Below are positions 1-64,000 of a DNA stretch of 64,000 nucleotides, piece after piece. Within the stretch, counting starts at the first letter, position 1, and each line of letters begins with the position of its first letter. The notes beneath the pieces were generated by a model that saw only the letters and a list, made by a program, of their open reading frames with translations, was not told the origin of the DNA and ran no database searches. The stretch is from Hyphomicrobiales bacterium (GTDB lineage: Bacteria; Pseudomonadota; Alphaproteobacteria; Rhizobiales; RI-29): NCBI GenBank assembly GCA_016125495.1, contig WGLQ01000004.1:372001-436000 (forward strand), read 5' to 3'. The position numbers were made by a program, and so were the translations under genes.

Positions 1-405
1 ACGTGGGGCGGCTCCATCGCCTTCCTGCACGTTCCGTCGGGCATCCACCTCCAGGGTGGTTACTCCGAGCGTGAGTTCTTCAACACGGACGGCAACGACG
101 CGGTCGTCTCCCTGCGTGAGGCCAACGAGGCCGAGCACTGGTGGATCGCTGCTGGTATCCAGGGCCGTTGGAACTCGCTGGGTGAGTCGGACGTCTCGAT
201 CCAGTACATCGAGAACACCAACCAGGGTGTCCTGGGCCTCGATTACACCAACTGGGCGATCAGCTTCACGCAGCACATCGACGCGGTTGGCGCGACGGCC
301 TACATCTCCTACCACCACGAGGAGTTCGACGACAACGCACTCTTCGGCGTGGACGTCGACGGCGAGATCGACCGCGTGCTGGCTGGCATGCGCGTCCGCT
401 TCTGA
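1..405 (+). CDS. Porin, C-terminal part (cut by window start)
   Basis: This is the last 134 codons of an outer-membrane porin; the start lies before the window. The reading frame opens at base 1 and ends in Val-Arg-Phe, the terminal aromatic residue expected of an outer-membrane beta-barrel. It is nearly identical to the C-terminus of the complete porin at 5211-6518 and clearly related to the one at 927-2237, so the three form a paralogous array. From the family it should be a trimeric general diffusion porin of the rhizobial Porin_2 type. A UUCG-loop terminator follows 33 bases after the stop. Confidence 0.9.
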   Translation, partial: TWGGSIAFLHVPSGIHLQGGYSEREFFNTDGNDAVVSLREANEAEHWWIAAGIQGRWNSLGESDVSIQYIENTNQGVLGLDYTNWAISFTQHIDAVGATAYISYHHEEFDDNALFGVDVDGEIDRVLAGMRVRF

Positions 406-438
406 TCGAAGCACCGCACAACCGTTGGACGAGACTCG

Positions 439-470
439 AAAGGGGCGCTTCGGCGCCCCTTTCTGCTTTT
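439..470 (+). terminator. Rho-independent terminator of the first porin
   Basis: A 10-bp perfect stem (arms 439-448 and 453-462) closes a TTCG tetraloop and runs into a T-rich tail. The stem sequence almost repeats in the terminator behind the third porin (6541-6564), so the terminator was duplicated along with the gene. Confidence 0.9.
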
Positions 471-926
471 GGAGCGATGGGCGCGGGTTCGAAGCCCCAC
501 GCTTTCCGGGCGCGAAGCAGCGTGGATCTGCACGAGTCCCGAATGCACTGCGGCATGGAGCGCAGCGGAACCATGCGCATCAGACCCGGGACCGCCCTCG
601 TTCCGCTCCCCTCCCGCCCGAGACCGGTTCAGCCGCCCACTTCGCCGCGCCGCCTCCGGAGATCGAGCCACATTCGTGCCCGCGCTTTCCATCTGTAGCA
701 CTTTGGCTACAGCGCAAGTGATTCGGCGTGTGGGCACTGCCACCCGATTGTCAACCTGTGGATTTTCGTGGCTATCCTGGACGGTCGACCAGCGCAAAAA
801 CGCAATGCGTTCCAGAAACTTGGAGCGCCGGTTACGACGGTATTGGGGATGTCGCGCCGCGCGAGGATCACCGGTCCGCAATTGCTGACCGCAGTCTAGC
901 CGGCAGGTCGAAATGGGGATTCGGGG
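471..926. other. Intergenic region upstream of the second porin
   Basis: These 456 bases contain no convincing gene; the open frames here have poor composition and no ribosome binding site. The region must hold the promoter and leader of the porin at 927. I could not assign -35/-10 boxes or an operator with confidence. Confidence 0.6.
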
Positions 927-2237
927 ATGTCGATGATCGGCAGCGGATTTCGGGGAACCTCCAGCAGGCTGGCGCTGGTCGCCGGCGGGTGGCTGATTGC
1001 GGTCGGGATGTTGAACCCGGCGATGGCGGCCGACCTCGGCGGCGATTGCTGCGCCGACCTCGAGGAGCGCGTGGCGGAGTTGGAGGCGACCGTCGTGCGC
1101 CATGCCAACCGCAAGATCTCTCTCGAGATTTCGGGGCAGGTGAACCAGGCCCTCCTCTGGTACGACAACAATGAGGAATCTGACGTCTACGTCATCGACA
1201 ACGACGAGTCGTCCACGCGCCTCAACTTCTCGGGTGAGGGCACTGTCCGTCCGGGTCTGGCGATCGGTTTCCAGATCGAATTCGACCTCCAGATGGGCAA
1301 CAACTTCACGCTCAACGCCAACGACGGCGACGATGGTGACCTTCTCCAGTTCCGCAAGTCGGAGTGGTTCATCCGCGACGACGCGCTGGGCACACTGACG
1401 GTCGGCCAGGGCTCGTTCGCCGCCGATGGCACCTTCGAGAGTTCGTTCTCGGAAGGCTGGTACTCCGGCGTCGGCTACGGCACGGTCATCACCAACAACT
1501 ACATCCAGCTCTTCGACAACATCAGCCGCACCTACCTCAGCACGAGCTGGGTGACGATCGGCACGGACCTCGACCCCGAGCGCGGCAACCGCGTGCGCTA
1601 CGACACGCCGACCTTCGCCGGCTTCACGCTCTCGGCGTCGTGGGGCGAGGACGACTATTGGGACGTCGCGGCCCGCTACGCCGGTGAATGGAACGGCATC
1701 GAGGTGATCGCAGGCGCCTCCTACAACGAGAATTCCGACGACCAGCAGTGCTTCGCCAACACGGTCCCCGAAAACCACACTTCGGATCCGGCGAACCTCA
1801 CGTCGAACGACTCCAATTGCACGACGGTCAACACGTGGGGCGGTTCGATTGCCTTCAAGCACACCTCGTCCGGCTTCCATGTCCAGGGCGGTTACGTCGA
1901 GGTCGAATTCGAGAACACGGACGGCGACAACACGGTCGTCAGCGCGCGCGAGGCGACGAACTCGAACTACTGGTGGACCGCGGCTGGCTGGCAGGGCCGC
2001 CTCAACGACCTCGGTCAGTCCGACATCACCGTGCAGTATATCGAAGCCTCCGACGTGTTCGTCCTCGGCCTCGAGTATACCGCCTGGAGCATCGGTTTCT
2101 CGCAGGCCATCGATGCCGTCGGGGCGACCGCCTACATCGGCTATCACCACGAGGAATTCGAGGACAACCCGCTCTATGGGGCCGACGTCGAGGGCGAGAT
2201 CGACCGTATCGTTGCCGGCATGCTCGTGACGTTCTGA
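927..2237 (+). CDS. Outer-membrane porin (rhizobial Porin_2 type)
   Basis: This 436-residue porin forms passive diffusion channels in the outer membrane. A signal peptide covers about residues 1-34, with cleavage after Ala-Met-Ala. The mature start has the Ala-Asp-Leu-Gly-Gly-Asp-Cys-Cys motif and a short Glu/Leu-rich helical stretch typical of porins in Hyphomicrobiales. The rest alternates barrel strands with acidic, Asn-rich loops and ends in Val-Thr-Phe. A GGGGA-type ribosome site precedes the ATG; the Met two codons later is also possible. It is diverged from its two neighbours, which resemble each other more closely, and may have a different loop specificity. Confidence 0.93.
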   Translation: MSMIGSGFRGTSSRLALVAGGWLIAVGMLNPAMAADLGGDCCADLEERVAELEATVVRHANRKISLEISGQVNQALLWYDNNEESDVYVIDNDESSTRLNFSGEGTVRPGLAIGFQIEFDLQMGNNFTLNANDGDDGDLLQFRKSEWFIRDDALGTLTVGQGSFAADGTFESSFSEGWYSGVGYGTVITNNYIQLFDNISRTYLSTSWVTIGTDLDPERGNRVRYDTPTFAGFTLSASWGEDDYWDVAARYAGEWNGIEVIAGASYNENSDDQQCFANTVPENHTSDPANLTSNDSNCTTVNTWGGSIAFKHTSSGFHVQGGYVEVEFENTDGDNTVVSAREATNSNYWWTAAGWQGRLNDLGQSDITVQYIEASDVFVLGLEYTAWSIGFSQAIDAVGATAYIGYHHEEFEDNPLYGADVEGEIDRIVAGMLVTF

Positions 2238-2270
2238 TCCCGAACGGCGAATTGACCGTCATCCGAATGT

Positions 2271-2309
2271 GGCCGGTCACCGCGTGAAGTGGTGGCCGGC
2301 CGCGTTCTT
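2271..2309 (+). terminator. Hairpin after the second porin, possible terminator
   Basis: An 11-bp stem with one G-U pair (arms 2271-2281 and 2291-2301) lies 33 bases past the porin stop. The trailing T-tract is weak, so it may instead stabilise the mRNA 3' end. Confidence 0.45.
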
Positions 2310-2680
2310 GAGAGCGGGCGTGGAGATCGATGGCGTTCGCCGTGCTGGCCCGCGCCTTCGGCGAGCCGTTCCGCCATCTGGATTGTGCTCGGCCGTGGTC
2401 GATGGCGCGCCCGTTTCGCCGTGGGACCCCTCGACTGCAATCTCCAACACGCCGTGCCGGTCCTTACCCGACGTTGGCCATCTCCTTCGGCCGGGCGGCC
2501 CGCCGGATCGTCGGCTTTGCTTTGCATGGTGGTCCCGGTTGGCGCTATTGCGTTGCAGGCCAACTGCGCCGACCGCCGTATTCACGCGAGCGCTCGAGGC
2601 GGGATCGATGGTCGCGGCTCGCACGGGATGGACGCCCGCGCCGGCGTGGCCGTCGGTCAGCACACAACGAGGAGCAAGCC
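2310..2680. other. Intergenic region before the TPR-sulfotransferase
   Basis: About 370 bases follow the porin hairpin. The downstream frame stays open upstream to 2330, but the encoded stretch is Arg/Pro-rich without homology-like character, so I treat it as untranslated. A good ribosome site (GAGGAG, about 2669-2674) sits just before the chosen start at 2681. No promoter could be assigned. Confidence 0.55.
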
Positions 2681-4681
2681 ATGGCGTTGAAACCAGGGTC
2701 CGGCGGTGGTGGCGGTCCGGCCGAACTGATGCGCTCGGCGGTCCGCCTCTATGAGACCGGCGACTACGAGCGCGCCCGGAAAACCGCCCGAAAACTCCTT
2801 TCGGCCGCGCCCGGACATCCCGACGTCACCCATCTCCTCGGCGCCATTGCACTCGCCGAAGGGCGGTTTCGCGAGGCGATCGACGATTTCAACCGCTCGC
2901 TGAAGGCGAACCCGCGCCAGCCGGCGGTGCACAACAACATGGGCGAGGCCCATCGCAGGCTCGGGGAGAACGAGAAGGCGGCCGCCTGTTACGAGGCCGC
3001 CATCCGCCTCGATGGGCGAAACGCCGGGTTCCGCAACAATCTCGGCGTTGCGCTCCGCGATCTCGGCCGGCCGGAGGATGCGCTCGCGATGCTGGACGAA
3101 GCGTTGCGGCTCGAGCCCGGCAACGCCGCCGCCGAGGTCAACCGCGCCACCGTGCTCCACATCCTCGCTCGCAGCCAGGAAGCCATCGATTCCTACCGCC
3201 GGATCCTCGTGCGCGCGCCGCGCAACACCGAGGCCCTCAACAACCTCGGCAGCACACTGAACGACCTCGGGCGTTTCGAGGAAGCCATCGACCATTTCCG
3301 CAAGGTCATGGCCATCAACCCGCGCCACACGGGAGCCCATTGCAGCATCGCCGTATCGCTCCTCAAGCTCGGCCGCGGCCACGAGGCGATCCGTCATCTC
3401 GAGCTGGCGAAATCGATCGCCCCCGGCGATGCGTCGATCCTCAACCAACTCGGCAATACGCTGCGCGACATGGGCCGCATCGAGGAGGCGCTCGCGAACC
3501 TCGAGGAATCGGTGCGCCGCGACCCGACCAGCCACAAGATGCTCTGCCAGCTTGCGAATGGCTACCGCTCGGCCGGTGAGGATGATCAAGCCGAGAAGAC
3601 CTATCGTCAGGTTCTGGCCCGCGATCCCCTCGCCACGGATTGCTACCGACTGCTGGCCGAGTTCAAGCCCTATCCCCTCGACGGACCGGACGTCGCGGCC
3701 ATGAAACGCCTCTACGAGGATCCCGCCGCCCTCGACGACGAGCGGCGCATGCATCTCGCCTTCGCGCTCGGCAAGGTCCACGAAGGCGCCAGGGCGTTTG
3801 CGCAAGCCTTCGACTATTTCCTCGAAGGCAACCGCCTCCAGCGCGCCCGTTACGCTTATGACCATGCCGAGACCGAGGCCGAATTCCAGCGGATCGAGCA
3901 GGTGTTCTCGCGCACGCGCCTCGAGCAGCTGGCCGCCGCCGGCGCCGGCCATCCGGACGCGGCCCCGATCTTCATCCTCGGCATGCCGCGCTCTGGCACC
4001 ACACTTGTCGAGCAGATTCTCGCGAGCCATTCCGACGTCTTCGGTGCCGGCGAACTCTACGACATGCAGGACATCGCCTCGATCGAGCAGGTGCGCACGA
4101 CCCGCACCTACCCCGACTGCTTCGCCGATGCCGCGCCCGCGCGCTTCGACGAACTCGGGCGCGAGTACGTCCGCCGGGTCCGCGAGATCGCCGGCACCGC
4201 TCCCCGCTTCACCGACAAGATGCCCCACAACTTCCGCTACGTCGGCTTGATCCGCGCCATGCTTCCCAACGCGCGCATCATCCACTGCCGCCGCGAGCCC
4301 GCCGACAACTGCTTGTCGATCTTCAAGAATTTTTTCACCGACGCGCACCGCTACGCCACCGACCTCGCCGATCTCGGCCGTTATTACCTCGCTTACCGGG
4401 ACCTCATGGCGCACTGGGAAGCGATCGCCCCGGCAGCCATCCATACCGTCCAGTACGAGGAAATGGTGGCCGACCAGGAGGGCCAATCCCGCCGCCTGCT
4501 CGAATACTGCGGGCTGGCCTGGGAGGATCGGGTGCTCGATTTCCACGAGACCGAGCGCATGGTGAACACCATCAGCGTCAGCCAGGTCAGGCGCCCGATA
4601 TACACGACCTCGGTCAAGCTCTCCGAGCGCTACGGCGAGCGTCTGCGCCACCTTCTGGAGCACTTGGAGCCGGGTCGATAG
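2681..4681 (+). CDS. TPR-repeat sulfotransferase
   Basis: This 666-residue protein has about nine TPR repeats in residues 15-340, recognisable by repeated Asn-Leu-Gly and Ala-Leu positions. A PAPS-dependent sulfotransferase domain fills the C-terminal half. The 5'-phosphosulfate loop is Met-Pro-Arg-Ser-Gly-Thr-Thr near residue 434, and the 3'-phosphate region is Cys-Arg-Arg-Glu-Pro-Ala-Asp-Asn near 535. There is no signal peptide, so it should be cytoplasmic. The family transfers sulfate from PAPS to an acceptor; the TPR part probably binds a protein or glycan partner. The acceptor cannot be told from sequence. It lies alone between two porin genes and has its own ribosome site. Confidence 0.88.
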   Translation: MALKPGSGGGGGPAELMRSAVRLYETGDYERARKTARKLLSAAPGHPDVTHLLGAIALAEGRFREAIDDFNRSLKANPRQPAVHNNMGEAHRRLGENEKAAACYEAAIRLDGRNAGFRNNLGVALRDLGRPEDALAMLDEALRLEPGNAAAEVNRATVLHILARSQEAIDSYRRILVRAPRNTEALNNLGSTLNDLGRFEEAIDHFRKVMAINPRHTGAHCSIAVSLLKLGRGHEAIRHLELAKSIAPGDASILNQLGNTLRDMGRIEEALANLEESVRRDPTSHKMLCQLANGYRSAGEDDQAEKTYRQVLARDPLATDCYRLLAEFKPYPLDGPDVAAMKRLYEDPAALDDERRMHLAFALGKVHEGARAFAQAFDYFLEGNRLQRARYAYDHAETEAEFQRIEQVFSRTRLEQLAAAGAGHPDAAPIFILGMPRSGTTLVEQILASHSDVFGAGELYDMQDIASIEQVRTTRTYPDCFADAAPARFDELGREYVRRVREIAGTAPRFTDKMPHNFRYVGLIRAMLPNARIIHCRREPADNCLSIFKNFFTDAHRYATDLADLGRYYLAYRDLMAHWEAIAPAAIHTVQYEEMVADQEGQSRRLLEYCGLAWEDRVLDFHETERMVNTISVSQVRRPIYTTSVKLSERYGERLRHLLEHLEPGR

Positions 4682-5210
4682 GCCCTCACGCGTCCCGGAA
4701 TGACGCGTGCCGAGCGAAATCTTAACCATTCTCGTGCAAGGAACGGTTGATTACGGGGGCGATGGTCTTGCAACCGCCGTTCTCGCGTCGGACGGTCGAC
4801 CTCGTAAGCAGAGTCGGCGCCGCTCCTCGGGGCGGAGCCTGCACGTGGCGGTCCAGAGGAGGGTTGGCGGGTTCTCGGTGACACATTCGTGGCGGATCGG
4901 CAACAGAGTTGCCTCAAACCCCGAATGACATTGGAGTCCGCCTTTACTCGACTCACCCGTCGCGACTAACTCGGGACACCAGTCGAGTCGTGTGCGTTGC
5001 TAATCGCTGAGCAAGAGAGCCAGTAGTCGCTCTGACGACGTGGCCCCAGCCGAAGACAGCAAGCCAATCGCGCACCAGTTCCCGTCAGAGTTCCTGTTGT
5101 GTGGAGTACGACCGCGGCGCGCGCCTAGGAGCAGGGCCCCGGTCGAAGGCGAGCAGGCGCATCCGCGCGCTGCTTCACCAGCTATGAAACGAATGATTGT
5201 GGAGATGGAA
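4682..5210. other. Long intergenic region and leader of the third porin
   Basis: This 529-base stretch holds a short hairpin just after the sulfotransferase (arms 4687-4694 and 4702-4709, no clear T-tract). A TTAACCAT element near 4723 resembles a CtrA half-site. The rest is probably promoter and leader for the porin at 5211. The porin frame is open from 5040, but the part before 5211 is not protein-like. Confidence 0.5.
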
Positions 5211-6518
5211 ATGATTGGGGGACTTAAAAAGACGTCTAGTCGCCTCGCCATCGCCGCTGCTGCTGGGCTTATGGTGGGCGGTTTCGCGCTGACCCCGGCA
5301 CAGGCGGCAGACCTTGGCGGTGACTGCTGCGCGGACCTCGAGGAGCGGGTGTCCGAGCTCGAGGCAACGGCCGTTCGCCACGCGAACCGTAAGGTTTCGC
5401 TGACGATTTCCGGTCAGGTCAACCAAGCCCTGCTCTGGTTCGACAACAACGAAGAGGCTGACGTCTACGTCATCGACAACGACGAGTCGTCCACCCGCCT
5501 CAACTTCCGCGGTGAGGGCACTGTCCGTCCGGGGATGACCATCGGCTTCCAGATCGAATTCGATCTCCAGATGGGCAACAACTTCTCGTTCGACGCCAAC
5601 GACGGCGACGACGGTGACCTCTTCCAGTTCCGCCGCGCCGAGTGGTATGTCCGTGACGATCGTCTCGGCACGCTGACGGTCGGTCAGGGCTCGATGGCTT
5701 CGGACGGCGCCCACGAGGTGTCCTTCTCCGAAGGCTGGTATGCTGGCGTCGGCTACGGCCTCGGCATCACCAACAACTACATCTCGCTCTTCGACGACGT
5801 CTCTGGCCTCTACTTCCAGAGCACGACGTGGGCCACGATCGGCACCGACCACGACGCGTCGCGCCGCAACCGTGTCCGCTACGACTCGCCGACGCTGCAC
5901 GGCTTCACGCTGTCGGCATCGTGGGGTGAGGACGACGAGTGGGATGCCGCTCTGCGCTACTCGAACGAGTGGAACGGCCTGCGCGTTGCAGCCGCCATCT
6001 CGTACCACGAGGACCACGACGACAACACCTGCTTCACGAACACCGTTCCGGAAAACCACACGTCGGTTCCTGGTGTTCTGACGGGCAACGACTCGAACTG
6101 TACGTCTACCGAGACGTGGGGCGGCTCGATCGCCTTCCTGCACGTTCCGTCGGGCATTCACCTCCAGGGTGGTTACTCTGAGCGTGAATTCATCAACACG
6201 GACGGCAACGATGCCGTCGTCGCTCTGCGCGAGGCCAACGAGGCCGAGCACTGGTGGATCGCTGCTGGTATCCAGGGTCGCTGGAACCACCTCGGTCTCT
6301 CCGACGTCTCGATCCAATACATCGAGAACACCAACCAGGGCGTTCTGGGCCTCGACTACACCAACTGGGCGATCAGCTTCACGCAGGCGATCGACGCGGT
6401 TGGTGCGACGGCCTACATCGCCTACCACCACGAGGAGTTCGACGACAACGCACTCTTCGGCGTGGACGTCGGTGGCGAGATCGACCGTGTCATCGCTGGC
6501 ATGCGCGTCCGCTTCTGA
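5211..6518 (+). CDS. Outer-membrane porin (rhizobial Porin_2 type)
   Basis: This 435-residue porin has a signal peptide over about residues 1-30 (Ala-Gln-Ala cleavage), the Gly-Gly-Asp-Cys-Cys mature start, and a C-terminal Val-Arg-Phe. Four in-frame ATGs occur at 5184, 5193, 5205 and 5211. I chose 5211 because GGAG at 5201-5204 is 6 bases away and the resulting Met-Ile-Gly start matches the paralogue at 927. Its last third is almost identical to the partial porin at the window start, codon for codon in long runs, suggesting recent duplication or gene conversion. The family gives general diffusion channels; solute preference is not visible. Confidence 0.93.
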   Translation: MIGGLKKTSSRLAIAAAAGLMVGGFALTPAQAADLGGDCCADLEERVSELEATAVRHANRKVSLTISGQVNQALLWFDNNEEADVYVIDNDESSTRLNFRGEGTVRPGMTIGFQIEFDLQMGNNFSFDANDGDDGDLFQFRRAEWYVRDDRLGTLTVGQGSMASDGAHEVSFSEGWYAGVGYGLGITNNYISLFDDVSGLYFQSTTWATIGTDHDASRRNRVRYDSPTLHGFTLSASWGEDDEWDAALRYSNEWNGLRVAAAISYHEDHDDNTCFTNTVPENHTSVPGVLTGNDSNCTSTETWGGSIAFLHVPSGIHLQGGYSEREFINTDGNDAVVALREANEAEHWWIAAGIQGRWNHLGLSDVSIQYIENTNQGVLGLDYTNWAISFTQAIDAVGATAYIAYHHEEFDDNALFGVDVGGEIDRVIAGMRVRF

Positions 6519-6540
6519 TCGGAACGGCAACGACTACGGG

Positions 6541-6570
6541 AAAGGGGCGCGTCGGCGCCCCTTTTCTTTT
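6541..6570 (+). terminator. Rho-independent terminator of the third porin
   Basis: A 10-bp perfect stem (6541-6550 with 6555-6564) closes a GTCG loop and is followed by a T-rich tail. It is almost the same as the terminator at 439-470. Confidence 0.9.
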
Positions 6571-6967
6571 GCGCGCGTCGAACGCGCGAAGGTTTCCTAG
6601 CTGGCGGTGGATTGAGGCCCGAAGGCCCTCGAGCGCGCATTGCGAACGCCACACGCCGCCCCCACCATTTGCACTGCAAGCATTCCCAAACACTTGTGAT
6701 TTGTGTTGTGCGCGCTATTTGAGGCAGAATACGCCCTGTGGACGTTGCACTTTTCATGAGTTGGCCACTGTTCCGACATGGCGGGGCCAAGTGCGGTGTA
6801 TAGCTTGTGGACAACGGGCCCCCATTGTTGCGTGGCAGTCACAATTTTGCCCAAACGGCCGGAGTTGCCGTGCGTTAGCAGGCGTTTAACTTGCCGGATG
6901 GCACTCTGCTGGCGGAAAGATGAGATGCGGTCGTGACGTTGAAGTTGCATTTGCGGGGTAGTTGTCG
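6571..6967. other. Intergenic region before a small secreted protein
   Basis: This stretch of nearly 400 bases is richer in A and T than its surroundings and has no supported gene. Two sequences near 6737 and 6804 contain TGTGGACA-like runs resembling degenerate DnaA boxes, too few and too weak to call an origin. It presumably carries the promoter for 6968. Confidence 0.5.
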
Positions 6968-7303
6968 ATGACCAAGTTGTTGGGCACCTGTTTAGTGGGA
7001 GCGGCGCTACTTCTGGCGGGCCCTGCTCTCGGGTTTCAGGAGACGAGCGTGCTTCCGGGCGTCGCTTCACCCTCGGGTGGGCCGGTTGCCGGTATCGCGA
7101 GCGGGCAGGACGGTGCGTCCCCTGGCTCCGCGAACCAGACGAGTGTCGAGTTCCCGGGATTCGGCAGCCTCGGCGTGCTGCCCAAGCTCGACTTCGGTCT
7201 CGAGCTGCTCTACGGCGCCAACGAGCCGACATCGGCCGAGGATATCGGGGTCGGCGATGCCGATGCGCTCAAGATCCAGGGCCGCGTCAAGCACCGCTTC
7301 TGA
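6968..7303 (+). CDS. Small exported protein ending in a barrel-like strand
   Basis: This encodes 111 residues with a signal peptide (about residues 1-24, ending near Ala-Leu-Gly-Phe) and a Gly/Ser/Pro-rich middle. Two short segments, Leu-Asp-Phe-Gly-Leu-Glu-Leu-Leu-Tyr and the final Lys-His-Arg-Phe, look like outer-membrane strands. Such a protein cannot form a barrel alone. I do not recognise a family. The start was chosen at ATG 6968 with GGGGT upstream, over a TTG six bases earlier. Its place right after the porin array, plus the terminal Phe, suggests an envelope role, which is inference only. Confidence 0.7.
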   Translation: MTKLLGTCLVGAALLLAGPALGFQETSVLPGVASPSGGPVAGIASGQDGASPGSANQTSVEFPGFGSLGVLPKLDFGLELLYGANEPTSAEDIGVGDADALKIQGRVKHRF

Positions 7304-7377
7304 GCCTGCAATTCCGCTCGAAGGCGCCCCTCGGCTGGGGGCTCGCGGAGGTCGACGCCAACTGCAAGGATTTCCGA

Positions 7378-7412
7378 CGGACGCTCCCCATGCGGCGAGC
7401 GTCCGTTTTTCG
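7378..7412 (+). terminator. Rho-independent terminator
   Basis: A 9-bp perfect stem (7378-7386 with 7397-7405) is followed by TTTTT. It ends the transcript of the small exported protein and separates it from the convergent MBL-fold gene. Confidence 0.85.
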
Positions 7413-7465
7413 TTGTCTCCGTCCGGTTGATGATTGAGCGCGGCGCCAGCCACCAGCTGGGCGCT

Positions 7466-8377
7466 TCAGCCGACGGATACTCTGGCGATCGAGGCATTGA
7501 GCCCACGCCATTCGATCGTACCGCGCGCGACATCGATGGTCATGAGGTCCTCACCGACGACGACCGGCCCCGCGAAGTCATGCATCACGCGCGCGAGCAG
7601 CGCGCCTGCATCGGTTTCCGGCGGCACGATGTGGGTGAGGACGAGCGCCCCAACCCTCGCCTCCCGCGCAACGATGCCAACCTGATCGGCAAGTGTGTGA
7701 TAGCTCATGACGTTGTGGATCGTCGCTTCGGTCCTGAGGCTACCCGTTTGCAGCGTCGTTGGCCCGGGGTGGGTCATCACCTCGTGCACCAGCACGTCCG
7801 CGCCCGCAGCCGCCCGCGCGAGCCCCTCGCAGGGGCGCGTATCGCCGGAGAGGACCAGTCGGCGCCCACCGGCCTCGAACGAAAAGCCGAAGGCATGCGG
7901 CACCGGCGCGTGCTCGACCCTGAATGCGGTGACCTTCACTCCCTGGTTGTCGATGAGGCAGGCACCCTCGACGATCTCCTCGACCTCGATGTCGAAGGCC
8001 GCCGTGCTGGTGCGCGCCTCGAACGCGATCCTGAGATCGCGCTCCTCACGGTAAGCCTCCATCTGCATGTCGATGAACCGGCGGGTTCCAGGCGGACCGA
8101 AAATGCGCTGCGGTCGGTCACGGTTCTGATGCCAGGAGGAGATCAGAAACTGGTAGAGGTCGACGACGTGGTCGCTGTGCAGATGCGTGAGAAGAACGGC
8201 ATCGATGTCGCGGCCGCAGGCGCCGGCGGCGAGCAGCCTCTGCGTTGCTCCGGACCCCAGGTCAACCAGCACGTTCAGCGGCCCACAGCGAACGAGGCTC
8301 GCCGGTCCATGGCGCCGCGTCGAGACCACTGGGCAGCCGGTGCCGAGAAGCGTGATCGAGAGCCGCCGGTCGGTCAT
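7466..8377 (-). CDS. MBL-fold metallo-hydrolase (RNase Z/arylsulfatase-like)
   Basis: This 303-residue beta-lactamase-fold hydrolase has the zinc-binding motif His-Leu-His-Ser-Asp-His at about residues 64-69 and further metal ligands at Ser-Gly-Asp-Thr and near the C-terminal Leu-Thr-His-Ile. The Gly-Thr-Gly start strand (Leu-Leu-Gly-Thr-Gly-Cys-Pro) places it in the group containing RNase Z and periplasmic arylsulfatase-like hydrolases. No signal peptide is seen. The ATG at 8377 has a strong GGAGGA site. The substrate is unknown. It is divergent from the AbrB-type gene. Confidence 0.85.
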   Translation of the reverse strand: MTDRRLSITLLGTGCPVVSTRRHGPASLVRCGPLNVLVDLGSGATQRLLAAGACGRDIDAVLLTHLHSDHVVDLYQFLISSWHQNRDRPQRIFGPPGTRRFIDMQMEAYREERDLRIAFEARTSTAAFDIEVEEIVEGACLIDNQGVKVTAFRVEHAPVPHAFGFSFEAGGRRLVLSGDTRPCEGLARAAAGADVLVHEVMTHPGPTTLQTGSLRTEATIHNVMSYHTLADQVGIVAREARVGALVLTHIVPPETDAGALLARVMHDFAGPVVVGEDLMTIDVARGTIEWRGLNASIARVSVG

Positions 8378-8463
8378 CTTTCCTCCGAGGCAACGCGCTT
8401 CGGTCTGCCAGCGTTGCAGGCTGCCGACTTCCAAGCAGCGCTCGCAGCCCCTAGTGATAGGGC

Positions 8464-9537
8464 ATGATCATCGCAGGCATCGCCGGTTCGCGGCAAGCTG
8501 TCCACCGCAACCTCCTCGCCCTCGCCATCGCCGCCGTTGGTGGCCTTGCCGCCGAGCACCTCGGGCTCGTTGCCGGTTTGCTTTCCGGCGCCATGTTCCT
8601 GGTCGCGGTTGCCGCGCTTTCCGGTGTGCCGATCGAGGTTTCGGGCCGTGTCCGATACGTGGCTTTTGTCGCCATCGGCATTGTTCTCGGGTCGACCGTC
8701 ACCGAGGAGACGATTGCCTCCGTGCCGCGCTGGCCGGCCTCGATCGCCGCGCTCGCTGCCTCCGTCGTCGTGGTCATGCTCATCCTGCCGCGCTACCTCA
8801 TGCGCCGGGCCGGGCTCGACGAGACGACGGCGCGGCTCTGCGCCATTCCGGGAGCGCTGAGCTTCGTCTTGGCGCTCTCGATCGACCTCGGCGCCGATAC
8901 CCGTCGCGTGGCGGTGATGCATACGCTGCGGGTCACGCTGCTCCTGCTGTTCATTCCGGCGGCGGTTCAGCTCTGGTTGGGACACGTCCCGGTGCCGATG
9001 GTGCCGCACACCACTCTCGGTCTCGGCGAACTGGCCGGCCTCTTTGCCGTGTCCGTCATCGCGACCGAGATCGCCAAGCGCTTCGGCATGCCGTCACCGT
9101 CGTTCACGATGCCGCTCTTCGTGGCCGCGGCCGCCTGTGGCAGCGGCCTGTTGCACGGCGGTGTTCCGGCCTGGATCGTTTGGCCGGCCCTGATCGCCAC
9201 GGGTGCCGCCGTCGGCGCCCGATTCATCGGGATGACCGTCGCCTTTCTGCTGGAGAGCCTGCGTCTCGCGATGGCCGGTTTCGCGATCTCGGTGGGCACC
9301 AGCATCGCCTTTGCCGTGGCTGCCTCGGAATTGCTCGGCTTGCCGCTGGTCCAACTCTTGCTCGCCTTCGCGCCGGGCGGGCTCGATGCGATGACGGTGC
9401 TGGCCTTCATGTTGGGTGTCGATCCGGCCTTCGTTGCTACGCACCAGCTCATTCGCTTTCTCGGCCTCGCGATGGCGGTGCCGTTCCTCTTTCGCCGCGA
9501 GGCTCGCATCGAGCGCGCGGGTCCGCCGGGAGAGTGA
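8464..9537 (+). CDS. AbrB-family integral membrane protein
   Basis: This 357-residue protein consists of two repeated blocks of hydrophobic helices, about nine to ten in total. It matches the AbrB family (often misnamed ammonia monooxygenase), with the typical Gly-Leu-Leu-Ser-Gly-Ala-Met near residue 40 and Ala-Pro-Gly-Gly-Leu-Asp-Ala-Met near residue 306. The family is thought to transport or regulate, but no substrate is proven. The 86-base gap to the divergent MBL gene must hold both promoters. Confidence 0.8.
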   Translation: MIIAGIAGSRQAVHRNLLALAIAAVGGLAAEHLGLVAGLLSGAMFLVAVAALSGVPIEVSGRVRYVAFVAIGIVLGSTVTEETIASVPRWPASIAALAASVVVVMLILPRYLMRRAGLDETTARLCAIPGALSFVLALSIDLGADTRRVAVMHTLRVTLLLLFIPAAVQLWLGHVPVPMVPHTTLGLGELAGLFAVSVIATEIAKRFGMPSPSFTMPLFVAAAACGSGLLHGGVPAWIVWPALIATGAAVGARFIGMTVAFLLESLRLAMAGFAISVGTSIAFAVAASELLGLPLVQLLLAFAPGGLDAMTVLAFMLGVDPAFVATHQLIRFLGLAMAVPFLFRREARIERAGPPGE

Positions 9538-9624
9538 TCGCGGTTCCGGGGCCGCCGGCCAAGCTTTGGCCACAAGTGGCCATTGGTGTTGGCCGGCGGC
9601 GTCGTGGCGCCACGTTCGGTTTCG

Positions 9625-10851
9625 ATGACTTGGAGGTCGAGGTTGCCGGAGGGGGAGAGAACGCCGCACGAGGCCGAGGCGATCGACGTTGCGCCGCCGC
9701 ACCTCGATCCGATTGGGGCGATCGCCCCGCCGCGCGCCGCCCTTCACACCTGGCCCTGGCGCCGCCTCGCCCTCTCGGGGATGATCGTCCTGGCGGCTTT
9801 TTGCCTCTACAATGGCATCACCCAGCCGATCATCCGATTGACGCAGCTCTACGTGTTCAGTGACGCCCATTCGCTGGCGAGCGCCGTCTATGCGCTCTAT
9901 CTCGACGGCGAATTGATGCTGGCGGCGATCGTGCTCGTCTTTTCCATTCTTCTCCCGACCGTCAAGCTCGGCTATCTGCTCGTGCTTGCGACGCTGCCGA
10001 CCGAACGCTTGCGCACCCGCCAGCGCGTGCTCCAGCGCCTGGAAGGCATCGGCAAGTGGTCCATGCACGATGTTTTGATCCTCGCGATCACCATCGTCTA
10101 TCTGAAGTCCTCCGGCCTCAGTGACGCCACCAGCCAGCCGGGGGCCCGCTACTTCGCGGTCTCCGTCATTCTCATCATGCTGGCCTACGGTTGGATCAAG
10201 CACTCCGCGCGGGAGGTGGTCGCGACAGGTGCGATGGCGCCGGAGCCCGGCACCGGCACCGGTCCGGGTGCCTTCGCCGGCGGCGCCCCCTCTCCCTTCC
10301 ATCCGCTGCGCCGCCTCGCCATCGCGGTGCTGACGGCCGCCGCCGGGATCACCCTGGCGCTCGGCCTTTCGCTTCCGACGATCAAGCTGACCAAACTCTA
10401 CGTCTGGACCGACGAGCACTCGGTGCTCACCGCCATCTGGGCGCTGGTGCAGGACGACGAGGTCTTCCTCGCTGTCCTGATCGGTCTCTTTTCCGTTGTT
10501 TTCCCCACCCTCAAGCTCTTCTACCTGATGGCGGTTTCGAACCTGTCGACGGTTCGCCCGCAGGCTCAGAGCCGGCTCTTCACGCGCCTCGAGTGGCTCG
10601 GCAAGTGGTCGATGATGGACGTGCTCGTGCTCGCCCTCATCATCTTCTACGTCAACGCGTCGTCGTTCGCCGAGGCGAGCGCGCTGGCCGGCATCTATTA
10701 TTTCACCGCGAGCGTGTTCCTGACCATGTTCGCCTATGCGCTGGTCAAGGGCGGTCTCGTCGCGCGTCGGCCGGCCGGGCGCCCCGTGCCGCCGGCCGCG
10801 CCGGATCCCCTCAAGCCTGGAGGCGATCCACGAACCAGCGCGTCAGGCTGA
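9625..10851 (+). CDS. Paraquat-inducible protein A (PqiA) family, two domains
   Basis: This inner-membrane protein of 408 residues contains two PqiA units. Each ends in a Gly-Lys-Trp-Ser-Met motif (near residues 148 and 328) and helical hairpins with Leu-Pro-Thr-Val/Ile-Lys-Leu. PqiA/YebS proteins work with MCE proteins (PqiB/YebT) in lipid transfer across the envelope. No MCE partner is adjacent here. The start is uncertain: ATG 9625 lacks a clear ribosome site. The 3' end overlaps the convergent ATP-grasp gene by about 40 bases. Confidence 0.82.
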   Translation: MTWRSRLPEGERTPHEAEAIDVAPPHLDPIGAIAPPRAALHTWPWRRLALSGMIVLAAFCLYNGITQPIIRLTQLYVFSDAHSLASAVYALYLDGELMLAAIVLVFSILLPTVKLGYLLVLATLPTERLRTRQRVLQRLEGIGKWSMHDVLILAITIVYLKSSGLSDATSQPGARYFAVSVILIMLAYGWIKHSAREVVATGAMAPEPGTGTGPGAFAGGAPSPFHPLRRLAIAVLTAAAGITLALGLSLPTIKLTKLYVWTDEHSVLTAIWALVQDDEVFLAVLIGLFSVVFPTLKLFYLMAVSNLSTVRPQAQSRLFTRLEWLGKWSMMDVLVLALIIFYVNASSFAEASALAGIYYFTASVFLTMFAYALVKGGLVARRPAGRPVPPAAPDPLKPGGDPRTSASG

Positions 10852-12292
10852 GCCAGACGGCGTTCTTTTCCTCGGCATCCTCATAGCCATGGTCGATGTT
10901 GGGATTGTCGTTGATCTCCATGATGAAGACGCCGTCGGGGGTCTCCTTGAGATCGACGCCATAGAGCCCGTCGCCGATGAGGCGCGCCGCATGGATGCCG
11001 GCATCGAGCACTTCCGGCGGCACGTCGGCGAGTGGAACGGCTTTGCAGCCGCCCTGTGTCACCGTCCCGTCGGCCTTGTTGTTGACGATCTGCCAGTGGC
11101 CGCGCACCATCGGGTACTGCGCCGCAAAGAGGAGTTCGCCGCCGAGCACGCCGATGCGCCAGTCGAAGCTCGTCGGGATGAATTTTTGGGCGAGCAGGAG
11201 ATCACTGTCCTCGAACCAGAGCTTCGTCAGCGCCTCGAGTTCGGCCATGTTGTCGGCCTTCTTGACGCCGCGGCTGAACGAGGAGTCGGGCGCCTTGATC
11301 ACCACCGGAAAGCCGATCTCGTCGGCCACCATGGCGAGCGGCGTCGAGGGCCGCACCGCCATCGTCTTGGGCTGCGGCAGTCCGGCGAGCGAGAGCCTCT
11401 CCCAGAGGAAGACCTTGTTCGTGCAGCGGATCATCGAGATCGGATCGTCGATCACAGGCATTCCCTCCGCCCACGCGCGGCGCGCGAAGCGGTAGGTATG
11501 GTCGCGGATCGACGTCGTTTCGCGGATGAAAAGAGCGTCGAATTCGGCCAGCCTCGAGATGTCGCGCTTCTGGATCGGCTCGACTTCGACGCCCTGCTTT
11601 TCCGCGATCCGCGCCCAGTGCTTCAGCGAGGAAAGCGCCGAGGGGGGCTGCGGGTCCTTGGGATCGAAGAGCAGACCGATGGAATAGCGCGGCACCATGC
11701 GCGGCTTGGGCGAGCGCCAGGAGCGCTTGCAATAGACGGCGAGCGAGGCCGCGAAATGGGCCCGCTCCTCCTTGCTGAGGGTGTTGATGCCGCGGGTCTT
11801 GATGTTCTGGATGCGGATGCTCCGGTTGGCGCCGGCCCCCGTCACGCTGAGGCGCACGCTGAGGATCGGCGCGCGGAACCAGTCGAACAGCAGCCGCGCG
11901 AAGCGTTTGACTGGAGGAAAATCAGGCTGGCCGAGACAGAAAAGGATGCGTTCCGGAATATCGGCGCTCTGCGTGTCTGCGAGGTCCTTGCCGAGCGCGT
12001 CCTCCAGCTCCGGCAACGCTTTCTCGAAACCGTGCCGTCCCTCGAGGTCGAGGATCGTCTCGACCATGGGGATGATGCGGTGACCGCGCGCCTCCGCCAG
12101 CAGCGAGGCGTGATAGCCGTCGCTCTGGTAGTTGTAATTTCGAGAGAGATTTATGAGGCGCTGGCCGGATCGTTCGAATACGGCCGGCAGCCACACATAG
12201 TCTCCCGTCGTTGCGAGGCGGTAGGGCGCGCCGAGATTCTCGAGGTCGCGCAGATCGTCGGCGAGAATGATCCAATCGGTCACGGGTGCCAT
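10811..12292 (-). CDS. RimK-like ATP-grasp ligase with N-terminal RLAN domain
   Basis: This encodes 493 residues. The first 190 or so (Ile-Leu-Ala-Asp-Asp and Leu-Ser-Arg-Asn-Tyr-Asn-Tyr-Gln-Ser-Asp-Gly-Tyr) match the RLAN domain that precedes RimK-like ATP-grasps. The ATP-grasp core spans about residues 290-480, with Val-Val-Ile-Lys-Ala-Pro for nucleotide binding and Met-Glu-Ile-Asn-Asp-Asn-Pro-Asn for metal binding. Such enzymes form amide bonds, adding amino acids to peptides, proteins or small molecules. It starts 9 bases after the GNAT-C39 gene ends, so the two are co-transcribed and probably act on the same product. Substrate unknown. Confidence 0.85.
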   Translation of the reverse strand: MAPVTDWIILADDLRDLENLGAPYRLATTGDYVWLPAVFERSGQRLINLSRNYNYQSDGYHASLLAEARGHRIIPMVETILDLEGRHGFEKALPELEDALGKDLADTQSADIPERILFCLGQPDFPPVKRFARLLFDWFRAPILSVRLSVTGAGANRSIRIQNIKTRGINTLSKEERAHFAASLAVYCKRSWRSPKPRMVPRYSIGLLFDPKDPQPPSALSSLKHWARIAEKQGVEVEPIQKRDISRLAEFDALFIRETTSIRDHTYRFARRAWAEGMPVIDDPISMIRCTNKVFLWERLSLAGLPQPKTMAVRPSTPLAMVADEIGFPVVIKAPDSSFSRGVKKADNMAELEALTKLWFEDSDLLLAQKFIPTSFDWRIGVLGGELLFAAQYPMVRGHWQIVNNKADGTVTQGGCKAVPLADVPPEVLDAGIHAARLIGDGLYGVDLKETPDGVFIMEINDNPNIDHGYEDAEEKNAVWLSLTRWFVDRLQA

Positions 12293-12301
12293 GGTTCCCG
12301 G

Positions 12302-13498
12302 CTAGGTTGCGATGAGATTGCGAAAGATAACCGCGGCGCGCAGATTGTTGCGACCGTGGCGCCACATGCGCTCGAGTTCATCGTCCGGCACCGGCACGGA
12401 GACGGCGTCGAGCGCGGTCTCGTCCTTCTCGGCATCGACGAACGGATCGTGCACGAACACATGGCCCTTGTTGCACGCATAGGCAAGCACCCAGTGCGGC
12501 AAACGCTCGGCCAGCATGCGATGGCCCGAGATGAGCAGCGCCGCCAGCGCGCCGTCGTCGATCGCCAGGCGCAGTTCCGCGATCGAGAGGCGACGACGGT
12601 GGACGGGGATTGCGAGTTTCTCGGCGCGCACCGCGAGGTCTTCCTGCGCGAGCTGCATGACGCGCCGCTTACGCTCGTCGCGCACCGTCTGCAGGAGGTG
12701 CGGCCCGTCGGTGCTGACGTGAAGTTCGGCCGCCAAACCCCGTTCCGCGGCCGCGACAGCGATGCCGACCGGCTCGCAGCCCCCGATTCCGCGCGCCATG
12801 TAGACCGTCGTCGCCACCTTCCAGAGCGCGATTTCGTCCAGCGCGCTCGGCTCGTAACCGGGTGAAAGGCGCGACAGCGCCATCATCAGGCAGGCGGGCC
12901 CGCATGTGAAATCGGTGGTCTGCGGCCAGTATCGGGGCACGCGGTCGGCGGCCGGCGGTTCGCCCGAGAGCCGTTTCGACATTCGCACCGCGTCCGAGCC
13001 GTCGGCGTAGTAGTGCGGCAGATGCATGAGCGGGCGAAACCCCAGGGATCGATAGAGTGTGATCGCCGGCGTGTTGTCGGGATCGACCTCGAGGCGCAGC
13101 ACGTGCCGGTCGAGCTCGAGGAGTGCGTTTTCCATCTCGCCGAGCAGTGCGCGGGCAACGCCGCGCCCTCGCGCGCTCGCCGCCGTCGCGATGGAATAGA
13201 GCCGGGCCGAGCCGGTTCCACGTCGAAAAAGGCAAAGTGCGTAGCCGAGGAGGGTGCCGGCGGTTGCGCCAGCGACGGTCGTTCCCGGCTCGTGAGATTC
13301 GACCGCCACGAGGAGGAGTGCCGACGGGGAGGTAACGAAGCTCTGGAAGCTGCGGCGGGAAACCCGGTCGCTGGAAAAGGAGACATTCTCGAGGGCGACG
13401 AGATGGTCGACGTCTCCGGCCACGGCCCGTCGTATCGCAATGTCCGGTGTGGCCGCGAGGCCTGATTGGCGCTGTTCGATAGCGACGGCGCTTGCCAT
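12302..13498 (-). CDS. GNAT acetyltransferase fused to C39-like peptidase
   Basis: This 398-residue fusion has a GNAT domain at about residues 20-175, with the acetyl-CoA loop Ala-Arg-Gly-Arg-Gly-Val-Ala near 109-115. A papain/C39-like domain at 186-395 has Cys199 in Thr-Cys-Gly-Pro-Ala-Cys, His335 in His-Trp-Val-Leu and Asp351 in His-Asp-Pro as the likely triad. An AAGG site precedes ATG 13498. It is followed immediately by the ATP-grasp ligase. Together they could ligate, trim and acetylate a peptide or protein terminus. The combination recurs in bacteria as I recall, but its function is not established. Confidence 0.85.
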   Translation of the reverse strand: MASAVAIEQRQSGLAATPDIAIRRAVAGDVDHLVALENVSFSSDRVSRRSFQSFVTSPSALLLVAVESHEPGTTVAGATAGTLLGYALCLFRRGTGSARLYSIATAASARGRGVARALLGEMENALLELDRHVLRLEVDPDNTPAITLYRSLGFRPLMHLPHYYADGSDAVRMSKRLSGEPPAADRVPRYWPQTTDFTCGPACLMMALSRLSPGYEPSALDEIALWKVATTVYMARGIGGCEPVGIAVAAAERGLAAELHVSTDGPHLLQTVRDERKRRVMQLAQEDLAVRAEKLAIPVHRRRLSIAELRLAIDDGALAALLISGHRMLAERLPHWVLAYACNKGHVFVHDPFVDAEKDETALDAVSVPVPDDELERMWRHGRNNLRAAVIFRNLIAT

Positions 13499-13634
13499 TG
13501 TCGGCCTTGGCCCGAAGGGGCGGTGGATGTGACGCCGCTAATTAGTGGCGCGCGGGAGCCGCTGCAAGTGTCGTGGAGGGTGGGGCCGCTCACAAATTGT
13601 GTCAGCGCGCCCGCACCGGCACCGGGCCGCGACT

Positions 13635-14612
13635 TCAGGGAAGCAGGATCGTTGCCCCGGTCGTCGCGCGCGCCTCCAGTTCGCGGTGCGCCTCGGGCGC
13701 CGCCGAGAGCGGATGCCGCTTGCCGATCTCGATCCGCACCTTGCCCGACGTCACCATCGCGAAAAGGTCGTCCGCCATTTCCTGGCAGCGCTCGCGCGTC
13801 GCGATGTGAGTGAAGAGGGTCGGCCGCGTCAGATAGAGCGAGCCCTTGGCCGCGAGCACACCGACGTCGAATGGCGCCACCTTGCCCGAGGCATTGCCGA
13901 AGCTGATCATCAGGCCGAACGGGGCAAGGCAATCGAGCGAGCCGTCCCAGGTATCCTTGCCGACCGAGTCCATGACGACCTTGACGCCCTTGCCGCCGGT
14001 GATCTCGCGAACGCGCTCGACGAAATTCTCCGTTCGGTAATTGATGACGTGAGCCGCGCCGGCCGCCTTGGCGCGCGCGCATTTCTCGTCACTTCCCGCC
14101 GTGCCGATGAGGTTCACCCCCATGGCGCGGGCCCACTGGCAGGCGATGAGGCCAACGCCACCGGCGGCAGCATGAAAGAGCACGGTGTCGCCGGCTTCGA
14201 GCCGTGCCGTGCGCCGGAAAAGGTACTGCGTCGTCAGCCCCTGCAGCATCATCGCCGCGCCTTCCTCGAAACTGATCGAGGCGGGCAGGCGGCAGACCTG
14301 CTTGGCCGGCATCACGCGCGCGCTCGCATAGGCCCCCGGAGGATTGGCCGCATAGGCGGCCCGGTCTCCGGGAACGAGGTGCTCCACACCCGCACCGACC
14401 GCCTCGATGGTGCCGGCTCCCTCCATGCCGATGCCGTGGGGCAGGGTGAGCGGATAGAGGCCGCTGCGATGATAGACGTCGATGTAGTTGAGGCCGATCG
14501 CGCCATGCCGGATGCGAACCTCGCCTGGACCGGGTTCGCCGACCGCCACGTCACGCAGCCGCATTTGCTCCGGCCCACCGAAGGCCTCGATGACGATCGC
14601 CTGTTCCATCAT
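13635..14612 (-). CDS. qor: NADPH:quinone oxidoreductase (QOR, MDR superfamily)
   Basis: This 325-residue zinc-independent medium-chain reductase is close in length to E. coli QorA. It has the substrate-domain motif Gly-Leu-Asn-Tyr-Ile-Asp-Val-Tyr and the Rossmann loop Ala-Ala-Ala-Gly-Gly-Val-Gly near residue 150. It should reduce quinones with NADPH in the cytoplasm. The ATG overlaps the TGA of ttcA, so translation is probably coupled; GGAG lies 5 bases upstream of the first of two adjacent ATGs. Confidence 0.92.
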
Positions 14613-15619
14613 GTATTCTCCGTTGGGTTGGCAAGGGATGGGTCGACCATCCGGTCCGTTGCCGTCGCGCGATCCGATGTCGCCAGCGCGCCTCGCGTCA
14701 CGGCCTGGAGCAGTGCGTGATCGAGCAGGTGCGACGGCCTGACATTGGCGAGCGCCCGCAGCATCGTCTGCTTTCGCCCCGGGAACTCGCGTTCCCAGGA
14801 CGCCAGCATCGCCTTCATGGCGTTGCGCTGCAATCCGTCCTGTGAACCGCAGAGATCGCATGGAATGATGGGGAAGCGCATCGCCTCGGCGAACCGCGCG
14901 ATATCGGCTTCACTGCAGAGCGCGAGCGGGCGCAGCACCAGCAGATCGCCCTCGTCGTTGACGAGGCGCGGCGGCATCGTCTCGAGACGACCACCGTGAA
15001 AGAGATTGAGCAGGAACGTCTCGAGGATATCCTCGCGGTGATGCCCGAGCACGACGGCATCACAGTCCTCCTCGCGCGCGATGCGGTAGAGATTGGCTCG
15101 CCTTAGCCGCGAGCAGAGCGCGCAATAGGTCTGGCCCTGCGGCACCTTGGCGGTGACGACGGAATAGGTGTCCCGCCGCTCGATGCGGTGTGCGATGCCA
15201 TGTCGCTCGAGGAACTCCGGCAGGACGTTCGCGGGGAAATGCGGCTGGCCCTGGTCGAGGTTGCAGGCAACGAGATCGGCGTCGAGAAGGCCTTGCCACT
15301 GCAAGTCGAGGAGCACCGCGAGCAGTGTGTAGCTGTCCTTGCCCCCTGAAAGACAAACGAGCCAGCGAGCCCGCCGACGCCGCCGAGCAGGCTCCGGGGC
15401 GCCGCTCGCGCGCCCGGCGAGCGGCGCGAGCATGGCGTAGTCCTCGATCGCCTGGCGCGTCTGACGTACGAGGCGCTTGCGCAGCTTCTTGAAACCGACG
15501 CTGTCGGGCGTATCGGAAAACAGGGAGTGGCCGCCGGCCGTATCGGCTTGCGGCTTCGGTTCGATCGGATCGAAGGCATTCCTGACGGCGGCGGGCGCGT
15601 TACAGTCCCGGCGGTCCAT
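14609..15619 (-). CDS. ttcA: tRNA 2-thiocytidine synthetase TtcA
   Basis: This ATP-dependent enzyme thiolates C32 of tRNA. The 336-residue protein has the PP-loop Ser-Gly-Gly-Lys-Asp-Ser near residue 92. It also has two Cys-X-X-Cys pairs, Cys-Ala-Leu-Cys and Cys-Asp-Leu-Cys, which hold the iron-sulfur cluster. The N-terminus is longer than in E. coli. I chose ATG 15619, which has GGGGAGAAGG upstream. It overlaps qor by 4 bases. Confidence 0.93.
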
Positions 15620-15681
15620 GGCCTTCTCCCCGCCGACGGCGACCGCGCTCCGGCCAATGGCAAGAGCGCGGGTCCGATCGG

Positions 15682-16299
15682 TCAGCGCGAGTAGAACTCG
15701 ACGACGAGGTTCGGTTCCATCATCACCGGATAGGGCACCTCGGCGAGCTGCGGCGTGCGCACGATGCGGCACGACAGCTTCTGATGGTCGACCTCCAGAT
15801 AGTCCGGCACGTCGCGCTCGCCCGACTGCACGGCTTCGAGCACCAGACCGAGCTGGCGGGACGCTTCCTTGATCTCGATGACGTCACCGACACGGCAGCG
15901 GTAGCTCGGGATGTTGACGCGCCGTCCGTTCACTTTGACGTGCCCGTGGTTGACGAACTGGCGCGCGGCGAACACCGTCGGCACGAACTTGGCGCGATAG
16001 ACGACGGCATCGAGCCGGCGCTCGAGCAGGCCGATCAGGTTCTCGGACGTGTCGCCCTTGAGACGCGCTGCCTCGCGGTAGATGGACTTGAACTGCTTTT
16101 CCGTGATGCTCGCGTAGTAGCCTTTGAGCTTCTGCTTGGCGCGCAGCTGCACGCCGAAGTCCGAGAGCTTGCTCTTGCGCCGAGCGCCGTGCTGACCCGG
16201 ACCGTTCTGGCGCTTGTTGAACGGGCTCTTCGGCCGACCCCAGATGTTTTCGCCGAGTCGGCGGTCGATCTTGTGCTTTGCGCTGATGCGCTTGGTCAT
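15682..16299 (-). CDS. rpsD: 30S ribosomal protein S4
   Basis: This is 205 residues, the usual S4 length. It starts [10 protein letters not shown]. The S4 RNA-binding domain at about residues 95-155 includes Arg-Gln-Phe-Val-Asn-His-Gly-His. S4 nucleates 16S rRNA folding. GGAG precedes ATG 16299. It stands alone rather than in the alpha operon, as is usual in Hyphomicrobiales. Confidence 0.97.
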
Positions 16300-16436
16300 G
16301 TGTCGCTCCAAAAAAGAAGGAAGGCCGCAGGCCTTGGCCCACGGACCGGTTATGAAGCGCGTCCTCCTCTGGGCGGTTTTCCACCCCGACAGCCTGCCGG
16401 CTCGAAGGCCCGCAGGCGCGGATACGCAATGCGAGA

Positions 16437-16454
16437 CGGGCCCAAACGGGCCCG
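16437..16454. repeat. Short GC-rich hairpin between rpsD and a secreted-protein gene
   Basis: A 7-bp perfect inverted repeat (16437-16443 with 16448-16454) lies about 100 bases after the secreted-protein gene on the minus strand. The tail is not T-rich, so it is at best a weak terminator. Confidence 0.35.
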
Positions 16455-16557
16455 CCTGAAAGCTCTTATCGTCGAGAACGGCGGCGCTGTCAAACGCTGC
16501 GCACGGAACGCTCGAGCCCCGGCGATGGCAACGGGCGCCCTCGGCCCTCGAGGCGCC

Positions 16558-17154
16558 TCAGCTCGTGCAGCCGATGATGTGCTTGGGGTCGGCCTTGCAG
16601 ACGTTTTCCTTGATGAGGCGCAAGATCTCCTGGCGCTCTTCCTCGGTGCAGGTGCGCTCCTGCAGTTCGCTGGAGCTCTCGTTGAGCTGCACTTCCTTGT
16701 CGCCGTTCCGATCGACCAGCTTCACGTTGCCGGTGAGCCACATCACGGTGAACAGATGCAGCTGGCTGATGTAGAGCATCTGCTGGTCTGTCCACTTGTT
16801 CTCGACGCTCTCGGCCCGCATCATGGTCTGGAAGTTGGCGGCCTGCGCTTCCGGCAGATTGCAGATTTGCGCATGCGCCGAGAGCCGCGCCACCTTGATG
16901 ATGCGCCGCGCGGCATCGACCGGCACCATGTTCTCGTCGCGCTTGGACTTGTCCACGATGATCACCTTGCCCGTCGGGGCGGTGAACTTCGAGGGCAGGA
17001 TCGACCACGCATAGGTCATCAGCACATTGACCGAGCGGTCGCTCAGCTCCTGGGCCACGGCAGTGCTGGAGGCCGCGGTGGACGCCCCCAACAATGCGGC
17101 GAAGGCCCCCGCATACGCCGCCGCCCGCAGCGTTATCGCACGCTTATTCGACAT
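16558..17154 (-). CDS. Exported protein of unknown function
   Basis: This 198-residue protein has a signal peptide (about residues 1-35, Val-Ala-Gln) and a mature helical domain with four Cys residues. The later part carries Asp-Arg-Asn-Gly-Asp-Lys, which resembles a calcium-binding loop. The C-terminus ends Ile-Ile-Gly-Cys-Thr-Ser. GGAG precedes ATG 17154. I recognise it only as a conserved hypothetical periplasmic protein of alphaproteobacteria. It is close to trmJ but has its own spacing (76 bases), so it is probably a separate unit. Confidence 0.75.
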   Translation of the reverse strand: MSNKRAITLRAAAYAGAFAALLGASTAASSTAVAQELSDRSVNVLMTYAWSILPSKFTAPTGKVIIVDKSKRDENMVPVDAARRIIKVARLSAHAQICNLPEAQAANFQTMMRAESVENKWTDQQMLYISQLHLFTVMWLTGNVKLVDRNGDKEVQLNESSSELQERTCTEEERQEILRLIKENVCKADPKHIIGCTS

Positions 17155-17230
17155 GAACTCCGCCCCTGTCCGTCGTTGCCGGCCACGCTATCACCGAGCG
17201 GCCGGAGAGCAAGGGCAAAAGAGGGCATAA

Positions 17231-18064
17231 CTATGGCGTCGGCCGGCGACGCAGATGCGCACCTGTTAACGATGCGACAATGCCACGCAGTGTGCGCACT
17301 TCCTGTTCGCTCGGTTCCATGCGCGCGAACATGCTTCTGAGGTTGCGCACCATGCTGGCCCGCTTCTCCGGCGGCTTGAAGAAGCCGCTCTTGTCGAGTT
17401 CCCCCTCGATGTGACCGAAGAAGCCGAGGAGCTCTTGGCGGGTCGCCGGCGGAGAGCCCCTGAGGCGCGGCCCGGAGCCCACGATGCCATCGAAAGTGGT
17501 GTGCCGGCCGAGCCCTTCACCATCCACCAGTTTCCGCCATTCGTAGCCGATGAGCAACACGGTCTGGGCAAGGTTGATGGAAGCGAAGCGCGGATTGACC
17601 GGGGCCATGACGATGGAATCGGCGATTGCCACCTCGTCGTTCTCGAGGCCGGTCCGCTCGGGACCGAACAACACACCGACCCGCTGACCCGCGAGGATCC
17701 GCGAGCGCAAGGCCAGCGCCGCCTCCTCGAGGTCGAGCACGGGCTTGGCCATGTCGCGGGGCCTTGCGGTCGTTGCCACGACGTAATTGAGATTGCCGAC
17801 GGCGCCGGCGACATCGGCGTGCAGGCTGGCCCCGTCGACGATCGAGTCGGCTCCCGACGCCGCGCGGCGTGCGAGTTCATTCGGCCAGCCGTCCCGCGGC
17901 GAAACCAGCGAGAGTCGCTCGAGGCCGAAGTTGGCCATCGCGCGAGCCGCCGCGCCAATGTTGTCGCCGAGCTGCGGGCGAACGAGGATGATGTCCGGGG
18001 TGGTGGGGGCATCGCCACGCCCTTCGGGCGCAGGCGTGCCGGCGGGCGGGCACGGTTCGGTCAT
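17231..18064 (-). CDS. trmJ: tRNA 2'-O-methyltransferase TrmJ (SpoU/SPOUT family)
   Basis: This 277-residue enzyme has the three SPOUT knot motifs: Arg-Pro-Gln-Leu-Gly-Asp-Asn-Ile-Gly-Ala-Ala-Ala-Arg, Gly-Val-Leu-Phe-Gly-Pro-Glu-Arg-Thr-Gly-Leu and Asn-Leu-Ala-Gln-Thr-Val. A C-terminal helical extension is typical of TrmJ. It methylates the ribose at position 32 of tRNA using SAM. TtcA, encoded nearby, also modifies C32, but the two are separate transcripts. Confidence 0.92.
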   Translation of the reverse strand: MTEPCPPAGTPAPEGRGDAPTTPDIILVRPQLGDNIGAAARAMANFGLERLSLVSPRDGWPNELARRAASGADSIVDGASLHADVAGAVGNLNYVVATTARPRDMAKPVLDLEEAALALRSRILAGQRVGVLFGPERTGLENDEVAIADSIVMAPVNPRFASINLAQTVLLIGYEWRKLVDGEGLGRHTTFDGIVGSGPRLRGSPPATRQELLGFFGHIEGELDKSGFFKPPEKRASMVRNLRSMFARMEPSEQEVRTLRGIVASLTGAHLRRRPTP

Positions 18065-18138
18065 GCACGCTGCTATAGATGGCCTCGCATTGGAGGGAAA
18101 GCCGGTCCCATGTTGGGACCGGCGCTGGCGAGGTCGAT

Positions 18139-19182
18139 CTACTGGTTGAGGATGTTGTTGATCGCGTCGGATGAGTTGAGGTTGGGCTTGGGTTCGATCG
18201 GCGTGTTCGCCGGAACGTCGGCGGGCGGCGTGCTGGGCGGTACGGGCGAATAGCCGCCGCCACCGTCGGCCACCAGCAGCTTGGGCCGGAACACGAGGCT
18301 CAGCTGGCGCATCCGCGTGACCTGGGCGGGCGAGAACACACGAAGGCAGGCATCGTCCGAATAGTTCATGAAGTTGGTGATGGAGTCACTGCCCGGCCGG
18401 TGCGGGCAGCTGTCGCGCTCGGTCGGGCAACCGGTGGTCGGCTCGGCCTCGAACGGCGTGTCGTCGATCTGATCGCCGAGCCCGTCGCAGCCGAAGGCGA
18501 AGGTGTGGTGCAGTCCGAGCCAGTGGCCGATCTCGTGCGTCGCGGTCTTGCCGAGCCCATAGGGCGCCGGCCCGCCGGGAAGCGTATCGTAATGCAGCAC
18601 GACACCGTCACGCAGTGGGGTCTCGGCGAGTTCCCAGGGGAATGTGGCAAAGCCGAGCAGGGATTCGCTGTTGCTGCCCGTATAGATGTTGAGGATGGAT
18701 TCCGGGTCGCGGACCAGTGACGACTTGGCTGCCGCCTCGGCCTCCGAGCCGAAGTCCAGATTGAACCACTCGGCCTGCTCGACATACTCGATCCGGTCGA
18801 GCCGGAACGTGAAGCTGGAACCTTCGAAGTCCTTGTTCATGACTGCGACCTGCTCGGCGACTCGCGCCTCGGTCACGCGTCCGTCCGTACCGTTGTGAAT
18901 GACGTTGAACCGGCACGGCACGACGAACTTGGCATTGGCGAAGACGCCGGACTGCTGCTGCACGAGACCTTCGGCACGCTGCACGACGGCCTTGGCGACT
19001 TCGGCGGTCGGCGTTGGCGTGCCGCAGCGCCGCCCTGCCGCCACGAACGCCTGCTGACTGGCGAAGGTTCGCCCACCGAAGGTGAACGATGTGACCTGGG
19101 CGCTGGCAGGCACCACGCCTGCGGTGACCGCGCAGGACGCGCAGGAGACGAGGAAGCGACGACGGGTGAGATGGCTCTTCAT
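18139..19182 (-). CDS. Tat-exported pappalysin-type zinc protease (M43)
   Basis: This 347-residue secreted protease starts with a twin-arginine signal (Thr-Arg-Arg-Arg-Phe-Leu near residue 6). The zinc site is His216-Glu217-X-X-His220-X-X-Gly-X-X-His226 and the Met-turn is Asn-Phe-Met-Asn-Tyr near 270, as in pappalysin-like M43 metallopeptidases. The C-terminal 45 residues are Pro-rich. Start 19182 gives the Tat signal; no strong ribosome site is seen. Export of a folded, metal-loaded protease fits the Tat route. The target is unknown. Confidence 0.87.
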   Translation of the reverse strand: MKSHLTRRRFLVSCASCAVTAGVVPASAQVTSFTFGGRTFASQQAFVAAGRRCGTPTPTAEVAKAVVQRAEGLVQQQSGVFANAKFVVPCRFNVIHNGTDGRVTEARVAEQVAVMNKDFEGSSFTFRLDRIEYVEQAEWFNLDFGSEAEAAAKSSLVRDPESILNIYTGSNSESLLGFATFPWELAETPLRDGVVLHYDTLPGGPAPYGLGKTATHEIGHWLGLHHTFAFGCDGLGDQIDDTPFEAEPTTGCPTERDSCPHRPGSDSITNFMNYSDDACLRVFSPAQVTRMRQLSLVFRPKLLVADGGGGYSPVPPSTPPADVPANTPIEPKPNLNSSDAINNILNQ

Positions 19183-19347
19183 GGGGATCGACCTGTGCGA
19201 GGGACGACGAGTAGTATGCCACGACGGCACGCGAGCGGCATTGCTCCGCATCGATATGGAGCAGCGAGAGCGCGACGGGCCCGGTCGTCCCGCCCGATCC
19301 ATCACGATCCCGGAACGTTGAGCACGAGCCTAGGGGGAGCCACGCCA

Positions 19348-20127
19348 ATGGGCAAGTTCCGCGGTCGGACAGTGTTACGGGCCGCCATCGGGGGCGTGGC
19401 GCTCATCGTCGCACTGATCGCCACCGTTGGGGCAGGTCGAGCCAGCGGTCCAGGCTCGCTGCATGGCGGCATGACCATCGTGACCGGACGCGACAATCTC
19501 GCCGAGCGCGAGCGTGGCACGAGGTCCGTGCTCGCCGAGGTTTTGGCCCGCCTCGTTGGCGATCCGGCGGCCGGCGCCCTCGCCGATCCGCTGGACGCTG
19601 CCGCGCTCGAGGCGATGGTCGCCGAGCGTCACTATCGCGATCGCAAGGAGGGCATCCAGATTTCCGACGAGCAAGGCACGCGTGATCGCTCGTTCGAACT
19701 CTCGGTCGAATTCACGCCGGATGCCGTCGAGGCACTCCTCGCGCGCCATGGCAGGCGCGCCTGGCTCGGGGCCCGGCCCCGCCTCCGGGTGCGCCTCACG
19801 GTCGTCGATGGCGCGGCGACGTTCATCGTCACCGAGACATCGCGCCTCGGATGGGGGCAGCGAGAGGTCATGGCCAGTGTCGGGACCCGGACCGGCATCG
19901 CCCTGCTGCCGCCACCCGAGAGCGACGTCATGGGTCTCGGCGGAGCCGACGGTCTGGTCATAGGCCACATGTCGGTGACGCCGGACGGCTACTGGCGGAC
20001 GGCATGGAAGGTCGAGGTCGCCGGCCACGAGCAGGGCTTCGAACTGGAGCCGACCACCTACGACCGTGCCATCGAGGCGATGGCCTGGCGGATTGCCGCC
20101 GCGCTCGCCGAACGCGACCGGCGCTGA
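19348..20127 (+). CDS. DUF2066 domain protein, probably exported
   Basis: This encodes 259 residues with an N-terminal hydrophobic segment (about 12-32) that acts as signal or anchor. A body resembling DUF2066 follows, with the Ala-Leu-Ala-Asp-Pro and Pro-Asp-Ala-Val-Glu-Ala-Leu-Leu patterns. A strong GGGGGAG site precedes ATG 19348. The function of the family is unknown. It is divergent from the protease gene and convergent with the formyltransferase-like gene. Confidence 0.75.
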   Translation: MGKFRGRTVLRAAIGGVALIVALIATVGAGRASGPGSLHGGMTIVTGRDNLAERERGTRSVLAEVLARLVGDPAAGALADPLDAAALEAMVAERHYRDRKEGIQISDEQGTRDRSFELSVEFTPDAVEALLARHGRRAWLGARPRLRVRLTVVDGAATFIVTETSRLGWGQREVMASVGTRTGIALLPPPESDVMGLGGADGLVIGHMSVTPDGYWRTAWKVEVAGHEQGFELEPTTYDRAIEAMAWRIAAALAERDRR

Positions 20128-20173
20128 AGGCGCGTCGGCGCGGGGCGAAGGATTCTCAGGGCGTCAGCCGGCC

Positions 20174-21094
20174 TCAGGAGCCGAGCCGCGCTCCGACCGC
20201 GATGCCGGCCGCGCCCGCCACGTCACCCGCCGGGGACTTCTCCCCCTTGCCGAAACGGACACGCTTCATGAGGACCGCCCCGCCCGACGCCGCGACGCGG
20301 ATGCCTTCGTTCGAAACGGAAAGCACCTCGCCGGGTGCCCCGCCCGTCTCACCCTCGATCCGCGCGCTGTCGAAGACTTGCAGCGTCTCGCCCTTCCACG
20401 TGGTCCAGGTTCCCGGCTGCGGGTTGCCCGCACGAATGAGATCGTAGATTTCGTTCGCCGGCCGGGACCAGTCGATCTTGGCCTCGTCGCGCCCGAACCA
20501 GGATTCGTAGCTGCCCTTCGAAAGGTCCTGGACGATGCGCGGCGCGCTGCCGGCCTTCACGAGGTCGAGCGCTTCGATCATCGCATCGACGCCCATCGGA
20601 AAGAGCTTCTTGAAATAGACGTCCCCGAGCGTTTCGTCCGGCCCGATCTCGCACTCCTTCTGCAAGAGGATGGGGCCTTCGTCGAGACCGTCGTCCGGCC
20701 AGAAGATGGTGAGGCCCGTGCGTTTCGCTCCCTTGGCGATTGGCCAGTTGATCGAGGACGGCCCCCGGTGCATCGGCAGCAGTGAGGGATGGTATTGGAA
20801 GGAGCCGAGACGCGGCGCGTTGCGGATGTTCTCCGGCACGAACAGCAGAACGTAGGCCATCATGCAAACGTCCGCATCGAACGAGCGGATGAGCGCCTCG
20901 GCCTCGGGTGTCCGCCAGGACTTCGGTTGATGCACTGGCAGCCCTTTTTCCGCTGCATAGGCCGCAAGCGGGTCGCGGGGCCGGCCCTCCTTGTCGGGTG
21001 CGCCGAACACCCCGACGACATTTTCCCCCCTATCGAGCAGTCGCTCGAGCACCGCCTTGCCGAAGGCCTGCTGTCCGTGCACTACGATTCGCAT
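20174..21094 (-). CDS. 10-formyl-THF hydrolase-like formyltransferase (FDH N-terminal type)
   Basis: This 306-residue protein resembles the hydrolase domain of 10-formyltetrahydrofolate dehydrogenase more than Fmt: Asp-Pro-Leu-Ala-Ala near 41, Tyr-His-Pro-Ser-Leu-Leu-Pro at 101-107, and Phe-Trp-Pro-Asp-Asp-Gly-Leu-Asp near 131-138. His102 and Asp138 correspond to the FDH catalytic pair. The aldehyde dehydrogenase half of FDH is absent. It is last in a one-direction cluster after a formyl-CoA transferase and a TPP lyase that should yield formyl-CoA, so it probably handles the one-carbon product. Whether it uses formyl-THF or formyl-CoA is open. GGAGGAG precedes the ATG. Confidence 0.85.
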   Translation of the reverse strand: MRIVVHGQQAFGKAVLERLLDRGENVVGVFGAPDKEGRPRDPLAAYAAEKGLPVHQPKSWRTPEAEALIRSFDADVCMMAYVLLFVPENIRNAPRLGSFQYHPSLLPMHRGPSSINWPIAKGAKRTGLTIFWPDDGLDEGPILLQKECEIGPDETLGDVYFKKLFPMGVDAMIEALDLVKAGSAPRIVQDLSKGSYESWFGRDEAKIDWSRPANEIYDLIRAGNPQPGTWTTWKGETLQVFDSARIEGETGGAPGEVLSVSNEGIRVAASGGAVLMKRVRFGKGEKSPAGDVAGAAGIAVGARLGS

Positions 21095-21207
21095 GCGCGC
21101 TCCTCCGTCCTGACGAGTCGCCCTCGTTCCCGCCCGGGGCGGGTGGGACGCACCCCTGCCTATCCGTGTGTCGGGAGCGGGCGCCGGAGCGCGCCCCCTG
21201 GAGAACT

Positions 21208-21248
21208 GCCGGCTGCCTTCGGTCTACATGTCACCGTCGGCAGCCGGC
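21208..21248 (-). repeat. Inverted repeat between frc and the formyltransferase-like gene
   Basis: A 10-bp perfect inverted repeat (21208-21217 with 21239-21248) lies in the 202-base gap within the cluster. Without a T-tract it is more likely an mRNA stability or processing element than a full terminator. Confidence 0.45.
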
Positions 21249-21296
21249 CTTGCCAGGGCTGCCCCCCCGAGCGCCCCGGCTGTAACTGGCGCGGCC

Positions 21297-22577
21297 CTAT
21301 TCGGCCGCCGCGCGTGCGGCAACGTGCGTCGCTCCCGCTTCCCGCAGGCGTGCCACGTCCTCGCTGGAATAACCGAGCACCTGGGTGAGGATTTCATCGG
21401 TATGCTCGCCGAGCAGCGGCGAGCGCGTCACCTCGACAGGGCTGTCGGACATCTTGATCGGGCAACCGACGGAGAGGTATTTTCCGCGCTCGGGATGGTC
21501 GACCTCCACGATCGTGCCGGTGGCGCGAAGTCCCTCGTCCTCGGCGATCTCCTTCATTGAAAGGATCGGGCCGACTGGAATGTCGAGGGGGTTGCAGATG
21601 TCCATGACCTCGAACTTGGTCTTGGTCATCGTCCACTGCTCGATGCGCGCGAAGATTTCGTTGAGCTTGTCGAGCCTCTCGTGCGGCTTGGCGTAGCCGG
21701 GCTTGGTCTTCCACTCGGGTTCGCCGATGACGTCGCAAACCTTTTCCCAAACGGCGGCCTGGGTGATGAAATAGGTGTAGGCGTTCGGGTCGGTTTCCCA
21801 ACCCTTGCATTTCAGGATTCGGCCCGGCTGGCCGCCGCCCGAGTCGTTGCCGGCCCGGGGCACCGCATCGCCGAACGGCACGCCCTCGCCGAACTGGGAG
21901 TACTCCTTGAGCGGCCCCTTCTCGATGCGCTGCTGGTCGCGCAGCTTGACGCGGCAGAGGTTGAGCACGCCGTCCTGCATCGGTGCGAGCACGCGCTGGC
22001 CTCGTCCACTCGCCTCGCGCTGGAAGAGCGCGGCCACGATGCCGAGGGCGAGGTGGAGACCCGTGCCGGAATCGCCGATCTGCGCGCCGGTGACGAGCGG
22101 CGGTCCATCCCGGAAACCGGTCGTCGACGCGGCCCCGCCGGCACACTGCGCGACATTCTCGTAGACCTTGCAGTCCTCGTACTTGCCGGGACCGAATCCC
22201 TTGACCGAGGCCATGATCATCCGCGGATTGAGCTCCTGGATGCGTTCCCAGGAAAAGCCCATCCGGTCGAGCGCTCCTGGAGCGAAATTCTCGACCAGCA
22301 CGTCACATGTCTTGACGAGCCGTTCGAGAACCTCCTTGCCCTCCTTCGTCTTGGTATTGACGGTGATGGAGCGCTTGTTGTGGTTCAGCATGGTGAAGTA
22401 GAGGCTGTCGGCGCCCGGCACGTCGACGAGCTGCTTGCGCGTCGCGTCACCCTCGCCCGGCCGCTCGACCTTGATGACGTCGGCCCCGAGCCAACCCAGA
22501 AGCTGCGTGCACGTCGGGCCCGACTGGACATGCGTGAAATCGAGGATGCGGACCCCCTCGAGGGCTTTGGTGGTCAT
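21297..22577 (-). CDS. frc: Formyl-CoA transferase, family III CoA-transferase
   Basis: This 426-residue protein matches formyl-CoA:oxalate CoA-transferase closely over its length. It starts with Leu-Asp-Phe-Thr-His-Val-Gln, has the catalytic Asp169 in Gln-Ile-Gly-Asp-Ser-Gly, and has the Gly-Gly-Gly-Gln-Pro-Gly substrate loop near 250. The position equal to Trp48 of the Oxalobacter enzyme appears to be Gln. The family moves CoA from formyl-CoA to a carboxylic acid, releasing formate. The acceptor may be oxalate or another acid imported by the adjacent Tct system. AGGAG precedes ATG 22577. It follows the lyase gene by 135 bases. Confidence 0.9.
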
Positions 22578-22712
22578 TTGCTGTGCTCCTGCTCGTCGCT
22601 CGCCTGATGGGGAGCGTAAACCCGGTGCCCGCCCCTCCGGGCCACCCGGTGATCGCTGCTTCGGGCGAAAGCCGGCGCCCCGCCGGCCGCTGCCGGCAAG
22701 GCGTTCGGCCCG

Positions 22713-24461
22713 CTACTTGTACATGGTTTGATTTTTCGTCCCCGGTGCGTATTCGTTCGGGTCGATCCAGACGTTGACGACCGCGCACTTGCCGGACTTG
22801 GCGATCGCCTCGCGCGCCCTCTGCAGCGCCGGCCCGATCTGGTCCGCCTCGCGCACCTCCTCGCCGTAGCCGCCGATCATGTGCCCGAACTTGGAGAACT
22901 CCACGTCGCCGAGCTTGTTGCCGATGTCGCCACGATTGGCGCCGTACTTGGCGATCTGGCCATAGCGGATCTGGTTCATCGCCGAATTGTTGCCGATGAC
23001 CGCCAGGAACGGCGCGCCGAAGCGCTGGGCAGTCTCCATGTCGAAGGCGGTCATGCCGAACGAGCCGTCACCGAAGAGGCACATGACCTCCTTGCCCGGA
23101 TGGGCGAGCTTGGCGGCCATGGCAAATCCGGTGCCGACGCCGAGGCTGCCGAGCGCGCCGGGGTCCATCCATTGTCCGGGAGCGCGCGGGCGCACGGCTT
23201 GTGCGGAGATGGTGACGACGTCGCCGCCGTCGCCGATGTAGATGGTGTCCTCACCGAGGAATTCGTTGATCTCCCATGCGAGCCGGTAGGGATGGATCGG
23301 CGAGCGGTTGGACTTGAAGAGCGGCATGAGCTTTTCGAGCTTGCTCTCCTCCATGGCTCGCAGCTGCTTCATCCACTGCAGGCGCTCCTGGCGCGCGCCG
23401 GCATCGAGCCGGCTGTTGGCGGCCGCCGCCACCGCCGAAAGGATGGTTCCGGGATGGCCCGAAAGACCGAACGTGATGTCGCGGTTCTTGCCGACCGTGC
23501 GATAGTCGAGGTCGATCTGCACGAGCGTCGGGGCTGAAATCCGCTTGCCGTAGCCCATCCGGAAGTCGAAGGGCGTGCCGACGATGAGGATGACGTCGGC
23601 ATCCTTGAAGGCTTCCGAGCGGGTGCGGTCGAAATGGTGCGGATCGTCGTTGGGCAGCATGCCGCGGCTGGCACCGTTCATGTAGGCCGGGATGTCGAGC
23701 GCGCGAACGAACGCGGCGGCCTCCTTGTGGCTCTGCGAGGCCCAGACCTGCTGGCCGAGCAGCACGGCCGGGCGCTTGGCCTTGACGAGCACGTCCGCCA
23801 GCCGCTCGATGTCACGCGGATCGCCGAGCGAGCGCACCGAGGCGCGGTAGTGGCCGGGCGCCGGGATGCGCGCTTTCTCGATCGGGATCTCGGCGTCGAG
23901 TACGTCGCGGGGGATTTCGAGGTAGGAGGGACCGTAGGCGCCGGAGAAGCACTCCCGCGCCGCCATGGCGATCATGTCGGCGACCCGGTCGGTGGAAAAG
24001 ACGCCGGACGCGAATTTGGTGATCGGCGTCATCATGTCGACATGCGGCAGGTCCTGCAGCGAGCCCATCTTGTGCTGGGTCAGCGAGGACTGGCCGCCGA
24101 TGTGCAGGATCGGGCTTTCCGAGCGAAACGCGGTGGCGACACCGGTGACCGCATTCGTGCAGCCTGGCCCGGCGGTCGTCACGACGCAGCCGAGCTTGCC
24201 TGTTTGGCGGGCATAGCCGTCGGCGGCATGGGCCGCGACCTGCTCGTGCCGCACGTCGACGATGCGGATGCCCTCGTCGAGGCAGCCATCGTAGATGTCG
24301 ATGATGTGCCCGCCGCAGAGCGTGAAGATCGTATCGACGCCCTCGTTCTTGAGGGCCTTGGCGACGAGATGGCCGCCGGAAATGACGCTGCCGTCCTTGG
24401 TCTTCTGGGCCAGCGTGTCAGTCGCGGTGTCGCGTTTCACTCCAGCACTCCCGTTGGTCAT
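22713..24461 (-). CDS. TPP-dependent lyase, 2-hydroxyacyl-CoA lyase (HACL2/ILVBL) type
   Basis: This 582-residue thiamine-diphosphate enzyme has the cofactor-activating Glu73 in Val-Arg-His-Glu-Gln and the TPP/Mg motif Gly-Asp-Gly-Ser ... Asn-Asn near residues 463-490. The N-terminus (Ile-Phe-Thr-Leu-Cys-Gly-Gly-His-Ile, then Thr-Ala-Gly-Pro-Gly-Cys-Thr-Asn) resembles human ILVBL/HACL2. It does not show the usual motifs of oxalyl-CoA decarboxylase. HACL enzymes split 2-hydroxyacyl-CoA into formyl-CoA and an aldehyde or ketone. Next to frc this would recycle formyl-CoA as CoA donor. Oxalyl-CoA decarboxylation or an acetolactate-synthase-like reaction cannot be excluded. It starts 25 bases after gntR with GGAG. 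Confidence 0.85.
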   Translation of the reverse strand: MTNGSAGVKRDTATDTLAQKTKDGSVISGGHLVAKALKNEGVDTIFTLCGGHIIDIYDGCLDEGIRIVDVRHEQVAAHAADGYARQTGKLGCVVTTAGPGCTNAVTGVATAFRSESPILHIGGQSSLTQHKMGSLQDLPHVDMMTPITKFASGVFSTDRVADMIAMAARECFSGAYGPSYLEIPRDVLDAEIPIEKARIPAPGHYRASVRSLGDPRDIERLADVLVKAKRPAVLLGQQVWASQSHKEAAAFVRALDIPAYMNGASRGMLPNDDPHHFDRTRSEAFKDADVILIVGTPFDFRMGYGKRISAPTLVQIDLDYRTVGKNRDITFGLSGHPGTILSAVAAAANSRLDAGARQERLQWMKQLRAMEESKLEKLMPLFKSNRSPIHPYRLAWEINEFLGEDTIYIGDGGDVVTISAQAVRPRAPGQWMDPGALGSLGVGTGFAMAAKLAHPGKEVMCLFGDGSFGMTAFDMETAQRFGAPFLAVIGNNSAMNQIRYGQIAKYGANRGDIGNKLGDVEFSKFGHMIGGYGEEVREADQIGPALQRAREAIAKSGKCAVVNVWIDPNEYAPGTKNQTMYK

Positions 24462-24486
24462 CGTCGTCTCCGATTGGCAAGCAGCT

Positions 24487-25191
24487 TCAGTCGTTGTCCA
24501 GGCCGTCGAGGTCGAGGTTGCGCTCGACGTGGGCGCGAAGGTTCAGCGTGTGGTCGCGCACGAGGCGCTCCGCGAGTTCGGTGTCGCGCTGCTCGATGGC
24601 TTCGATGATGTGGATGTGATCGACGATCGAGCGGGACGCGCGATCGTTGTCACCGATCGTGCGCGCGCGGATCGCCCGAACGTGCATGAAGAGCCCTTCC
24701 GCCGTGCTCTCGAGGATGGCGCACTTGGAGAGCTTCAGGATCCGCTGATGGAAGGCGATGTTGGCGTCGGAATACTCGTCGAGGACGGCCATCACCCTCT
24801 GGTTCTGGAACCGGTTGAACAGCTCGCGCAGGCTGGCGATTTCCTCGTCGCTGGCCTCGAGCGTGACGAGGCGGGCAGCCATGCTCTCGACCGCCGCCCA
24901 GAGCGTGATCATCTCGAGGATCTCGCGCTTGGATTTGCGCAGGATGAAAACGCCGCGCCGCGGCACCGTGCGCACGAACCCCTCGTGCTCGAGCCGTCCG
25001 AGCGCCTCGCGAAGTGGCGTGCGGCTGACCCCGAAGCGCTTTGAAAGTTCCCGCTCGTCGAGCTGCAGTTGGGCGTCCTTGTGGTAGATGTTCATACTCC
25101 CGATGGCGGCGCGCAGGGCCTCGTAGGTCCTCTGCTTGAGGGTTGCCCCCTGATCGATGGGTACGACGTTCAACTCGAGTGCGGTCGCCAT
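24487..25191 (-). CDS. GntR family regulator, FCD subfamily
   Basis: This 234-residue regulator has an N-terminal winged helix (about 20-85, with Phe-Gly-Val-Ser-Arg-Thr-Pro-Leu-Arg-Glu-Ala-Leu). An all-helical FCD ligand domain follows, with the metal-type ligands Asp-X-X-Phe-His (Asn-Ile-Ala-Phe-His variant) and Asp-His-Ile-His-Ile. FCD regulators usually sense an organic acid from the pathway they control. It sits between the transporter and enzyme genes. Palindromes near TGGTATACCA occur upstream of it (25406) and at 28865 and 29384. Start 25191 has GAGG 8 bases upstream. Confidence 0.92.
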   Translation of the reverse strand: MATALELNVVPIDQGATLKQRTYEALRAAIGSMNIYHKDAQLQLDERELSKRFGVSRTPLREALGRLEHEGFVRTVPRRGVFILRKSKREILEMITLWAAVESMAARLVTLEASDEEIASLRELFNRFQNQRVMAVLDEYSDANIAFHQRILKLSKCAILESTAEGLFMHVRAIRARTIGDNDRASRSIVDHIHIIEAIEQRDTELAERLVRDHTLNLRAHVERNLDLDGLDND

Positions 25192-25503
25192 GTGATCAGC
25201 CTCGAAAATCCCTGTCGGCGCCGGCCCACGGGGCTCGCGTGACATTGTCGTGCACTATTCGCCCTGCCACGGTTCGCCCTGCGCTCGCCAGGCGAGGCGC
25301 GGCGCCCGGTCGTCGCCGCCATCCGCTCGTACGCCCCTGCGCCGCGCGTCGCACGACCGGTCCGGTCACCGCGCCGTTGCATGGTGCCGTGGCAACTCGA
25401 GCGACTGGCATACCATACACCACATAGCGTGGCATCAGGCAAGGTCCGACCGGACGCACCGTCCTGCACCGAGGCGATCGCCGTCCGGCACCCTCGATTG
25501 TGA
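25192..25503. other. Gap between tctA and gntR with an operator-like site
   Basis: This 312-base gap has no gene. It carries the operator-like sequence at 25406-25427, listed separately, and probably a promoter for the gntR-lyase-frc unit. Confidence 0.6.
25406..25427 (-). promoter_or_regulatory. Probable GntR-protein operator upstream of gntR
   Basis: On the minus strand this reads TATGTGGTGTAT followed by TGGTATGCCA, one base away from the perfect TGGTATACCA palindrome found at 28866 and 29385. It lies about 215 bases before gntR, where autoregulation and control of the enzyme genes would act. Confidence 0.5.
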
Positions 25504-27024
25504 TCAGGCTCCGTTGGCGGCAGCGCTTTTCTGGCGCCGACGCCGGAACGCGAGGAACAGCGGGTAGACGAAGAGCGCGATCGCGCAGAGGAAGATCACG
25601 CCCGAGAGGGGGCGCGTGAACAGGGTCGTCCAGTCGCCCCGATCGGCGATCAGCGACTGGCGGAGCGAATTCTCGGCGAGTGGGCCGAGCACGATCGCCA
25701 GCACAAGCGGCGCCATCGGATAGTCGAGCTTGCGCATCAGATAGCCGACCACGCCGAACAGCAGGATGAGCCAGGGGTCGAACATCCGGTTGTCGGGGGC
25801 GTAGCCGCCGATGAAGCAGAGCACGAAGATCATCGGCGCGAGGATCGAAAATGGCGTGCGCAGCACCCAGATGAAGAGTGGAATGAGCGCGAGGTTGAGA
25901 ACGAGCGTCAGGAGGTTGGCGGCATAGAGGCTCGCCGTCAGGCCCCAGACGAACTCGGGCTCGGTCGTGAACAGCAGGGGGCCCGGCGTCAATCCCCAGA
26001 TGATCATGCCGCCGAGCAGGATCGCCGTTGTCGGCGAGCCCGGGATGCCGAGCGTCAGCATCGGCAGCATCGAGCCGGTCGAGGCGGCGTTGTTGGCGCA
26101 TTCCGGGGCGACGACGCCGTTGACCTCGCCCTTGCCGTAGCGGTCCGGATCGTTCGACATCGACTTGGTGAGGCCATAGGCCATGAGCGATCCCGGGGTC
26201 GCGCCGGCGGCGGGCAGGATGCCGACGAAATAGCCGAGGAACGAACTCATCACCATGGTTCGCCCGGAGTCCTTCAGCTGGCGCATGGCATCGAGGAAGC
26301 GGGCGAAATTGTAGGTGTGCGAGGCCATTTGCGCCTTGCCGCGGGAGGTTTCCATCGTCCAGAGCATCTCGCCGATCCCGTAGATGCCGATGGCGAGCAC
26401 GATGAACGAGATGCCTTTGTAGAAGCCCTGCAGGTCGAAGAAGATGAGGCGCGGCCGCCCGGAGATGATGTCGAGGCCGACCGTGGCCAGCACGAGGCCG
26501 AGGAGGATCATGAAGATCGTCTTCGGGATGTCGTCCCCGCTCAATCCCACGAACGTCGCGAAGGCGAGCACCATGAGGGCGAACTCCTCGTGCGTGCCGA
26601 AGCGCAGCGCGAAGTCGGCGAGCGGAGGAGCGAAAAGCGTGAACAGGACGATCGAGATCGTGCCCCCGACGAAGGAGGCGACGGCGGCGGCGACAAGGGC
26701 ATGGTCGGCCTTGCCCTGGAGCGCCAGGGGGCGGCCGTCGAAGGTCGTTGCGACCGCGGTCGAGGCGCCCGGAATGCCGAGCATGATGGAGGAAATCGCG
26801 CCGCCGTACATGGCTCCGTAGTAGATCGCGGCGAGGAAGATGATCGCGGCCGTCGGCGGCACGATGAAGGTGATCGGCAACAGGATGGCGACGCCGTTGA
26901 CCGAGCCGAGCCCAGGCATCGCGCCGATGAAAAGCCCCAGCAGGCAGCCGAGTGCCATCAGGCCGAGATTGAGCGGTTGGAATGCGATGCCGAAGCCGTC
27001 GATGAGGTGGCCGAGCAACTCCAT
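25504..27024 (-). CDS. tctA: Tripartite tricarboxylate transporter, large membrane subunit
   Basis: This 506-residue protein has about twelve membrane helices and the TctA repeated motifs Gly-Ala-Met-Pro-Gly-Leu-Gly (near 33) and Gly-Ile-Leu-Pro-Ala-Ala-Gly-Ala-Thr-Pro-Gly (near 268). It is the permease of a TTT system that takes up carboxylates with a sodium or proton gradient, receiving substrate from TctC. It follows tctB by 91 bases, with GGGGGA before ATG 27024. Confidence 0.94.
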   Translation of the reverse strand: MELLGHLIDGFGIAFQPLNLGLMALGCLLGLFIGAMPGLGSVNGVAILLPITFIVPPTAAIIFLAAIYYGAMYGGAISSIMLGIPGASTAVATTFDGRPLALQGKADHALVAAAVASFVGGTISIVLFTLFAPPLADFALRFGTHEEFALMVLAFATFVGLSGDDIPKTIFMILLGLVLATVGLDIISGRPRLIFFDLQGFYKGISFIVLAIGIYGIGEMLWTMETSRGKAQMASHTYNFARFLDAMRQLKDSGRTMVMSSFLGYFVGILPAAGATPGSLMAYGLTKSMSNDPDRYGKGEVNGVVAPECANNAASTGSMLPMLTLGIPGSPTTAILLGGMIIWGLTPGPLLFTTEPEFVWGLTASLYAANLLTLVLNLALIPLFIWVLRTPFSILAPMIFVLCFIGGYAPDNRMFDPWLILLFGVVGYLMRKLDYPMAPLVLAIVLGPLAENSLRQSLIADRGDWTTLFTRPLSGVIFLCAIALFVYPLFLAFRRRRQKSAAANGA

Positions 27025-27115
27025 TTGACGTCCCCCAAGCGGGCCACCGGGCCCCGTTTACAGGCTGCGCGTCGAGTGGGTGGGCAGCCGGCCGCAGGCC
27101 GATCCGCCGCCCGCC

Positions 27116-27622
27116 TCAGTAGACGAAGATCTTGTAGAGCGGCAGGAAGAACGGCTCCGTGATCCCCTTCGGCAGCAGGATTTTCATGCCTCCCTCGAAG
27201 AGGAGGAAGATTACGACCGGCGTCAGCAGTGAAACCGCGAGGGTCGTTGTGATCGAATGGCGCCCGAGGATGCCGACTTGAAACAGAAGGAAAAGCGTGA
27301 TCGCGACATAGGCCCCGAGCCAATGCGTCAGCGCCAGCATCGCGAAAATCGAGAGGGTCGTGATCCCGACCATGCGCACCGTGTAGGCATCCATGAACGC
27401 GGCACGCGAACGAGTGATGTTCGTCGTTCTCAACAGGCCGCGAACGAAGATGACGATGCAGCAGACGAGCATCCCCGCCGACAGCCAGAACGGCAGCCAG
27501 CCGCTTCCCGGACCCTTGTCGGGGACCCAGTCGATTCGCAGCGGCGGCACTTGGCTGAGGTACATCAGGTAGATCGAGAACAGCCCGAGCACGAGCGCCA
27601 TGACGAGTTCGGCCGCACGCAT
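27116..27622 (-). CDS. tctB: Tripartite tricarboxylate transporter, small membrane subunit
   Basis: This 168-residue protein has four predicted membrane helices and the early Pro-Gly-X-Gly-Trp-Leu-Pro motif (Gly-Ser-Gly-Trp-Leu-Pro) of TctB. It pairs with TctA in the inner membrane. GGGGAGGG precedes ATG 27622, 138 bases after tctC. Confidence 0.92.
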   Translation of the reverse strand: MRAAELVMALVLGLFSIYLMYLSQVPPLRIDWVPDKGPGSGWLPFWLSAGMLVCCIVIFVRGLLRTTNITRSRAAFMDAYTVRMVGITTLSIFAMLALTHWLGAYVAITLFLLFQVGILGRHSITTTLAVSLLTPVVIFLLFEGGMKILLPKGITEPFFLPLYKIFVY

Positions 27623-27760
27623 CGTGCCCTCCCCGAGCTATCGTTCTGATGGGTTGAAGGATGTCACCGCGGTCGTGCGCGCAGACGCGCTTGCCTCGCG
27701 GTATCCGGGGCGACGCGGGTGCGCCGCCCCGAAAGTCTCACTCGGTCCTATGAGCGAATG

Positions 27761-28747
27761 CTACTGGATTTCGCCAGCCGCCTTCAGCATGGAGCGGTGC
27801 TCTTCTCGCGACGAGATGAAGTAGGATTGCAGGTCGTTGCCAGAGAGCCATGCGCACTGCAGCGCTTGCTTCTTGCAGTAGTCCTGCCACTCGGGCGAAT
27901 CGTAGACTTTGCGGAACACGCCTTCATAGTAGGCCCGCACGTCGTCTCCGACGCCGCCCGGCATCACCACGGACCGCTGCATGAAGTAGGTCATGCCGTC
28001 GTGGCCGAGTTCCTTCATGGTGGGAACGTCGTCGAAGCCAGGGATGCGCTCAGGCGTGAAAGCCGCGATCGGGCGGGCCTTGCCTGCCTGATAAAAGCCC
28101 ATCTGCTCGGAGGGATTGTTCACGGTCGAATCCGCATGGCCACCCACGAGCTGCTTGGCCACGTCCCCGCCGCCCTTGAAGGGGATGTAGGTCATCTTGA
28201 GGCCGAACCGGTTTTCGATCATGCCGGTGACGAGCGAATCCTCCTGACCGGTCCCGGTGCCGGCCATTTTCCATCCCTCGCCCTTCGTCTTGGCGGCAGC
28301 GATATATTCCTCCAGGGTCTTGATCGGCGAGTCCGCGTTGACCCAGAGCAGGAAGGTGTCCTCGGCGAGGCGCGCGACGGGGGTCAGTTCCTCGATGTTG
28401 ACGCCGATGCCCGGGTTGCGCAGCGGGGTTGTGTAGTAGCTGTTCAGCGTCGCCATGATGATGTGCGGATTGCCGGCGTTATCCTTGAGATAGCGCAGCG
28501 CGTCCGCGCCCGATCCGCCACCCTTGTTGATCGGGATGAACGGCACGGCGGCGAAATTATTCTTCTCGATGATCGACTGGATGAAGCGGGCGAGCTTGTC
28601 GGCGCCACCACCCTGGCCGGCCATCACCACGAATTCGACGGGCTTCTGCGGCTCCCAGGCGCTCGCGCCATCTGCGCTGAGGCCGGCGAGCCCGAGGGCC
28701 GTGCCAGCCGCCAGTCCTGCACTGAACAGTCGTCGGGATAATTTCAT
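27761..28747 (-). CDS. tctC: Tripartite tricarboxylate transporter, periplasmic binding protein
   Basis: This 328-residue solute-binding protein has a signal sequence over about residues 1-29 (Lys-Leu-Ser-Arg-Arg-Leu-Phe, possibly Tat-type). It also has the TctC/Bug family core: Gly-Gly-Gly-Ala-Asp near 47, Asn-Lys-Gly-Gly-Gly-Ser-Gly near 74, and Pro-Phe-Lys-Gly-Gly-Gly-Asp near 190. Bug proteins bind carboxylates through main-chain contacts, so the ligand cannot be read from sequence. A strong GGAGGAG precedes ATG 28747. It is the first gene of the cluster and has an operator-like palindrome 118-130 bases upstream. Confidence 0.93.
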   Translation of the reverse strand: MKLSRRLFSAGLAAGTALGLAGLSADGASAWEPQKPVEFVVMAGQGGGADKLARFIQSIIEKNNFAAVPFIPINKGGGSGADALRYLKDNAGNPHIIMATLNSYYTTPLRNPGIGVNIEELTPVARLAEDTFLLWVNADSPIKTLEEYIAAAKTKGEGWKMAGTGTGQEDSLVTGMIENRFGLKMTYIPFKGGGDVAKQLVGGHADSTVNNPSEQMGFYQAGKARPIAAFTPERIPGFDDVPTMKELGHDGMTYFMQRSVVMPGGVGDDVRAYYEGVFRKVYDSPEWQDYCKKQALQCAWLSGNDLQSYFISSREEHRSMLKAAGEIQ

Positions 28748-28864
28748 TCCACTCCTCCCAGGTGACAGGTGATCCAAGACGGTCACCATGTTCCGCAGTC
28801 TTGCGGCGGTTACGTGGCCATCCCGCAGCTTTCGCCCCGGCCGGCACGTCCGTTTCATTGGCTG

Positions 28865-28883
28865 GTGGTATACCACATACATA
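28865..28883 (-). promoter_or_regulatory. Probable GntR operator upstream of tctC
   Basis: This is a perfect 12-bp palindrome GTGGTATACCAC (28865-28876) preceded, on the minus strand, by TATGTAT. The 19-bp block is identical to 29377-29395 in the opposite direction. Its form fits FCD-type GntR operators. TATGTA could be the -10 box for tctC, though no good -35 is seen. Confidence 0.6.
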
Positions 28884-29353
28884 TGGCATCTACAACAGCC
28901 GCTGGACGGGCGCTCCGGCCTAACTCCGGCTCGTCCGCAAGCCACGGACCTCGCAGCGATTTGCGCTCCCTTGTCCCGGATGCGGAATTGCCGCGAGGGG
29001 CGACGTCGCCACCGCTCGGGCGAAATTCGCCCGATCCGCAGGATTTCAGCGCAATGACCGCGCTGGCAACCGTTGCGCGACCGCCTTGGGTCGTCGAGGG
29101 GCATGCGGAATTCGCAGATCGTGAGGCAACTCATGGAAGGCATCCGCTCAACCCAAAGGTGGGCGACGATCCGTACAGCTGCCCCGACGGGCGGCTCGTC
29201 GTGCGATGCGAATTCTCGGTGTGCGGCGCACACCCCGCAGGACTTGCCAGGTTTGCGCATTGCTGCGATGCAATAAGCGCAGATGAGAAAAAGAGTGAAA
29301 TAAATCAAATAGATAAAGCGAAAACGAGTCGTCGATTGCTTGTCCTCGAGCAC

Positions 29354-29395
29354 TTGCTGCGGCGCGAAATGGCATCTATGTATGTGGTATACCAC
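29354..29395 (+). promoter_or_regulatory. Promoter with overlapping GntR operator
   Basis: TTGCTG (29354-29359), 17 bases, then TATGTA (29377-29382) make a plausible sigma-70 promoter. The palindrome GTGGTATACCAC (29384-29395) lies right at the expected start point, where a bound repressor would block transcription. The promoter points toward the small open frame at 29450. Confidence 0.55.
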
Positions 29396-29449
29396 GGGAT
29401 CGGCGAGAGGTTCTGCCGGACCGATGGAACAAGAAAAACCGAGGTTGAG

Positions 29450-29623
29450 ATGAGCAACGACACCGCCGAGAGCTTCGAGAACACCTACCCGCGCTATCCG
29501 TTCGCCCCGCTCGTTCGCATGGCGATTGCCCTTGGCCGACTGATCGCGCTCGCCACCCGATCGGATGGCCGTCGGACGGCTGCCCCGTCGGTGCGCCCCA
29601 TCGGTCAGCCGCGCACAGCCTGA
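29450..29623 (+). CDS. Small protein, 57 residues, unknown
   Basis: This short frame begins at ATG 29450 with GAGG five bases upstream and lies 55 bases after an operator-like palindrome. The product has an acidic N-terminus, a hydrophobic stretch near residues 20-35 (Leu-Val-Arg-Met-Ala-Ile-Ala-Leu-Gly) and a basic tail. I recognise no family. It could be a small membrane-associated protein under the same regulator as tctC, or a chance frame. Confidence 0.4.
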   Translation: MSNDTAESFENTYPRYPFAPLVRMAIALGRLIALATRSDGRRTAAPSVRPIGQPRTA

Positions 29624-29722
29624 TCGAAGGTCGGCCGGTTCGGTTGCCACTTGCCCACGGCCGCGCGCGAACCGGTGCCCCGGTCGGTGGTGGCGATGCG
29701 GAGTTCGTGCGTCTGCGGTGCG

Positions 29723-30334
29723 TCAGAAGCTGCGACGCGCCTTGACAGCGGCGGCGAGCGTTCCCTCGTCGAGGTAATCGAGTTCGCCGCCGATCGGCAC
29801 GCCGTGCGCGAGCCGTGAGACGGTTGGCCCGTCTGCGCGCCGCGCGATCAGTTCGCTCACGTAGTGCGCCGTCGCCTGACCTTCGACCGTCGCATTCAGC
29901 GCCAGCAGCACTTCGCGAACTTCGCCCTCCACCAGCCGCTGCTCGAGGAGTGCGAGGTTGAGATCCTCGGGCCGCACGCCGTCGAGGGGCGAAAGCGCGC
30001 CGCCGAGCACGAGGTAGCGGCCCTTGATCACACCGGCCCGCTCCAGTGCCCAGACGTCGCCGACATCCTCGACCACCACCAGCAGTCCCGGCTCGCGCTT
30101 GGGATCACGGCAGATGCCGCACGGATCGAGCGTGTCGAGGCTGCCGCACCGTGAGCATTTCACCACCGCCGCCATCACTGCCTGCAACGCTTCGGCGAGC
30201 GGGGCCATCAGCAACTCGCGCCGCTTGATGAGATGCAACGCCGCCTTTCGCGCCGAGCGCGGCCCCAGTCCGGGCAGCCGGGCGAGCATTTGAATGAGGC
30301 GGTCGATTTGCGGGCTGGCGAGCGGTTCGGCCAT
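29723..30334 (-). CDS. recR: Recombination protein RecR
   Basis: This 203-residue protein has a helix-hairpin-helix start (Leu-Pro-Gly-Leu-Gly-Pro-Arg-Ser-Ala), a four-Cys zinc finger (Cys-Ser-Arg-Cys ... Cys-Gly-Ile-Cys near 59-75) and a Toprim domain (Val-Val-Glu-Asp-Val-Gly-Asp). With RecF and RecO it loads RecA at gaps. It follows ybaB by 22 bases with AGGAAG before the ATG. Confidence 0.96.
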
Positions 30335-30356
30335 GGCGGCTTCCTTTCGGCGGCGC

Positions 30357-30677
30357 TCAGAACAGCTTGAGCCCGGGTGGCAGCGGTAGTCCGCCGGTCA
30401 GCTCCTGCATTTTGCTCTGCATCATCGCCTCGACGCGGCTCTTGGCGTCCTGGTGGGCCGCCAGGATCAGGTCCTCGATGACCTCGACGTCCTCCGGCTT
30501 CACCAGCGACGGGTCGATCGTGAGGCCGCGCATATCGCCCTTGCCATTGAGGCGCACGGTGACGAGGCCACCGCCGGCGCTTCCCGATACTTCCGCGGCA
30601 GCGAGTTCGGCTTGCAGGGTTTGCATGCGTTCCTGCAGGCCCCTCATCTGGTTCATCATTCCCATGATGTCTTTCAT
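30357..30677 (-). CDS. ybaB: YbaB/EbfC nucleoid-associated protein
   Basis: This 106-residue protein starts Met-Lys-Asp-Ile-Met-Gly-Met-Met and has the family core with Gly-Lys-Gly-Asp and Pro-Ser-Leu-Val near the middle. It binds DNA as a dimer and typically sits between dnaX and recR, as here. AGGAGG precedes ATG 30677. Confidence 0.94.
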
Positions 30678-30768
30678 TACCCGTCCTCCTGGTCCTCTGG
30701 TGCCCGTGCGGCTGGTGCATCACGTGGTCGCACCTTGCCGGGCTCGAAGTCGCTGGCGTCGGGGCGCG

Positions 30769-32709
30769 TCAGCGGCCGCCCTTCTTGCCATCGCCGAGGC
30801 GCTGCCCGCTGCCCGATCGCTCGTCCTCGGCGGCCTGCATTCCCGCACCACTCGTGAGCGGTTTGATGTCCTTGATCTGCGCGTCCGGAAAGGCCTCCGC
30901 GAATCCGGCGAGCACTGGATCGTCGGCGATGTAATTCTGCTCACGCTCGAGGTGCGCCTTGCGCTCCTCTGCGATCGTCGCGCCGCCGCGTGTACGCGAG
31001 ATGACGACGAGCCAGCGCTGTCCGGTCCACTCGGTCAGCTTGCGCCCGAGATCTCCGGCCAGTGAGCTGGGTGCGTCGTCCTCGACGCTGATCTCGATGC
31101 GCCCGGGCTCGAACGAGATCGGCCGCACGTCGTTCTCGAGCGCCAGCTTGAGACGGATGTCCCGCTTGCGGTCTGCGAGATCGACCACGTCCTCGAGTGA
31201 GGTGAGGAGCGTGAACTCGGGGGCCGGTGTGCCCTCCAGCTCCCAATCCGGCACCATCTCGCCGGTGAATTCGCCATAGGGCTCCGCGGACCAGTCGCCG
31301 CCGAACGTATCGTCGTCGGCGACCTCCGGGCGCTGCGCATTGCCCGCCTCGTTCCCGTTTGGCCGCGCCCCGACCGCGTTCTCTCTCACGCCCGCGCCCG
31401 CGTCGGCTGGTGGGGGCGTACTCTGCCTGTTGAGCGGCGGCTTCGCCGCGCTCGTCAGGGTTGGCCCGGCATGGCCGGACGCTTGCGCCTCGGCGCCACC
31501 GCCGCGTCCCTCCGCCAGCAGCCGGGCGAGTTCTTCCGGACCCGGCAATGTCGCCATGTGGGTCAGCCGAATGAGGATCATGTCGGCGGCGGCGTGGATG
31601 TCCGGTGCGCGCCCCGCCTCCTCGATGCCCTTGACCAGCGTCTGCCAGGCCCGTGTGACGAGCCCGAGCGAAAGGCGCCCGGCGAGCCGGCCGGCCATCT
31701 CTCGCTCGGCCGCGCTCAGCATCTCACCCGCGCCCTTGACCCCAGCCACCTTGGCCCGCGCAACGATGTGCGCGACTTCGGCGAGGTCCACCAGGACCTG
31801 CAACGGCTCCGCCCCGTCTGAGTGGAGCGCTTCGAGCCGCCCGAGCGCGCCCGCCCCGTCTCCGGCCATCACCGTCTCGAAGAGATCGAGCGTTCGCCCG
31901 CGATCGGCGAGGCCGAGCATGGCGCGCACGTTCTCGGCCGTCACTTTACCCGACCCGATCGCCAGCGCCTGATCGAGGATCGAGAGCCCATCGCGCACCG
32001 AGCCCTCCGACGCGCGGGCAATGAGCGCGAGCGCCTCGGTCTCGGCCATGCCGCCCTCGCGCTCGACGATGCCGCCGAAATGGCGCGTCAGCAGCGTGCC
32101 GTCGACGCGTCTGAGATCGAAGCGCTGGCAGCGCGACAGCACCGTGACCGGAACCTTGCGCACTTCGGTCGTCGCGAAGATGAACTTGACGTGCGCGGGC
32201 GGCTCCTCGAGCGTCTTGAGGAGGGCGTTGAACGCCCCCTTCGAGAGCATGTGCACCTCGTCGATGATGAAAACCTTGAAGCGCGCCAGCACGGGTCGGT
32301 AGCGGGCGCTTTCGATGATCTCGCGAACGTTGTCGATGCCGGTGTTGGAGGCCGCGTCCATCTCGACCACGTCGGGGTGCCGGCTTTCGATGATTTCCCG
32401 GCAATGGCGCCCGATCTCGCCGATTTCGATCGTCGGGGCACCGCTGCGTCCGTCCTCGGAATCACATGGCGCGTAATTGAGCGCGCGTGCCAGGATCCGG
32501 GCGGTCGTCGTCTTGCCGACCCCGCGCACGCCGGTCAGCATGTAGGCCTGCGCGATCCGCCCCGTCGAAAAGGCATTGCGCAGGGTGCGCACCATCGGCT
32601 CCTGGCCGATCAGGTCTTCGAATGCTTGCGGCCGGTACTTGCGCGCCAGCACGACATAGGGTCCGGCCGCCCCGTTCGCGTCGTCTCCTGTCGAGGTCAC
32701 GGGCTCCAT
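30769..32709 (-). CDS. dnaX: DNA polymerase III subunits gamma/tau
   Basis: This 646-residue clamp-loader ATPase has Walker A Gly-Val-Gly-Lys-Thr-Thr-Thr near residue 47, Walker B with Asp-Glu-Val-His, and the sensor Ser-Arg-Cys. A Pro/Ala-rich linker near 410-480 leads to the tau C-terminal region that contacts the polymerase. No A-rich slippery sequence of the E. coli type is visible, so a gamma form by frameshift is not supported. A TTG three codons earlier is an alternative start. The N-terminus is preceded by the SRP RNA. Confidence 0.95.
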   Translation of the reverse strand: MEPVTSTGDDANGAAGPYVVLARKYRPQAFEDLIGQEPMVRTLRNAFSTGRIAQAYMLTGVRGVGKTTTARILARALNYAPCDSEDGRSGAPTIEIGEIGRHCREIIESRHPDVVEMDAASNTGIDNVREIIESARYRPVLARFKVFIIDEVHMLSKGAFNALLKTLEEPPAHVKFIFATTEVRKVPVTVLSRCQRFDLRRVDGTLLTRHFGGIVEREGGMAETEALALIARASEGSVRDGLSILDQALAIGSGKVTAENVRAMLGLADRGRTLDLFETVMAGDGAGALGRLEALHSDGAEPLQVLVDLAEVAHIVARAKVAGVKGAGEMLSAAEREMAGRLAGRLSLGLVTRAWQTLVKGIEEAGRAPDIHAAADMILIRLTHMATLPGPEELARLLAEGRGGGAEAQASGHAGPTLTSAAKPPLNRQSTPPPADAGAGVRENAVGARPNGNEAGNAQRPEVADDDTFGGDWSAEPYGEFTGEMVPDWELEGTPAPEFTLLTSLEDVVDLADRKRDIRLKLALENDVRPISFEPGRIEISVEDDAPSSLAGDLGRKLTEWTGQRWLVVISRTRGGATIAEERKAHLEREQNYIADDPVLAGFAEAFPDAQIKDIKPLTSGAGMQAAEDERSGSGQRLGDGKKGGR

Positions 32710-32980
32710 CCTGGTCAAGCTTTTCGCGGGCAGCCGTTTGCCGGCCGAAGCAGGGTCCAGCGCCCGGGCCGCGTCGCCTTCGACCCGCTACGGCTGCAAG
32801 ACGGGTTGCGGAGTCGAGGCGAACACGAAGGTCGGCTCGTCTGCCAGCCGGCGCCGGCCGCTCGTGCCGGCGCGTCCCGCCGGTGGTCCATTGCCCTTCG
32901 CCTGTGGCCCGTTGCCCCGGTCGGCTTCGACCGGCCCGGCGCACGCGAAGCCGGCAACAGAGGCCGGCCGATAATGATAT

Positions 32981-33078
32981 AGGAGGCTGGTCGGCAACCC
33001 GCGTCTTGCTCGTTGGGGCTGCTTCCTTCCGGACCTGACCCGGTTGGCGAGGGACTCGTCCGCCGCCAACCTCCCGCC
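32981..33078 (-). ncRNA. ffs: Signal recognition particle 4.5S RNA
   Basis: The minus strand carries the invariant SRP domain IV core (GGTCAGGTCCGGAAGGAAGC, 33024-33043). Flanking arms pair GGGAGG near 33075 with CCTCC near 32982 to close a long hairpin of about 98 bases. It is the RNA scaffold of SRP with Ffh. The ends are estimated from pairing. It lies upstream of dnaX, a common place in proteobacteria. Confidence 0.88.
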
Positions 33079-33104
33079 GGGAGTATTGTCATTCCGCGTC
33101 AGGC

Positions 33105-33560
33105 ATGCAAGAGCGCAGCGCAGCCCTCTCCACCACACCGTCCGAAACCGGCATGTTCGCCCTCGATCCCCGCCTCGCCTCCGACACCCGCCACGTGAGC
33201 GACCTTGCGCTCTCGGCGGTGCGTCTCATGGACGATCGCCGCTTTCCCTGGCTCATCCTTGTGCCGAGGCGCGCGGGTGCCGTGGAACTCGTCGACCTTG
33301 TCGAGGCCGACCGTCTGGTGTTGCTCGAGGAGATCTCTCTCGTCTCGCGCGTGTTGCAGCGCGCGTTCGCACCGGACAAATTGAACGTTGCCGCGCTCGG
33401 CAATCTCGTGCCGCAACTGCACGTCCATGTCATTGCACGCTTTCGCGCTGACCCTGCCTGGCCACGCCCGGTCTGGGGTGTCGGTGAGCCCGCCCCCTAT
33501 GGCGAGGTCGAGGGGGGTGAGCGCGCGGGTCGACTTGCCGAAGCGATCGCCGGTGGCTAG
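33105..33560 (+). CDS. HIT family protein
   Basis: This 151-residue histidine-triad protein has Asn-Leu-Val-Pro-Gln-Leu-His-Val-His-Val-Ile near residues 102-112. It also has the N-terminal Leu-Ile-Leu-Val-Pro-Arg-Arg strand. HIT proteins hydrolyse nucleotidyl phosphoramidates or dinucleoside polyphosphates. The first His of the usual His-X-His-X-His is replaced by Gln, as in some bacterial members. ATG 33105 was chosen; ATG 33153 is possible. Confidence 0.82.
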   Translation: MQERSAALSTTPSETGMFALDPRLASDTRHVSDLALSAVRLMDDRRFPWLILVPRRAGAVELVDLVEADRLVLLEEISLVSRVLQRAFAPDKLNVAALGNLVPQLHVHVIARFRADPAWPRPVWGVGEPAPYGEVEGGERAGRLAEAIAGG

Positions 33561-33566
33561 TGCAGC

Positions 33567-33621
33567 GCATCCGACGTTCGGTACCCGCTCGCAGCACGGT
33601 TTCGAACCAAACGTCGGATGC
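33567..33621. repeat. Palindromic element A
   Basis: A 12-bp perfect inverted repeat (33567-33578 with 33610-33621) encloses a 31-base loop with further imperfect pairing. Its core, TCCGAC ... GTCGGA, is shared with element B 42 bases downstream. The two look like members of a dispersed intergenic palindrome family. Confidence 0.65.
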
Positions 33622-33662
33622 ATAAGCTGAACTAGAATCATGAACTTGCTAGTGTTCTTCTT

Positions 33663-33716
33663 GGCTCCGACACTTGGTCGATCGCGTGCCGCAAAAGGGT
33701 GCCAAGTGTCGGAGCC
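33663..33716. repeat. Palindromic element B
   Basis: A 15-bp perfect inverted repeat (33663-33677 with 33702-33716) encloses a 24-base loop. It shares the TCCGAC/GTCGGA outer core and similar loop spacing with element A. It lies 78 bases before the nudC start and could fold in the leader mRNA. Confidence 0.7.
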
Positions 33717-33793
33717 GGAACACCAGAGCCCCAGGGGCGCTTGCTTGCGCATTTGCACGCCGCTCCGCGGGAGCGCAATTGGCTGGAGAGAGC

Positions 33794-34735
33794 ATGCCGA
33801 CACTCGGGAACGCGCCATTTCTGGACCGGGCGAGCCACAAGCGGGCCAACCACGACTGGCTGATGGAACTTTACCGACAGCCATCGAGCCGCACGATGGT
33901 GCTCGTCGAATTGAACCCGGTGATCGTCGGTGCGGGCGAAGGCGTCGAGACCACCCTGAAGTGGTTCTGCCACGAGGACATCGTGCGCTTCGAGCTCGAG
34001 CGGGAGATCCCGGTGTTCCTCGGCATCGACGAAGACGGTGTCGGCATTTTCGCGCTGGCACTGTCCGAGCACCGCGCCCGCGCCGTTCATGCCCCGATCG
34101 AAACGTTCCGGCCGCAGGTCGACGTGCGCAGCCTCGCCATCCAGGACGTCCTGCCGCGTGCCGAATTGGCCATTGCCGGCGAGGCGCGCGCACTTGCCGC
34201 CTGGCATCGGGCGCAGCGCTGCTGCGGGCACTGCGGCGGCTCCAATCGCAAACGCGACGGTGGCTGGAAACTGACGTGCTGGGCGTGCGGGCAGGACCAC
34301 TTCCCGCGCACCGACCCTGTCGTGATCATGCTGATCGAGGACGGTGACCGTTGCCTGCTCGGGCATGAGCCGCGCTTTCCCGAGGGCCTCTACTCGACGC
34401 TCGCCGGCTTCGTGGAACCCGGTGAGGACATCGAGAACGCCGTGCGCCGCGAGACCAAGGAGGAGGCCGGCATCGAGATCGGGCGCGTCGCCTACGTCCA
34501 GAGCCAGCCCTGGCCGTTCCCCCACTCGATCATGATCGGTTGCTGGGCCGAGGCTCTCTCTCGCGACATCGTGGTCGACCCGACCGAGGTCGTCGACGCC
34601 CGCTGGTTCACGCGCGAGGAGGTCCGCCGCATGCTCGAGGACAAACACGAACTGAACCTGCGCGTGCCCGGCCGCTATTCCATCGCCTGGCGCCTCATCA
34701 CGCGTTTTGCCGAGGGCTGGTCGCCGTTCCGCTGA
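33794..34735 (+). CDS. nudC: NAD+ diphosphatase / RNA decapping Nudix hydrolase NudC
   Basis: This 313-residue protein has a four-Cys zinc ribbon (Cys-Gly-His-Cys ... Cys-Trp-Ala-Cys near 140-165) and the Nudix box Gly-Phe-Val-Glu-Pro-Gly-Glu ... Arg-Glu-Thr-Lys-Glu-Glu-Ala-Gly near 206-228. It also has the NudC signature Ser-Gln-Pro-Trp-Pro-Phe-Pro-His-Ser. It splits NAD(H) to NMN and AMP and removes NAD caps from RNA. GGAGAG precedes ATG 33794. Confidence 0.95.
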   Translation: MPTLGNAPFLDRASHKRANHDWLMELYRQPSSRTMVLVELNPVIVGAGEGVETTLKWFCHEDIVRFELEREIPVFLGIDEDGVGIFALALSEHRARAVHAPIETFRPQVDVRSLAIQDVLPRAELAIAGEARALAAWHRAQRCCGHCGGSNRKRDGGWKLTCWACGQDHFPRTDPVVIMLIEDGDRCLLGHEPRFPEGLYSTLAGFVEPGEDIENAVRRETKEEAGIEIGRVAYVQSQPWPFPHSIMIGCWAEALSRDIVVDPTEVVDARWFTREEVRRMLEDKHELNLRVPGRYSIAWRLITRFAEGWSPFR

Positions 34736-34866
34736 GGGGGACGGCGCGGTGCGGCCATTCGAACGGTGCCACGGCACCGGTCGTTCGGCGAGGGCAGCTT
34801 GCGCTCGCGCCGACAGTCAATTCTGATCGTGGCGGATCACGCCGGCTTGATTTCCATCCCGTCCGG

Positions 34867-35616
34867 TCAGACGCAGCGTCCGCCATCCACTTCGAGTGCC
34901 ACGCCGGTCACGAAACTCGCCTCGTCGCTGGCAAGATAGAGCGCGGCGCCCGCGATGTCGTCCGGCCGCGACATCCGGCCCATCGGGATCGTCGCCAGGA
35001 ATTTTTTCCGGTTCTCCGGCGTGTCCGGCATGCCCATGAAGCGCTCGAGCATGCCCGTCTCCCCGATCACCGGGCAGAGCGCGTTGACGCGGATGTTCTG
35101 CGGCGCCAGCTCGACCGCCATCGACTTGGTGAGGATCACCGCCGCGCCCTTCGAGCCGTTGTACCAGGTCAGGCCGGGTCGCGGTCTGAGGCCGGCGGTC
35201 GAAGCCGTGTTGATGATGACGCCGCCGCCACGTTGTTGCATGAGCGGCACGACCTCTAGGGTGGCGAGGTAGATGGCCTTGACGTTGACCGCATAGGTCC
35301 GGTCGAATTCCTCCTCGCTGACCTGGAGGAGCGGCTGGTTGACGTGCGTGTAGCCAGCGTTGTTGACCAGGATGTCGAGTCCGCCGAAGGCCTCGACCGC
35401 GGTGCCCACCATGCGCGCGACATCCTCGCGCCGGGTGACGTCGGCCGTGACGGCACGCGCATCGTTGGAGATTTCGCGCGCGACGGCCTCGGCGCCCGGG
35501 CCGTTGAGGTCGGCGACGACCACCCGCGCGCCCTCGCGCGCGAAGGTTGCCGCGATCGCCCGCCCGAATCCGGAGGCGCCCCCCGTGACGATTGCGACCT
35601 TGTCCCTGAGCCTCAT
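34867..35616 (-). CDS. Short-chain dehydrogenase/reductase (SDR)
   Basis: This 249-residue classical SDR has the cofactor motif Thr-Gly-Gly-Ala-Ser-Gly-Phe-Gly near residues 11-18 and Asn-Asn-Ala-Gly near 87. The active site is Ser (Thr-Ala-Ser-Thr-Ala-Gly), Tyr-Asn-Gly-Ser-Lys. Asp41-like Ala-Asp-Leu after the second strand favours NAD. The substrate is unknown; many relatives are annotated 3-ketoacyl-ACP reductase or glucose 1-dehydrogenase. GGAGG precedes ATG 35616. Confidence 0.9.
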   Translation of the reverse strand: MRLRDKVAIVTGGASGFGRAIAATFAREGARVVVADLNGPGAEAVAREISNDARAVTADVTRREDVARMVGTAVEAFGGLDILVNNAGYTHVNQPLLQVSEEEFDRTYAVNVKAIYLATLEVVPLMQQRGGGVIINTASTAGLRPRPGLTWYNGSKGAAVILTKSMAVELAPQNIRVNALCPVIGETGMLERFMGMPDTPENRKKFLATIPMGRMSRPDDIAGAALYLASDEASFVTGVALEVDGGRCV

Positions 35617-35770
35617 GCTGCATCCTCCCTTGCCGGCGCCGCGCCACGGCGCTCGGGCCCGAGAGTTGCTGGCCGTGCGGGACCAGTCAAGCAGCGCCTG
35701 AGCTGCTCCTTTCGGCGCCGCCCCTCCCGGGCCGGCGTCGGACGCTCGGTGCTCGGCCTGCGCTGGCAGA

Positions 35771-36748
35771 TCAGCGGGTCGAGGCGATTTCCATCGACCA
35801 GGGGCCTGCGGCAGCCTTGGTCGCGGCCGCCTGTGTCGGGCGAAGGCCCGCGGCCGGGGTCGCCTGCGCCGATGCCACGGTGGCCGGGGCCGATGCGGCG
35901 GCCGGCGTTTCGCCGGACTGCTGGCCCGAGGCTGGCCTGAGATCGATAGGCGTGCTGGGCGGCTGCGGCGCCGTCATGGCGGCGGCGAGGGCCGATCCAG
36001 TGTGCGCCGTTGTCGAAGGGGCGAGGCTGGACCCGTTGAGGTCACCGAGGCTTTCCACCATGGCGAGGTTGCTGGCGAGGCGGCTCGAGGTCTCGCCGTC
36101 GTCGCTCGCCGTCTTGGCAACCCGCAGCAATTCCGCAGCCGAACTCGCCGAGCCCGAAAGGGCGTGGGCAAGGGCGAGGTTGTTGAGGATCGCGGGGTTG
36201 TTCGGGCTGACGGCGTTCGCCCGCTCGAGTGTCTCGATGGCGCGTTCGCGTTCGCCGAGCTGGGCGAGCGAGGCGCCAAGGGCCGAGAGCGTCCGCCAGT
36301 CGGGGCTGGCCGGATCGACGGCCTTCATCAGGATGTCGCGAGCCAGCTCCACCTCGCCGAGTTTGAGGGCGAGACGGCCATATTCCGAGGCGATCCGCTT
36401 GCTCTGACCGTTCGCCATGTGGGCCCGCTCGAGGACGGCGAGGGCGCGGCGTTCTTCGCCGATGTAGCGCAGGTTCTGCGAGTAGGCGACGGCGGTCGCC
36501 TCGTCGCCGGGTTTGGCGATGAAGCGCTGGCCCCAATAGGAGACCGATTCCTGGATCTCGCGCGGCGACGGCTTGCCGGCTTCGCTCGTCGAGACGGGAG
36601 CTTCGGCAGGCGCCGCGCTCAGACCGGCAAGGCTCAGCGCCTCGCCCGCCTGCGAGCAGGCCCCGAGCGTCAAGGCCGCGAGACAAGCTATTGCGACCGG
36701 TAGGAAGCGACCGGCGGGGGCAGACACGGAACGATCGTGCGACGACAT
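35771..36748 (-). CDS. TPR lipoprotein, TadD-like
   Basis: This 325-residue protein has a lipobox-like signal end (Leu-Thr-Leu-Gly-Ala-Cys, Cys31) and three to four TPR repeats at about 75-215. A low-complexity Ala/Pro/Ser-rich tail follows. The TPR part resembles TadD, the lipoprotein that helps assemble Flp/Tad pili. No other tad gene is adjacent, but a Flp pilin gene lies at 45306. A CtrA-like sequence is about 70 bases upstream. Confidence 0.8.
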   Translation of the reverse strand: MSSHDRSVSAPAGRFLPVAIACLAALTLGACSQAGEALSLAGLSAAPAEAPVSTSEAGKPSPREIQESVSYWGQRFIAKPGDEATAVAYSQNLRYIGEERRALAVLERAHMANGQSKRIASEYGRLALKLGEVELARDILMKAVDPASPDWRTLSALGASLAQLGERERAIETLERANAVSPNNPAILNNLALAHALSGSASSAAELLRVAKTASDDGETSSRLASNLAMVESLGDLNGSSLAPSTTAHTGSALAAAMTAPQPPSTPIDLRPASGQQSGETPAAASAPATVASAQATPAAGLRPTQAAATKAAAGPWSMEIASTR

Positions 36749-36815
36749 GGTTTGACCTCGTCCGCCGCCAAGGGGCGGGTTCGTTTCTCTCTGGCGTTAC
36801 ATTGTGGGACAAAGC

Positions 36816-36830
36816 TCAAGAATTGCTTAA
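36816..36830 (-). promoter_or_regulatory. CtrA-like site upstream of the TadD-like gene
   Basis: On the minus strand this reads TTAA, seven bases, TTGA. This differs by one base from the CtrA consensus TTAA-N7-TTAA. CtrA controls pilus genes in Caulobacter, which would suit a TadD-like protein. It lies between this gene and the divergent aminopeptidase. Confidence 0.35.
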
Positions 36831-36943
36831 GCATGGGCAAGGAGTGCACGCACACCCGGCGCCCTCGCCGGCACTTCTTGGCGAAGTCGGAGGAAAAGGC
36901 TTAGAAGTGGCTCCTTCGATCCCACGAGACCGAAGGAGCCGCC

Positions 36944-38410
36944 ATGGCCAGGAAATCCGCCTTCGAAATCGCCCGTCGCGCCGGCGAAGCCTTCGTTCCC
37001 GAGCGCGATGCCGGTGGCGCAACGCCGCTTTGGCTGGTCTGGGGCGACGATCTTGCCTCGATCCAAAAGGCGATCGGCAAGGCCGGCCAGGCGTGGCTGG
37101 AGGCGACCGCATTCAAGCCGGCGGCCGGCGCGTTCGCACTCCTTCCCGGCACCAAGGGTGAGCTCACCGCCGTGGTCGGCTGCCTCGATGCCGCATCGCC
37201 CGAAACGCCCTTCGGGCCGTTCGCCCTCGGTCAGCTCGCGAGCGATCTGCCGCCCGGCGACTATCGGCTCGCCAACCCGCCGGCCGATCCGCATCTGGCC
37301 GCTCTGCTCGTGACCGGCTGGGCACTCGGGGGTTACGAGTTCACCGCCTACCGCCCGCAGCGCGCCAAGCGCGCCTCGCCCCGCGCCCGGCTGGCCCTTC
37401 CGGATGGCTTGCGCCGCCGCGCCATCGAGGACGTCGTCGTCGCCGTCACCTTCGCCCGCGATCTCGTCAACACCCCCGCCAACGACCTCGGCCCCGACGA
37501 ACTCGAGGAGGCCGCGCGTGCCCTCGCCAAGGTCCATGGGGCCGAGTTGCGGTCGGTCGTCGGCGATGCCCTCCTCACCGAGAACTTTCCGATGATCCAC
37601 GCGGTCGGCCGCGCCAGCGTGCGCGCGCCGCGCCTCGTCGAATTGCGCTGGGCGCCTCCCCGCCTCGCCAAGTCCGCACCCCGCCTCGCGCTCGTCGGAA
37701 AGGGCATCTGTTTCGACACCGGTGGCCTCGACATCAAACCGGCATTGGGCATGCTGCTGATGAAGAAGGACATGGGTGGCGCGGCGAGCGTGCTCGCGCT
37801 GGCCCACATGGTGATGAGCGCCAAGCTCGCCGTCGACTTGCGTGTGTTGCTGGCCGTCGCCGAGAACAGCATCTCGGGCAACGCCTTTCGCCCGGGCGAC
37901 GTGCTGACGGCGCGCAATGGCAGCACCGTCGAGATCCAGAACACCGACGCCGAGGGTCGCCTGGTTCTCGCCGATGCCCTGGCCCTCGCGGACGAGGAGA
38001 AGCCGGACGACATCGTCTCCTTCGCCACCTTGACGGGGGCCGCCCGCGTCGCCCTTGGACCGGACCTGCCGCCGCTCTATTCGACAGACCCGGCCTTCGC
38101 CGAGGCCCTCGCCGGGGCCGGCCGCGAAGTGCTCGACCCGCTCTGGCCGATGCCGCTGTGGCGCCCCTATGCCAAGATGCTCGCGACGCCGATCGCCGAT
38201 GTGAACCACGCTTCCGACAGCCCATTTGGCGGCTCGATAACAGCCGCGCTCTTTCTCGAGCGTTTCGTCAAGGCGGCCAAGCGCTACACCCATCTCGACA
38301 TCTACGGCTGGGTGCCCGCACGCCGGCCGGCGAGCCCCAAGGGGGGCGAGGCGCAGGGCGCGCGCGCGCTCTTCCACCTTCTAGAGCAGCGCCATGGGTC
38401 CGCCTCATAG
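36944..38410 (+). CDS. pepA: Leucyl aminopeptidase (M17)
   Basis: This 488-residue cytosolic aminopeptidase has the metal and catalytic motifs Gly-Lys-Gly-Ile-Cys-Phe-Asp-Thr-Gly-Gly near 258, Met-Lys-Lys-Asp-Met-Gly-Gly near 277, and Asn-Thr-Asp-Ala-Glu-Gly-Arg-Leu near 332. It removes N-terminal residues from peptides using two metal ions. GAAGGAG precedes ATG 36944. Confidence 0.93.
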   Translation: MARKSAFEIARRAGEAFVPERDAGGATPLWLVWGDDLASIQKAIGKAGQAWLEATAFKPAAGAFALLPGTKGELTAVVGCLDAASPETPFGPFALGQLASDLPPGDYRLANPPADPHLAALLVTGWALGGYEFTAYRPQRAKRASPRARLALPDGLRRRAIEDVVVAVTFARDLVNTPANDLGPDELEEAARALAKVHGAELRSVVGDALLTENFPMIHAVGRASVRAPRLVELRWAPPRLAKSAPRLALVGKGICFDTGGLDIKPALGMLLMKKDMGGAASVLALAHMVMSAKLAVDLRVLLAVAENSISGNAFRPGDVLTARNGSTVEIQNTDAEGRLVLADALALADEEKPDDIVSFATLTGAARVALGPDLPPLYSTDPAFAEALAGAGREVLDPLWPMPLWRPYAKMLATPIADVNHASDSPFGGSITAALFLERFVKAAKRYTHLDIYGWVPARRPASPKGGEAQGARALFHLLEQRHGSAS

Positions 38411-38459
38411 CATCGCCAACGTGCGCCGCCATTCATGTGAGACCGACGGGAACGTCACC

Positions 38460-39350
38460 ATGTCGCAAGAGCCGCCCGATCGCCGATTGCATGCCTACCG
38501 TCCCGATCTCGCCGATCGCGCCCTTCAGGGCGTTGTGGAGGCTGAGCGCTTCGTCGACGGCGAGGTGCGCCATGTCGCCGCCGCCAAGCTCGCTGTCCGC
38601 AGGGAGCCGTCGCACGGCGCGCGCCTCGAGACCGAGGCGCTCTGCAACGAGATGGTGCGCGTCTTCGAGGATCAGGGCGGCTGGGCCTGGGTGCAGCTGC
38701 AATCGGATGGCTACGTTGGCTACGTCGAGAGCGCCGCGCTCGCCCGCGGCCCGTCTCTTTCAGCCCATCGCATCGCCGTCCCTCGCACGTTCGTTTTTCC
38801 GGAGCCCGATATCAAATCGCGTCCCCTCGGCGTGCATTACCTCGGCGCCATCGTCGGCGTTTCCGACGAGGAGGCGGGCTTCGTCCGTCTCGCTTCGTCC
38901 GATCGGGGTGGGCTCGGACCGGGGTATGTCCACGCAGCGCACGTCGTGCCGCTGCGCCGCGTCACGCCGGATTACGTGGAGGTCGCGACGCACTTCATCG
39001 GCGTGCCCTATCTCTGGGGTGGCAAATCCGCCGATGGCATCGACTGTTCCGGACTCATCCAGGTCTCGCTGACGGCGGCCGGCATCACTTGCCCGCGCGA
39101 CAGCGATATGCAACTCGCGGAACTCGGCGAGTTGCCCGAGGACCCGACGAGCCTCGGGCGTGGCGACCTCATTTTCTGGAAGGGCCATGTCGGCATGATG
39201 TTGGATGCAACCCGCCTGTTGCATGCCAACGCCCATCATATGATGGTGACGAGCGAACTGCTCGACCAGGCCGTCGAGCGGATCACCGAACGCACCGGAG
39301 AGAGTATTCTCGGCGTACGCCGCCTCTATGGCGAGGCAGCCGGGGGCTGA
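38460..39350 (+). CDS. NlpC/P60 family cell-wall peptidase with SH3-like region
   Basis: This 296-residue protein has an N-terminal bacterial SH3-like region (about 45-165) and a C-terminal NlpC/P60 domain. Catalytic Cys lies in Asp-Gly-Ile-Asp-Cys-Ser-Gly-Leu near 198. His lies in Gly-His-Val-Gly-Met-Met near 241, and a third His follows. The family cleaves gamma-D-Glu-diamino acid bonds in murein peptides. No signal peptide is seen, so it may act on recycled cytoplasmic muropeptides, which fits its position right after leucyl aminopeptidase. ATG 38394 is an alternative start overlapping pepA. Confidence 0.88.
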   Translation: MSQEPPDRRLHAYRPDLADRALQGVVEAERFVDGEVRHVAAAKLAVRREPSHGARLETEALCNEMVRVFEDQGGWAWVQLQSDGYVGYVESAALARGPSLSAHRIAVPRTFVFPEPDIKSRPLGVHYLGAIVGVSDEEAGFVRLASSDRGGLGPGYVHAAHVVPLRRVTPDYVEVATHFIGVPYLWGGKSADGIDCSGLIQVSLTAAGITCPRDSDMQLAELGELPEDPTSLGRGDLIFWKGHVGMMLDATRLLHANAHHMMVTSELLDQAVERITERTGESILGVRRLYGEAAGG

Positions 39351-39357
39351 TCGGCAT

Positions 39358-40164
39358 CTAGAGTTCTTCAGTGCGTTCCGCGATCCGCGGCTCCGTGATC
39401 TCAGTGGCTCGTGCCGCGCCGTCCGCGGCTCCTTGTGCCTGGTCCGCGTCGTGCCGGGTTTCCACCACCACCGGCATGCGTTGATGGATGATCATGATCT
39501 TCTGCCAGATCTTGCGCGAGAGGTCTGTCGTCAACTGTTCGATCTCGTTGACCGTTTCCGTCACCGCACGGTCGTCGAGGCTCTGGGCATAGAGCGCGGC
39601 GACCTTGCCCGTCAGGGACAGCATTTCCGAGCAATAGTCGAGATAACGGGTCAGCTCGAACGGCGTCATCGTGCGTGCTGGCGAGTGGGCGGTTCTGTGC
39701 TCACCCTCGACCAGGACGCCCGGGTCCTTGGTGAGTTGGTGCATGTCGATCACGTGCACGATGGCGCGAAGCCCGTGCAGATCGCGCAGCGCCCGACCCC
39801 GCTTCACCCGCCGTTCGACCGTCGCCAGAAAAAAGGCCGCCGCCCCCATCAGCACGACGACGTTGAAGAACGCCTCGATGCCCTGCAGCACGCCGAAGAG
39901 GTCGTCGGTGGTGCGCTTGACCTGGATGATGTTCGTGACCGCGATCAGCACCGCGAGCCCGATCGCCATGAGCAGGCCGACCGCGAGCCGCAGGGTCCAA
40001 TTCGGCTCCTTGATCTTCTCGGCCCGGGCACTGGTCTGCGCAGCGAGGTCGGTCAGTTCTCGCGCAACGCTCGCCAGACCCGCTCCGGCGAACCGTTCCT
40101 CGATGCGCAGGGTGAGGCGCTCGAGCGTCTGGATGATCTTGTTCGGGTCGAGCCGGCGGTACAT
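39358..40164 (-). CDS. Membrane protein of unknown function
   Basis: This 268-residue protein has an N-terminal helical domain, two membrane segments near residues 60-82 and 95-117, and a cytoplasmic helical domain. Asp-X-Val-Thr-Glu-Thr-Val-Asn-Glu-like heptads follow, suggesting a coiled coil. I recognise no named family. It is convergent with the NlpC/P60 gene, 7 bases away, and lies 82 bases after another membrane protein gene on the same strand. Confidence 0.72.
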   Translation of the reverse strand: MYRRLDPNKIIQTLERLTLRIEERFAGAGLASVARELTDLAAQTSARAEKIKEPNWTLRLAVGLLMAIGLAVLIAVTNIIQVKRTTDDLFGVLQGIEAFFNVVVLMGAAAFFLATVERRVKRGRALRDLHGLRAIVHVIDMHQLTKDPGVLVEGEHRTAHSPARTMTPFELTRYLDYCSEMLSLTGKVAALYAQSLDDRAVTETVNEIEQLTTDLSRKIWQKIMIIHQRMPVVVETRHDADQAQGAADGAARATEITEPRIAERTEEL

Positions 40165-40246
40165 GTCTCGTTTCGTCTCCGCCGGTTGGCTGCCTTCGGG
40201 TGGCTGTCGAGCCGACCCTCCCGCTTCATGGGCGGTTGCCCCGCGC

Positions 40247-40747
40247 TCAAGCCGCCAAGTCGTCGCGCGCCTGCCGCGCGGCCTCGACGATGAGCCAGCT
40301 CCCCATGAGCATCGCCAGCGCTGCGGCTGCCAGTTTGCCCGACGGACCGGCGACCGCAAGATCGAACGGCTTGCCGAAGTAGGCCGCCATGAATGCGATG
40401 AGCGCAAGTGGATAGAGCGCCACACCGAGCCAGGCGCCCGGGGTGCGCCTCTGCTGGCCGCGGACCAGCATCGCCATGCTCGGCCAGAGCAGGACCGTCA
40501 GCAGCGCCATGTGTCCGATCACGACCTCGGTCGTACCCGTCGCGAGCGCCTGATAGGACAGCCCCGCCGCCGCTCCGCAGGCCGCCAGCACGGCGCCGAG
40601 ACCGGCGGCAACGGCGGTCATGACGAGACCATATCGCACCCCGCCAGCGCCTTGGAGTGCGCGCGTCAGCAACGCATTGCTCCGGCGCAGCGGCGTTGCG
40701 ACAATTGCCCGGGTCACATTGTCGAACGTCGGCGGCAGCAGGTTCAT
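40247..40747 (-). CDS. Small membrane protein of unknown function
   Basis: This 166-residue protein has four predicted hydrophobic helices (about 40-62, 74-92, 105-123 and 137-157). ATG 40747 has AGGA upstream. No family is recognised. A perfect TTAA-N7-TTAA sequence lies 53-67 bases before the start, so it may belong to the CtrA cell-cycle regulon. Confidence 0.7.
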   Translation of the reverse strand: MNLLPPTFDNVTRAIVATPLRRSNALLTRALQGAGGVRYGLVMTAVAAGLGAVLAACGAAAGLSYQALATGTTEVVIGHMALLTVLLWPSMAMLVRGQQRRTPGAWLGVALYPLALIAFMAAYFGKPFDLAVAGPSGKLAAAALAMLMGSWLIVEAARQARDDLAA

Positions 40748-40798
40748 GGGACATCCTGTCGGGTTCAATTGGAAGGCTCAACCTTCTGACATGTAACG

Positions 40799-40816
40799 GT
40801 TAATGTACGATTAACC
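40799..40816 (-). promoter_or_regulatory. CtrA-type binding site
   Basis: GTTAATGTACGATTAACC contains TTAA (40800-40803), seven bases, TTAA (40811-40814), the exact CtrA consensus, inside a 7-bp palindrome. It is upstream of the membrane protein at 40247-40747 and after the end of the DUF805 gene. Binding by CtrA is inferred from the consensus only. Confidence 0.5.
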
Positions 40817-40857
40817 CTGACGTCGCGTGTGCTTGCCGGTCATTCGGCGCGGCCCAT

Positions 40858-41610
40858 TCAGCTGCGCCGTCCGAAGCCGGTCTGGCCGCGCCCGCCACCC
40901 GATGGATGCGATCCGGCAGCCGATCCCACGCCCCGGCGTGCCGCGCCCGCACGCGCGTCGATCGGTTTGGAGTAGCGTCCCTCGGGCGCGCGCCCGCCCC
41001 CCATTCCCCCGGCGTGAGCGACGGCGAAGCGCTGGCCGTCGAGCGAGGGCACGGCCCCGCGCATCGCCTCCTCGGCCTTCGCCATCCAGGCTGCATCGCT
41101 CACTGCATCGCTGGTATCCCTGCCGCCACCGGCCGCACCGCGCGGCGATGAACCAAAACCGGTGCCGTTGGGCGAGGGACCGTAGCGATTGTCGCCCGCG
41201 TTGCCTGGAAAGAACCCGAGCCAGATCATCATGGCGACGTTGATGAGGATCGCCAGAACGATGAACATGCCGCCGAGCGCGTTGAGCAGGAACGGCACGC
41301 CGTAGATCGGGATGAGGAGCGCCGCGGACTGACCGAGGTCGTGCAGCCGCTTGGACGTTATGGCGAGCGAGCACCAGACGAGGACGAGGAACGCCGCGAG
41401 CCCGACGCCGGCGAGCGGCAGCATCATCTCGACCTTCTGCTCGGACGTGAGCGTATCGACGTCGACCGCTCCGATCCCGAGATTGCCGGCCGTCACGATC
41501 CCGAAGAGGAAGAAGCACCACACGAGCACGCCCATGATGAGGGCAGAGACCCAATAGTGCAGGCGGTTGATGCGTCCTTCGAAGGAAAAGAGGAAGCCGA
41601 GCAGTGACAT
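40858..41610 (-). CDS. DUF805 family membrane protein
   Basis: This 250-residue protein starts with the DUF805 signature: Phe-Ser-Phe-Glu-Gly-Arg-Ile-Asn-Arg-Leu-His-Tyr-Trp at residues 8-20 and Lys-Arg-Leu-His-Asp-Leu-Gly near 88. It has four membrane helices and a long Gly/Ser/Ala-rich cytoplasmic tail (about 145-250). The function of the family is unknown. The tail is longer than usual for DUF805 proteins, which are often about 120-150 residues. Confidence 0.87.
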   Translation of the reverse strand: MSLLGFLFSFEGRINRLHYWVSALIMGVLVWCFFLFGIVTAGNLGIGAVDVDTLTSEQKVEMMLPLAGVGLAAFLVLVWCSLAITSKRLHDLGQSAALLIPIYGVPFLLNALGGMFIVLAILINVAMMIWLGFFPGNAGDNRYGPSPNGTGFGSSPRGAAGGGRDTSDAVSDAAWMAKAEEAMRGAVPSLDGQRFAVAHAGGMGGGRAPEGRYSKPIDARAGAARRGVGSAAGSHPSGGGRGQTGFGRRS

Positions 41611-41772
41611 GACCCCACCATGGCGTGAGCGTGAGCGCAAATCGTCACCGGCCGGGGAGGAGCGGTCCGGATCGCCATGATGTTAGCTGGGGAAGACTGC
41701 AATGCCGTCTAGACGTCGTTCAGAATTGTCCTGCTGCGGGCAACCCGGTGTTAAGCCGGGTCGCTGCCCGCC

Positions 41773-42615
41773 TCAGTCGCGCAGCAATTCGTTGATCGAC
41801 GTCTTGGAACGCGTCTGTTCGTCCACGCGCTTGACGATGACGGCGCAATAGAGCCCGGGTTGGCCGTCCTTGCCGGGCAGCGTGCCCGGAACGACGACGG
41901 AATAGGCCGGCACCTCGCCGCGGTGCACCTTGCCCGTTTCGCGATCGACGATCTTCGTCGAGGCGCCGAGGTAGACGCCCATGGACAGCACCGCCCCCTC
42001 GCGCACGATGACACCCTCGGCCACTTCCGAGCGCGCGCCGATGAAGCAATTGTCCTCGATGATGACCGGTCCGGCCTGAAGCGGTTCGAGCACACCGCCG
42101 ATGCCCGCCCCACCCGAAATGTGGCAGTTCTTGCCGATCTGCGCGCAGCTTCCAACGGTCGCCCAGGTATCGACCATGGTGCCGCTGTCGACATAGGCTC
42201 CGAGATTGACGAAGGACGGCATCAGCACGACGCCCGGCGCGATGTAGGCCGAGCGCCGCACGGTGCAGTTCGGCACCGCCCGAAAGCCTGCCGCGCGGAA
42301 TCGTGCCGCATCCCAGTCGGCCCACTTCGAGGGCACCTTGTCCCACCACGTGCCGCCGCCGGCGCTCCCCGATATCGTGCTCATGTCATTGAGGCGGAAG
42401 GAGAGCAGAACCGCCTTCTTGAGCCACTGATTGACCCGCCAGCTGCCGTCTCCGGCGCGCTCTGCTACGCGCGCCCGTCCGCTGTCGAGGAGGTCGAGTG
42501 CGCCCTCGACCGCCTCGCGGACCGCGCCTCCGGTCGCGGGCGTTATCCCGTCGCGCGCCTCGAAGGCCGCGTCGATGGTCTTGGATAGCTCGGCTATTGG
42601 CGTGTCGGCTGACAT
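41773..42615 (-). CDS. dapD: Tetrahydrodipicolinate N-succinyltransferase
   Basis: This 280-residue hexapeptide-repeat (left-handed beta-helix) acyltransferase carries out the succinyl-CoA step of lysine and diaminopimelate synthesis. It shows [13 protein letters not shown] and the Cys-Ala-Gln-Ile-Gly-Lys-Asn-Cys-His repeats, at full family length. Lysine synthesis starts with lysC at 51885. Start 42615 fits the family N-terminus, although the ribosome site is weak. Confidence 0.95.
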
Positions 42616-42925
42616 AGGGCTCGTGCTCGTCGATGGGCCGGTCGCAGGACCAGGCTGGCGTTGTGGTGGCACTTCTGCGGGCCGGCGGGCCGGGTTGTCA
42701 ACATCGCGTCGGCCGCCGTTCGAACGGCCGCGAGGCGGGTGCCCGGCACGATCTCGCGACTTGCCCGGTGTTGTTCGATGAATGCCACGTGAACGGGTTG
42801 ATAAGTGGCGGTTCAGGTTGGCAATTCCAAACTCGTCCGACGTGGGGGTCGCACTGGCGCGAGGCCGGGGCGGCAGGAATTTTGATAACACGACAACAAT
42901 AACCGAAACGAAGAGGAGTTCAGCA
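42616..42925. other. Divergent intergenic region dapD / small secreted protein
   Basis: These 310 bases separate two divergent genes and must hold both promoters. The last 50 bases are A-rich and end in an AGGAG ribosome site for 42926. I could not place promoter boxes or operators. Confidence 0.5.
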
Positions 42926-43261
42926 ATGACTCGCAAGATGATCCTGGCGGCCGCGGTCTGCCTCGCGGCGTCCGTTGGCGCGGTGGCGCCCGCCGCTGCC
43001 CTCGAACTGCCCAAGCGCCCAGCCGTCGACAACCTCGTCGAAGACGTCGCCTACGGCAAGCGCTGCACCGCCGTCGCATTGACCATACGTGGCCGAGCGG
43101 TCCCCGGCACGCGCAAGTCTGCCAGTGGCTGGCGGGCCTGCGCCCGTGCGCTGCGGCGCTGCAATGTGGCGCTGAACTGGCGTCAGGCGCGTGGCCTCAA
43201 CCCCTACGCGCACTGTGCGATCGTGCGCCACTCCGGCCCGGCGCTCTATTACAACTGGTAA
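42926..43261 (+). CDS. Small basic exported protein
   Basis: This 111-residue protein has a clear signal peptide (residues 1-26, Ala-Ala-Ala) and a short basic, Cys-containing mature part with four Cys residues and many Arg residues. Cys-Thr-Ala-Val, Trp-Arg-Ala-Cys-Ala and Arg-Arg-Cys-Asn suggest disulfides in the periplasm. I do not recognise a family. AGGAG precedes ATG 42926 and a terminator follows, so it is a single-gene unit. Confidence 0.7.
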
Positions 43262-43319
43262 CCGACGCGGCTCGCCAGCCCTTGGGCGGCGGGCCATCGA
43301 GGTCGAACCGAGAGCATGG

Positions 43320-43353
43320 GCGGCCGCGGACCGAGAGGTTCGCGGCCGCTTTG
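43320..43353 (+). terminator. Terminator-like hairpin after the small exported protein
   Basis: A 13-bp stem with one G-U pair (43320-43332 with 43337-43349) closes a GAGA loop and is followed by TTT. The GNRA-type loop and short T-run make a moderate terminator. Confidence 0.7.
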
Positions 43354-43489
43354 CGTCGAGCAGCGGTGATCCGAAGGGCGGTCCGTCGCAACGGCCCTTG
43401 CGGTCGAGGCCCTCGCCGGGCAACGTGCGCGCGCGGTAGCCCATTGTGGGTTGAACCCGCTGACCGATTGTCCTGCCGAGAGTCCTGAG

Positions 43490-44740
43490 ATGGCCAAGAT
43501 CACGACGGTCTCCCCGTTCGCCCCCGTTCGCCTCGCCACCCTGCCGCCAGTCGACGGCGTGCGCTTTGCCACGGCCGAGGCCGGCATCCGCTACAAGGGG
43601 CGCACCGACCTCATGGTCGCGGTGCTCGAGCCGGGCACGACGGCGGCCGGCGTCCTGACACGCTCGTCGACCGCTTCGGCGGCCGTCCATGCCTGCCGCC
43701 GCTCGCTCGCCGCCGGCGGGCGCGCCCGCATTCTCGTGGTCAATTCCGGCAACGCCAACGCATTCACCGGGCTGAAGGGCGATGAGGCCGTCGCCGCGAC
43801 CGTTGCCGCCGCCGCCGCCGCCGCTGGCTGTGAGGCGAGCGAGGTCTATGTTTCCTCGACGGGCGTGATCGGCGAGTCGCTCGAAGCGAGCCGTTTCACG
43901 CATCTCCTTGCCGGTCTGGTCCGGGATGCCGGCGCCGACCGTTTCGAGCCCGCCGCCCGTGCCATCATGACCACCGACACCTATCCCAAGGTTGCAACGC
44001 GGGCCGCCGGGATCGGCGACACCGGGGTCACGATCAATGGCTTTGCAAAGGGCGCCGGCATGATCGAGCCGAACATGGCCACCATGCTCTGTTACATCTT
44101 CACCGACGCGGCCATCGCCGGGCCTGTTCTCCAGCGCCTGCTGTCGGCGCATGTCGAGACGACCTTCAATTGCATGACCGTCGACGGTGACACCTCGACC
44201 AGCGACACCTGCCTCCTCTTTGCGAGCGGTGCCGCCTCCGCCCGCGGTCAGGTGCCGGTGACCGACATCGCCGACCCGCGCCTTGCCGCTTTCGATGCCG
44301 CCCTCGGCGACCTCATGCGCGATCTCGCGATCCAGGTCGCCAGGGACGGGGAGGGGATCTCGAAATTCGTCACCTTCCATGTCGCCGGTGCCACCGATTT
44401 CCGCGCCGCGCGCGCCATTGCCAAGTCGTGCGCCAATTCGCCGATCCTCAAGACCGCGATTGCCGGCGAGGATCCGAATTGGGGGCGCGTGGTCATGGCC
44501 GTCGGCAAATCGGGCGAGAAGGTCGACCAGCGCCAGCTGACGATCTGGTTCGGGCCGCACTGCGTGGCGCGATCTGGCGAGCGGGCCGCCGAGTACGACG
44601 AGGCGACCGTCGCCGCCTACATGCGCAATGCCGAACTCGAAATCCGGATCGACGTCGGGGTCGGCTCGGCGAGCGCAACGGTTTGGACGTGCGACCTCAC
44701 GCACGACTACGTCTCGATCAACGCGGACTACCGCAGCTGA
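43490..44740 (+). CDS. argJ: Bifunctional ornithine acetyltransferase / N-acetylglutamate synthase
   Basis: This 416-residue precursor self-cleaves at Ala197-Thr198 in Asn-Met-Ala-Thr-Met-Leu, where Thr198 becomes the nucleophile of the beta chain. Asn-Ser-Gly-Asn-Ala-Asn-Ala near 85 is the oxyanion region (Thr-Gly near 124). It recycles acetyl groups in arginine synthesis. Start 43490 gives the usual Met-Ala-Lys N-terminus; a longer start at 43451 is unlikely. Confidence 0.95.
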   Translation: MAKITTVSPFAPVRLATLPPVDGVRFATAEAGIRYKGRTDLMVAVLEPGTTAAGVLTRSSTASAAVHACRRSLAAGGRARILVVNSGNANAFTGLKGDEAVAATVAAAAAAAGCEASEVYVSSTGVIGESLEASRFTHLLAGLVRDAGADRFEPAARAIMTTDTYPKVATRAAGIGDTGVTINGFAKGAGMIEPNMATMLCYIFTDAAIAGPVLQRLLSAHVETTFNCMTVDGDTSTSDTCLLFASGAASARGQVPVTDIADPRLAAFDAALGDLMRDLAIQVARDGEGISKFVTFHVAGATDFRAARAIAKSCANSPILKTAIAGEDPNWGRVVMAVGKSGEKVDQRQLTIWFGPHCVARSGERAAEYDEATVAAYMRNAELEIRIDVGVGSASATVWTCDLTHDYVSINADYRS

Positions 44741-44855
44741 GCGGCGAGTGCCGCAAGCTTGCCGCGAATTCTCTTTCAAGAATGCGTCTTAGATGAACTT
44801 TTACCAGGCCTTTTGGCGGTGTCTTAACGGCTGGCGGGCATAGTCGGAGGCGAGC

Positions 44856-45260
44856 ATGGGTCGCAGCATCTTACTGGTCGCGGCCTGCGCGCTGGTCGAC
44901 GAGGATGGCCGCGTACTGCTCGCGAAGAGGCCGCAAGGTCGCAAGATGGCGGGGCTGTGGGAGTTTCCGGGCGGCAAGGTCGAGCCGGGAGAGCAGCCTG
45001 AGAATGCGTTGATCCGCGAACTCCGCGAGGAGCTCGGCATCGATGTGTCGGCAAGCTGTCTCGCGCCGCTCACCTTCGCGAGTCATGCCTACGAGGAATT
45101 TCATCTCCTCATGCCCCTGTGGGTGTGCCGGAGATGGAAAGGAGAGATTGTCGCGCGTGAGGGCCAGGAGTTGTCCTGGGTGCGCCCTGTGCGCATGAAG
45201 GATTATCGGATGCCGCCTGCGGATGTTCCGCTCGTGGCGGTCTTGAGGGACCTGCTCTGA
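44856..45260 (+). CDS. mutT: 8-oxo-dGTP diphosphatase MutT
   Basis: This 134-residue Nudix hydrolase has the box Gly-Gly-Lys-Val-Glu-Pro-Gly-Glu ... Arg-Glu-Leu-Arg-Glu-Glu-Leu-Gly near 37-59, and the N-terminal Leu-Leu-Ala-Lys-Arg strand. It removes oxidised guanine nucleotides. GGAGG precedes ATG 44856. In related genomes it follows argJ, as it does here with a 115-base gap. Confidence 0.92.
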   Translation: MGRSILLVAACALVDEDGRVLLAKRPQGRKMAGLWEFPGGKVEPGEQPENALIRELREELGIDVSASCLAPLTFASHAYEEFHLLMPLWVCRRWKGEIVAREGQELSWVRPVRMKDYRMPPADVPLVAVLRDLL

Positions 45261-45305
45261 ACGCAGCGGGTCGTTCTGGGTGTGTAATCGGGGAGGCGTG
45301 GGGCC

Positions 45306-45548
45306 ATGCAGGATTTGTCGAGAAATGCTGATGCGTCCTGCCAGGGTGGCGCGACGTCGGGGCGCATTCTGCGCTCGGCCGGCCTTGCCCGGTTCTGGCG
45401 GGATCGCAAGGGTGCGACCGCCATCGAGTACGGCCTCATCGCCGCGCTCATCGCCATCGGCATGCTGACCGGTCTCCAGGACATGGCCCAGACCATCGTC
45501 GATACCTATCAGTACATCCTCGACCAGTACCGCGTCGCCAACAGCTGA
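45306..45548 (+). CDS. flp: Flp/Tad type IVb pilin
   Basis: This encodes 80 residues with the Flp signature Arg-Lys-Gly-Ala-Thr-Ala-Ile-Glu-Tyr-Gly-Leu-Ile near residues 35-46. It has a Gly before the cleavage site and the Glu-Tyr pair in the hydrophobic helix. The leader of 36 residues is longer than typical. It is processed by a prepilin peptidase and forms the fibre of Tad pili. No tad secretion genes are adjacent; only a TadD-like gene occurs, at 35771. GGAGG lies nine bases before the ATG. Confidence 0.92.
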   Translation: MQDLSRNADASCQGGATSGRILRSAGLARFWRDRKGATAIEYGLIAALIAIGMLTGLQDMAQTIVDTYQYILDQYRVANS

Positions 45549-45582
45549 CACGGCTCCGCATTCGCGAGGCGAGGAAAAGAAG

Positions 45583-45613
45583 GGCGCGGTGATCGGGGGG
45601 TCGCCGCGCCTTT
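45583..45613. terminator. Bidirectional terminator between flp and a methyltransferase gene
   Basis: A 10-bp stem with one G-U pair (45583-45592 with 45601-45610) has TTT on the plus side and, on the minus strand, a CTTCTTTTCC tail. It can end both convergent transcripts. Confidence 0.75.
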
Positions 45614-45621
45614 CTCGTGTC

Positions 45622-46572
45622 CTATCGGTCGCCACCTTCCGTTTCGCTCCCGTCCGCGTCGGGGTCGCGGGGAGTTCCACCGTCCTCGACTTCGGGCGGG
45701 TCCCTCGTTGTCAGCGCATCCGCCAGTCGCATGCGAGCACTGCCCGGCCGCAGCGGCTTCTGTTGGCTCGGGTCCGGTGCCCAACCGGTCATCGTCAAGA
45801 TCTCGACGGTTGCGCTGACGCGCCCATCCGGCTCCCCATGGTCGCGTGTATAGTTCTCCACCATCCTGGTCAGCACGCTTGCGGGAAGAAAAGAGCGGCT
45901 TCGCTCGAACAGCGTGTTGGTCGCGCCCATGGCTCTCAGATCCGCCAGCAGCGTCAGCGCATGGCGATAGCGCACCGTGATCGTCTCGCGGTCCGCCACA
46001 GGCAGCGCGAACCCCGCTCTCTGCAGCAGCGCTCCGGCTTCGCGGACATCGAGCATCGGCGCCACGTGCGGGCTGGCGCCCAGCCCGACTTCTGCCTCCG
46101 CCGAAAGGAACGCGGCGCGCAATTCGCCGAGCGTTTCACCTCCTGCCACAGCGAGCAGCGCGAGGCCGTCCGGCCGCAGCGCCCGTCGGATCTGAACGAG
46201 CGCCCCGGGCAGGTCGTTGACGTCCTGCAATCCGAACGGCGAGACGACGAGGTCGAGGCTCGCCTCGCCGCAGGCCAGCGCCTCCTCGTCGGTCACGATG
46301 GCCCGTGTCCCGAGGCTGCGGGCGAGTCGCAGGTCACGCTCGCTCGCGATCAGCGTCTCGATGCCGAAGCGGCCATCCAGCGCTTCGAGCGCCGACGCCG
46401 ATCCAGCCCCGAGCACCAGCGCGGTCCCGAACCGCCTGTTGATCGCGCCGAGCCGCTCGACGAAGTCCTGCATGACGCGCGCATGGAGGAAATCGGGTGG
46501 CGTTCCGTGCTCGAGCGCGCGGATCCGGCGACGGATCGCCAGCGCCCTGTCGAATGGCCGGTTGTCGTTCAT
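45622..46572 (-). CDS. SAM-dependent methyltransferase, BioC/NDUFAF5-like
   Basis: This 316-residue protein starts with Phe-Asp-Arg-Ala-Leu and has a Rossmann SAM motif Leu-Val-Leu-Gly-Ala-Gly near 52-57 and Leu-Val-Val-Ser-Pro-Phe-Gly-Leu-Gln near 108. The latter, with the His/Trp-rich context, resembles the NDUFAF5 group linked to complex I assembly in mitochondria. In bacteria the target is uncertain. The C-terminal tail is acidic and low-complexity. ATG 46572 was chosen over 46587. It is divergent from comF. Confidence 0.78.
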   Translation of the reverse strand: MNDNRPFDRALAIRRRIRALEHGTPPDFLHARVMQDFVERLGAINRRFGTALVLGAGSASALEALDGRFGIETLIASERDLRLARSLGTRAIVTDEEALACGEASLDLVVSPFGLQDVNDLPGALVQIRRALRPDGLALLAVAGGETLGELRAAFLSAEAEVGLGASPHVAPMLDVREAGALLQRAGFALPVADRETITVRYRHALTLLADLRAMGATNTLFERSRSFLPASVLTRMVENYTRDHGEPDGRVSATVEILTMTGWAPDPSQQKPLRPGSARMRLADALTTRDPPEVEDGGTPRDPDADGSETEGGDR

Positions 46573-46641
46573 GCCGCGAGCCGTCATGCTGGTTGCCGCC
46601 TCGTGGGGCCGAGGCACGGCACCTTCAAAGCGCGGTTTTCC

Positions 46642-47499
46642 ATGGTCTGGCAACGGCTGATGCGCTTGGGTTGGAACAGCGGCACCGATGCCGGTGCCGT
46701 GACCGCGCCAGAGGGGCCGTCGGGTCTCGCCTCTGGAGCGGACCGTGGCGCGCTCCGGCTGGTGCGCCGGCTCTTTGCTTCCGCCCTCGACCTACTCGTG
46801 CCACCGACCTGTCTCGCCTGCCGCGCGCCGCTCGCCGTTCCCGGCCGCGTCTGCGGCGGTTGCTGGAGCCGCATCGACTTCATCACCGCGCCGCGTTGCG
46901 ACCGGCTCGGCATTCCGCTGCCCTTCGATGTCGGGCCCTCGGCGGTATCGGCCGCCGCCCTCGCCGCTCCCCCGATTTACGATCGCGCCCGCATCGTCGC
47001 CGCCTACGACGGTGTGATGCGCGACATGGTCCACGCCTTCAAATACGGCGACCGCCACGACGCGACGGACCTCTTTGCCGGTTGGCTGGTGCGGGCGGCC
47101 GGCGACGTGATCGAACCGGGAGACCTCGTCGTGCCCGTTCCACTCGACCGCTGGCGGCTCATGGAGCGCCGCTACAATCAGGCTGCCCTCCTGGCCGCCG
47201 CGCTCGCTCGTGCGACCCGTTGCCAATATGCCCCGACCCTCCTCGAGCGCACCAGGAGGACCACCAGCCAGGTCGGGCTTTCGGCGAGCGAGCGTGTGCG
47301 TAACGTCGCTGGCGCCTTTCGCGTCGCGCGTGCCTGGCGTGCGGGTCTGGCCGGACGGCGCGTGCTGCTGGTCGACGATGTCGTGACGACGGGGGCCACG
47401 CTCGATGCCTGCGCCAGGGTGTTGCGGCGGGGCGGCGCGGCCAGCATCAACGTCGCGGCGCTCGCGCGTGTTCTCGATCCGACTCGCCCGCCCGTCTGA
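46642..47499 (+). CDS. comF: ComF family phosphoribosyltransferase-like protein
   Basis: This 285-residue protein has an N-terminal zinc-type Cys-X-X-Cys pair (Cys-Leu-Ala-Cys ... Cys-Gly-Gly-Cys near 57-75) and the PRPP motif Val-Leu-Leu-Val-Asp-Asp-Val-Val-Thr-Thr-Gly-Ala near 242-253. ComF proteins take part in DNA uptake or its processing; the reaction is not established. The start is not certain because no clear ribosome site is seen. It leads the grxC-nitrilase-DUF1178 run. Confidence 0.87.
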   Translation: MVWQRLMRLGWNSGTDAGAVTAPEGPSGLASGADRGALRLVRRLFASALDLLVPPTCLACRAPLAVPGRVCGGCWSRIDFITAPRCDRLGIPLPFDVGPSAVSAAALAAPPIYDRARIVAAYDGVMRDMVHAFKYGDRHDATDLFAGWLVRAAGDVIEPGDLVVPVPLDRWRLMERRYNQAALLAAALARATRCQYAPTLLERTRRTTSQVGLSASERVRNVAGAFRVARAWRAGLAGRRVLLVDDVVTTGATLDACARVLRRGGAASINVAALARVLDPTRPPV

Positions 47500-47584
47500 T
47501 TTCGCCGCCGGCAGCGCATCGCCACCCTTTGAAAATCACCGCCGTGCCGCTACCTTCACGGGGTTGCGAGCGCACGGAAAGTCC

Positions 47585-47842
47585 ATGAAGCCGATCACCA
47601 TCTACACCACCATGATGTGCCCCTATTGCAGCCGGGCCAAGTCACTGCTCCAGAGCAAGGGCGCGGCCTACGAGGAGATCGATGTCACGTTCGATCCGGC
47701 TGGCCGTGCCGCGATGCGCGAACGGGCCGGCGGGCGCAACACGGTGCCGCAGATCTGGATCGGTGATCGCCACGTCGGCGGGTGTGACGATCTGATGGCG
47801 CTCGAGCGGGCGGGCCGGTTGGATGGCCTGCTCGAGGGATGA
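47585..47842 (+). CDS. grxC: Glutaredoxin 3
   Basis: This 85-residue thiol-disulfide oxidoreductase has the active site Cys-Pro-Tyr-Cys at residues 12-15 and the glutathione motif Thr-Val-Pro-Gln-Ile near 53 and Gly-Gly-Cys-Asp-Asp near 65. It reduces disulfides with glutathione. GGAAAG precedes ATG 47585. It lies 85 bases after comF and 69 before the nitrilase-type gene. Confidence 0.94.
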   Translation: MKPITIYTTMMCPYCSRAKSLLQSKGAAYEEIDVTFDPAGRAAMRERAGGRNTVPQIWIGDRHVGGCDDLMALERAGRLDGLLEG

Positions 47843-47911
47843 GGGGCGGTTGCGGGACCGGACGGGTTGGGCCGTGAGCGGCGAGATATCGATGGATCGG
47901 GAGACGAGGCG

Positions 47912-48799
47912 ATGACGGCACGGACATTGAGGGTTGCGCTGGCCCAGCAGCGGGCGACGCGCGACATCGCCGAGAATCTGGAGATCACCAGGCGTCAGGT
48001 CCGCGAGGCCGCCGCCGCCGGGGCCCAATACGTCCAGACGCCCGAATGCACCAACACGCTCGAGCTCGACAAGCAGCGCCTGCGCGCCTCGATCTCCGAC
48101 GAAGCGGGCTGCACCGTGCTCGCCGCCTTCCGCGACCTTGCCCGCGAGACCGCCGTCTGGCTCCACATCGGCTCTATGACCTTTCTCGAGCCCGATGGGC
48201 GCATCGCCAACCGCTCGGTGCTGATCGCGCCGGACGGTCGGCTGGTCGCGCGCTACGACAAGCTGCACATGTTCGATGTCGATCTGGACGGCGGAGAGAG
48301 CTACCGAGAATCCCACACGTATCGTGCGGGAGGCGAGGCGGTGGTCGCCGAGATCGGCCGTGCGACGCTCGGCCTCACCATCTGCTACGACCTGCGCTTT
48401 GCCTACCTCTACCGGGCCCTCGCCCAGGCGGGCGCCGAGATCCTCACGGTTCCGGCCGCCTTCACGCGCCAGACCGGCGAGGCGCACTGGCACGTGCTGT
48501 TGCGCGCCCGCGCCATCGAAACCGGTTGCTATGTCATGGCGGCTGCCCAGGGCGGGCGCCACGACAGTGGCCGCGAGACCTATGGCCACAGCCTCGTCGT
48601 CTCGCCGTGGGGCGAGGTCATCGCTGAGGCCGCCGGCGACGAGCCCGGCCTCGTTCATGCAACACTCGATCTTTCTGCCGTCGGCATTGCGCGCGGGCGT
48701 GTTCCGGCGCTGCGCCACGACCGCACCTTTCCGCTCCGCCGTTACATCGAGGATGGCGATCTCGTCCTCGAGAGCATGGGAGTTCGTGAGGCATCATGA
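47912..48799 (+). CDS. Nitrilase superfamily amidase, deaminated-glutathione amidase type
   Basis: This 295-residue carbon-nitrogen hydrolase has the Glu45-Lys117-Cys158 triad, with Cys in Leu-Thr-Ile-Cys-Tyr-Asp-Leu-Arg-Phe. That pattern is typical of Nit1/Nit2-like enzymes, which repair deaminated glutathione or omega-amides. Location next to glutaredoxin supports a glutathione-related role. The stop overlaps the DUF1178 start (ATGA). Confidence 0.9.
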   Translation: MTARTLRVALAQQRATRDIAENLEITRRQVREAAAAGAQYVQTPECTNTLELDKQRLRASISDEAGCTVLAAFRDLARETAVWLHIGSMTFLEPDGRIANRSVLIAPDGRLVARYDKLHMFDVDLDGGESYRESHTYRAGGEAVVAEIGRATLGLTICYDLRFAYLYRALAQAGAEILTVPAAFTRQTGEAHWHVLLRARAIETGCYVMAAAQGGRHDSGRETYGHSLVVSPWGEVIAEAAGDEPGLVHATLDLSAVGIARGRVPALRHDRTFPLRRYIEDGDLVLESMGVREAS

Positions 48800-49308
48800 T
48801 CCGCTATGCGCTCCGCTGCCCGGCCGAGCACGAATTCGAGGCATGGTTCCGCTCGAGCGGGGATTTCGACCGGCAGGCGGCGGCGGTCCTGCTGTCGTGT
48901 CCTGTGTGTGGCAGTTCCGAGGTGACGAAGGCGTTGATGGCGCCGAACCTCAATGCCAAGTCGAACACCCGCCCCGAGGCGCCGTCGCTGGCCCATGCTG
49001 GCGAACCGGATGCTGGTCCCGTCGCGGCGCCGGTGCACGCCGCCAACAGCCCCACCGCCTGGTTCGCCGGGCTTGCGCCCGAGCAGCGTGAACAGATGCT
49101 GGAACTGGCCCGCCGGGTGCGCGCCGCCGCCGAGGCGAGCAGTGAGGATGTCGGCGACCGTTTTCCCGAGGAGGCCCGCCGCATCCACTACGAGGAGGCC
49201 GAGCCCCGAGGCATCCGTGGCGAGGCGACCCTTGCCGAGGCCCGCGAGCTGCTCGAGGAAGGCATCGAGATCCTCCCCTTGCCGATCCTGCCCGAGGACC
49301 GCAATTGA
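48796..49308 (+). CDS. DUF1178 family protein
   Basis: This 170-residue protein begins Met-Ile-Arg-Tyr-Ala-Leu-Arg-Cys-Pro with a second Cys-Pro-Val-Cys near residue 35, which suggests a zinc site. The middle carries a Pro/Ala linker and the C-terminus has the conserved Glu-Glu-Ala-Glu-Pro-Arg-Gly-Ile-Arg-Gly-Glu-Ala segment. The function is unknown. It is translationally coupled to the amidase gene and is normally found with it. Confidence 0.88.
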   Translation: MIRYALRCPAEHEFEAWFRSSGDFDRQAAAVLLSCPVCGSSEVTKALMAPNLNAKSNTRPEAPSLAHAGEPDAGPVAAPVHAANSPTAWFAGLAPEQREQMLELARRVRAAAEASSEDVGDRFPEEARRIHYEEAEPRGIRGEATLAEARELLEEGIEILPLPILPEDRN

Positions 49309-49389
49309 ACGCACGTAGGATGCCCTCGCCGCCACGAAGCGCCGAGGTGCGTCGGGTTGTCGGGTGCTGATCGACAGTTGGGAGGGACC

Positions 49390-50097
49390 GTGGAGCGAAG
49401 TGCTGTCATTTTCGACATCGATGGGCCGCTTCTCGATTTCACCGAGGCCGAGGAGTTGGTGTACTTCGAGCCATTCGAGCGGCGTTATGGGTTGACGGGT
49501 CTGTCGTCGGACTGGGAGACCTACGCGATCCGCAACGATCTCGAAATATATCGAGAAATCATCTCGACCCACCTTGGCCGACCGCTCTCGGACAGTGATT
49601 TGTGGTCGCTGGCGGAGGACTATTTTCAGGCCCTGCGTGATGGTTATGCGAGCGGTAGGCTGAAGGTCGTCGCCGTTGATGGGGCGCTCGAGCTGCTGGA
49701 GCGGTTGAGCGCTGTGAAGGGCTTGGTTCTTGGAACGGCGACGGCGAATTTCCTGGAGGTCGCGCGGCAGCGGCTGTTGATCGCCGGTATGTGGCGGCAC
49801 GTCGAGGCCTATCCGGGCGCCGCCGAAGGTGGCGGTTCCAAGTCGAGGATATTGGAGCGTGTGCTCGATGAATTGTGGGCGGATCACCGAATATCGCGGA
49901 GCCGCATCGTGTTTCTGGGAGACAATCTGAACGACCTCGAGGCGGCGAGATCGAATGGCGTGCACTTCATCGGATTTCACGTTGCCCCCGAACGGCGCGA
50001 GCGTCTGCGACGGGCTGGCGCCGAACTGGTCCTTGGAGATCACGAGGCGACGTGGACGAATATTCAGGAAATATTGGGGCTTTCGAAAGCGGATTGA
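49390..50097 (+). CDS. HAD-superfamily hydrolase
   Basis: This 235-residue phosphatase-like protein has motif I Phe-Asp-Ile-Asp-Gly-Pro-Leu-Leu-Asp (residues 7-15), motif II Gly-Thr-Ala-Thr near 116, and motif III/IV Phe-Leu-Gly-Asp-Asn-Leu-Asn-Asp near 175. The GTG start is chosen because GGAGGG sits just upstream. The substrate is unknown. Codon use includes ATA, CGA and TTG runs that neighbours avoid, so it may be acquired. Confidence 0.82.
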   Translation: MERSAVIFDIDGPLLDFTEAEELVYFEPFERRYGLTGLSSDWETYAIRNDLEIYREIISTHLGRPLSDSDLWSLAEDYFQALRDGYASGRLKVVAVDGALELLERLSAVKGLVLGTATANFLEVARQRLLIAGMWRHVEAYPGAAEGGGSKSRILERVLDELWADHRISRSRIVFLGDNLNDLEAARSNGVHFIGFHVAPERRERLRRAGAELVLGDHEATWTNIQEILGLSKAD

Positions 50098-50225
50098 AAT
50101 GCCCCGTCACGGTACGGCGCCTCTCGTCGACTGGCGCGGCCGGAAGGTCCGCGTTGCCTCGAAATCCACCGCACCCCTCGCCGCTCCGCCTCGACCTTCC
50201 CTTGGCCGAGCCGCTTGCATCGCGA

Positions 50226-50666
50226 TCAGTCCTGCGGCTCGGTTATCCAATAGGTCGTCGGCGGGTGGGCGACGAACAGATGCCGGGTGCAGCAGTCGGA
50301 ATGCTCCGTGCCGACCTCTGCTCCGCAGCGGCAGACGCGGTTGGGACCATCGAGACCGTCGAGCCCACAGCAGCCGCTGAGCCTCATTGCGTTTTTCGTC
50401 CGCGAGACGCATGCGGAGATGTCCGCCAGATTGATCCATGATTGTGGTGCCGGATTGGACGGCGGGTTTCTCCGCGACCCGAGGTACTCACGAAGCACTT
50501 CGCCTTCCATCATGAGTGCCAGCCCGACGGGAACCGGCGCCTCCCCCGCGTTGCAGTTCAATTTGCAATGGTCGCGCGCTGCTCGGGCGCTGCGGATGGG
50601 TTTCAACCAGTTCGTCAAGCGCGCGTTGCAGGCGAGGCAAAAAAGTGCTGTGGTTGTCAGGGACAT
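50226..50666 (-). CDS. Cys-rich protein of unknown function
   Basis: This 146-residue protein has Cys-Leu-Ala-Cys near 10-13 and Cys-Lys-Leu-Asn-Cys near 36. Its C-terminal half holds Gly-Cys-Cys-Gly-Leu-Asp-Gly-Leu-Asp-Gly-Pro-Asn, Val-Cys-Arg-Cys-Gly-Ala-Glu-Val-Gly-Thr-Glu and a final Cys-Cys. This looks like a zinc-ribbon-like protein that recurs as hypothetical in alphaproteobacteria. The ribosome site for ATG 50666 is weak and the frame stays open upstream, so the start is tentative. Confidence 0.6.
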   Translation of the reverse strand: MSLTTTALFCLACNARLTNWLKPIRSARAARDHCKLNCNAGEAPVPVGLALMMEGEVLREYLGSRRNPPSNPAPQSWINLADISACVSRTKNAMRLSGCCGLDGLDGPNRVCRCGAEVGTEHSDCCTRHLFVAHPPTTYWITEPQD

Positions 50667-50826
50667 GCGTTGGGGCACCCGTGGCAGTGTGTTGAATCCT
50701 CGCGCAATTTCTTGCGCCCTTGCTGCGGGTTGTCCACCCGGGCGAGCGGCAGGGCCGACCGCCTCGGGCTCGCGGCGTGCCGGGGGTGCCGTTCGCTGTT
50801 CGCCCCTCGGCCCCGTACCCGCCCGT

Positions 50827-51579
50827 CTAACTCCGCCGCGCCGCCATGAGATAATTGACGTCGAGGTCGCCTGAAAGCGACCAGACATCGCGGAGCGGAT
50901 CGTACGTCATGCCGCGTTCGCTCGTCACCGCGGCGCCCGCCGCCTCGATGGCGCGCCGCAACTCCTCGGGCTTGACCAGCTTTTCGTAGTGGTGCGTGCC
51001 GCGCGGCAGCCAGCGCAGCACGTATTCCGCCCCGACGATGGCCAGCGCGAACGCCTTCAGCGTGCGGTTGATGGTCGAAAAGACCAGCACGCCGCCAGGC
51101 CGCGTCAGCGCCGCGCAGTGCCGCACCATCGCCGGCACGTCCGGCACGTGCTCGATCACCTCGAGGCAGAGCACCGCATCGAAGCTTTCGCCCGCCGAAA
51201 CGAGGCTCTCGGCCGTCACGTTCCGGTAGTCGATCTCGAGGCCGACCTTGCGTGCATGAACGCGCGCCGCCTCGATCCCCGAGCCTGCCGGATCGATGCC
51301 GACGACTTCGGCACCCAGCCGACAGAGTGGCTCCGAGATCAGTCCGCCACCGCAACCGATGTCGAGCACCCTCAAGCCGGCGAGGGGATGCGCCTTGCCG
51401 GGATCGCGCTCGAAGGCGCCCGCCAGCGCGTCGCGGATGAAGGAGAGCCGCGCCGGCGCGATCTGGTGCAGCGGACGGAACTTGCCGCGCGGGTTCCACC
51501 ATTCGTCGGCGAGGCGCGAAAAGCGCTCGACCTCGGCGGGATCGACGTTCGCTGCGGGCCCGTTCGCGCTCGTCGTCAT
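50827..51579 (-). CDS. ubiG: Ubiquinone biosynthesis O-methyltransferase
   Basis: This 250-residue SAM methyltransferase performs both O-methylations of ubiquinone synthesis. It has the N-terminal Phe-Ser-Arg-Leu-Ala-Asp-Glu-Trp-Trp-Asn, motif I Leu-Asp-Ile-Gly-Cys-Gly-Gly-Gly near 72, and Glu-Val-Ile-Glu-His-Val near 141. GAGGAGGG precedes ATG 51579. It is divergent from lysC, as in many rhizobia. Confidence 0.96.
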   Translation of the reverse strand: MTTSANGPAANVDPAEVERFSRLADEWWNPRGKFRPLHQIAPARLSFIRDALAGAFERDPGKAHPLAGLRVLDIGCGGGLISEPLCRLGAEVVGIDPAGSGIEAARVHARKVGLEIDYRNVTAESLVSAGESFDAVLCLEVIEHVPDVPAMVRHCAALTRPGGVLVFSTINRTLKAFALAIVGAEYVLRWLPRGTHHYEKLVKPEELRRAIEAAGAAVTSERGMTYDPLRDVWSLSGDLDVNYLMAARRS

Positions 51580-51884
51580 CTGGCACCCTCCTCGGTTGGC
51601 CTCGGCGTGCGCGCATCGGCGCGCCATGCCATCTCTACGTGCTGGCCCTGGCCGTTGGCCCACACTCCAGGGCCCGTCGACGCCGGCACGTCCCTGGTCA
51701 TATCGCGCACGTTGCGATCATGCACGTCTGGCACTATGAAGGCGCTGACGGAGCCGGCGCCGGGCGGCGCGCGATGATGTCTTCCTGATGAACGGGCAAG
51801 TCGCACCGATCCCTCGTCCGGTCGGCGCGGCACCATGCCCCACATGCATGGGCCCAGCGGCCCTTCGAGCGGAATCCGGCGACC

Positions 51885-53141
51885 ATGGGCACATTGGTGA
51901 TGAAATTCGGCGGCACTTCGGTCGCGGATGTCGGGCGCATTCGCAACGTCGCCCGCCACGTCAAGCGTGAGGTCGATGCCGGCCATCAGGTCGCGGTCGT
52001 GGTCTCGGCCATGGCGGGCGCCACGAATCAGCTCGTCGCCTGGACGCGCGAGGCCTCGCCCCTCCATGACGCCCGCGAGTACGATGCCGTCGTCGCCTCG
52101 GGCGAGCTCGTCACGGCCGGCCTGCTCGCCATCGTGCTCCAGTCGATGGGCATCCAGGCCCGCTCCTGGCAGGGCTGGCAAATCCCGATCCGCACCAGTG
52201 GTGCGCACGGCTCGGCCCGGATCGAGGCGATCGAGGCGGGCGAACTGCGCACGAGGCTCGCGCGCGGCGAGGTCGCGGTGATCTGCGGCTTCCAGGGTGT
52301 GAGCGATCTCAATCGCGTGACAACGCTCGGGCGTGGTGGCTCCGACACCAGCGCGGTCGCCGTCGCCGCCGCCCTGGATGCCGACCGCTGCGACATCTAT
52401 ACCGACGTCGACGGCGTCTATACGACCGACCCGCGGATCGTGCCCAAGGCGCGCCGCATGGATCGCATCTCCTATGAGGAGATGCTCGAGATGGCCTCGC
52501 TCGGCGCCAAGGTGTTGCAGACCCGTTCGGTCGAACTCGCCATGGTCAAGGGCGTTCGTTTGCACGTGCGCTCGAGCTTCGAGGACCCCGACGCCCTCGC
52601 CCCGATGGGGGCCGACGGCGGGTTGGCAGGAACACTGGTTTGTGACGAGGACGAGATCGTGGAACAGCAGATCGTGAGCGGTATCACCTACACGCGTGAC
52701 GAGGCCCGCATCGGCGTGCTGCACGTGGCCGACAAGCCGGGTGTCGCGGCCGCGATTTTCGGTCCCCTCGCTGATGCTGGGATCAACGTCGACATGATCA
52801 TCCAGTCGGTCTCCGAGGACGGCGAGCACACCAACATGACCTTCACGGTCCCCGCCGCCGATCTCGACCGCACCATGGCGACACTTCGCGAGAACCGCGA
52901 CCAGATCGGCTTCCAGCAACTCTCCGGATCGACCGATGTCGTCAAGGTCTCGGTGGTCGGCATCGGCATGCGTTCGCACGCGGGCGTCGCCTCCTCGATG
53001 TTCCGTGCGCTCGCCGAGCGCGGCATCAACCTGCAGGCGATATCGACCTCCGAGATCAAGATCAGCGTTCTGATCGATGCCGCCTATACCGAGCTGGCGG
53101 TTCGCACTTTGCACACGCTCTACGGCCTCGATCGCGCCTGA
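51885..53141 (+). CDS. lysC: Aspartate kinase
   Basis: This 418-residue monofunctional kinase has Lys-Phe-Gly-Gly-Thr-Ser at the start, Gly-Arg-Gly-Gly-Ser-Asp-Thr-Ser near 149, and two C-terminal ACT domains (about 265-410) that sense lysine or threonine. It phosphorylates aspartate, the first step of lysine, threonine and methionine synthesis. The ribosome site is weak. Confidence 0.96.
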   Translation: MGTLVMKFGGTSVADVGRIRNVARHVKREVDAGHQVAVVVSAMAGATNQLVAWTREASPLHDAREYDAVVASGELVTAGLLAIVLQSMGIQARSWQGWQIPIRTSGAHGSARIEAIEAGELRTRLARGEVAVICGFQGVSDLNRVTTLGRGGSDTSAVAVAAALDADRCDIYTDVDGVYTTDPRIVPKARRMDRISYEEMLEMASLGAKVLQTRSVELAMVKGVRLHVRSSFEDPDALAPMGADGGLAGTLVCDEDEIVEQQIVSGITYTRDEARIGVLHVADKPGVAAAIFGPLADAGINVDMIIQSVSEDGEHTNMTFTVPAADLDRTMATLRENRDQIGFQQLSGSTDVVKVSVVGIGMRSHAGVASSMFRALAERGINLQAISTSEIKISVLIDAAYTELAVRTLHTLYGLDRA

Positions 53142-53267
53142 TCGCGCGTCCGACCGCGCCGGCAGAGCACACCACCCGAGGGCCGGGGGGAGGCCCGAAT
53201 GTGGTGCGCGGCGGGCCGGCCGAACGCATGATACGACCGACCTGGAACGAAGGGAGGACGAGCACAG

Positions 53268-55526
53268 ATGGTGCATGTCGACGCCGTCCCCCGGCTGCTC
53301 ATTCGCCGGCTGCGCCAGATCATGGCCGAGCCCGGCTCCGCCCAGGAGCAGCTCGACCGCATCGTCGGTCAGATCGCGAGCCTGATGGTCGCCGAGGTCT
53401 GCTCCGTCTACGTGCGTCGGCAGGACGGCTCCCTCGAACTGTTTGCGACCCAGGGACTGAAGCGCGAGGCCGTTCACAACACGCACATGAAGCGTGGCGA
53501 GGGCCTCGTCGGCCTGATCGCCGAGCAGGCCAAGGCCATAAATCTCTCCGAAGCCCAATCGCACCCCTCCTTTTCCTACCGGCCGGAAACGGGCGAGGAG
53601 GAGTTCCATTCCTTCCTGGGCGTGCCCGTGCTTCGCGGTGGGCGCGTGCTCGGCGTTCTCACGGTGCAGAACAAGACGCGACGCCAGTACACCGAGGACG
53701 AGGAGGACGCTCTCCAGACGACCGCCATGGTGCTCGCCGAGGTGCTCGCCGGCACCGTCGAACGCATCGATCCCTCGTTGCCGGACGGGGCTCCGGGCCG
53801 CTCGCGCGTGTTGCAGGGCGAGCAGCTTTCGGATGGCCTCGCGCTCGGCCACATCGTGCTGCACGAGCCGCGTGTCATCGTCACCCAACTCGTCTCGGAC
53901 GATCCCGAGGCCGAGCGCGTCCGTCTCGACGAGGCCATCGTCGATTTGCGGACCGGGCTCGACCGCATTTTCGCGAACCGGGACATTGCCGCTGCCGGCG
54001 AGCATCACGAGGTGCTCGAAACCTATCGAATGTATGCCGACGACCAGGGCTGGAGACGTCGGCTGCACGAGGCGATCGCGGCCGGTCTGACCGCCGCCGG
54101 CGCGGTCGAGCGCGTTCGCAACGAGATGCGCGCCCGCATGCTGCGCAATGCCGACCCCTATTGGCGTGAGCGTTTTCGCGATCTCGACGATCTATCCGAC
54201 CGTCTCTTGCGCACGCTGGCCGGCGTTCCCGCCACCGGTGCGCACCAGGTTCTGCCGCCGGACGCCATCCTGGTTGCTCGCACGCTTGGACCTGCCGAAC
54301 TCCTCGACTACGACCGGGAACGCCTGCGCGGCCTCGTCATCGAAGACAGCGGCGCCACCAGCCACGTCGCCATTGTCGCAAAGGCGCTCGGCATCGCCGC
54401 CGTTGGCCAGGCTCGCGGCATCGTCGAGGCGGTCGAGCCCGGCGATCCGGCGATCGTCGATGCCACGGCCGGCGAAATTCACATTCGCCCCGGGCAGGAG
54501 GTCATCGGCGCGTTTTCCGACAAGGTGCGGTTCCGGGCCCGCCGGCTGCAGAAATATTCATCTCTGCGCGGCGCGCCGGCGGTGACCCGCGACGGCGTTC
54601 GTGTCGCCCTCAACATCAACGCCGGTCTCATGGTCGACCTGCCGCATCTCGAGGAATCGGGGGCCGACGGGATCGGCCTCTTTCGCACCGAACTCGAATT
54701 CATGATCTCCTCCTCGATCCTCGGGCGCGATCGCCAGACCGAGATCTATCGCGCGATCCTCGAGACCGCTGGCGAGCGGCCTGTGGTGTTCCGCACGCTC
54801 GACATCGGCGGCGACAAGATGCTGCCGTACCTTCGTCACGAGAGGGAGGAGAATCCCGCGCTCGGCTGGAGGGCGATCCGCATGTCGCTGGACCGGACGG
54901 GCCTGTTCCGGACCCAGATCCGGGCGCTTCTGCGCGCCGCCGCCGGCCGCGAGCTGCGCGTCATGCTGCCGATGCTGACGGACGTTGCCGAATTCGACGA
55001 GGCCCGCCGTCTCATCGACCTCGAAATCGGACTGCTGTCGCGCTTCTCCAGCCCGCCGCCCCGGGGCATCGAGATCGGTGCCATGGTCGAGGTGCCGGCC
55101 CTCCTCTTCCAGCTCGACGAGATCGCAAGGCGCGCCGACTTTCTTTCCATTGGCAGCAACGATCTCTTCCAGTTCACCTTCGCCGTGGACCGCGCCAACG
55201 AGCGGGTTGCGCGGCGTTACGACACACTTTCGCCAGCGATGCTCTCCGTCATCCGGGCGATCGTCGCGGCCGCGGAGCGTCATGAGACGCCGCTGACCCT
55301 CTGCGGAGAGATGGCCGGCCGGCCGCTCGAGGCGATGGTGCTCATCGCGCTCGGCTTGCGTTCGATTTCGATGGCGCCGGCGAGCATCGGCCCCGTCAAG
55401 GCGATGCTGCTCGGACTTGATGCGGCCGTGCTGCGGACGTATCTCGATCGGGCGCTCGCGCAAGGGCGGCGCGACGTGCGGGCCGTCGCCGCTGAATTCG
55501 CGAGCGCCCATGGCATCGAGATCTGA
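53268..55526 (+). CDS. ptsP: Phosphoenolpyruvate-protein phosphotransferase, nitrogen PTS (EI-Ntr)
   Basis: This 752-residue protein has an N-terminal GAF domain (about 20-160) and the EI core. The phosphorylated His is near residue 366 in Gly-Ala-Thr-Ser-His-Val-Ala-Ile, and the C-terminal PEP-binding barrel includes Gly-Thr/Gly-Leu-Phe-Arg-Thr-Glu and Leu-Cys-Gly-Glu-Met-Ala-Gly. It starts the regulatory PTS-Ntr relay (EI-Ntr to NPr to EIIA-Ntr). GGAGG precedes ATG 53268. Confidence 0.95.
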   Translation: MVHVDAVPRLLIRRLRQIMAEPGSAQEQLDRIVGQIASLMVAEVCSVYVRRQDGSLELFATQGLKREAVHNTHMKRGEGLVGLIAEQAKAINLSEAQSHPSFSYRPETGEEEFHSFLGVPVLRGGRVLGVLTVQNKTRRQYTEDEEDALQTTAMVLAEVLAGTVERIDPSLPDGAPGRSRVLQGEQLSDGLALGHIVLHEPRVIVTQLVSDDPEAERVRLDEAIVDLRTGLDRIFANRDIAAAGEHHEVLETYRMYADDQGWRRRLHEAIAAGLTAAGAVERVRNEMRARMLRNADPYWRERFRDLDDLSDRLLRTLAGVPATGAHQVLPPDAILVARTLGPAELLDYDRERLRGLVIEDSGATSHVAIVAKALGIAAVGQARGIVEAVEPGDPAIVDATAGEIHIRPGQEVIGAFSDKVRFRARRLQKYSSLRGAPAVTRDGVRVALNINAGLMVDLPHLEESGADGIGLFRTELEFMISSSILGRDRQTEIYRAILETAGERPVVFRTLDIGGDKMLPYLRHEREENPALGWRAIRMSLDRTGLFRTQIRALLRAAAGRELRVMLPMLTDVAEFDEARRLIDLEIGLLSRFSSPPPRGIEIGAMVEVPALLFQLDEIARRADFLSIGSNDLFQFTFAVDRANERVARRYDTLSPAMLSVIRAIVAAAERHETPLTLCGEMAGRPLEAMVLIALGLRSISMAPASIGPVKAMLLGLDAAVLRTYLDRALAQGRRDVRAVAAEFASAHGIEI

Positions 55527-55559
55527 AGCGCCTGCCCGGTTCCTGCGGAAGGTCAATTG

Positions 55560-56651
55560 ATGGCATCGATTCCCGACGACAAGCTGGAGCGGCTGGTGGC
55601 GCGCTGGCAGTTCATTCAGCGCGAGCTGTCGTCCTCGTCCGATCAGGAGACGTTCGTGCGCCTCTCCAAGGAGTTCGCCGAACTCGATCCGATCGTGGCG
55701 ACCATCGGCGAATTGCGCTCCGCCCGCCGCGAGCATGCCGATCTCGAGGCCCTGATCGACGATGCCGCGACGGACGTCGAGATGCGCGAGTTGGCGGAGG
55801 GCGAGATCGGCGAGGCCACCCGCAGGATCGAACAGCTCGAGCACGAGCTTCGCGTGCACCTCCTGCCGCGCGATGCGGCCGACGAAAGGAGCGCCATCCT
55901 CGAGGTTCGCGCTGGCGCCGGCGGCGACGAGGCAGCCCTGTTCGCGGCCGACCTCTTTCGCATGTACCAGCGCTACGCCGAGGAGAAGGGATGGAAATCC
56001 GAGATCATCAGCGTCTCCGAGAGCGCCATCGGCGGTTATAAGGAGATCATCGCGAACATCCGGGGAGCCGGCGTCTTTGCCCGGCTCAAGTTCGAATCCG
56101 GGGTTCACCGCGTGCAGCGCATTCCAGCGACCGAATCGGGCGGCCGCATCCATACCTCCGCCGCGACCGTCGCCGTCCTGCCCGAGGCCGAGGAGATCGA
56201 CATCGAGATCCGCCCGGAGGATATTCGCATCGACACCATGCGCGCCTCGGGTGCCGGTGGCCAGCATGTCAACACCACCGACAGCGCCGTTCGCTTGACG
56301 CACCTGCCGACGGGCCTCATCGTCACCTCGAGCGAGAAGTCCCAACACCAGAATCGCGCCCGCGCCATGCAGGTTCTGCGCGCCCGCCTCTATGAAATGG
56401 AGCGTGATCGGGCCGACCGGGAACGTGCGGCACAGCGCCGCGGCCAGGTCGGCTCCGGCGACCGCTCGCAGCGCATCCGCACCTACAACTTTCCGCAGGG
56501 GCGCGTGACCGACCACCGCATCGGCCTCACTCTACACAAGCTCGAAGCCGTTCTCGACGGTGTTGCCCTCGACGAGATCATCGACGCTCTGGTCACCGAC
56601 CACCAGGCGAGCCAGCTCGCCGCCATGGAGTCCGAGGGCGCCAATGCGTGA
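55560..56651 (+). CDS. prfA: Peptide chain release factor 1
   Basis: This 363-residue factor has Gly-Gly-Gln in Gly-Ala-Gly-Gly-Gln-His-Val-Asn near 237 for peptide release. Its codon-recognition region is near Pro-Ala/Thr (Ile-Pro-Ala-Thr-Glu-Ser) around residues 190-195. It reads UAA and UAG. GGAAGG precedes the ATG at 55560. It overlaps prmC by 8 bases. Confidence 0.97.
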
Positions 56652-57648
56652 GACGGACGTCGCTGCGGGTGGCGCAGGTTGCGACCAGGCGGCCAGTGCG
56701 CTCGAGGGATGGGCCCGCTCATTGATGGCGGCCGCGACACCGCCGACACTCGAGCGCACGCTCGCGGCCCTGCGTTCCGAGCTTGCACGCGTCGCCGTCG
56801 ACGCTCCGGCTTTCGAGGCGCGCCAGCTCCTCGCCGAGGCGACCGGGCTCGAGCCTGCCCGTTTGATCGCAGCCTCCGCCGAGCCGTTGGCGGAGCCGGC
56901 CGCCGGGCGCCTCGAGATGATGCTGACCCGCCGGCTCGCCGGTGAACCCTTGAGCAGAATCCTCGGACGGCGCGCCTTCATGGGGCTCGATCTGCGGATC
57001 ACCGCGGACGTGCTCGACCCGCGCGCCGATAGCGAGACGCTGATCGTTGCGGCCGACGAACTCGTGCGAACGGGCCGCCTGAGCGCGCCGCGGCGAATCC
57101 TCGATCTCGGGACCGGCTCGGGCGCTCTCGCGCTCGCCCTTCTCGAGCTGTTCCCCGATGCCGTAGCCACCGCCGTCGACATCAGCGCCCCGGCCCTGGC
57201 GGTCGCCGCCGGCAACGCCGTGCGCCACGATCTCGCCCGCCGCATCGCCTTCGTCGCCGGCTCCTGGTTCGATGCCCTGGGTGATCCGGTCGCCGACGCT
57301 CGAGGCTATGATTTGATTGTCGCCAATCCGCCTTACATCGCGAGTAGAGAGATGGTCGAACTCGCCGTTGCGGTGCGCGACCACGATCCGAGCGTGGCCC
57401 TCGACGGTGGGCCGGATGGGCTGGCGGCCTACCGGGCGATCGTCTCGCGCATCGGCCGGCATCTGTCGCCCGATGGGGCAGCGTTGTTCGAATTCGGGCA
57501 GGGACAGGGTGACCTTGTCGAATCGATCGTTCTGGCTGCCGGCCTTGCAATCATGCCGCGTGGCGCACCGACACATCACGATCTCGCCGGTATCGAACGT
57601 TTGTTGGTGATCATTCGCACAGCGTGTTGCAGAAACCAGTTGGAATGA
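56644..57648 (+). CDS. prmC: Release factor glutamine methyltransferase PrmC
   Basis: This 334-residue SAM enzyme methylates the Gln of the release-factor GGQ motif. It has the SAM motif Leu-Asp-Leu-Gly-Thr-Gly-Ser-Gly near 153 and catalytic Asn-Pro-Pro-Tyr near 227. The N-terminus is extended by about 25 residues compared with E. coli; a later in-frame Met (about codon 28) is possible. It overlaps prfA, so the enzyme and its substrate are co-translated. Confidence 0.94.
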
Positions 57649-58099
57649 GGGAGCATTCCGGTTAGCGTATGGTTCAGGAATCGCCGTACCGGCTTCGAAT
57701 ACGAGAACTTAACCCGCACGCGGTAGTTGTTCGTAGAATCTCCGGTCGTACGTGCGAGCCAAATCACGTCCAGGTCGCCATAGCTGTTGTCGCGCGCTCT
57801 CGGCTGGTTGCAGAACCGCCGGGCCTCTCGGCAAAGCGAAACGGGGCGAGGGAGGACCTGGACTGGACGATCGCTGGGACGGATCGAGCCGCGGCCAAGG
57901 GGGTTGGCAAGCGCTGTCGACCGCGAGCAGTCCTATCGCGTTTGTGAGGCTGTGCGCATTGCGCCGGGCGGCTTGAACCGCCGACGCTTGGCATAGCGCA
58001 AGCGGATCGGCGCGCCACGCGCGCCGGGGTTCTGGCGGGCGAGCCCGCGCAGAGCGAGAACGAATTTGTTCGTTGAAATTGCAGGAGTCCCGAAAGCCC
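57649..58099. other. Intergenic region prmC / DUF4167
   Basis: These 451 bases hold no supported gene on either strand. The part nearest the DUF4167 gene is likely leader and promoter. I see only short GC-rich hairpins and no clear promoter boxes. Confidence 0.5.
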
Positions 58100-58819
58100 A
58101 TGAGGCAAGGACAGCAGAACCGCCGCGGCCGCAGCCGTGGCCGCAAGCCGCAGAATCCACTGAGCCGCAACTTCGAATCGAACGGCCCGGACGTGAAGAT
58201 TCGTGGCACCGCCGCGCACATTGCCGAGAAGTACAATTCGTTGGCGCGAGATGCGCTCGCGTCCGGTGACCTCGTCCAGGCCGAGAATTATCTCCAGCAC
58301 GCCGAGCACTACAATCGCATCATAATGGCGGCCCAGGCCCACACGCACGGGTCCGGAATGGACGCCAACGGCAATGGCCAGCACCGGCCGAGAAGGCCAG
58401 GAGAGGCCGGCTTTTCCACTGATGACGACTACGATGACGACATGGACGGCGACGACGAACCGGCGATGGAGCATATTCCGGGTCGCAACGAGCAACCCGT
58501 CGTGCACGATGCCTTCGGCCACACGTCGCAGGCCATTCCGGGCGGCTCGCCCATGGCGTCCACGGAACACGCCGAGCAACACCGCTCCAGTGAGCGCCAT
58601 GAGCGCGGTGAGCGTCAGGATCGCGGAGAACGTCAGGAGCGCGTAGAACGTCAAGAGCGCGGTGAGCGTGGGGAACGCCACGAGCGCGGCGGCGAGCGGC
58701 TCGATCGTTCGCGTCAGCGCCGAACCCGCTCCCATTCGCGCCCCCGAACCCATTCTCACGAGGGCGAGGGTGCCGCCGACGCTCCGGTCGTCAGCACGGG
58801 CGAGTCCGTTCAAAGCTGA
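58100..58819 (+). CDS. DUF4167 domain protein
   Basis: This 239-residue protein starts with an Arg/Gly-rich tail (Arg-Arg-Gly-Arg-Ser-Arg-Gly-Arg-Lys), likely RNA-binding. The DUF4167 domain follows at about 20-80 (Asn-Pro-Leu-Ser-Arg-Asn-Phe-Glu-Ser-Asn-Gly-Pro and Tyr-Leu-Gln-His-Ala-Glu-His-Tyr). An acidic Asp run lies near 113-125 and a Glu-Arg-Gln repeat at 165-200. The function is unknown. The family is found in Hyphomicrobiales between prmC and clpB. Confidence 0.9.
   Translation: MRQGQQNRRGRSRGRKPQNPLSRNFESNGPDVKIRGTAAHIAEKYNSLARDALASGDLVQAENYLQHAEHYNRIIMAAQAHTHGSGMDANGNGQHRPRRPGEAGFSTDDDYDDDMDGDDEPAMEHIPGRNEQPVVHDAFGHTSQAIPGGSPMASTEHAEQHRSSERHERGERQDRGERQERVERQERGERGERHERGGERLDRSRQRRTRSHSRPRTHSHEGEGAADAPVVSTGESVQS
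58592..58699 (+). repeat. Six imperfect 18-bp tandem repeats inside DUF4167
   Basis: Six 18-base units encode variants of Glu-Arg-Gln-Glu-Arg-Gly. They are in frame and differ by a few bases each, so copy number could vary between strains and change the length of the charged tail. Confidence 0.8.
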
Positions 58820-58865
58820 CATCGCCACCCAGGGGAGCGCTCGCCGCGAGCGCCATCCTGCCGAA

Positions 58866-59669
58866 TCAGGGCGCCGCGTCGTCGCAACGCGCCGCCGGCC
58901 GTGCGGACGAGCCGATGCTCACCGGATCGCCGACCGCGATCCGTCCAGCCTCCGCCACACGCACGTAGACACCGAAATCCGTGTGCCCGAACGTTCGCTC
59001 GAGAAGGCGCGGGATCGACATGTCTCGCGCTCCGCTGGAGGGATCGACGTCGGTCGCCTCGCACCGTTCCGTTCTTGCGACGATCCGCATGTGCGCGGCA
59101 CCGACCCGCATGCCGCAATCGAGCCATGCGTGCTCCTGCCAGGCCGGTATCCCGTCGACATAGAGGTTCGCGCGGAACCGCCGAGGATCGATTTCACGGC
59201 CCGCGATCCGGGCGAGATCACGCACGCTCGCGAGATTGACGACATGGAGCCACCGGCTCTCGCAGTCGGAGAAGTGGTGACCCTCGGCCGAGACGATGCG
59301 CGGCGCACCCCGTAGATCGGACTTGAGGTAGGCGGCCAGGAACTGCTCGATGAGTTGGCGCCCGATGCTCGTCGACAGCGCGCCTCGCGCCACCTGTCGC
59401 CCGGCGCGACGGATGGTCAGCACGTGCCCCTCCTCCTCGAACGAGGTTTCGAGCGTCGCGAGGCGCTCGTTGCGCATGAGCATGAGGTAGTTGACTTTGG
59501 GTAGATGGCGCGGCGCCAGAGCATCGAAACGCCCGCCGCCGTTCTCGATCGCATAGACCCGGTCGAGCGGTAGCATGCTGTTCGCCTCGAGGACGACCTC
59601 GTCGAGCGCTTGCGCTCCGAGACCCTTCACCGGATAGCGTTCGATCGCCGCGACGACGGGTTCACTCAT
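58866..59669 (-). CDS. MOSC domain protein (molybdenum cofactor sulfurase C-terminal type)
   Basis: This 267-residue protein has an N-terminal MOSC beta-barrel (Tyr-Pro-Val-Lys-Gly-Leu at 12-17) and the MOSC core with Arg-Phe-Arg-Ala-Asn-Leu near 168 and Arg-Cys-Glu-Ala-Thr-Asp near 206. The Cys in that motif is the conserved one of sulfur-carrying MOSC proteins. It may bind molybdenum cofactor or transfer sulfur. It overlaps the upstream gene by four bases. Confidence 0.85.
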   Translation of the reverse strand: MSEPVVAAIERYPVKGLGAQALDEVVLEANSMLPLDRVYAIENGGGRFDALAPRHLPKVNYLMLMRNERLATLETSFEEEGHVLTIRRAGRQVARGALSTSIGRQLIEQFLAAYLKSDLRGAPRIVSAEGHHFSDCESRWLHVVNLASVRDLARIAGREIDPRRFRANLYVDGIPAWQEHAWLDCGMRVGAAHMRIVARTERCEATDVDPSSGARDMSIPRLLERTFGHTDFGVYVRVAEAGRIAVGDPVSIGSSARPAARCDDAAP

Positions 59670-60130
59670 GGCCTTTCGCGCTCCTCGTCGTTGCTGGCTT
59701 CGGCCGCCAGATGGACCGGCTCGCTCGGCTCGTCATCGAAGTAGACGTCGAACGCGATCTCGATGCCGAGTGCGGCGAGCCTACGCAGCTGGGCCGGCGA
59801 CAGGGTTGGCCCGCCATGTCCGCTGGCCGAAAGCCAGTAGCAGAAGATATCGATCTCCGCCCCCTCGCCGGCGAGATTGGCGAGCGCGGCGGATCGCGGC
59901 TCGACCAAGTCCAGCAACCAGTCGACGTGCCGGCGCACGTCACGCGAGTCGACCTGCCCTCTCGTGCGGCACAGCCAAGCGAGATGCCCCGTCGAAGTTC
60001 GCTCGACGACCTTGGTCGCCGTGATGCCAGCCATCGAGGCGTCGATCCTTGCGCGATCGTGCGCGCATGTGATCACGCGAAAAGTCGCGAAGGTTTCGCG
60101 GCAGGTCGGATAGGCATCATCGTAGTTCAT
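59666..60130 (-). CDS. DUF4279-like protein
   Basis: This 154-residue protein ends in the Phe-Asp-Val-Tyr-Phe-Asp-Asp-Glu pattern and Glu-Ile-Asp-Ile-Phe-Cys-Tyr-Trp segment typical of DUF4279 proteins (often immunity-like or unknown). The TGA overlaps the MOSC ATG, so they are coupled. The start has only a weak ribosome site. Confidence 0.65.
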   Translation of the reverse strand: MNYDDAYPTCRETFATFRVITCAHDRARIDASMAGITATKVVERTSTGHLAWLCRTRGQVDSRDVRRHVDWLLDLVEPRSAALANLAGEGAEIDIFCYWLSASGHGGPTLSPAQLRRLAALGIEIAFDVYFDDEPSEPVHLAAEASNDEERERP

Positions 60131-60321
60131 CGGCCTACACCCGGCTCGGCGCGTTCGGGGTGAAATGACCCCTCGCCCCTCTTCCTGAGGTCGCAACCGA
60201 CACTATATTCAATTGGGCCAATGGGTGTCTGCATTCGTGGGATGCCCGGCCGAAACGTTGATTTGTGGCGCCCGACCCATGCCGTCTGGGTGGCTCGGGC
60301 GCGCCGGAAAGGATCGACACC

Positions 60322-62967
60322 ATGAACCTCGACAAGCTCACCGAGCGTGCTGCCGGCTTTCTGCAGTCCGCCCAGACCATCGCCTACCGCGACGGTCACC
60401 CGCAACTGACCAGCGAGCATCTGCTGAAGGCCCTGCTGGATGACGGCGAGGGGCAGGCGGCCGGCCTCATCCGCCGCGCTGGCGGTGATCCCGCCAAGGC
60501 CCTCGCGGCCGTCGACGCCGCGCTCGCCGCGAACCCCAAGGTTTCCGGTCAGGCGGCGGCCAATCCCCAGCCGACCCGTGCTTTCGTCCAGCTCCTCGCC
60601 CGCGCCGAGGAACTCGCAAAGAAATCCGGGGACAGCTACGTCACGTCCGAACGCCTGCTGCTCGCTCTGATGATGGAGCAGGGCACACCTGCCGCGCGGG
60701 CTCTCGCCGCCTCCGGCACCGACGCCCAGCGGCTGAACCAGGCCATCGAGGCGATCCGCAAGGGCCGCACCGCCGACAGCGCCTCTGCCGAGCAGTCCTT
60801 CGAAGCCTTGAAGAAATATACCCGTGACCTCACCGAGGCCGCGGCAAGCGGTAAGATCGATCCGGTGATCGGGCGCGACGAGGAGATCCGGCGGGCCATC
60901 CAGGTGCTCTCGCGGCGCACCAAGAACAACCCCGTTCTCATCGGCGAACCGGGCGTCGGCAAGACCGCCATCGCCGAGGGGCTCGCCATGCGCATCGTCA
61001 AGGGCGATGTGCCCGAGAGCCTCAAGGGCAAGAAGCTCCTCGCGCTCGACATGGGCGCGCTCATCGCGGGCGCCAAGTACCGCGGCGAGTTCGAGGAGAG
61101 ATTGAAATCCGTGCTCTCGGAGATCGAGGCCGAGGTGGGCAATGTCGTGCTCTTCATCGACGAGATGCACACGCTCGTCGGCGCTGGCAAGGCGGACGGG
61201 GCGATGGATGCCTCGAACCTTTTGAAGCCCGCTCTCGCGCGGGGTGAATTGCACTGCGTCGGCGCAACCACGCTCGACGAATACAGGAAGCATGTCGAGA
61301 AGGACGCGGCCCTCGCCCGCCGCTTCCAACCCGTTTTCGTCTCCGAGCCGACCGTCGAGGATACCATCTCGATCCTCCGAGGCCTCAAGGAGAAGTACGA
61401 GATGCACCACGGCGTTCGCATCACCGACAGCGCGATCGTCTCGGCCGCCACGCTCTCCAACCGATACATCACCGACCGTTTCCTTCCCGACAAGGCGATC
61501 GACCTCATGGACGAGGCGGCGAGCCGCCTGCGCATGCAGGTCGATTCCAAGCCCGAGGAACTCGACGAGGTCGACCGCCGCCTCATGCAGCTCAAGATCG
61601 AGCGTGAAGCCTTGCGCAAGGAGGACGACGCCGCCTCCCGCGACCGCCTCGCTCGCCTCGAGCGCGAGATCGGCGAGCTGGAAGAGAAGTCGGGTGAAAT
61701 CGGCGAGCGCTGGGCGCGCGAAAAGCGGCGCCTCGCGGGCGCGCAGGGACTGAAGGAACGCCTCGAGGCCGCCCGCCTCGAACTCGAGCAGGCGACACGC
61801 GCGGCCGACTACGAGGCCGCCGGCCGCCTCAAGTACAGCGAGATCCCCGAAATCGAGAAGGCCATCGCCGAGGCTGAAGGCACCGATGGCGCGGGTACGC
61901 TCGTTGCCGACGCCGTGACACCGGAGAGTATCGCCCAGGTCGTCTCGCGCTGGACCGGTATTCCCGTCGACAAGATGCTGGAAGGCGAGCGCGACAAGCT
62001 GTTGCGGATGGAAAGCGAGATCGCACGGCGCGTGATCGGCCAGCAAGAGGCCGTCAAGGCGGTTTCGACCGCCGTCCGCCGCGCCCGTGCCGGCCTACAG
62101 GACCCGAACCGGCCGATCGGCTCGTTCCTCTTTCTCGGTCCGACCGGCGTCGGCAAGACCGAACTCACAAAGGCGCTCGCCGATTTCCTCTTCGAGGACG
62201 AGCAGGCGATGGTGCGCATCGACATGTCGGAGTTCATGGAGAAGCACTCCGTCGCCCGCCTCATCGGCGCGCCTCCGGGCTATGTCGGCTACGAGGAGGG
62301 AGGCAAGCTGACGGAGGCCGTCCGCCGCCGTCCCTACCAGGTCGTGCTCTTCGACGAGGTCGAAAAGGCGCATCCGGACGTTTTCAACGTGCTGCTCCAG
62401 GTGCTCGACGATGGCCGCTTGACCGACGGTCAGGGCCGCACCGTCGACTTCCGCAACACCATGATCGTGCTCACTTCGAATCTCGGCGCGGAATATCTCT
62501 CCGATCCGAACCGGGACGTCGAGAGCGTGCGCGGTGACGTCAAGGGCGTGGTCCGCGCCACATTCCGTCCCGAATTCCTCAACCGGCTGGACGAGATCAT
62601 TCTCTTCCACCGTCTGAAGCGCGAGCAGATGGCGGCGATCGTCGACATCCAGATGACCCGGCTCCGCCGGCTCTTGGCCGACCGCCAGGTTTCGCTCGTT
62701 CTCGATGATGCCGCGCGTGGCTGGCTGGCGGAGAAAGGCTTCGATCCTGCCTATGGCGCCAGACCGTTGAAGCGCGTGATCCAGAAGGAGGTTCAGGACC
62801 CGCTCGCCGAACGGGTGCTGGCTGGCGAGGTGCCGGACGGCTCCACGGTTCACGTCGGTATTGGAACCGACGGCCTGTCCTTCCGTATCGAACGCGGGGC
62901 CGGCACCGATGCGGCCCCGAGGGATGCTTCGGCGGCGGGTGATCACGGACGTTCCGCGGCCGCCTGA
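60322..62967 (+). CDS. clpB: Chaperone ClpB
   Basis: This 881-residue disaggregase has an N-terminal Clp-N domain and a first AAA+ domain (Gly-Glu-Pro-Gly-Val-Gly-Lys-Thr near 210). A coiled-coil middle domain lies near 405-520, and a second AAA+ domain has Gly-Pro-Thr-Gly-Val-Gly-Lys-Thr near 606. With DnaK it rescues aggregated proteins after heat stress. AAGGA precedes ATG 60322. No clear heat-shock promoter was assigned. Confidence 0.97.
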
Positions 62968-63048
62968 GCGGCGCTTGCCCGAGCGGCTCGCGAAGAGTTC
63001 CGTCGGTCCGTGTCGGCGGAGCTTGCCCCATGCTTGCCCGTTGGGAAA

Positions 63049-63090
63049 AGAAGAGGCCGGCTCCGCTCGCGGTGCCGGCCTCTTCTGTTC
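63049..63090. terminator. Bidirectional terminator after clpB
   Basis: A 13-bp perfect stem (63049-63061 with 63074-63086) stands between two convergent genes. On the minus strand it is followed by TCTTTTCCC-like T-rich sequence; on the plus strand the tail is weaker. Confidence 0.85.
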
Positions 63091-63118
63091 GGCAAGATCG
63101 CGCGATCGCGCGACGGGC

Positions 63119-64000
63119 TCACCTGCAGATCAGGCCGCCCCCCGGCGGGATCCTGATCGAGTAGGGATGCAGCGTCACGACCTGGCTCGGATCGATGCCG
63201 CTCTTGGATTGCGCGACCGCAACGATGTGCGGCTCGACGTTGAGATCGTAGACGATGCGGCACGCCGCGCAGTTGTTTTCGTTGATGACCTCGGCGAACC
63301 AGCTTTCACCGTCCTCGCCGTTGCGCCGCAGGGCCGCGTCGTTCCGCTTGCGCGGGGCAACGAAGCACTTGTCCGGCTCGCCGGCGTGCGTTGCGATGAT
63401 GCGCCTCGTCGCCGCCGAGAGCTGCCAGCCGAGAGTGAGGGAAAAGTCGGTCTGGTTGAGGCGGAAAAGGCGCGCCTCGCCGTCGAAGCCGGGCAACGAG
63501 CGGCGATCCTGACGCGAGCGAAAGCAGCCGGGGCAGAGCTTGTCGACGGCCCGATTGACGGAGAGGTTTCCGCGCGCGAGCCGCGAGCCGAGCAACGCCT
63601 GAACCGGTGCGAGCGCCTCCCCGAAACCTCCAGCCGAAAGCGACAGTTGGCGCTGGCCGGAGAAGGCGTCGGATGTCACGGCATCCTCTGAAATCTGGTC
63701 GTTGCCGAGCACGATGATGCTCGGATGGACACGCAACCTTTCGAGGCCTTGACGCGCGCGCTGGACCTGGAGCTGCTCGATGACATGGAGCACGTCGAGC
63801 GCGCTCTCGACGCCCGAGTATTCGAAATATCCTCCGTCGACGAGCCTGAGACTGACGCTGTCACCGGGCGCGCGGCCGTATCTCTCCTGTCGGATCTGCA
63901 CGCGCTGCTTGACGGCTTCGCTGCGGTCGTCGTTGTTGAACCGTGTCCTCGAATAGGTCCGTTCGACGCGTGCCGGAGGCAGCACCCAGGGAAACCGGGC
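63119..64000 (-). CDS. Patatin-like protein, C-terminal part (cut by window end)
   Basis: The frame runs to the window edge, so the N-terminus is missing. The visible 293 codons include Leu-Val-Asp-Gly-Gly-Tyr-Phe-Glu-Tyr-Ser-Gly-Val, the Asp-Gly-Gly motif typical of patatin-type Ser-Asp hydrolases, and then a Cys-containing domain ending in Gly-Leu-Ile-Cys-Arg. The nucleophile Ser would be in the missing part, so catalysis cannot be confirmed. Confidence 0.65.
   Translation of the reverse strand, partial: ARFPWVLPPARVERTYSRTRFNNDDRSEAVKQRVQIRQERYGRAPGDSVSLRLVDGGYFEYSGVESALDVLHVIEQLQVQRARQGLERLRVHPSIIVLGNDQISEDAVTSDAFSGQRQLSLSAGGFGEALAPVQALLGSRLARGNLSVNRAVDKLCPGCFRSRQDRRSLPGFDGEARLFRLNQTDFSLTLGWQLSAATRRIIATHAGEPDKCFVAPRKRNDAALRRNGEDGESWFAEVINENNCAACRIVYDLNVEPHIVAVAQSKSGIDPSQVVTLHPYSIRIPPGGGLICR

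Follow-up and report, generated by a model that had tools for sequence, protein, structure and literature searches.

An RLAN-type ATP-grasp ligase paired with an acetyltransferase–peptidase fusion: a candidate two-gene system for a small amino-end-capped peptide

The window, a 64,000-nucleotide stretch of a Hyphomicrobiales bacterium contig (WGLQ01000004.1), contains two adjacent genes on the minus strand: a gene for a fusion of a GNAT acetyltransferase and a DUF3335 peptidase, and, 9 bp downstream of it, a gene for a ligase with RLAN and ATP-grasp domains (Table 1). Both ORFs of the pair that the initial annotation had drawn at 10811-13498, 9 bases apart, were confirmed on this strand. An ORF antisense to the pair (10736-12865, plus strand) has no support as a gene, and no regulatory RNA was identified at the locus by Rfam.

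Table 1. Features of the ligase and acetyltransferase–peptidase genes in the window.
Feature	Position	Strand	Basis
RLAN + RimK/LysX-type ATP-grasp ligase gene	10811..12292	-	493 aa; Pfam, AlphaFold, structure match
Pre-ATP-grasp + ATP-grasp module, residues 203-493	10814..11686	-	K293, K333, D447, E459, N461 invariant
RLAN domain, residues 31-182	11747..12202	-	PF14401; invariant N48, Y60, R69
Gap between ligase and fusion genes	12293..12301	.	9 bases; sequence
GNAT + DUF3335 peptidase fusion gene	12302..13498	-	398 aa; Pfam, AlphaFold
DUF3335 papain-like peptidase domain, residues 190-392	12323..12931	-	PF11814; Q193, C199, H335, D351
GNAT domain, RimI/Ard1 type, residues 19-182	12953..13444	-	fold match; E137, Y149

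The ligase belongs to the RLAN type by its match to PF14401 (117.2 bits vs. a Pfam cut-off of 25), and its ATP-grasp domain matches PF08443 (RimK) at 29.8 bits (cut-off 21). In the AlphaFold model (pLDDT 88.4), residues 203-493 superpose on structures of LysX, ArgX, and RimK (the ribosomal protein S6 glutamate ligase) with Z 27-28 (for 3vpd, Z 27.9 and rmsd 2.5 over 268 residues); the RLAN part has no sequence match in the PDB. The metal-site residues D447, E459, and N461, and the RLAN residues N48, Y60, and R69, are identical in 115/115 aligned relatives. By its profile matches and modelled structure, the first protein is a RimK/LysX-type enzyme, an ATP-dependent carboxylate-amine ligase. While sharing the fold of RimK, LysX, and ArgX, it differs from them in its additional N-terminal RLAN domain and in scores far below the cut-offs of their families: TIGR00768 (RimK family; 83.6 vs. 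143.4), the RimK equivalog NF007764 (20 vs. 331), and TIGR02144 (LysX/ArgX; 88.4 vs. 275.6). LysW is also missing from the genome, as determined by a search that recovered lysW in four control genomes.

The fusion protein (AlphaFold pLDDT 88.4, pTM 0.84) matches Acetyltransf_1 at 51.1 bits (cut-off 20.7) and DUF3335 (PF11814, “Peptidase_C39 like family”) at 236.6 bits (cut-off 25). Its GNAT domain is closest in fold to N-alpha-acetyltransferases (Z 20-22 overall), including Ard1 (4pv6, Z 22.3) and RimI (2cnm/5isv, Z 21.5-21.7), and retains E137 (113/113 aligned relatives) and Y149 (107/113), which we take to be the catalytic positions of RimI. Nevertheless, it is not assignable as the RimI S18 acetyltransferase (56.1 bits on the equivalog vs. 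a cut-off of 86.4), and partner GNATs from other genomes, at 74-80 bits, also fall below this cut-off; unlike RimI and Ard1, the GNATs studied here are joined to a peptidase or paired with a ligase. The match lists of the structure searches (Foldseek/VIA) were taken up by ATP-grasp and GNAT domains.

Among 79 DUF3335 domains, the catalytic C199 (codon 12904-12902), H335 (12496-12494), and the oxyanion-type Q193 are invariant (79/79), position 351 (codon 12448-12446) is aspartate in 73 and glutamate in six, and C241 is an additional near-invariant cysteine. The Cys-His-Asp triad, the oxyanion glutamine, and the Pfam score together place the domain in the papain-like DUF3335 family. As a bacteriocin-leader C39 peptidase (PF03412) it scores 16.5 bits against a cut-off of 22, and its fusion partner is a GNAT instead of an ABC transporter. 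The “C39” of the initial annotation was therefore a loose label, above the cut-off for DUF3335 yet below that for PF03412. By sequence and model, the second protein combines a RimI/Ard1-type peptide N-alpha-acetyltransferase with a cysteine hydrolase whose catalytic triad is complete. The three activities originally proposed for the two genes (peptide-bond formation, N-acetylation, and papain-like cleavage) are supported, with Pfam matches to RLAN and RimK, Acetyltransf_1, and DUF3335, all above cut-offs; the active-site residues (Cys199, His335, Asp351, and the ATP-grasp metal site) had been read correctly, and the active sites remain intact throughout the relatives.

Across relatives, the GNAT adjoins the ligase in 113/115 loci, and in 57 of the 59 ligase loci in an even sample of 299 Pseudomonadota genomes. 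The arrangement of the two genes varies (same-strand, divergent, or in swapped order), and in one locus (L077) GNAT and ligase are fused in a single protein of 659 aa. The peptidase domain is missing from 42/115 loci, and from the entire genome in 10/10 checked genomes with peptidase-less loci; at least 12-17 gains or losses of this domain map onto the ligase tree. The acetyltransferase is therefore the constant, near-obligate partner of the ligase, and the peptidase domain is optional. The coupling that the initial annotation proposed between the ligase and a GNAT–peptidase accordingly holds for the GNAT but not for the peptidase; relatives have lost neither the active-site residues nor the pairing. 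RLAN ligases are encoded in 56 of the 299 evenly drawn Pseudomonadota genomes (about a fifth) and in 81/369 gammaproteobacterial genomes. No phage record matched the pair; plasmid matches were to large Azospirillum/Tistrella replicons and three others.

In 15 ligase loci the neighbor is instead a GCS2 carboxylate-amine ligase, accompanied in 14 by a gene resembling N-formylglutamate amidohydrolase (FGase), and none of the 15 has a GNAT nearby. These ligases form one gammaproteobacterial clade (100% SH-aLRT) nested inside the GNAT-type ligases. In this well-supported clade the GCS2 and FGase-like pair stands in for the acetyltransferase–peptidase. The conserved residues of the ligase are unchanged across the switch; the only position that differs systematically between the two contexts is 192, a non-catalytic position in the linker. 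A DUF2817 (M14-like) gene, with no sequence match to solved structures, is a third partner that recurs in some lineages: it adjoins the ligase in all 13 ligase-bearing genomes of one family (f29), and also in G010, L175, L178, L186, L193, L221, and L248. Four loci have a Na/Ca exchanger neighbor and two a DUF155 neighbor. In a Mesorhizobium-like genome (L098), related or paralogous DUF3335 genes are located near an oligopeptide/dipeptide ABC transporter ATPase.

To look for a precursor, 3,587 small ORFs lying no more than 2.5 kb from the pair were compared across about 64 loci. No ORF of 20-120 aa near the pair was conserved across lineages, so that the small precursor peptide envisaged in the initial annotation did not materialize; clusters of small ORFs spanned at most four loci, and the recurrent ones resembled antisense readings of larger genes, several of them over DUF2817. 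The neighborhood survey of the loci revealed no conserved target or carrier gene beside the pair, and no regularly present transporter or regulator. Candidates for a conserved third gene were mostly ubiquitous families (ABC ATPase, chemoreceptor-like protein, Obg-like GTPase) and antisense frames.

The pairing of RLAN-ATP-grasp (PF14401) with GNAT-DUF3335 (PF11814) is listed in Pfam and belongs to a catalogued but as yet uncharacterised kind. The window pair is unexceptional among its members: domains and pairing are identical, all key residues are there, and nothing is specific to this locus. A passage of PMC10318531 attributes GNAT-DUF3335 fusions to Iyer et al. (2009), which makes plausible the statement in the initial annotation that the pair had appeared in comparative genomics of amidoligases; the modularity of the peptidase and the partner switch, drawn here from relatives, may or may not already stand in that work. 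An open-literature search retrieved a single mention of DUF3335, in passing, and nothing devoted to the RLAN domain. The RloABC/RimABK systems of Pseudomonas likewise couple an ATP-grasp ligase genetically to a protease, but there a retropepsin serves as the protease, and Rlo also includes a membrane protein that is an inactive transglutaminase (PMC12239564), whereas the window pair has a papain-like domain and an acetyltransferase.

The system for N-acetylglutaminylglutamine (NAGGN) also assembles GNAT, ATP-grasp, and peptidase functions around an acetylated dipeptide; its curated synthetase family (TIGR03103) combines GNAT and ATP-grasp in one enzyme, with a peptidase gene in the cluster. 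It differs in its ATP-grasp and GNAT families and in an amidotransferase that is not found beside the window pair; the two proteins of the pair score 19 and 15 bits on TIGR03103 (cut-off 569), and no protein of the window genome exceeds that cut-off. NAGGN synthetase and RLAN co-occur in seven genomes against about 5.1 expected and are statistically independent, so the link is one of analogy only. A single genome (L086) has GNAT-DUF3335 beside a NAGGN cluster, an arrangement absent from its two relatives.

We propose, at a probability of roughly 0.45, that the two genes encode an enzyme set that makes and opens a small amino-end-capped peptide. The ligase would attach one amino acid to the carboxylate of another or of a short peptide; analogy with RimK, ArgX, CofF, and MptN makes glutamate the likeliest addition. 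The acetyltransferase would cap the free alpha-amine, and the peptidase would hydrolyze an amide in the product, for turnover or trimming. In other lineages the DUF2817 hydrolase would join the set. In the GCS2 clade, GCS2 and the FGase-like hydrolase probably cap the identical ligase product differently: the cap would be acetyl here and probably a gamma-linked amino acid there, with GCS2, judging by its family, acting as a putative gamma-capping ligase.

The switch to GCS2 and FGase agrees better with a small capped peptide than with a peptide tag. A soluble small peptide is favored over a protein tag. In the tagging scenario, the ligase would append residues to a cellular protein at its C-terminus, in the manner of RimK on S6, the GNAT would modify an N-terminus in the same complex, and the peptidase would remove the tag. 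The usual substrates of RimI-like GNATs are protein N-termini, so the resemblance of the GNAT to RimI and Ard1 makes a protein substrate possible and counts against a capped peptide; the ligase module is likewise nearest to RimK and LysX in structure. RimK is, in addition, counteracted by a protease, RimB (PMC12239564). Yet the tag suggested in the initial annotation finds no conserved target or carrier gene in the neighborhood and no LysW in the genome, the equivalog cut-offs of both RimK and RimI are missed, and GCS2 and FGase are families known for amino-acid-sized substrates; we consider protein tagging unlikely.

A mainly catabolic role, in which the peptidase, with DUF2817 or FGase, degrades imported acetylated or gamma-glutamyl peptides and the ligase recycles the pieces, would suit the DUF3335 paralogues near the transporter ATPase at L098, which fit a purely catabolic peptidase and so also count against a capped peptide, as well as the recurrence of hydrolases in both GNAT and GCS2 contexts. 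The constant part of the system is biosynthetic, though, and the hydrolase domain is optional, which renders this role rather improbable. RiPP clusters in general can hold ATP-grasp enzymes and C39-type peptidases, and the peptidase might cut a short precursor encoded nearby that is also acetylated and that the ATP-grasp enzyme cross-links; with no such ORF conserved, no transporter or regulator regularly nearby, and a ligase on the RimK/LysX side by both profile and structure, RiPP maturation is very improbable.

Extending the capped-peptide proposal beyond this locus, we tentatively suggest that roughly a fifth of Pseudomonadota could make a family of non-ribosomal amino-end-capped peptides, using an RLAN ligase with either of two exchangeable caps, acetyl from the GNAT or a gamma-linked residue from GCS2, and separate hydrolases for each cap, possibly as stress or storage metabolites like NAGGN or glutathione. 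The narrowing of the core to acetyltransferase and ligase, together with a second clade with other partners, provides a defined product class for mass spectrometry; if the capped-peptide reading is true, a metabolite common among bacteria has escaped notice.

The gene pair is present where the initial annotation had placed it, with the acetyltransferase-peptidase gene transcribed first and the ligase gene second across a 9-base gap in the sequence. The C-terminal part of the fusion protein is assigned by Pfam to DUF3335, a papain-like peptidase family, and a search of the source genome identified a single ligase and a single DUF3335 gene. Profile searches of the window identified PqiA-like, AbrB-like, MBL-fold hydrolase, quinone reductase and TtcA genes around the pair, none with an evident link to it.

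Coordinates of the window genes and of loci in relatives.
Feature	Sequence	Coordinates	Strand	Description
RLAN and ATP-grasp ligase gene	window	10811-12292	-	Pfam PF14401 (117 bits), then RimK-like ATP-grasp module
GNAT-DUF3335 fusion gene	window	12302-13498	-	GNAT domain, then DUF3335 (Pfam PF11814, 236.6 bits)
MBL-fold hydrolase gene	window	7466-8434	-	near RNase Z-type and guanitoxin-pathway GntH models, under the cut-offs of both
GNAT-RLAN-ATP-grasp fusion	L077 (G247)	9053-11032		one protein of 659 aa
Arrangement with lone GNAT-DUF3335 gene	L086 (G006)	796-10961		
DUF3335 paralogues	L098 (G197)	4133-5194 and 13189-14397		N-terminal halves poorly recognisable
RLAN ligase gene	L182 (Pseudomonas aeruginosa plasmid pZYPA1927)	5788-7377		no adjacent acetyltransferase

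AlphaFold models based on aligned sets of 35 ligases and 23 fusion proteins (pLDDT 88.4 for each model) superpose ligase residues 203-493 on LysX, ArgX and RimK (Z 27-28), a likeness with which sequence profiles agree, and the GNAT domain on Ard1 and RimI (Z 20-22). The ligase scores far under the curated RimK and LysX cut-offs and the GNAT domain below that of RimI; a search of the source genome for a LysW carrier protein found none. The intact active sites claimed for the window proteins hold across larger sets of relatives: ligase K293, K333, D447, E459 and N461 are kept in all 115 aligned sequences, GNAT E137 in 113/113 and Y149 in 107/113, and peptidase Q193, C199 and H335 in all 79 DUF3335 domains, with position 351 occupied by D (73) or E (6). 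An extra cysteine, C241, sits in a G-x-G-G-C motif in 77 of the 79.

Pairing is conserved for the acetyltransferase and the ligase, but not for the peptidase domain. RLAN occurs in 56 of 299 evenly sampled Pseudomonadota genomes (59 loci), and comparison of GNAT and RLAN match positions places a matching GNAT within ~4 kb of the ligase in 57/59; of the exceptions, one is cut by a contig end (G201) and the other has the fusion gene on another contig (G193). Among 115 loci with longer flanks (the 80 named being the best-scoring, biased towards Mesorhizobium and relatives), a GNAT lies near the ligase in 113, whereas the peptidase domain is present in only 73. At one locus, GNAT is fused to the ligase, convergent with a separate GNAT-DUF3335 gene (L077). 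On the ligase tree, the peptidase domain is gained or lost at least 17 times (12 forced by well-supported branches), and DUF3335 is absent genome-wide in 10/10 checked genomes that have GNAT without an adjacent peptidase. Therefore, the acetyltransferase and ligase are the constant unit, and the peptidase is an optional addition. In the tree, the ligases of two MAG contigs that bear the label Acidobacteriota (L162 and L167) group within Hyphomonadaceae, pointing to misbinning or recent transfer.

A third partner is DUF2817 (PF10994), in which an HxxE...H...E pattern, read directly from the sequences, resembles M14-like hydrolases. In one family (f29), every one of the 13 genomes with the ligase carries it no more than 4 kb from the pair, as do G010 and several other loci; the window's own genome has none (genome search). 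Of 40 genomes that match DUF2817 strongly, 25 have RLAN where ~7.5 would be expected, an excess inflated by shared ancestry.

DUF3335 has been described as often fused to GNAT, with citation of Iyer et al. (2009) (passage in PMC10318531). The contexts described here may already be listed in Iyer et al. (2009); an open-literature search for the RLAN domain found no paper. The pair in the window belongs to this known, uncharacterised kind and is typical of it.

We favour a capped small peptide as the product of this enzyme set: the ligase and acetyltransferase would make it, and the optional hydrolases would open it. N-acetylglutaminylglutamine (NAGGN) synthetase, a GNAT and ATP-grasp set able to make an acetylated dipeptide, is a precedent. 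RLAN and NAGGN, however, occur independently of each other (7 genomes have both, ~5.1 expected). A single genome has a full NAGGN-type cluster (amidotransferase, GNAT-ATP-grasp synthetase and M42 peptidase) and, ~4 kb downstream of it, a lone GNAT-DUF3335 gene with DUF2817 next after it (L086); this arrangement does not recur in its relatives. Protein tagging by the ligase and acetyltransferase is a possible alternative, as each of the two enzyme types is closely related to enzymes with protein substrates. Maturation of a RiPP is unlikely, since the conserved small precursor peptide that the initial annotation proposed looking for did not appear in a small-ORF survey near the pair. Elsewhere, two DUF3335 paralogues flank a region that encodes a LysR regulator and the ATPase of an oligopeptide/dipeptide ABC transporter (L098).

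Gammaproteobacteria, with RLAN in 81/369 genomes, show a switch of partner. Across 77 loci (74 from this sample, three from plasmid records), 56 have GNAT, 15 have a GCS2 carboxylate-amine ligase without GNAT (14 also with an N-formylglutamate-amidohydrolase-like protein), six lack GNAT and GCS2 in their vicinity, and the two never occur together. Of these six partnerless loci, two are on a short contig or close to where a contig ends; DUF3335 occurs elsewhere in three of the genomes that carry the six. Within a few genes of one plasmid-borne ligase are a gamma-glutamyltransferase and a glutamate/aspartate ABC transporter (L182). The GCS2-context ligases and one partnerless relative form a single clade (100% SH-aLRT) among GNAT-type ligases, and none of 14 genomes checked from it has DUF3335 over the cut-off. 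Both context groups share 51 ligase positions at ≥98% identity; the sole systematic difference between them is at position 192, in the linker. The simplest inference from these sequences is that the ligase reaction would have remained unchanged while the enzymes that handle its substrate or product were swapped; judging from the families involved, an N-acetyl cap would have been replaced, probably by a gamma-linked amino acid.

Follow-up and report, generated by a model that had tools for sequence, protein, structure and literature searches.

The locus described here very probably constitutes an operon for the import and degradation of oxalate, in which a ThDP-dependent enzyme, hereafter LYA, would act as a non-orthologous oxalyl-CoA decarboxylase and a tripartite Tct system as the importer. 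According to this model, which is built on sequence comparisons, TctABC would bring oxalate into the cell, with TctC as the proposed oxalate receptor. Frc would then exchange CoA between formyl-CoA and oxalate to give oxalyl-CoA and formate, and LYA would convert oxalyl-CoA into formyl-CoA and CO2, closing the cycle, presumably under the control of a GntR/FCD regulator. The idea of a formyl-CoA cycle had been put forward in the first-pass annotation of this DNA, and it is retained here in the form of a linked pair of Frc and ThDP-dependent enzyme served by predicted Tct import.

Table 1. Genes of the putative oxalate operon, with positions in the 64-kb window.
Gene	Position	Strand	Product	Family matches
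tctC	27761..28747	-	Tripartite tricarboxylate transporter solute-binding protein	PF03401, 101.3 bits (cut-off 27)
tctB	27116..27622	-	Small membrane subunit	PF07331, 52.9 bits (cut-off 29.1)
tctA	25504..27024	-	Large membrane subunit	PF01970, 498.2 bits (cut-off 28.9)
gntR	24487..25245	-	GntR/FCD regulator	PF00392 and PF07729, above cut-off
LYA	22713..24461	-	ThDP-dependent enzyme, proposed non-orthologous oxalyl-CoA decarboxylase	PF02776, PF00205, PF02775
frc	21297..22577	-	Formyl-CoA:oxalate CoA-transferase	TIGR03253; CoA_transf_3 (Pfam)
FTH	20174..21094	-	FDH-hydrolase-like formyltransferase	Formyl_trans N and C (Pfam)

Both the open reading frames (ORFs) and their Pfam matches bear out the earlier placement of seven genes on one strand, in the order tctC-tctB-tctA-gntR-LYA-frc-FTH between 20174 and 28747 of the window, i.e., the whole 64-kb stretch of DNA that was analysed. 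Position 28747 is the ATG given for tctC in the first-pass annotation, and an ORF start further upstream is possible. All three Tct subunits exceed their Pfam cut-offs and together form a complete tripartite tricarboxylate transporter. The frc product scores above the equivalog model TIGR03253 (713.5 bits, cut-off 504.2), and its closest solved structure is YfdW (E=5.4e-169). Neither PanE nor Fhs is present within the 64-kb window, and searches of it with single AMP-forming and ADP-forming ligase queries and with SucCD gave no match to a CoA ligase.

LYA falls below the cut-off of all 25 NCBIfam models shown, including the canonical oxalyl-CoA decarboxylase (Oxc) model TIGR03254 (224 bits, cut-off 739.4), of which it is not a member, and the looser Oxc model NF006721 (239.9 bits, cut-off 557). 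When 84 LYA rows were aligned against nine Oxc rows, the equivalent of E56 was present in all 84, and the other Oxc key residues listed in PMC10192776 (Y120, E121, Y483, S553 and R555) were missing from 83 to 84 of them. Indeed, Y120 is replaced by Leu and E121 by Gln throughout, the Y483 position holds Asn (Ile in a first alignment), the S553 position Asn (46), Ala (35), Arg (2) or a gap (1), and the R555 position Thr (83) or a gap (1). Decarboxylation of oxalyl-CoA by LYA would therefore require a different active-site solution. In a tree that used 14 of the 84 LYA rows, LYA forms a separate group with support of 100/100, apart from the nine Oxc rows, which also group at 100/100. L098 and L099, taken as HACL-like, pass NF006721 and cluster with Oxc rather than LYA in this tree, which contains no certain HACL1 row. 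Scores, residues and tree all agree with the earlier remark that the lyase is not of the known oxalyl-CoA decarboxylase type. The AlphaFold model of LYA has a mean pLDDT of 74.2, and because stretches 125-147 and 573-582 fall below 50 it was left out of the reading of the active site. With Z scores of 32.7 for 8vzk, 32.6 for E. coli Oxc, 32.0 for glyoxylate carboligase and 29.2 for AcHACL, its structural matches do not discriminate between these enzymes.

The neighbourhoods of LYA relatives were compared in 83 loci, namely the best 80 of at least 590 relatives plus three plasmid records, some of them short contigs, with genes counted as tblastn matches within the stretch retrieved. In this set, Frc follows LYA on the same strand in 72 of the 83 loci and is missing despite sufficient room in seven, a recurrence which argues that the arrangement is not due to chance. 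A GntR gene, also found near canonical oxc, occurs in the stretch in 60 loci, and in 48 it lies upstream of LYA at a distance of up to 600 nt. The first-pass annotation had suggested looking for all seven families together: the LYA-Frc pair and, to a lesser degree, GntR are indeed conserved, but TctA (34/83) and FTH (31/83) recur in only part of the same loci. Transporters alternate, with TctA only in 33 loci, OxlT only in 26, both in one and neither in 23. LYA shares with canonical Oxc the linkage to frc and to an oxalate transporter, OxlT being present in a total of 27 loci and its place in the present window being taken by Tct with a predicted substrate. Fhs occurs in 24 of the 83, PanE in 13 and FDH-like beta in nine. 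Representatives of OxlT (TIGR04259, 554 bits, cut-off 335), Fhs (NF010030, 921 bits, cut-off 652) and PanE (NF005089, 447 bits, cut-off 223) pass their models, the FDH-like representatives, of which one is a fragment, lie below the cut-offs of theirs, and no cut-off is exceeded by the representative of the ADP-forming ligases. The lack of a CoA ligase, noted earlier for this cluster, holds for the 64-kb window but not for all of its relatives, since a relative of ADP-forming acyl-CoA ligases is found in 17 and SucC in 22 of the 83 loci. FTH without this ligase occurs in 30 loci, the ligase without FTH in 16, both in one and neither in 36. On a Phyllobacterium plasmid, oxlT-LYA-frc lies with sucCD, a 2-dehydropantoate 2-reductase and BhcR.

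LYA and Oxc are largely mutually exclusive in Cupriavidus and Paraburkholderia. As raw counts that ignore kinship, 60 Cupriavidus genomes comprise 13 with LYA only, 39 with Oxc only, one with both and seven with neither, and 144 Paraburkholderia genomes comprise 24, 92, 13 and 15, respectively; the Fisher tests likewise ignore phylogeny, and in some genome scans, part of those used here included, the best four to nine candidates per genome were scored where more existed. Two of the seven Cupriavidus genomes with neither enzyme have a split oxc. Among 48 LYA genomes searched, two further ones hold proteins above the looser model NF006721. The suggestion that the oxc of C. necator is itself LYA is unsupported, canonical Oxc being present in 40 of the 60 Cupriavidus genomes. 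Fourteen oxc loci were retrieved and eight, picked by hand and not at random, were compared with LYA operons. In six Cupriavidus oxc loci set against the LYA operons L084 and L100, identities reach 87-91% for GntR, 85-89% for Frc, 77-81% for FAH and 83-87% for PanE (in view in two of the six), as against just 27-29% between LYA and Oxc. All six carry the matching Frc (87-89%) between GntR and FAH, whereas the Frc beside oxc is 55% identical. The two enzymes trade places between otherwise orthologous operons, which suggests that LYA catalyses the same reaction as Oxc. Outside Cupriavidus the match is weak: a PsJN-type oxc locus has only Frc (56-57%) and OxlT (54-69%) in common with LYA operons, and one other locus is intermediate.

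Oxalate phenotypes point in the same direction. Burkholderia (now Paraburkholderia) tuberum LMG21444 is oxalate-positive (PMC3886118, Table 1), and its draft genome contains LYA-Frc-OxlT. In this draft neither Oxc (best non-LYA score 189 bits, cut-off 739) nor a bicupin oxalate decarboxylase, the search for which took in 25 loci, was found, so some enzyme must decarboxylate oxalyl-CoA in this strain. Oxc is present and LYA absent in the genome that contains the PsJN oxc primer sequence exactly, in agreement with the loss of growth on oxalate when oxc is disrupted in PsJN. Similarly, C. necator does not grow on oxalate when frc-oxc is deleted, and apbA2 lies close by (PMC7486775). PodA of P. 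abietaniphila was set aside, as it is 30% identical to Frc of O. formigenes according to its paper.

The substrate suggested in the first-pass annotation was a 2-hydroxy acid, which Tct would import, Frc would convert into a CoA ester and LYA, as a 2-hydroxyacyl-CoA lyase, would cleave into a carbonyl compound and formyl-CoA. AcHACL is indeed the closest solved sequence to LYA, its Leu127 and Gln128 are kept in 84 of 84 LYA rows, and loss of its acid/base residue Glu493 need not be fatal alone, as E493A retains about one tenth of the rate (PMC8760513). However, Ile occupies the Glu493 position in all 84 rows (Glu in L126 and L125), and LYA is not a member of the AcHACL-type model NF058623 (351 bits, cut-off 600), which the true relative L125 passes with 742 bits. 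Given the missing Glu493, the oxalate-type Frc and neighbourhoods whose OxlT and PanE genes, like the interchange with Oxc, speak for oxalate, the 2-hydroxy-acid substrate is unsupported and we consider this reading improbable. It is still less probable that LYA serves an oxalate operon as a carboligase, joining formyl-CoA, or the carbanion derived from oxalyl-CoA, to formaldehyde, glyoxylate or a similar aldehyde and so yielding a C2-C3 unit. Carboligation in vitro is known for ThDP enzymes of the Oxc/HACL group (PMC8411744), the match of the LYA model to glyoxylate carboligase is near the Oxc level, and Fhs or PanE is nearby in some loci, but P. tuberum needs oxalyl-CoA decarboxylation and exchange with Oxc suggests the same reaction. 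Finally, a reading of LYA as acetolactate-synthase-like, unrelated in role and present in oxalate operons by chance, is barely credible and that identity is rejected, for although PRK05858, named acetolactate synthase, gives LYA its top NCBIfam score, this score (438.6 bits) is below the cut-off of 587, the true acetolactate synthase of the source genome (L086, 1093 bits, cut-off 974) lies elsewhere in the genome and, in the tree check proposed earlier, outside the LYA/Oxc/HACL part (on long branches), and Frc follows LYA in 72 of the 83 loci.

The oxalate operon proposed here has a further member in FTH, whose closest solved relatives are the hydrolase domain of 10-formyl-THF dehydrogenase (FDH; E=2.3e-62) and then Fmt (7.8e-48), and which keeps equivalents of the FDH hydrolase triad His106/Ser108/Asp142 (PMC6802093) in 45 of 45 rows. 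The order GntR-OXC-Frc-FTH occurs in three alphaproteobacterial loci, two of them with Fhs, and the FTHs of alphaproteobacterial oxc loci nest among LYA-linked FTHs, one row labelled oxc (L146) coming from a contig that ends inside frc. Of ten FTH genomes without LYA, six have no Frc in the stretch. Ten neighbours scanned in such contexts belong to the ABC transporter, helicase, hydantoinase, permease and ThDP enzyme families, apart from two without a family, and are uninformative on the function of FTH. Formyl-CoA hydrolase (EC 3.1.2.10) is described as lacking a known gene (PMC10192776), and HypX has been proposed, without direct proof, to form formyl-CoA out of 10-formyl-THF (PMC6802093). 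By homology, and less securely than the role of LYA, FTH plausibly transfers formyl between CoA and tetrahydrofolate, most plausibly as 10-formyl-THF + CoA <-> formyl-CoA + THF in either direction. Together with Fhs it could use ATP to replenish formyl-CoA lost when oxalyl-CoA drains to glyoxylate, or alternatively let formyl-CoA enter the C1 pool. More tentatively, and with the balance somewhat against it, LYA may be a second, separately derived Oxc family without nearly all canonical residues, joined to an ATP-linked FTH-Fhs module (formyl-CoA <-> 10-formyl-THF <-> formate) that refills or drains the cycle and would fill the role of the ADP-forming acyl-CoA ligase in sister operons.

Surveys of oxalate turnover search for oxc, and LYA, only distantly related to the known enzyme, would escape searches based on it. 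Should LYA be a second oxalyl-CoA decarboxylase, oxalate users would be overlooked in alpha-, beta- and gammaproteobacteria and Streptomyces, a SAR116 record (L030) among them. One group of Tct transporters would gain a substrate, formyl-CoA chemistry, as used in synthetic one-carbon routes, would gain a new ThDP scaffold, and the missing formyl-CoA step would become testable through FTH, a candidate for formyl-CoA handling.

Among known systems, the canonical Frc/Oxc cycle (TIGR03253 and TIGR03254) is the most similar, with a true Frc, the same regulator type and formyl-CoA/oxalyl-CoA logic and, in part of the LYA relatives, OxlT or PanE; it differs in that LYA, at 26-28% identity to Oxc, is without the key residues of the latter, import here is by TctABC, and FTH is added, in many relatives together with Fhs. 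AcHACL resembles LYA as its closest solved sequence and in the Leu-Gln pair at the active site, whereas LYA has Ile at the catalytic Glu493, belongs to a separate clade and has no AMP-forming ligase detected in its window. Oxalate assimilation in C. necator and M. extorquens (ApbA2/PanE2) is paralleled by a PanE-type reductase and Frc near LYA in some loci (PanE in 13 of 83, from the best 80 of at least 590 relatives and three plasmid records), unlike the present window, which has no PanE. The N-terminal domain of HypX and the hydrolase domain of ALDH1L1 (FDH) belong to the same formyltransferase family as FTH, which shares the His/Ser/Asp set of the latter; in contrast to both, FTH stands alone, is located in oxalate operons and has a predicted reaction.

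LYA is considered here as a proposed oxalyl-CoA decarboxylase that is not orthologous to the known enzyme, Oxc. The first-pass annotation had described a one-direction cluster of seven genes, which was borne out, the family of every gene being confirmed by Pfam (see table). An ORF directly downstream on the same strand (18139-19305) carries a HEIGH motif that resembles those of metalloproteases.

Features of the carboxylate import and CoA-transfer operon in the window
Feature	Description	Coordinates	Strand	Source
Operon	tctC, tctB, tctA, GntR/FCD regulator, LYA, frc, FTH (7 genes)	20174-28747	minus	
LYA	ThDP enzyme, 582 aa		minus	Pfam
FTH	formyltransferase, 306 aa		minus	Pfam

Frc belongs to the equivalog family TIGR03253 (713.5 bits; cut-off 504.2). 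The closest match of FTH is the FDH (10-formyl-THF dehydrogenase) hydrolase domain, with methionyl-tRNA formyltransferase ranking behind. LYA stays under the cut-off of all 25 NCBIfam models listed from the 51 matched; it scores 224 bits with the Oxc model (cut-off 739.4) and 351 bits with the actinobacterial HACL model (cut-off 600), and its closest solved sequence is the 2-hydroxyacyl-CoA lyase AcHACL. No canonical Oxc reached the cut-off in the window's genome (99.35% complete), where the best match was LYA itself. Fourteen LYA rows formed one group in a tree (100/100), apart from Oxc (100/100) and the AcHACL-type rows, the deeper branching order being unsure because of long outgroup branches; L087, a paralogue in the window's genome, joined them weakly (85/66). 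The earlier statement that the lyase is not of the Oxc type thus agrees with both its score and its position outside the Oxc clade. In its predicted fold, LYA is similarly close to Oxc, to HACL and to glyoxylate carboligase (Z about 32).

Across 84 LYA rows, E56 of Oxc is retained, Y120 and E121 are replaced by Leu and Gln in every row, S553 mostly by Asn or Ala, and R555 by Thr; the Y483 position holds Asn, or Ile in another alignment. AcHACL Glu493 is Ile in 84/84 rows. According to the available text of PMC8760513, proton transfer by Glu493 serves hydroxyacyl cleavage specifically and has no part in catalysis by Oxc, yet the E493A variant keeps about one tenth of the rate, so that the missing residue, as read from the alignment, only leans against lyase activity. 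A His-Lys pair preceding the Leu-Gln motif (His in 79/84, Lys/Arg in 83/84) is a candidate for binding the oxalyl carboxylate. Mean column identity among LYA sequences is 85% (n=22), as one function would predict.

A scan of genome contigs supplied the LYA relatives, and the best 80 of 590 (75-86% identical; alpha-, beta- and gammaproteobacteria) were mapped together with three records of plasmids, from C. metallidurans, Phyllobacterium and Streptomyces. Counting matches inside the stretch compared, these 83 loci contain Frc (72), GntR (60), TctA (34), FTH (31), OxlT (27), Fhs (24), SucC (22), FAH (22), an ADP-forming acyl-CoA ligase (17), PanE (13) and FDH-like beta (9). Each of the 72 Frc-bearing loci has Frc no more than 1.5 kb downstream of LYA; the other 11 comprise four stretches that end too early to judge, four with FTH straight after LYA and three with neither. 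The LYA-FTH pairs without adjoining frc (L006, L010, L011 and L033) fit the use by FTH of the formyl-CoA that LYA is proposed to produce.

The representatives of OxlT, Fhs and PanE exceeded the cut-offs of the oxalate/formate antiporter equivalog, the formate-THF ligase model and a 2-dehydropantoate 2-reductase subfamily, respectively, and those of the FDH-like and ADP-forming-ligase proteins reached no model cut-off. The PanE type is relevant because of C. necator ApbA2, a homologue of M. extorquens PanE2 from oxalate assimilation. Among the same 83 loci (best 80 of 590 plus three plasmids), TctA alone occurs in 33, OxlT alone in 26, neither in 23 and both in just one (Fisher p 6e-7, kinship ignored), and this near absence of co-occurrence suggests that oxalate enters via TctABC in the window's operon. 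The oxalate cluster of a Phyllobacterium plasmid (L101) includes a gene annotated as BhcR (17241-18071), a name that denotes the regulator controlling the beta-hydroxyaspartate cycle, a route for glyoxylate. On a Bosea plasmid (L127, 2696-5644), a CoA-transferase gene and, next to it, a ThDP enzyme with about 36% identity to LYA sit among MmgE/PrpD genes and may be a related pair acting on a different substrate. On a Cupriavidus basilensis plasmid (L126, 2378-5701), a close AcHACL relative (675 bits) has the gene of an AMP-binding protein beside it, and a GntR regulator is nearby.

LYA and Oxc appear to replace each other. Canonical Oxc exceeded the TIGR03254 cut-off in 5 of 48 LYA genomes searched, and two more had proteins of 523-534 bits, over the looser model NF006721. 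Among sixty Cupriavidus genomes, LYA occurs in 14 and Oxc in 40, one genome with both being counted in each, and neither occurs in 7; among 144 Paraburkholderia genomes, LYA occurs in 37 and Oxc in 105, with 13 counted in each, and neither in 15 (Fisher p for exclusion 1.8e-7 and 1.2e-8, uncorrected for descent); oxc is split or interrupted in two Cupriavidus and one Paraburkholderia genomes counted under neither (G093, G096, G230). The most telling evidence is that Cupriavidus LYA and oxc operons are, judging by sequence, orthologous apart from the enzyme. Six oxc loci (L128-L132, L138) match the LYA operons L084 and L100 at 87-91% for GntR, 85-89% for Frc, 77-81% for FAH, 83-87% for PanE (in view in 2/6) and 53-91% for OxlT, and LYA and Oxc are 27-29% identical. 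In all six, the Frc copy matching at 87-89% is flanked by GntR and FAH, at the site from which LYA is absent, and the copy adjoining oxc matches at 55%. Counting against a general swap within orthologous operons, locus L133 (oxc of the PsJN type) has in common with LYA operons only Frc (56-57%) and OxlT (54-69%), and locus L135 is intermediate (GntR 81-82%, PanE 77%, FAH 63-64%). Three alphaproteobacterial loci (L142, L143, L149; two with Fhs) have the order GntR-OXC-Frc-FTH, like the window with Oxc in LYA's place, and their Frc proteins share 77-78% identity with that of the window.

Growth data touch both enzymes. Of 58 Burkholderia strains tried on oxalate, B. tuberum LMG21444 was positive in the available text of Kost et al. 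(PMC3886118), and its genome (locus L066) carries OxlT, GntR, LYA and Frc. A search of its draft genome for two oxalate enzymes found neither Oxc (best non-LYA match 189 bits) nor bicupin oxalate decarboxylase; the latter exceeded the cut-off in 2 of 25 genomes searched, the LYA genomes G020 and G033. The exact PsJN oxc primer occurs in one of 144 Paraburkholderia genomes (G175), an Oxc-bearing genome outside the set of 37 that carry LYA, in agreement with the reported loss of growth on oxalate upon oxc disruption in PsJN.

In 289 alphaproteobacterial genomes, FTH occurs in 21, LYA in 14 and both in 11 (Fisher p 5e-12, kinship ignored). Four of the 10 FTH genomes without LYA have FTH adjoining Frc, three of them with oxc too; in L146, where FTH is beside Frc, the stretch ends inside frc. 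The other six (L144, L145, L147, L148, L150, L151) have no Frc in the stretch, and their FTH homologues have dissimilar neighbourhoods. Four rows labelled oxc-linked and three LYA-linked rows share one clade of the FTH tree (100/98), whose well-supported branches require at least two label changes, and the His106/Ser108/Asp142 set is invariant (45/45 rows). Given that the FDH hydrolase domain moves formyl from 10-formyl-THF onto a phosphopantetheine thiol, and that HypX has been suggested, though not directly shown, to pass formyl from the same donor to CoA (both in the available text of PMC6802093), we propose that FTH may transfer formyl between CoA and THF, in one direction or the other. 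Reduction of oxalyl-CoA to glyoxylate frees CoA and would drain the formyl-CoA pool; Fhs together with FTH could replenish this pool at the expense of formate and ATP, and an ADP-forming ligase or SucCD could do the same in the other operon type. In the 83 loci (best 80 of 590 plus three plasmids), FTH alone occurs in 30, the ADP-forming ligase alone in 16, both in 1 and neither in 36 (Fisher p 0.002, kinship ignored); Fhs is missing from 11/31 FTH loci, some of them short, and occurs without FTH in four.

Two oxc surveys, in their available text, were built on the canonical family (PMC7190790, PMC10192776), and the latter gives no known gene for oxalate CoA-transferase (EC 2.8.3.2) or formyl-CoA hydrolase. 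A search of open PMC texts yielded no description of a LYA-type enzyme as oxalyl-CoA decarboxylase. By this evidence, the LYA operon is a variant of the Frc/Oxc oxalate cycle, in which LYA is predicted to work like Oxc yet stands outside the Oxc family.
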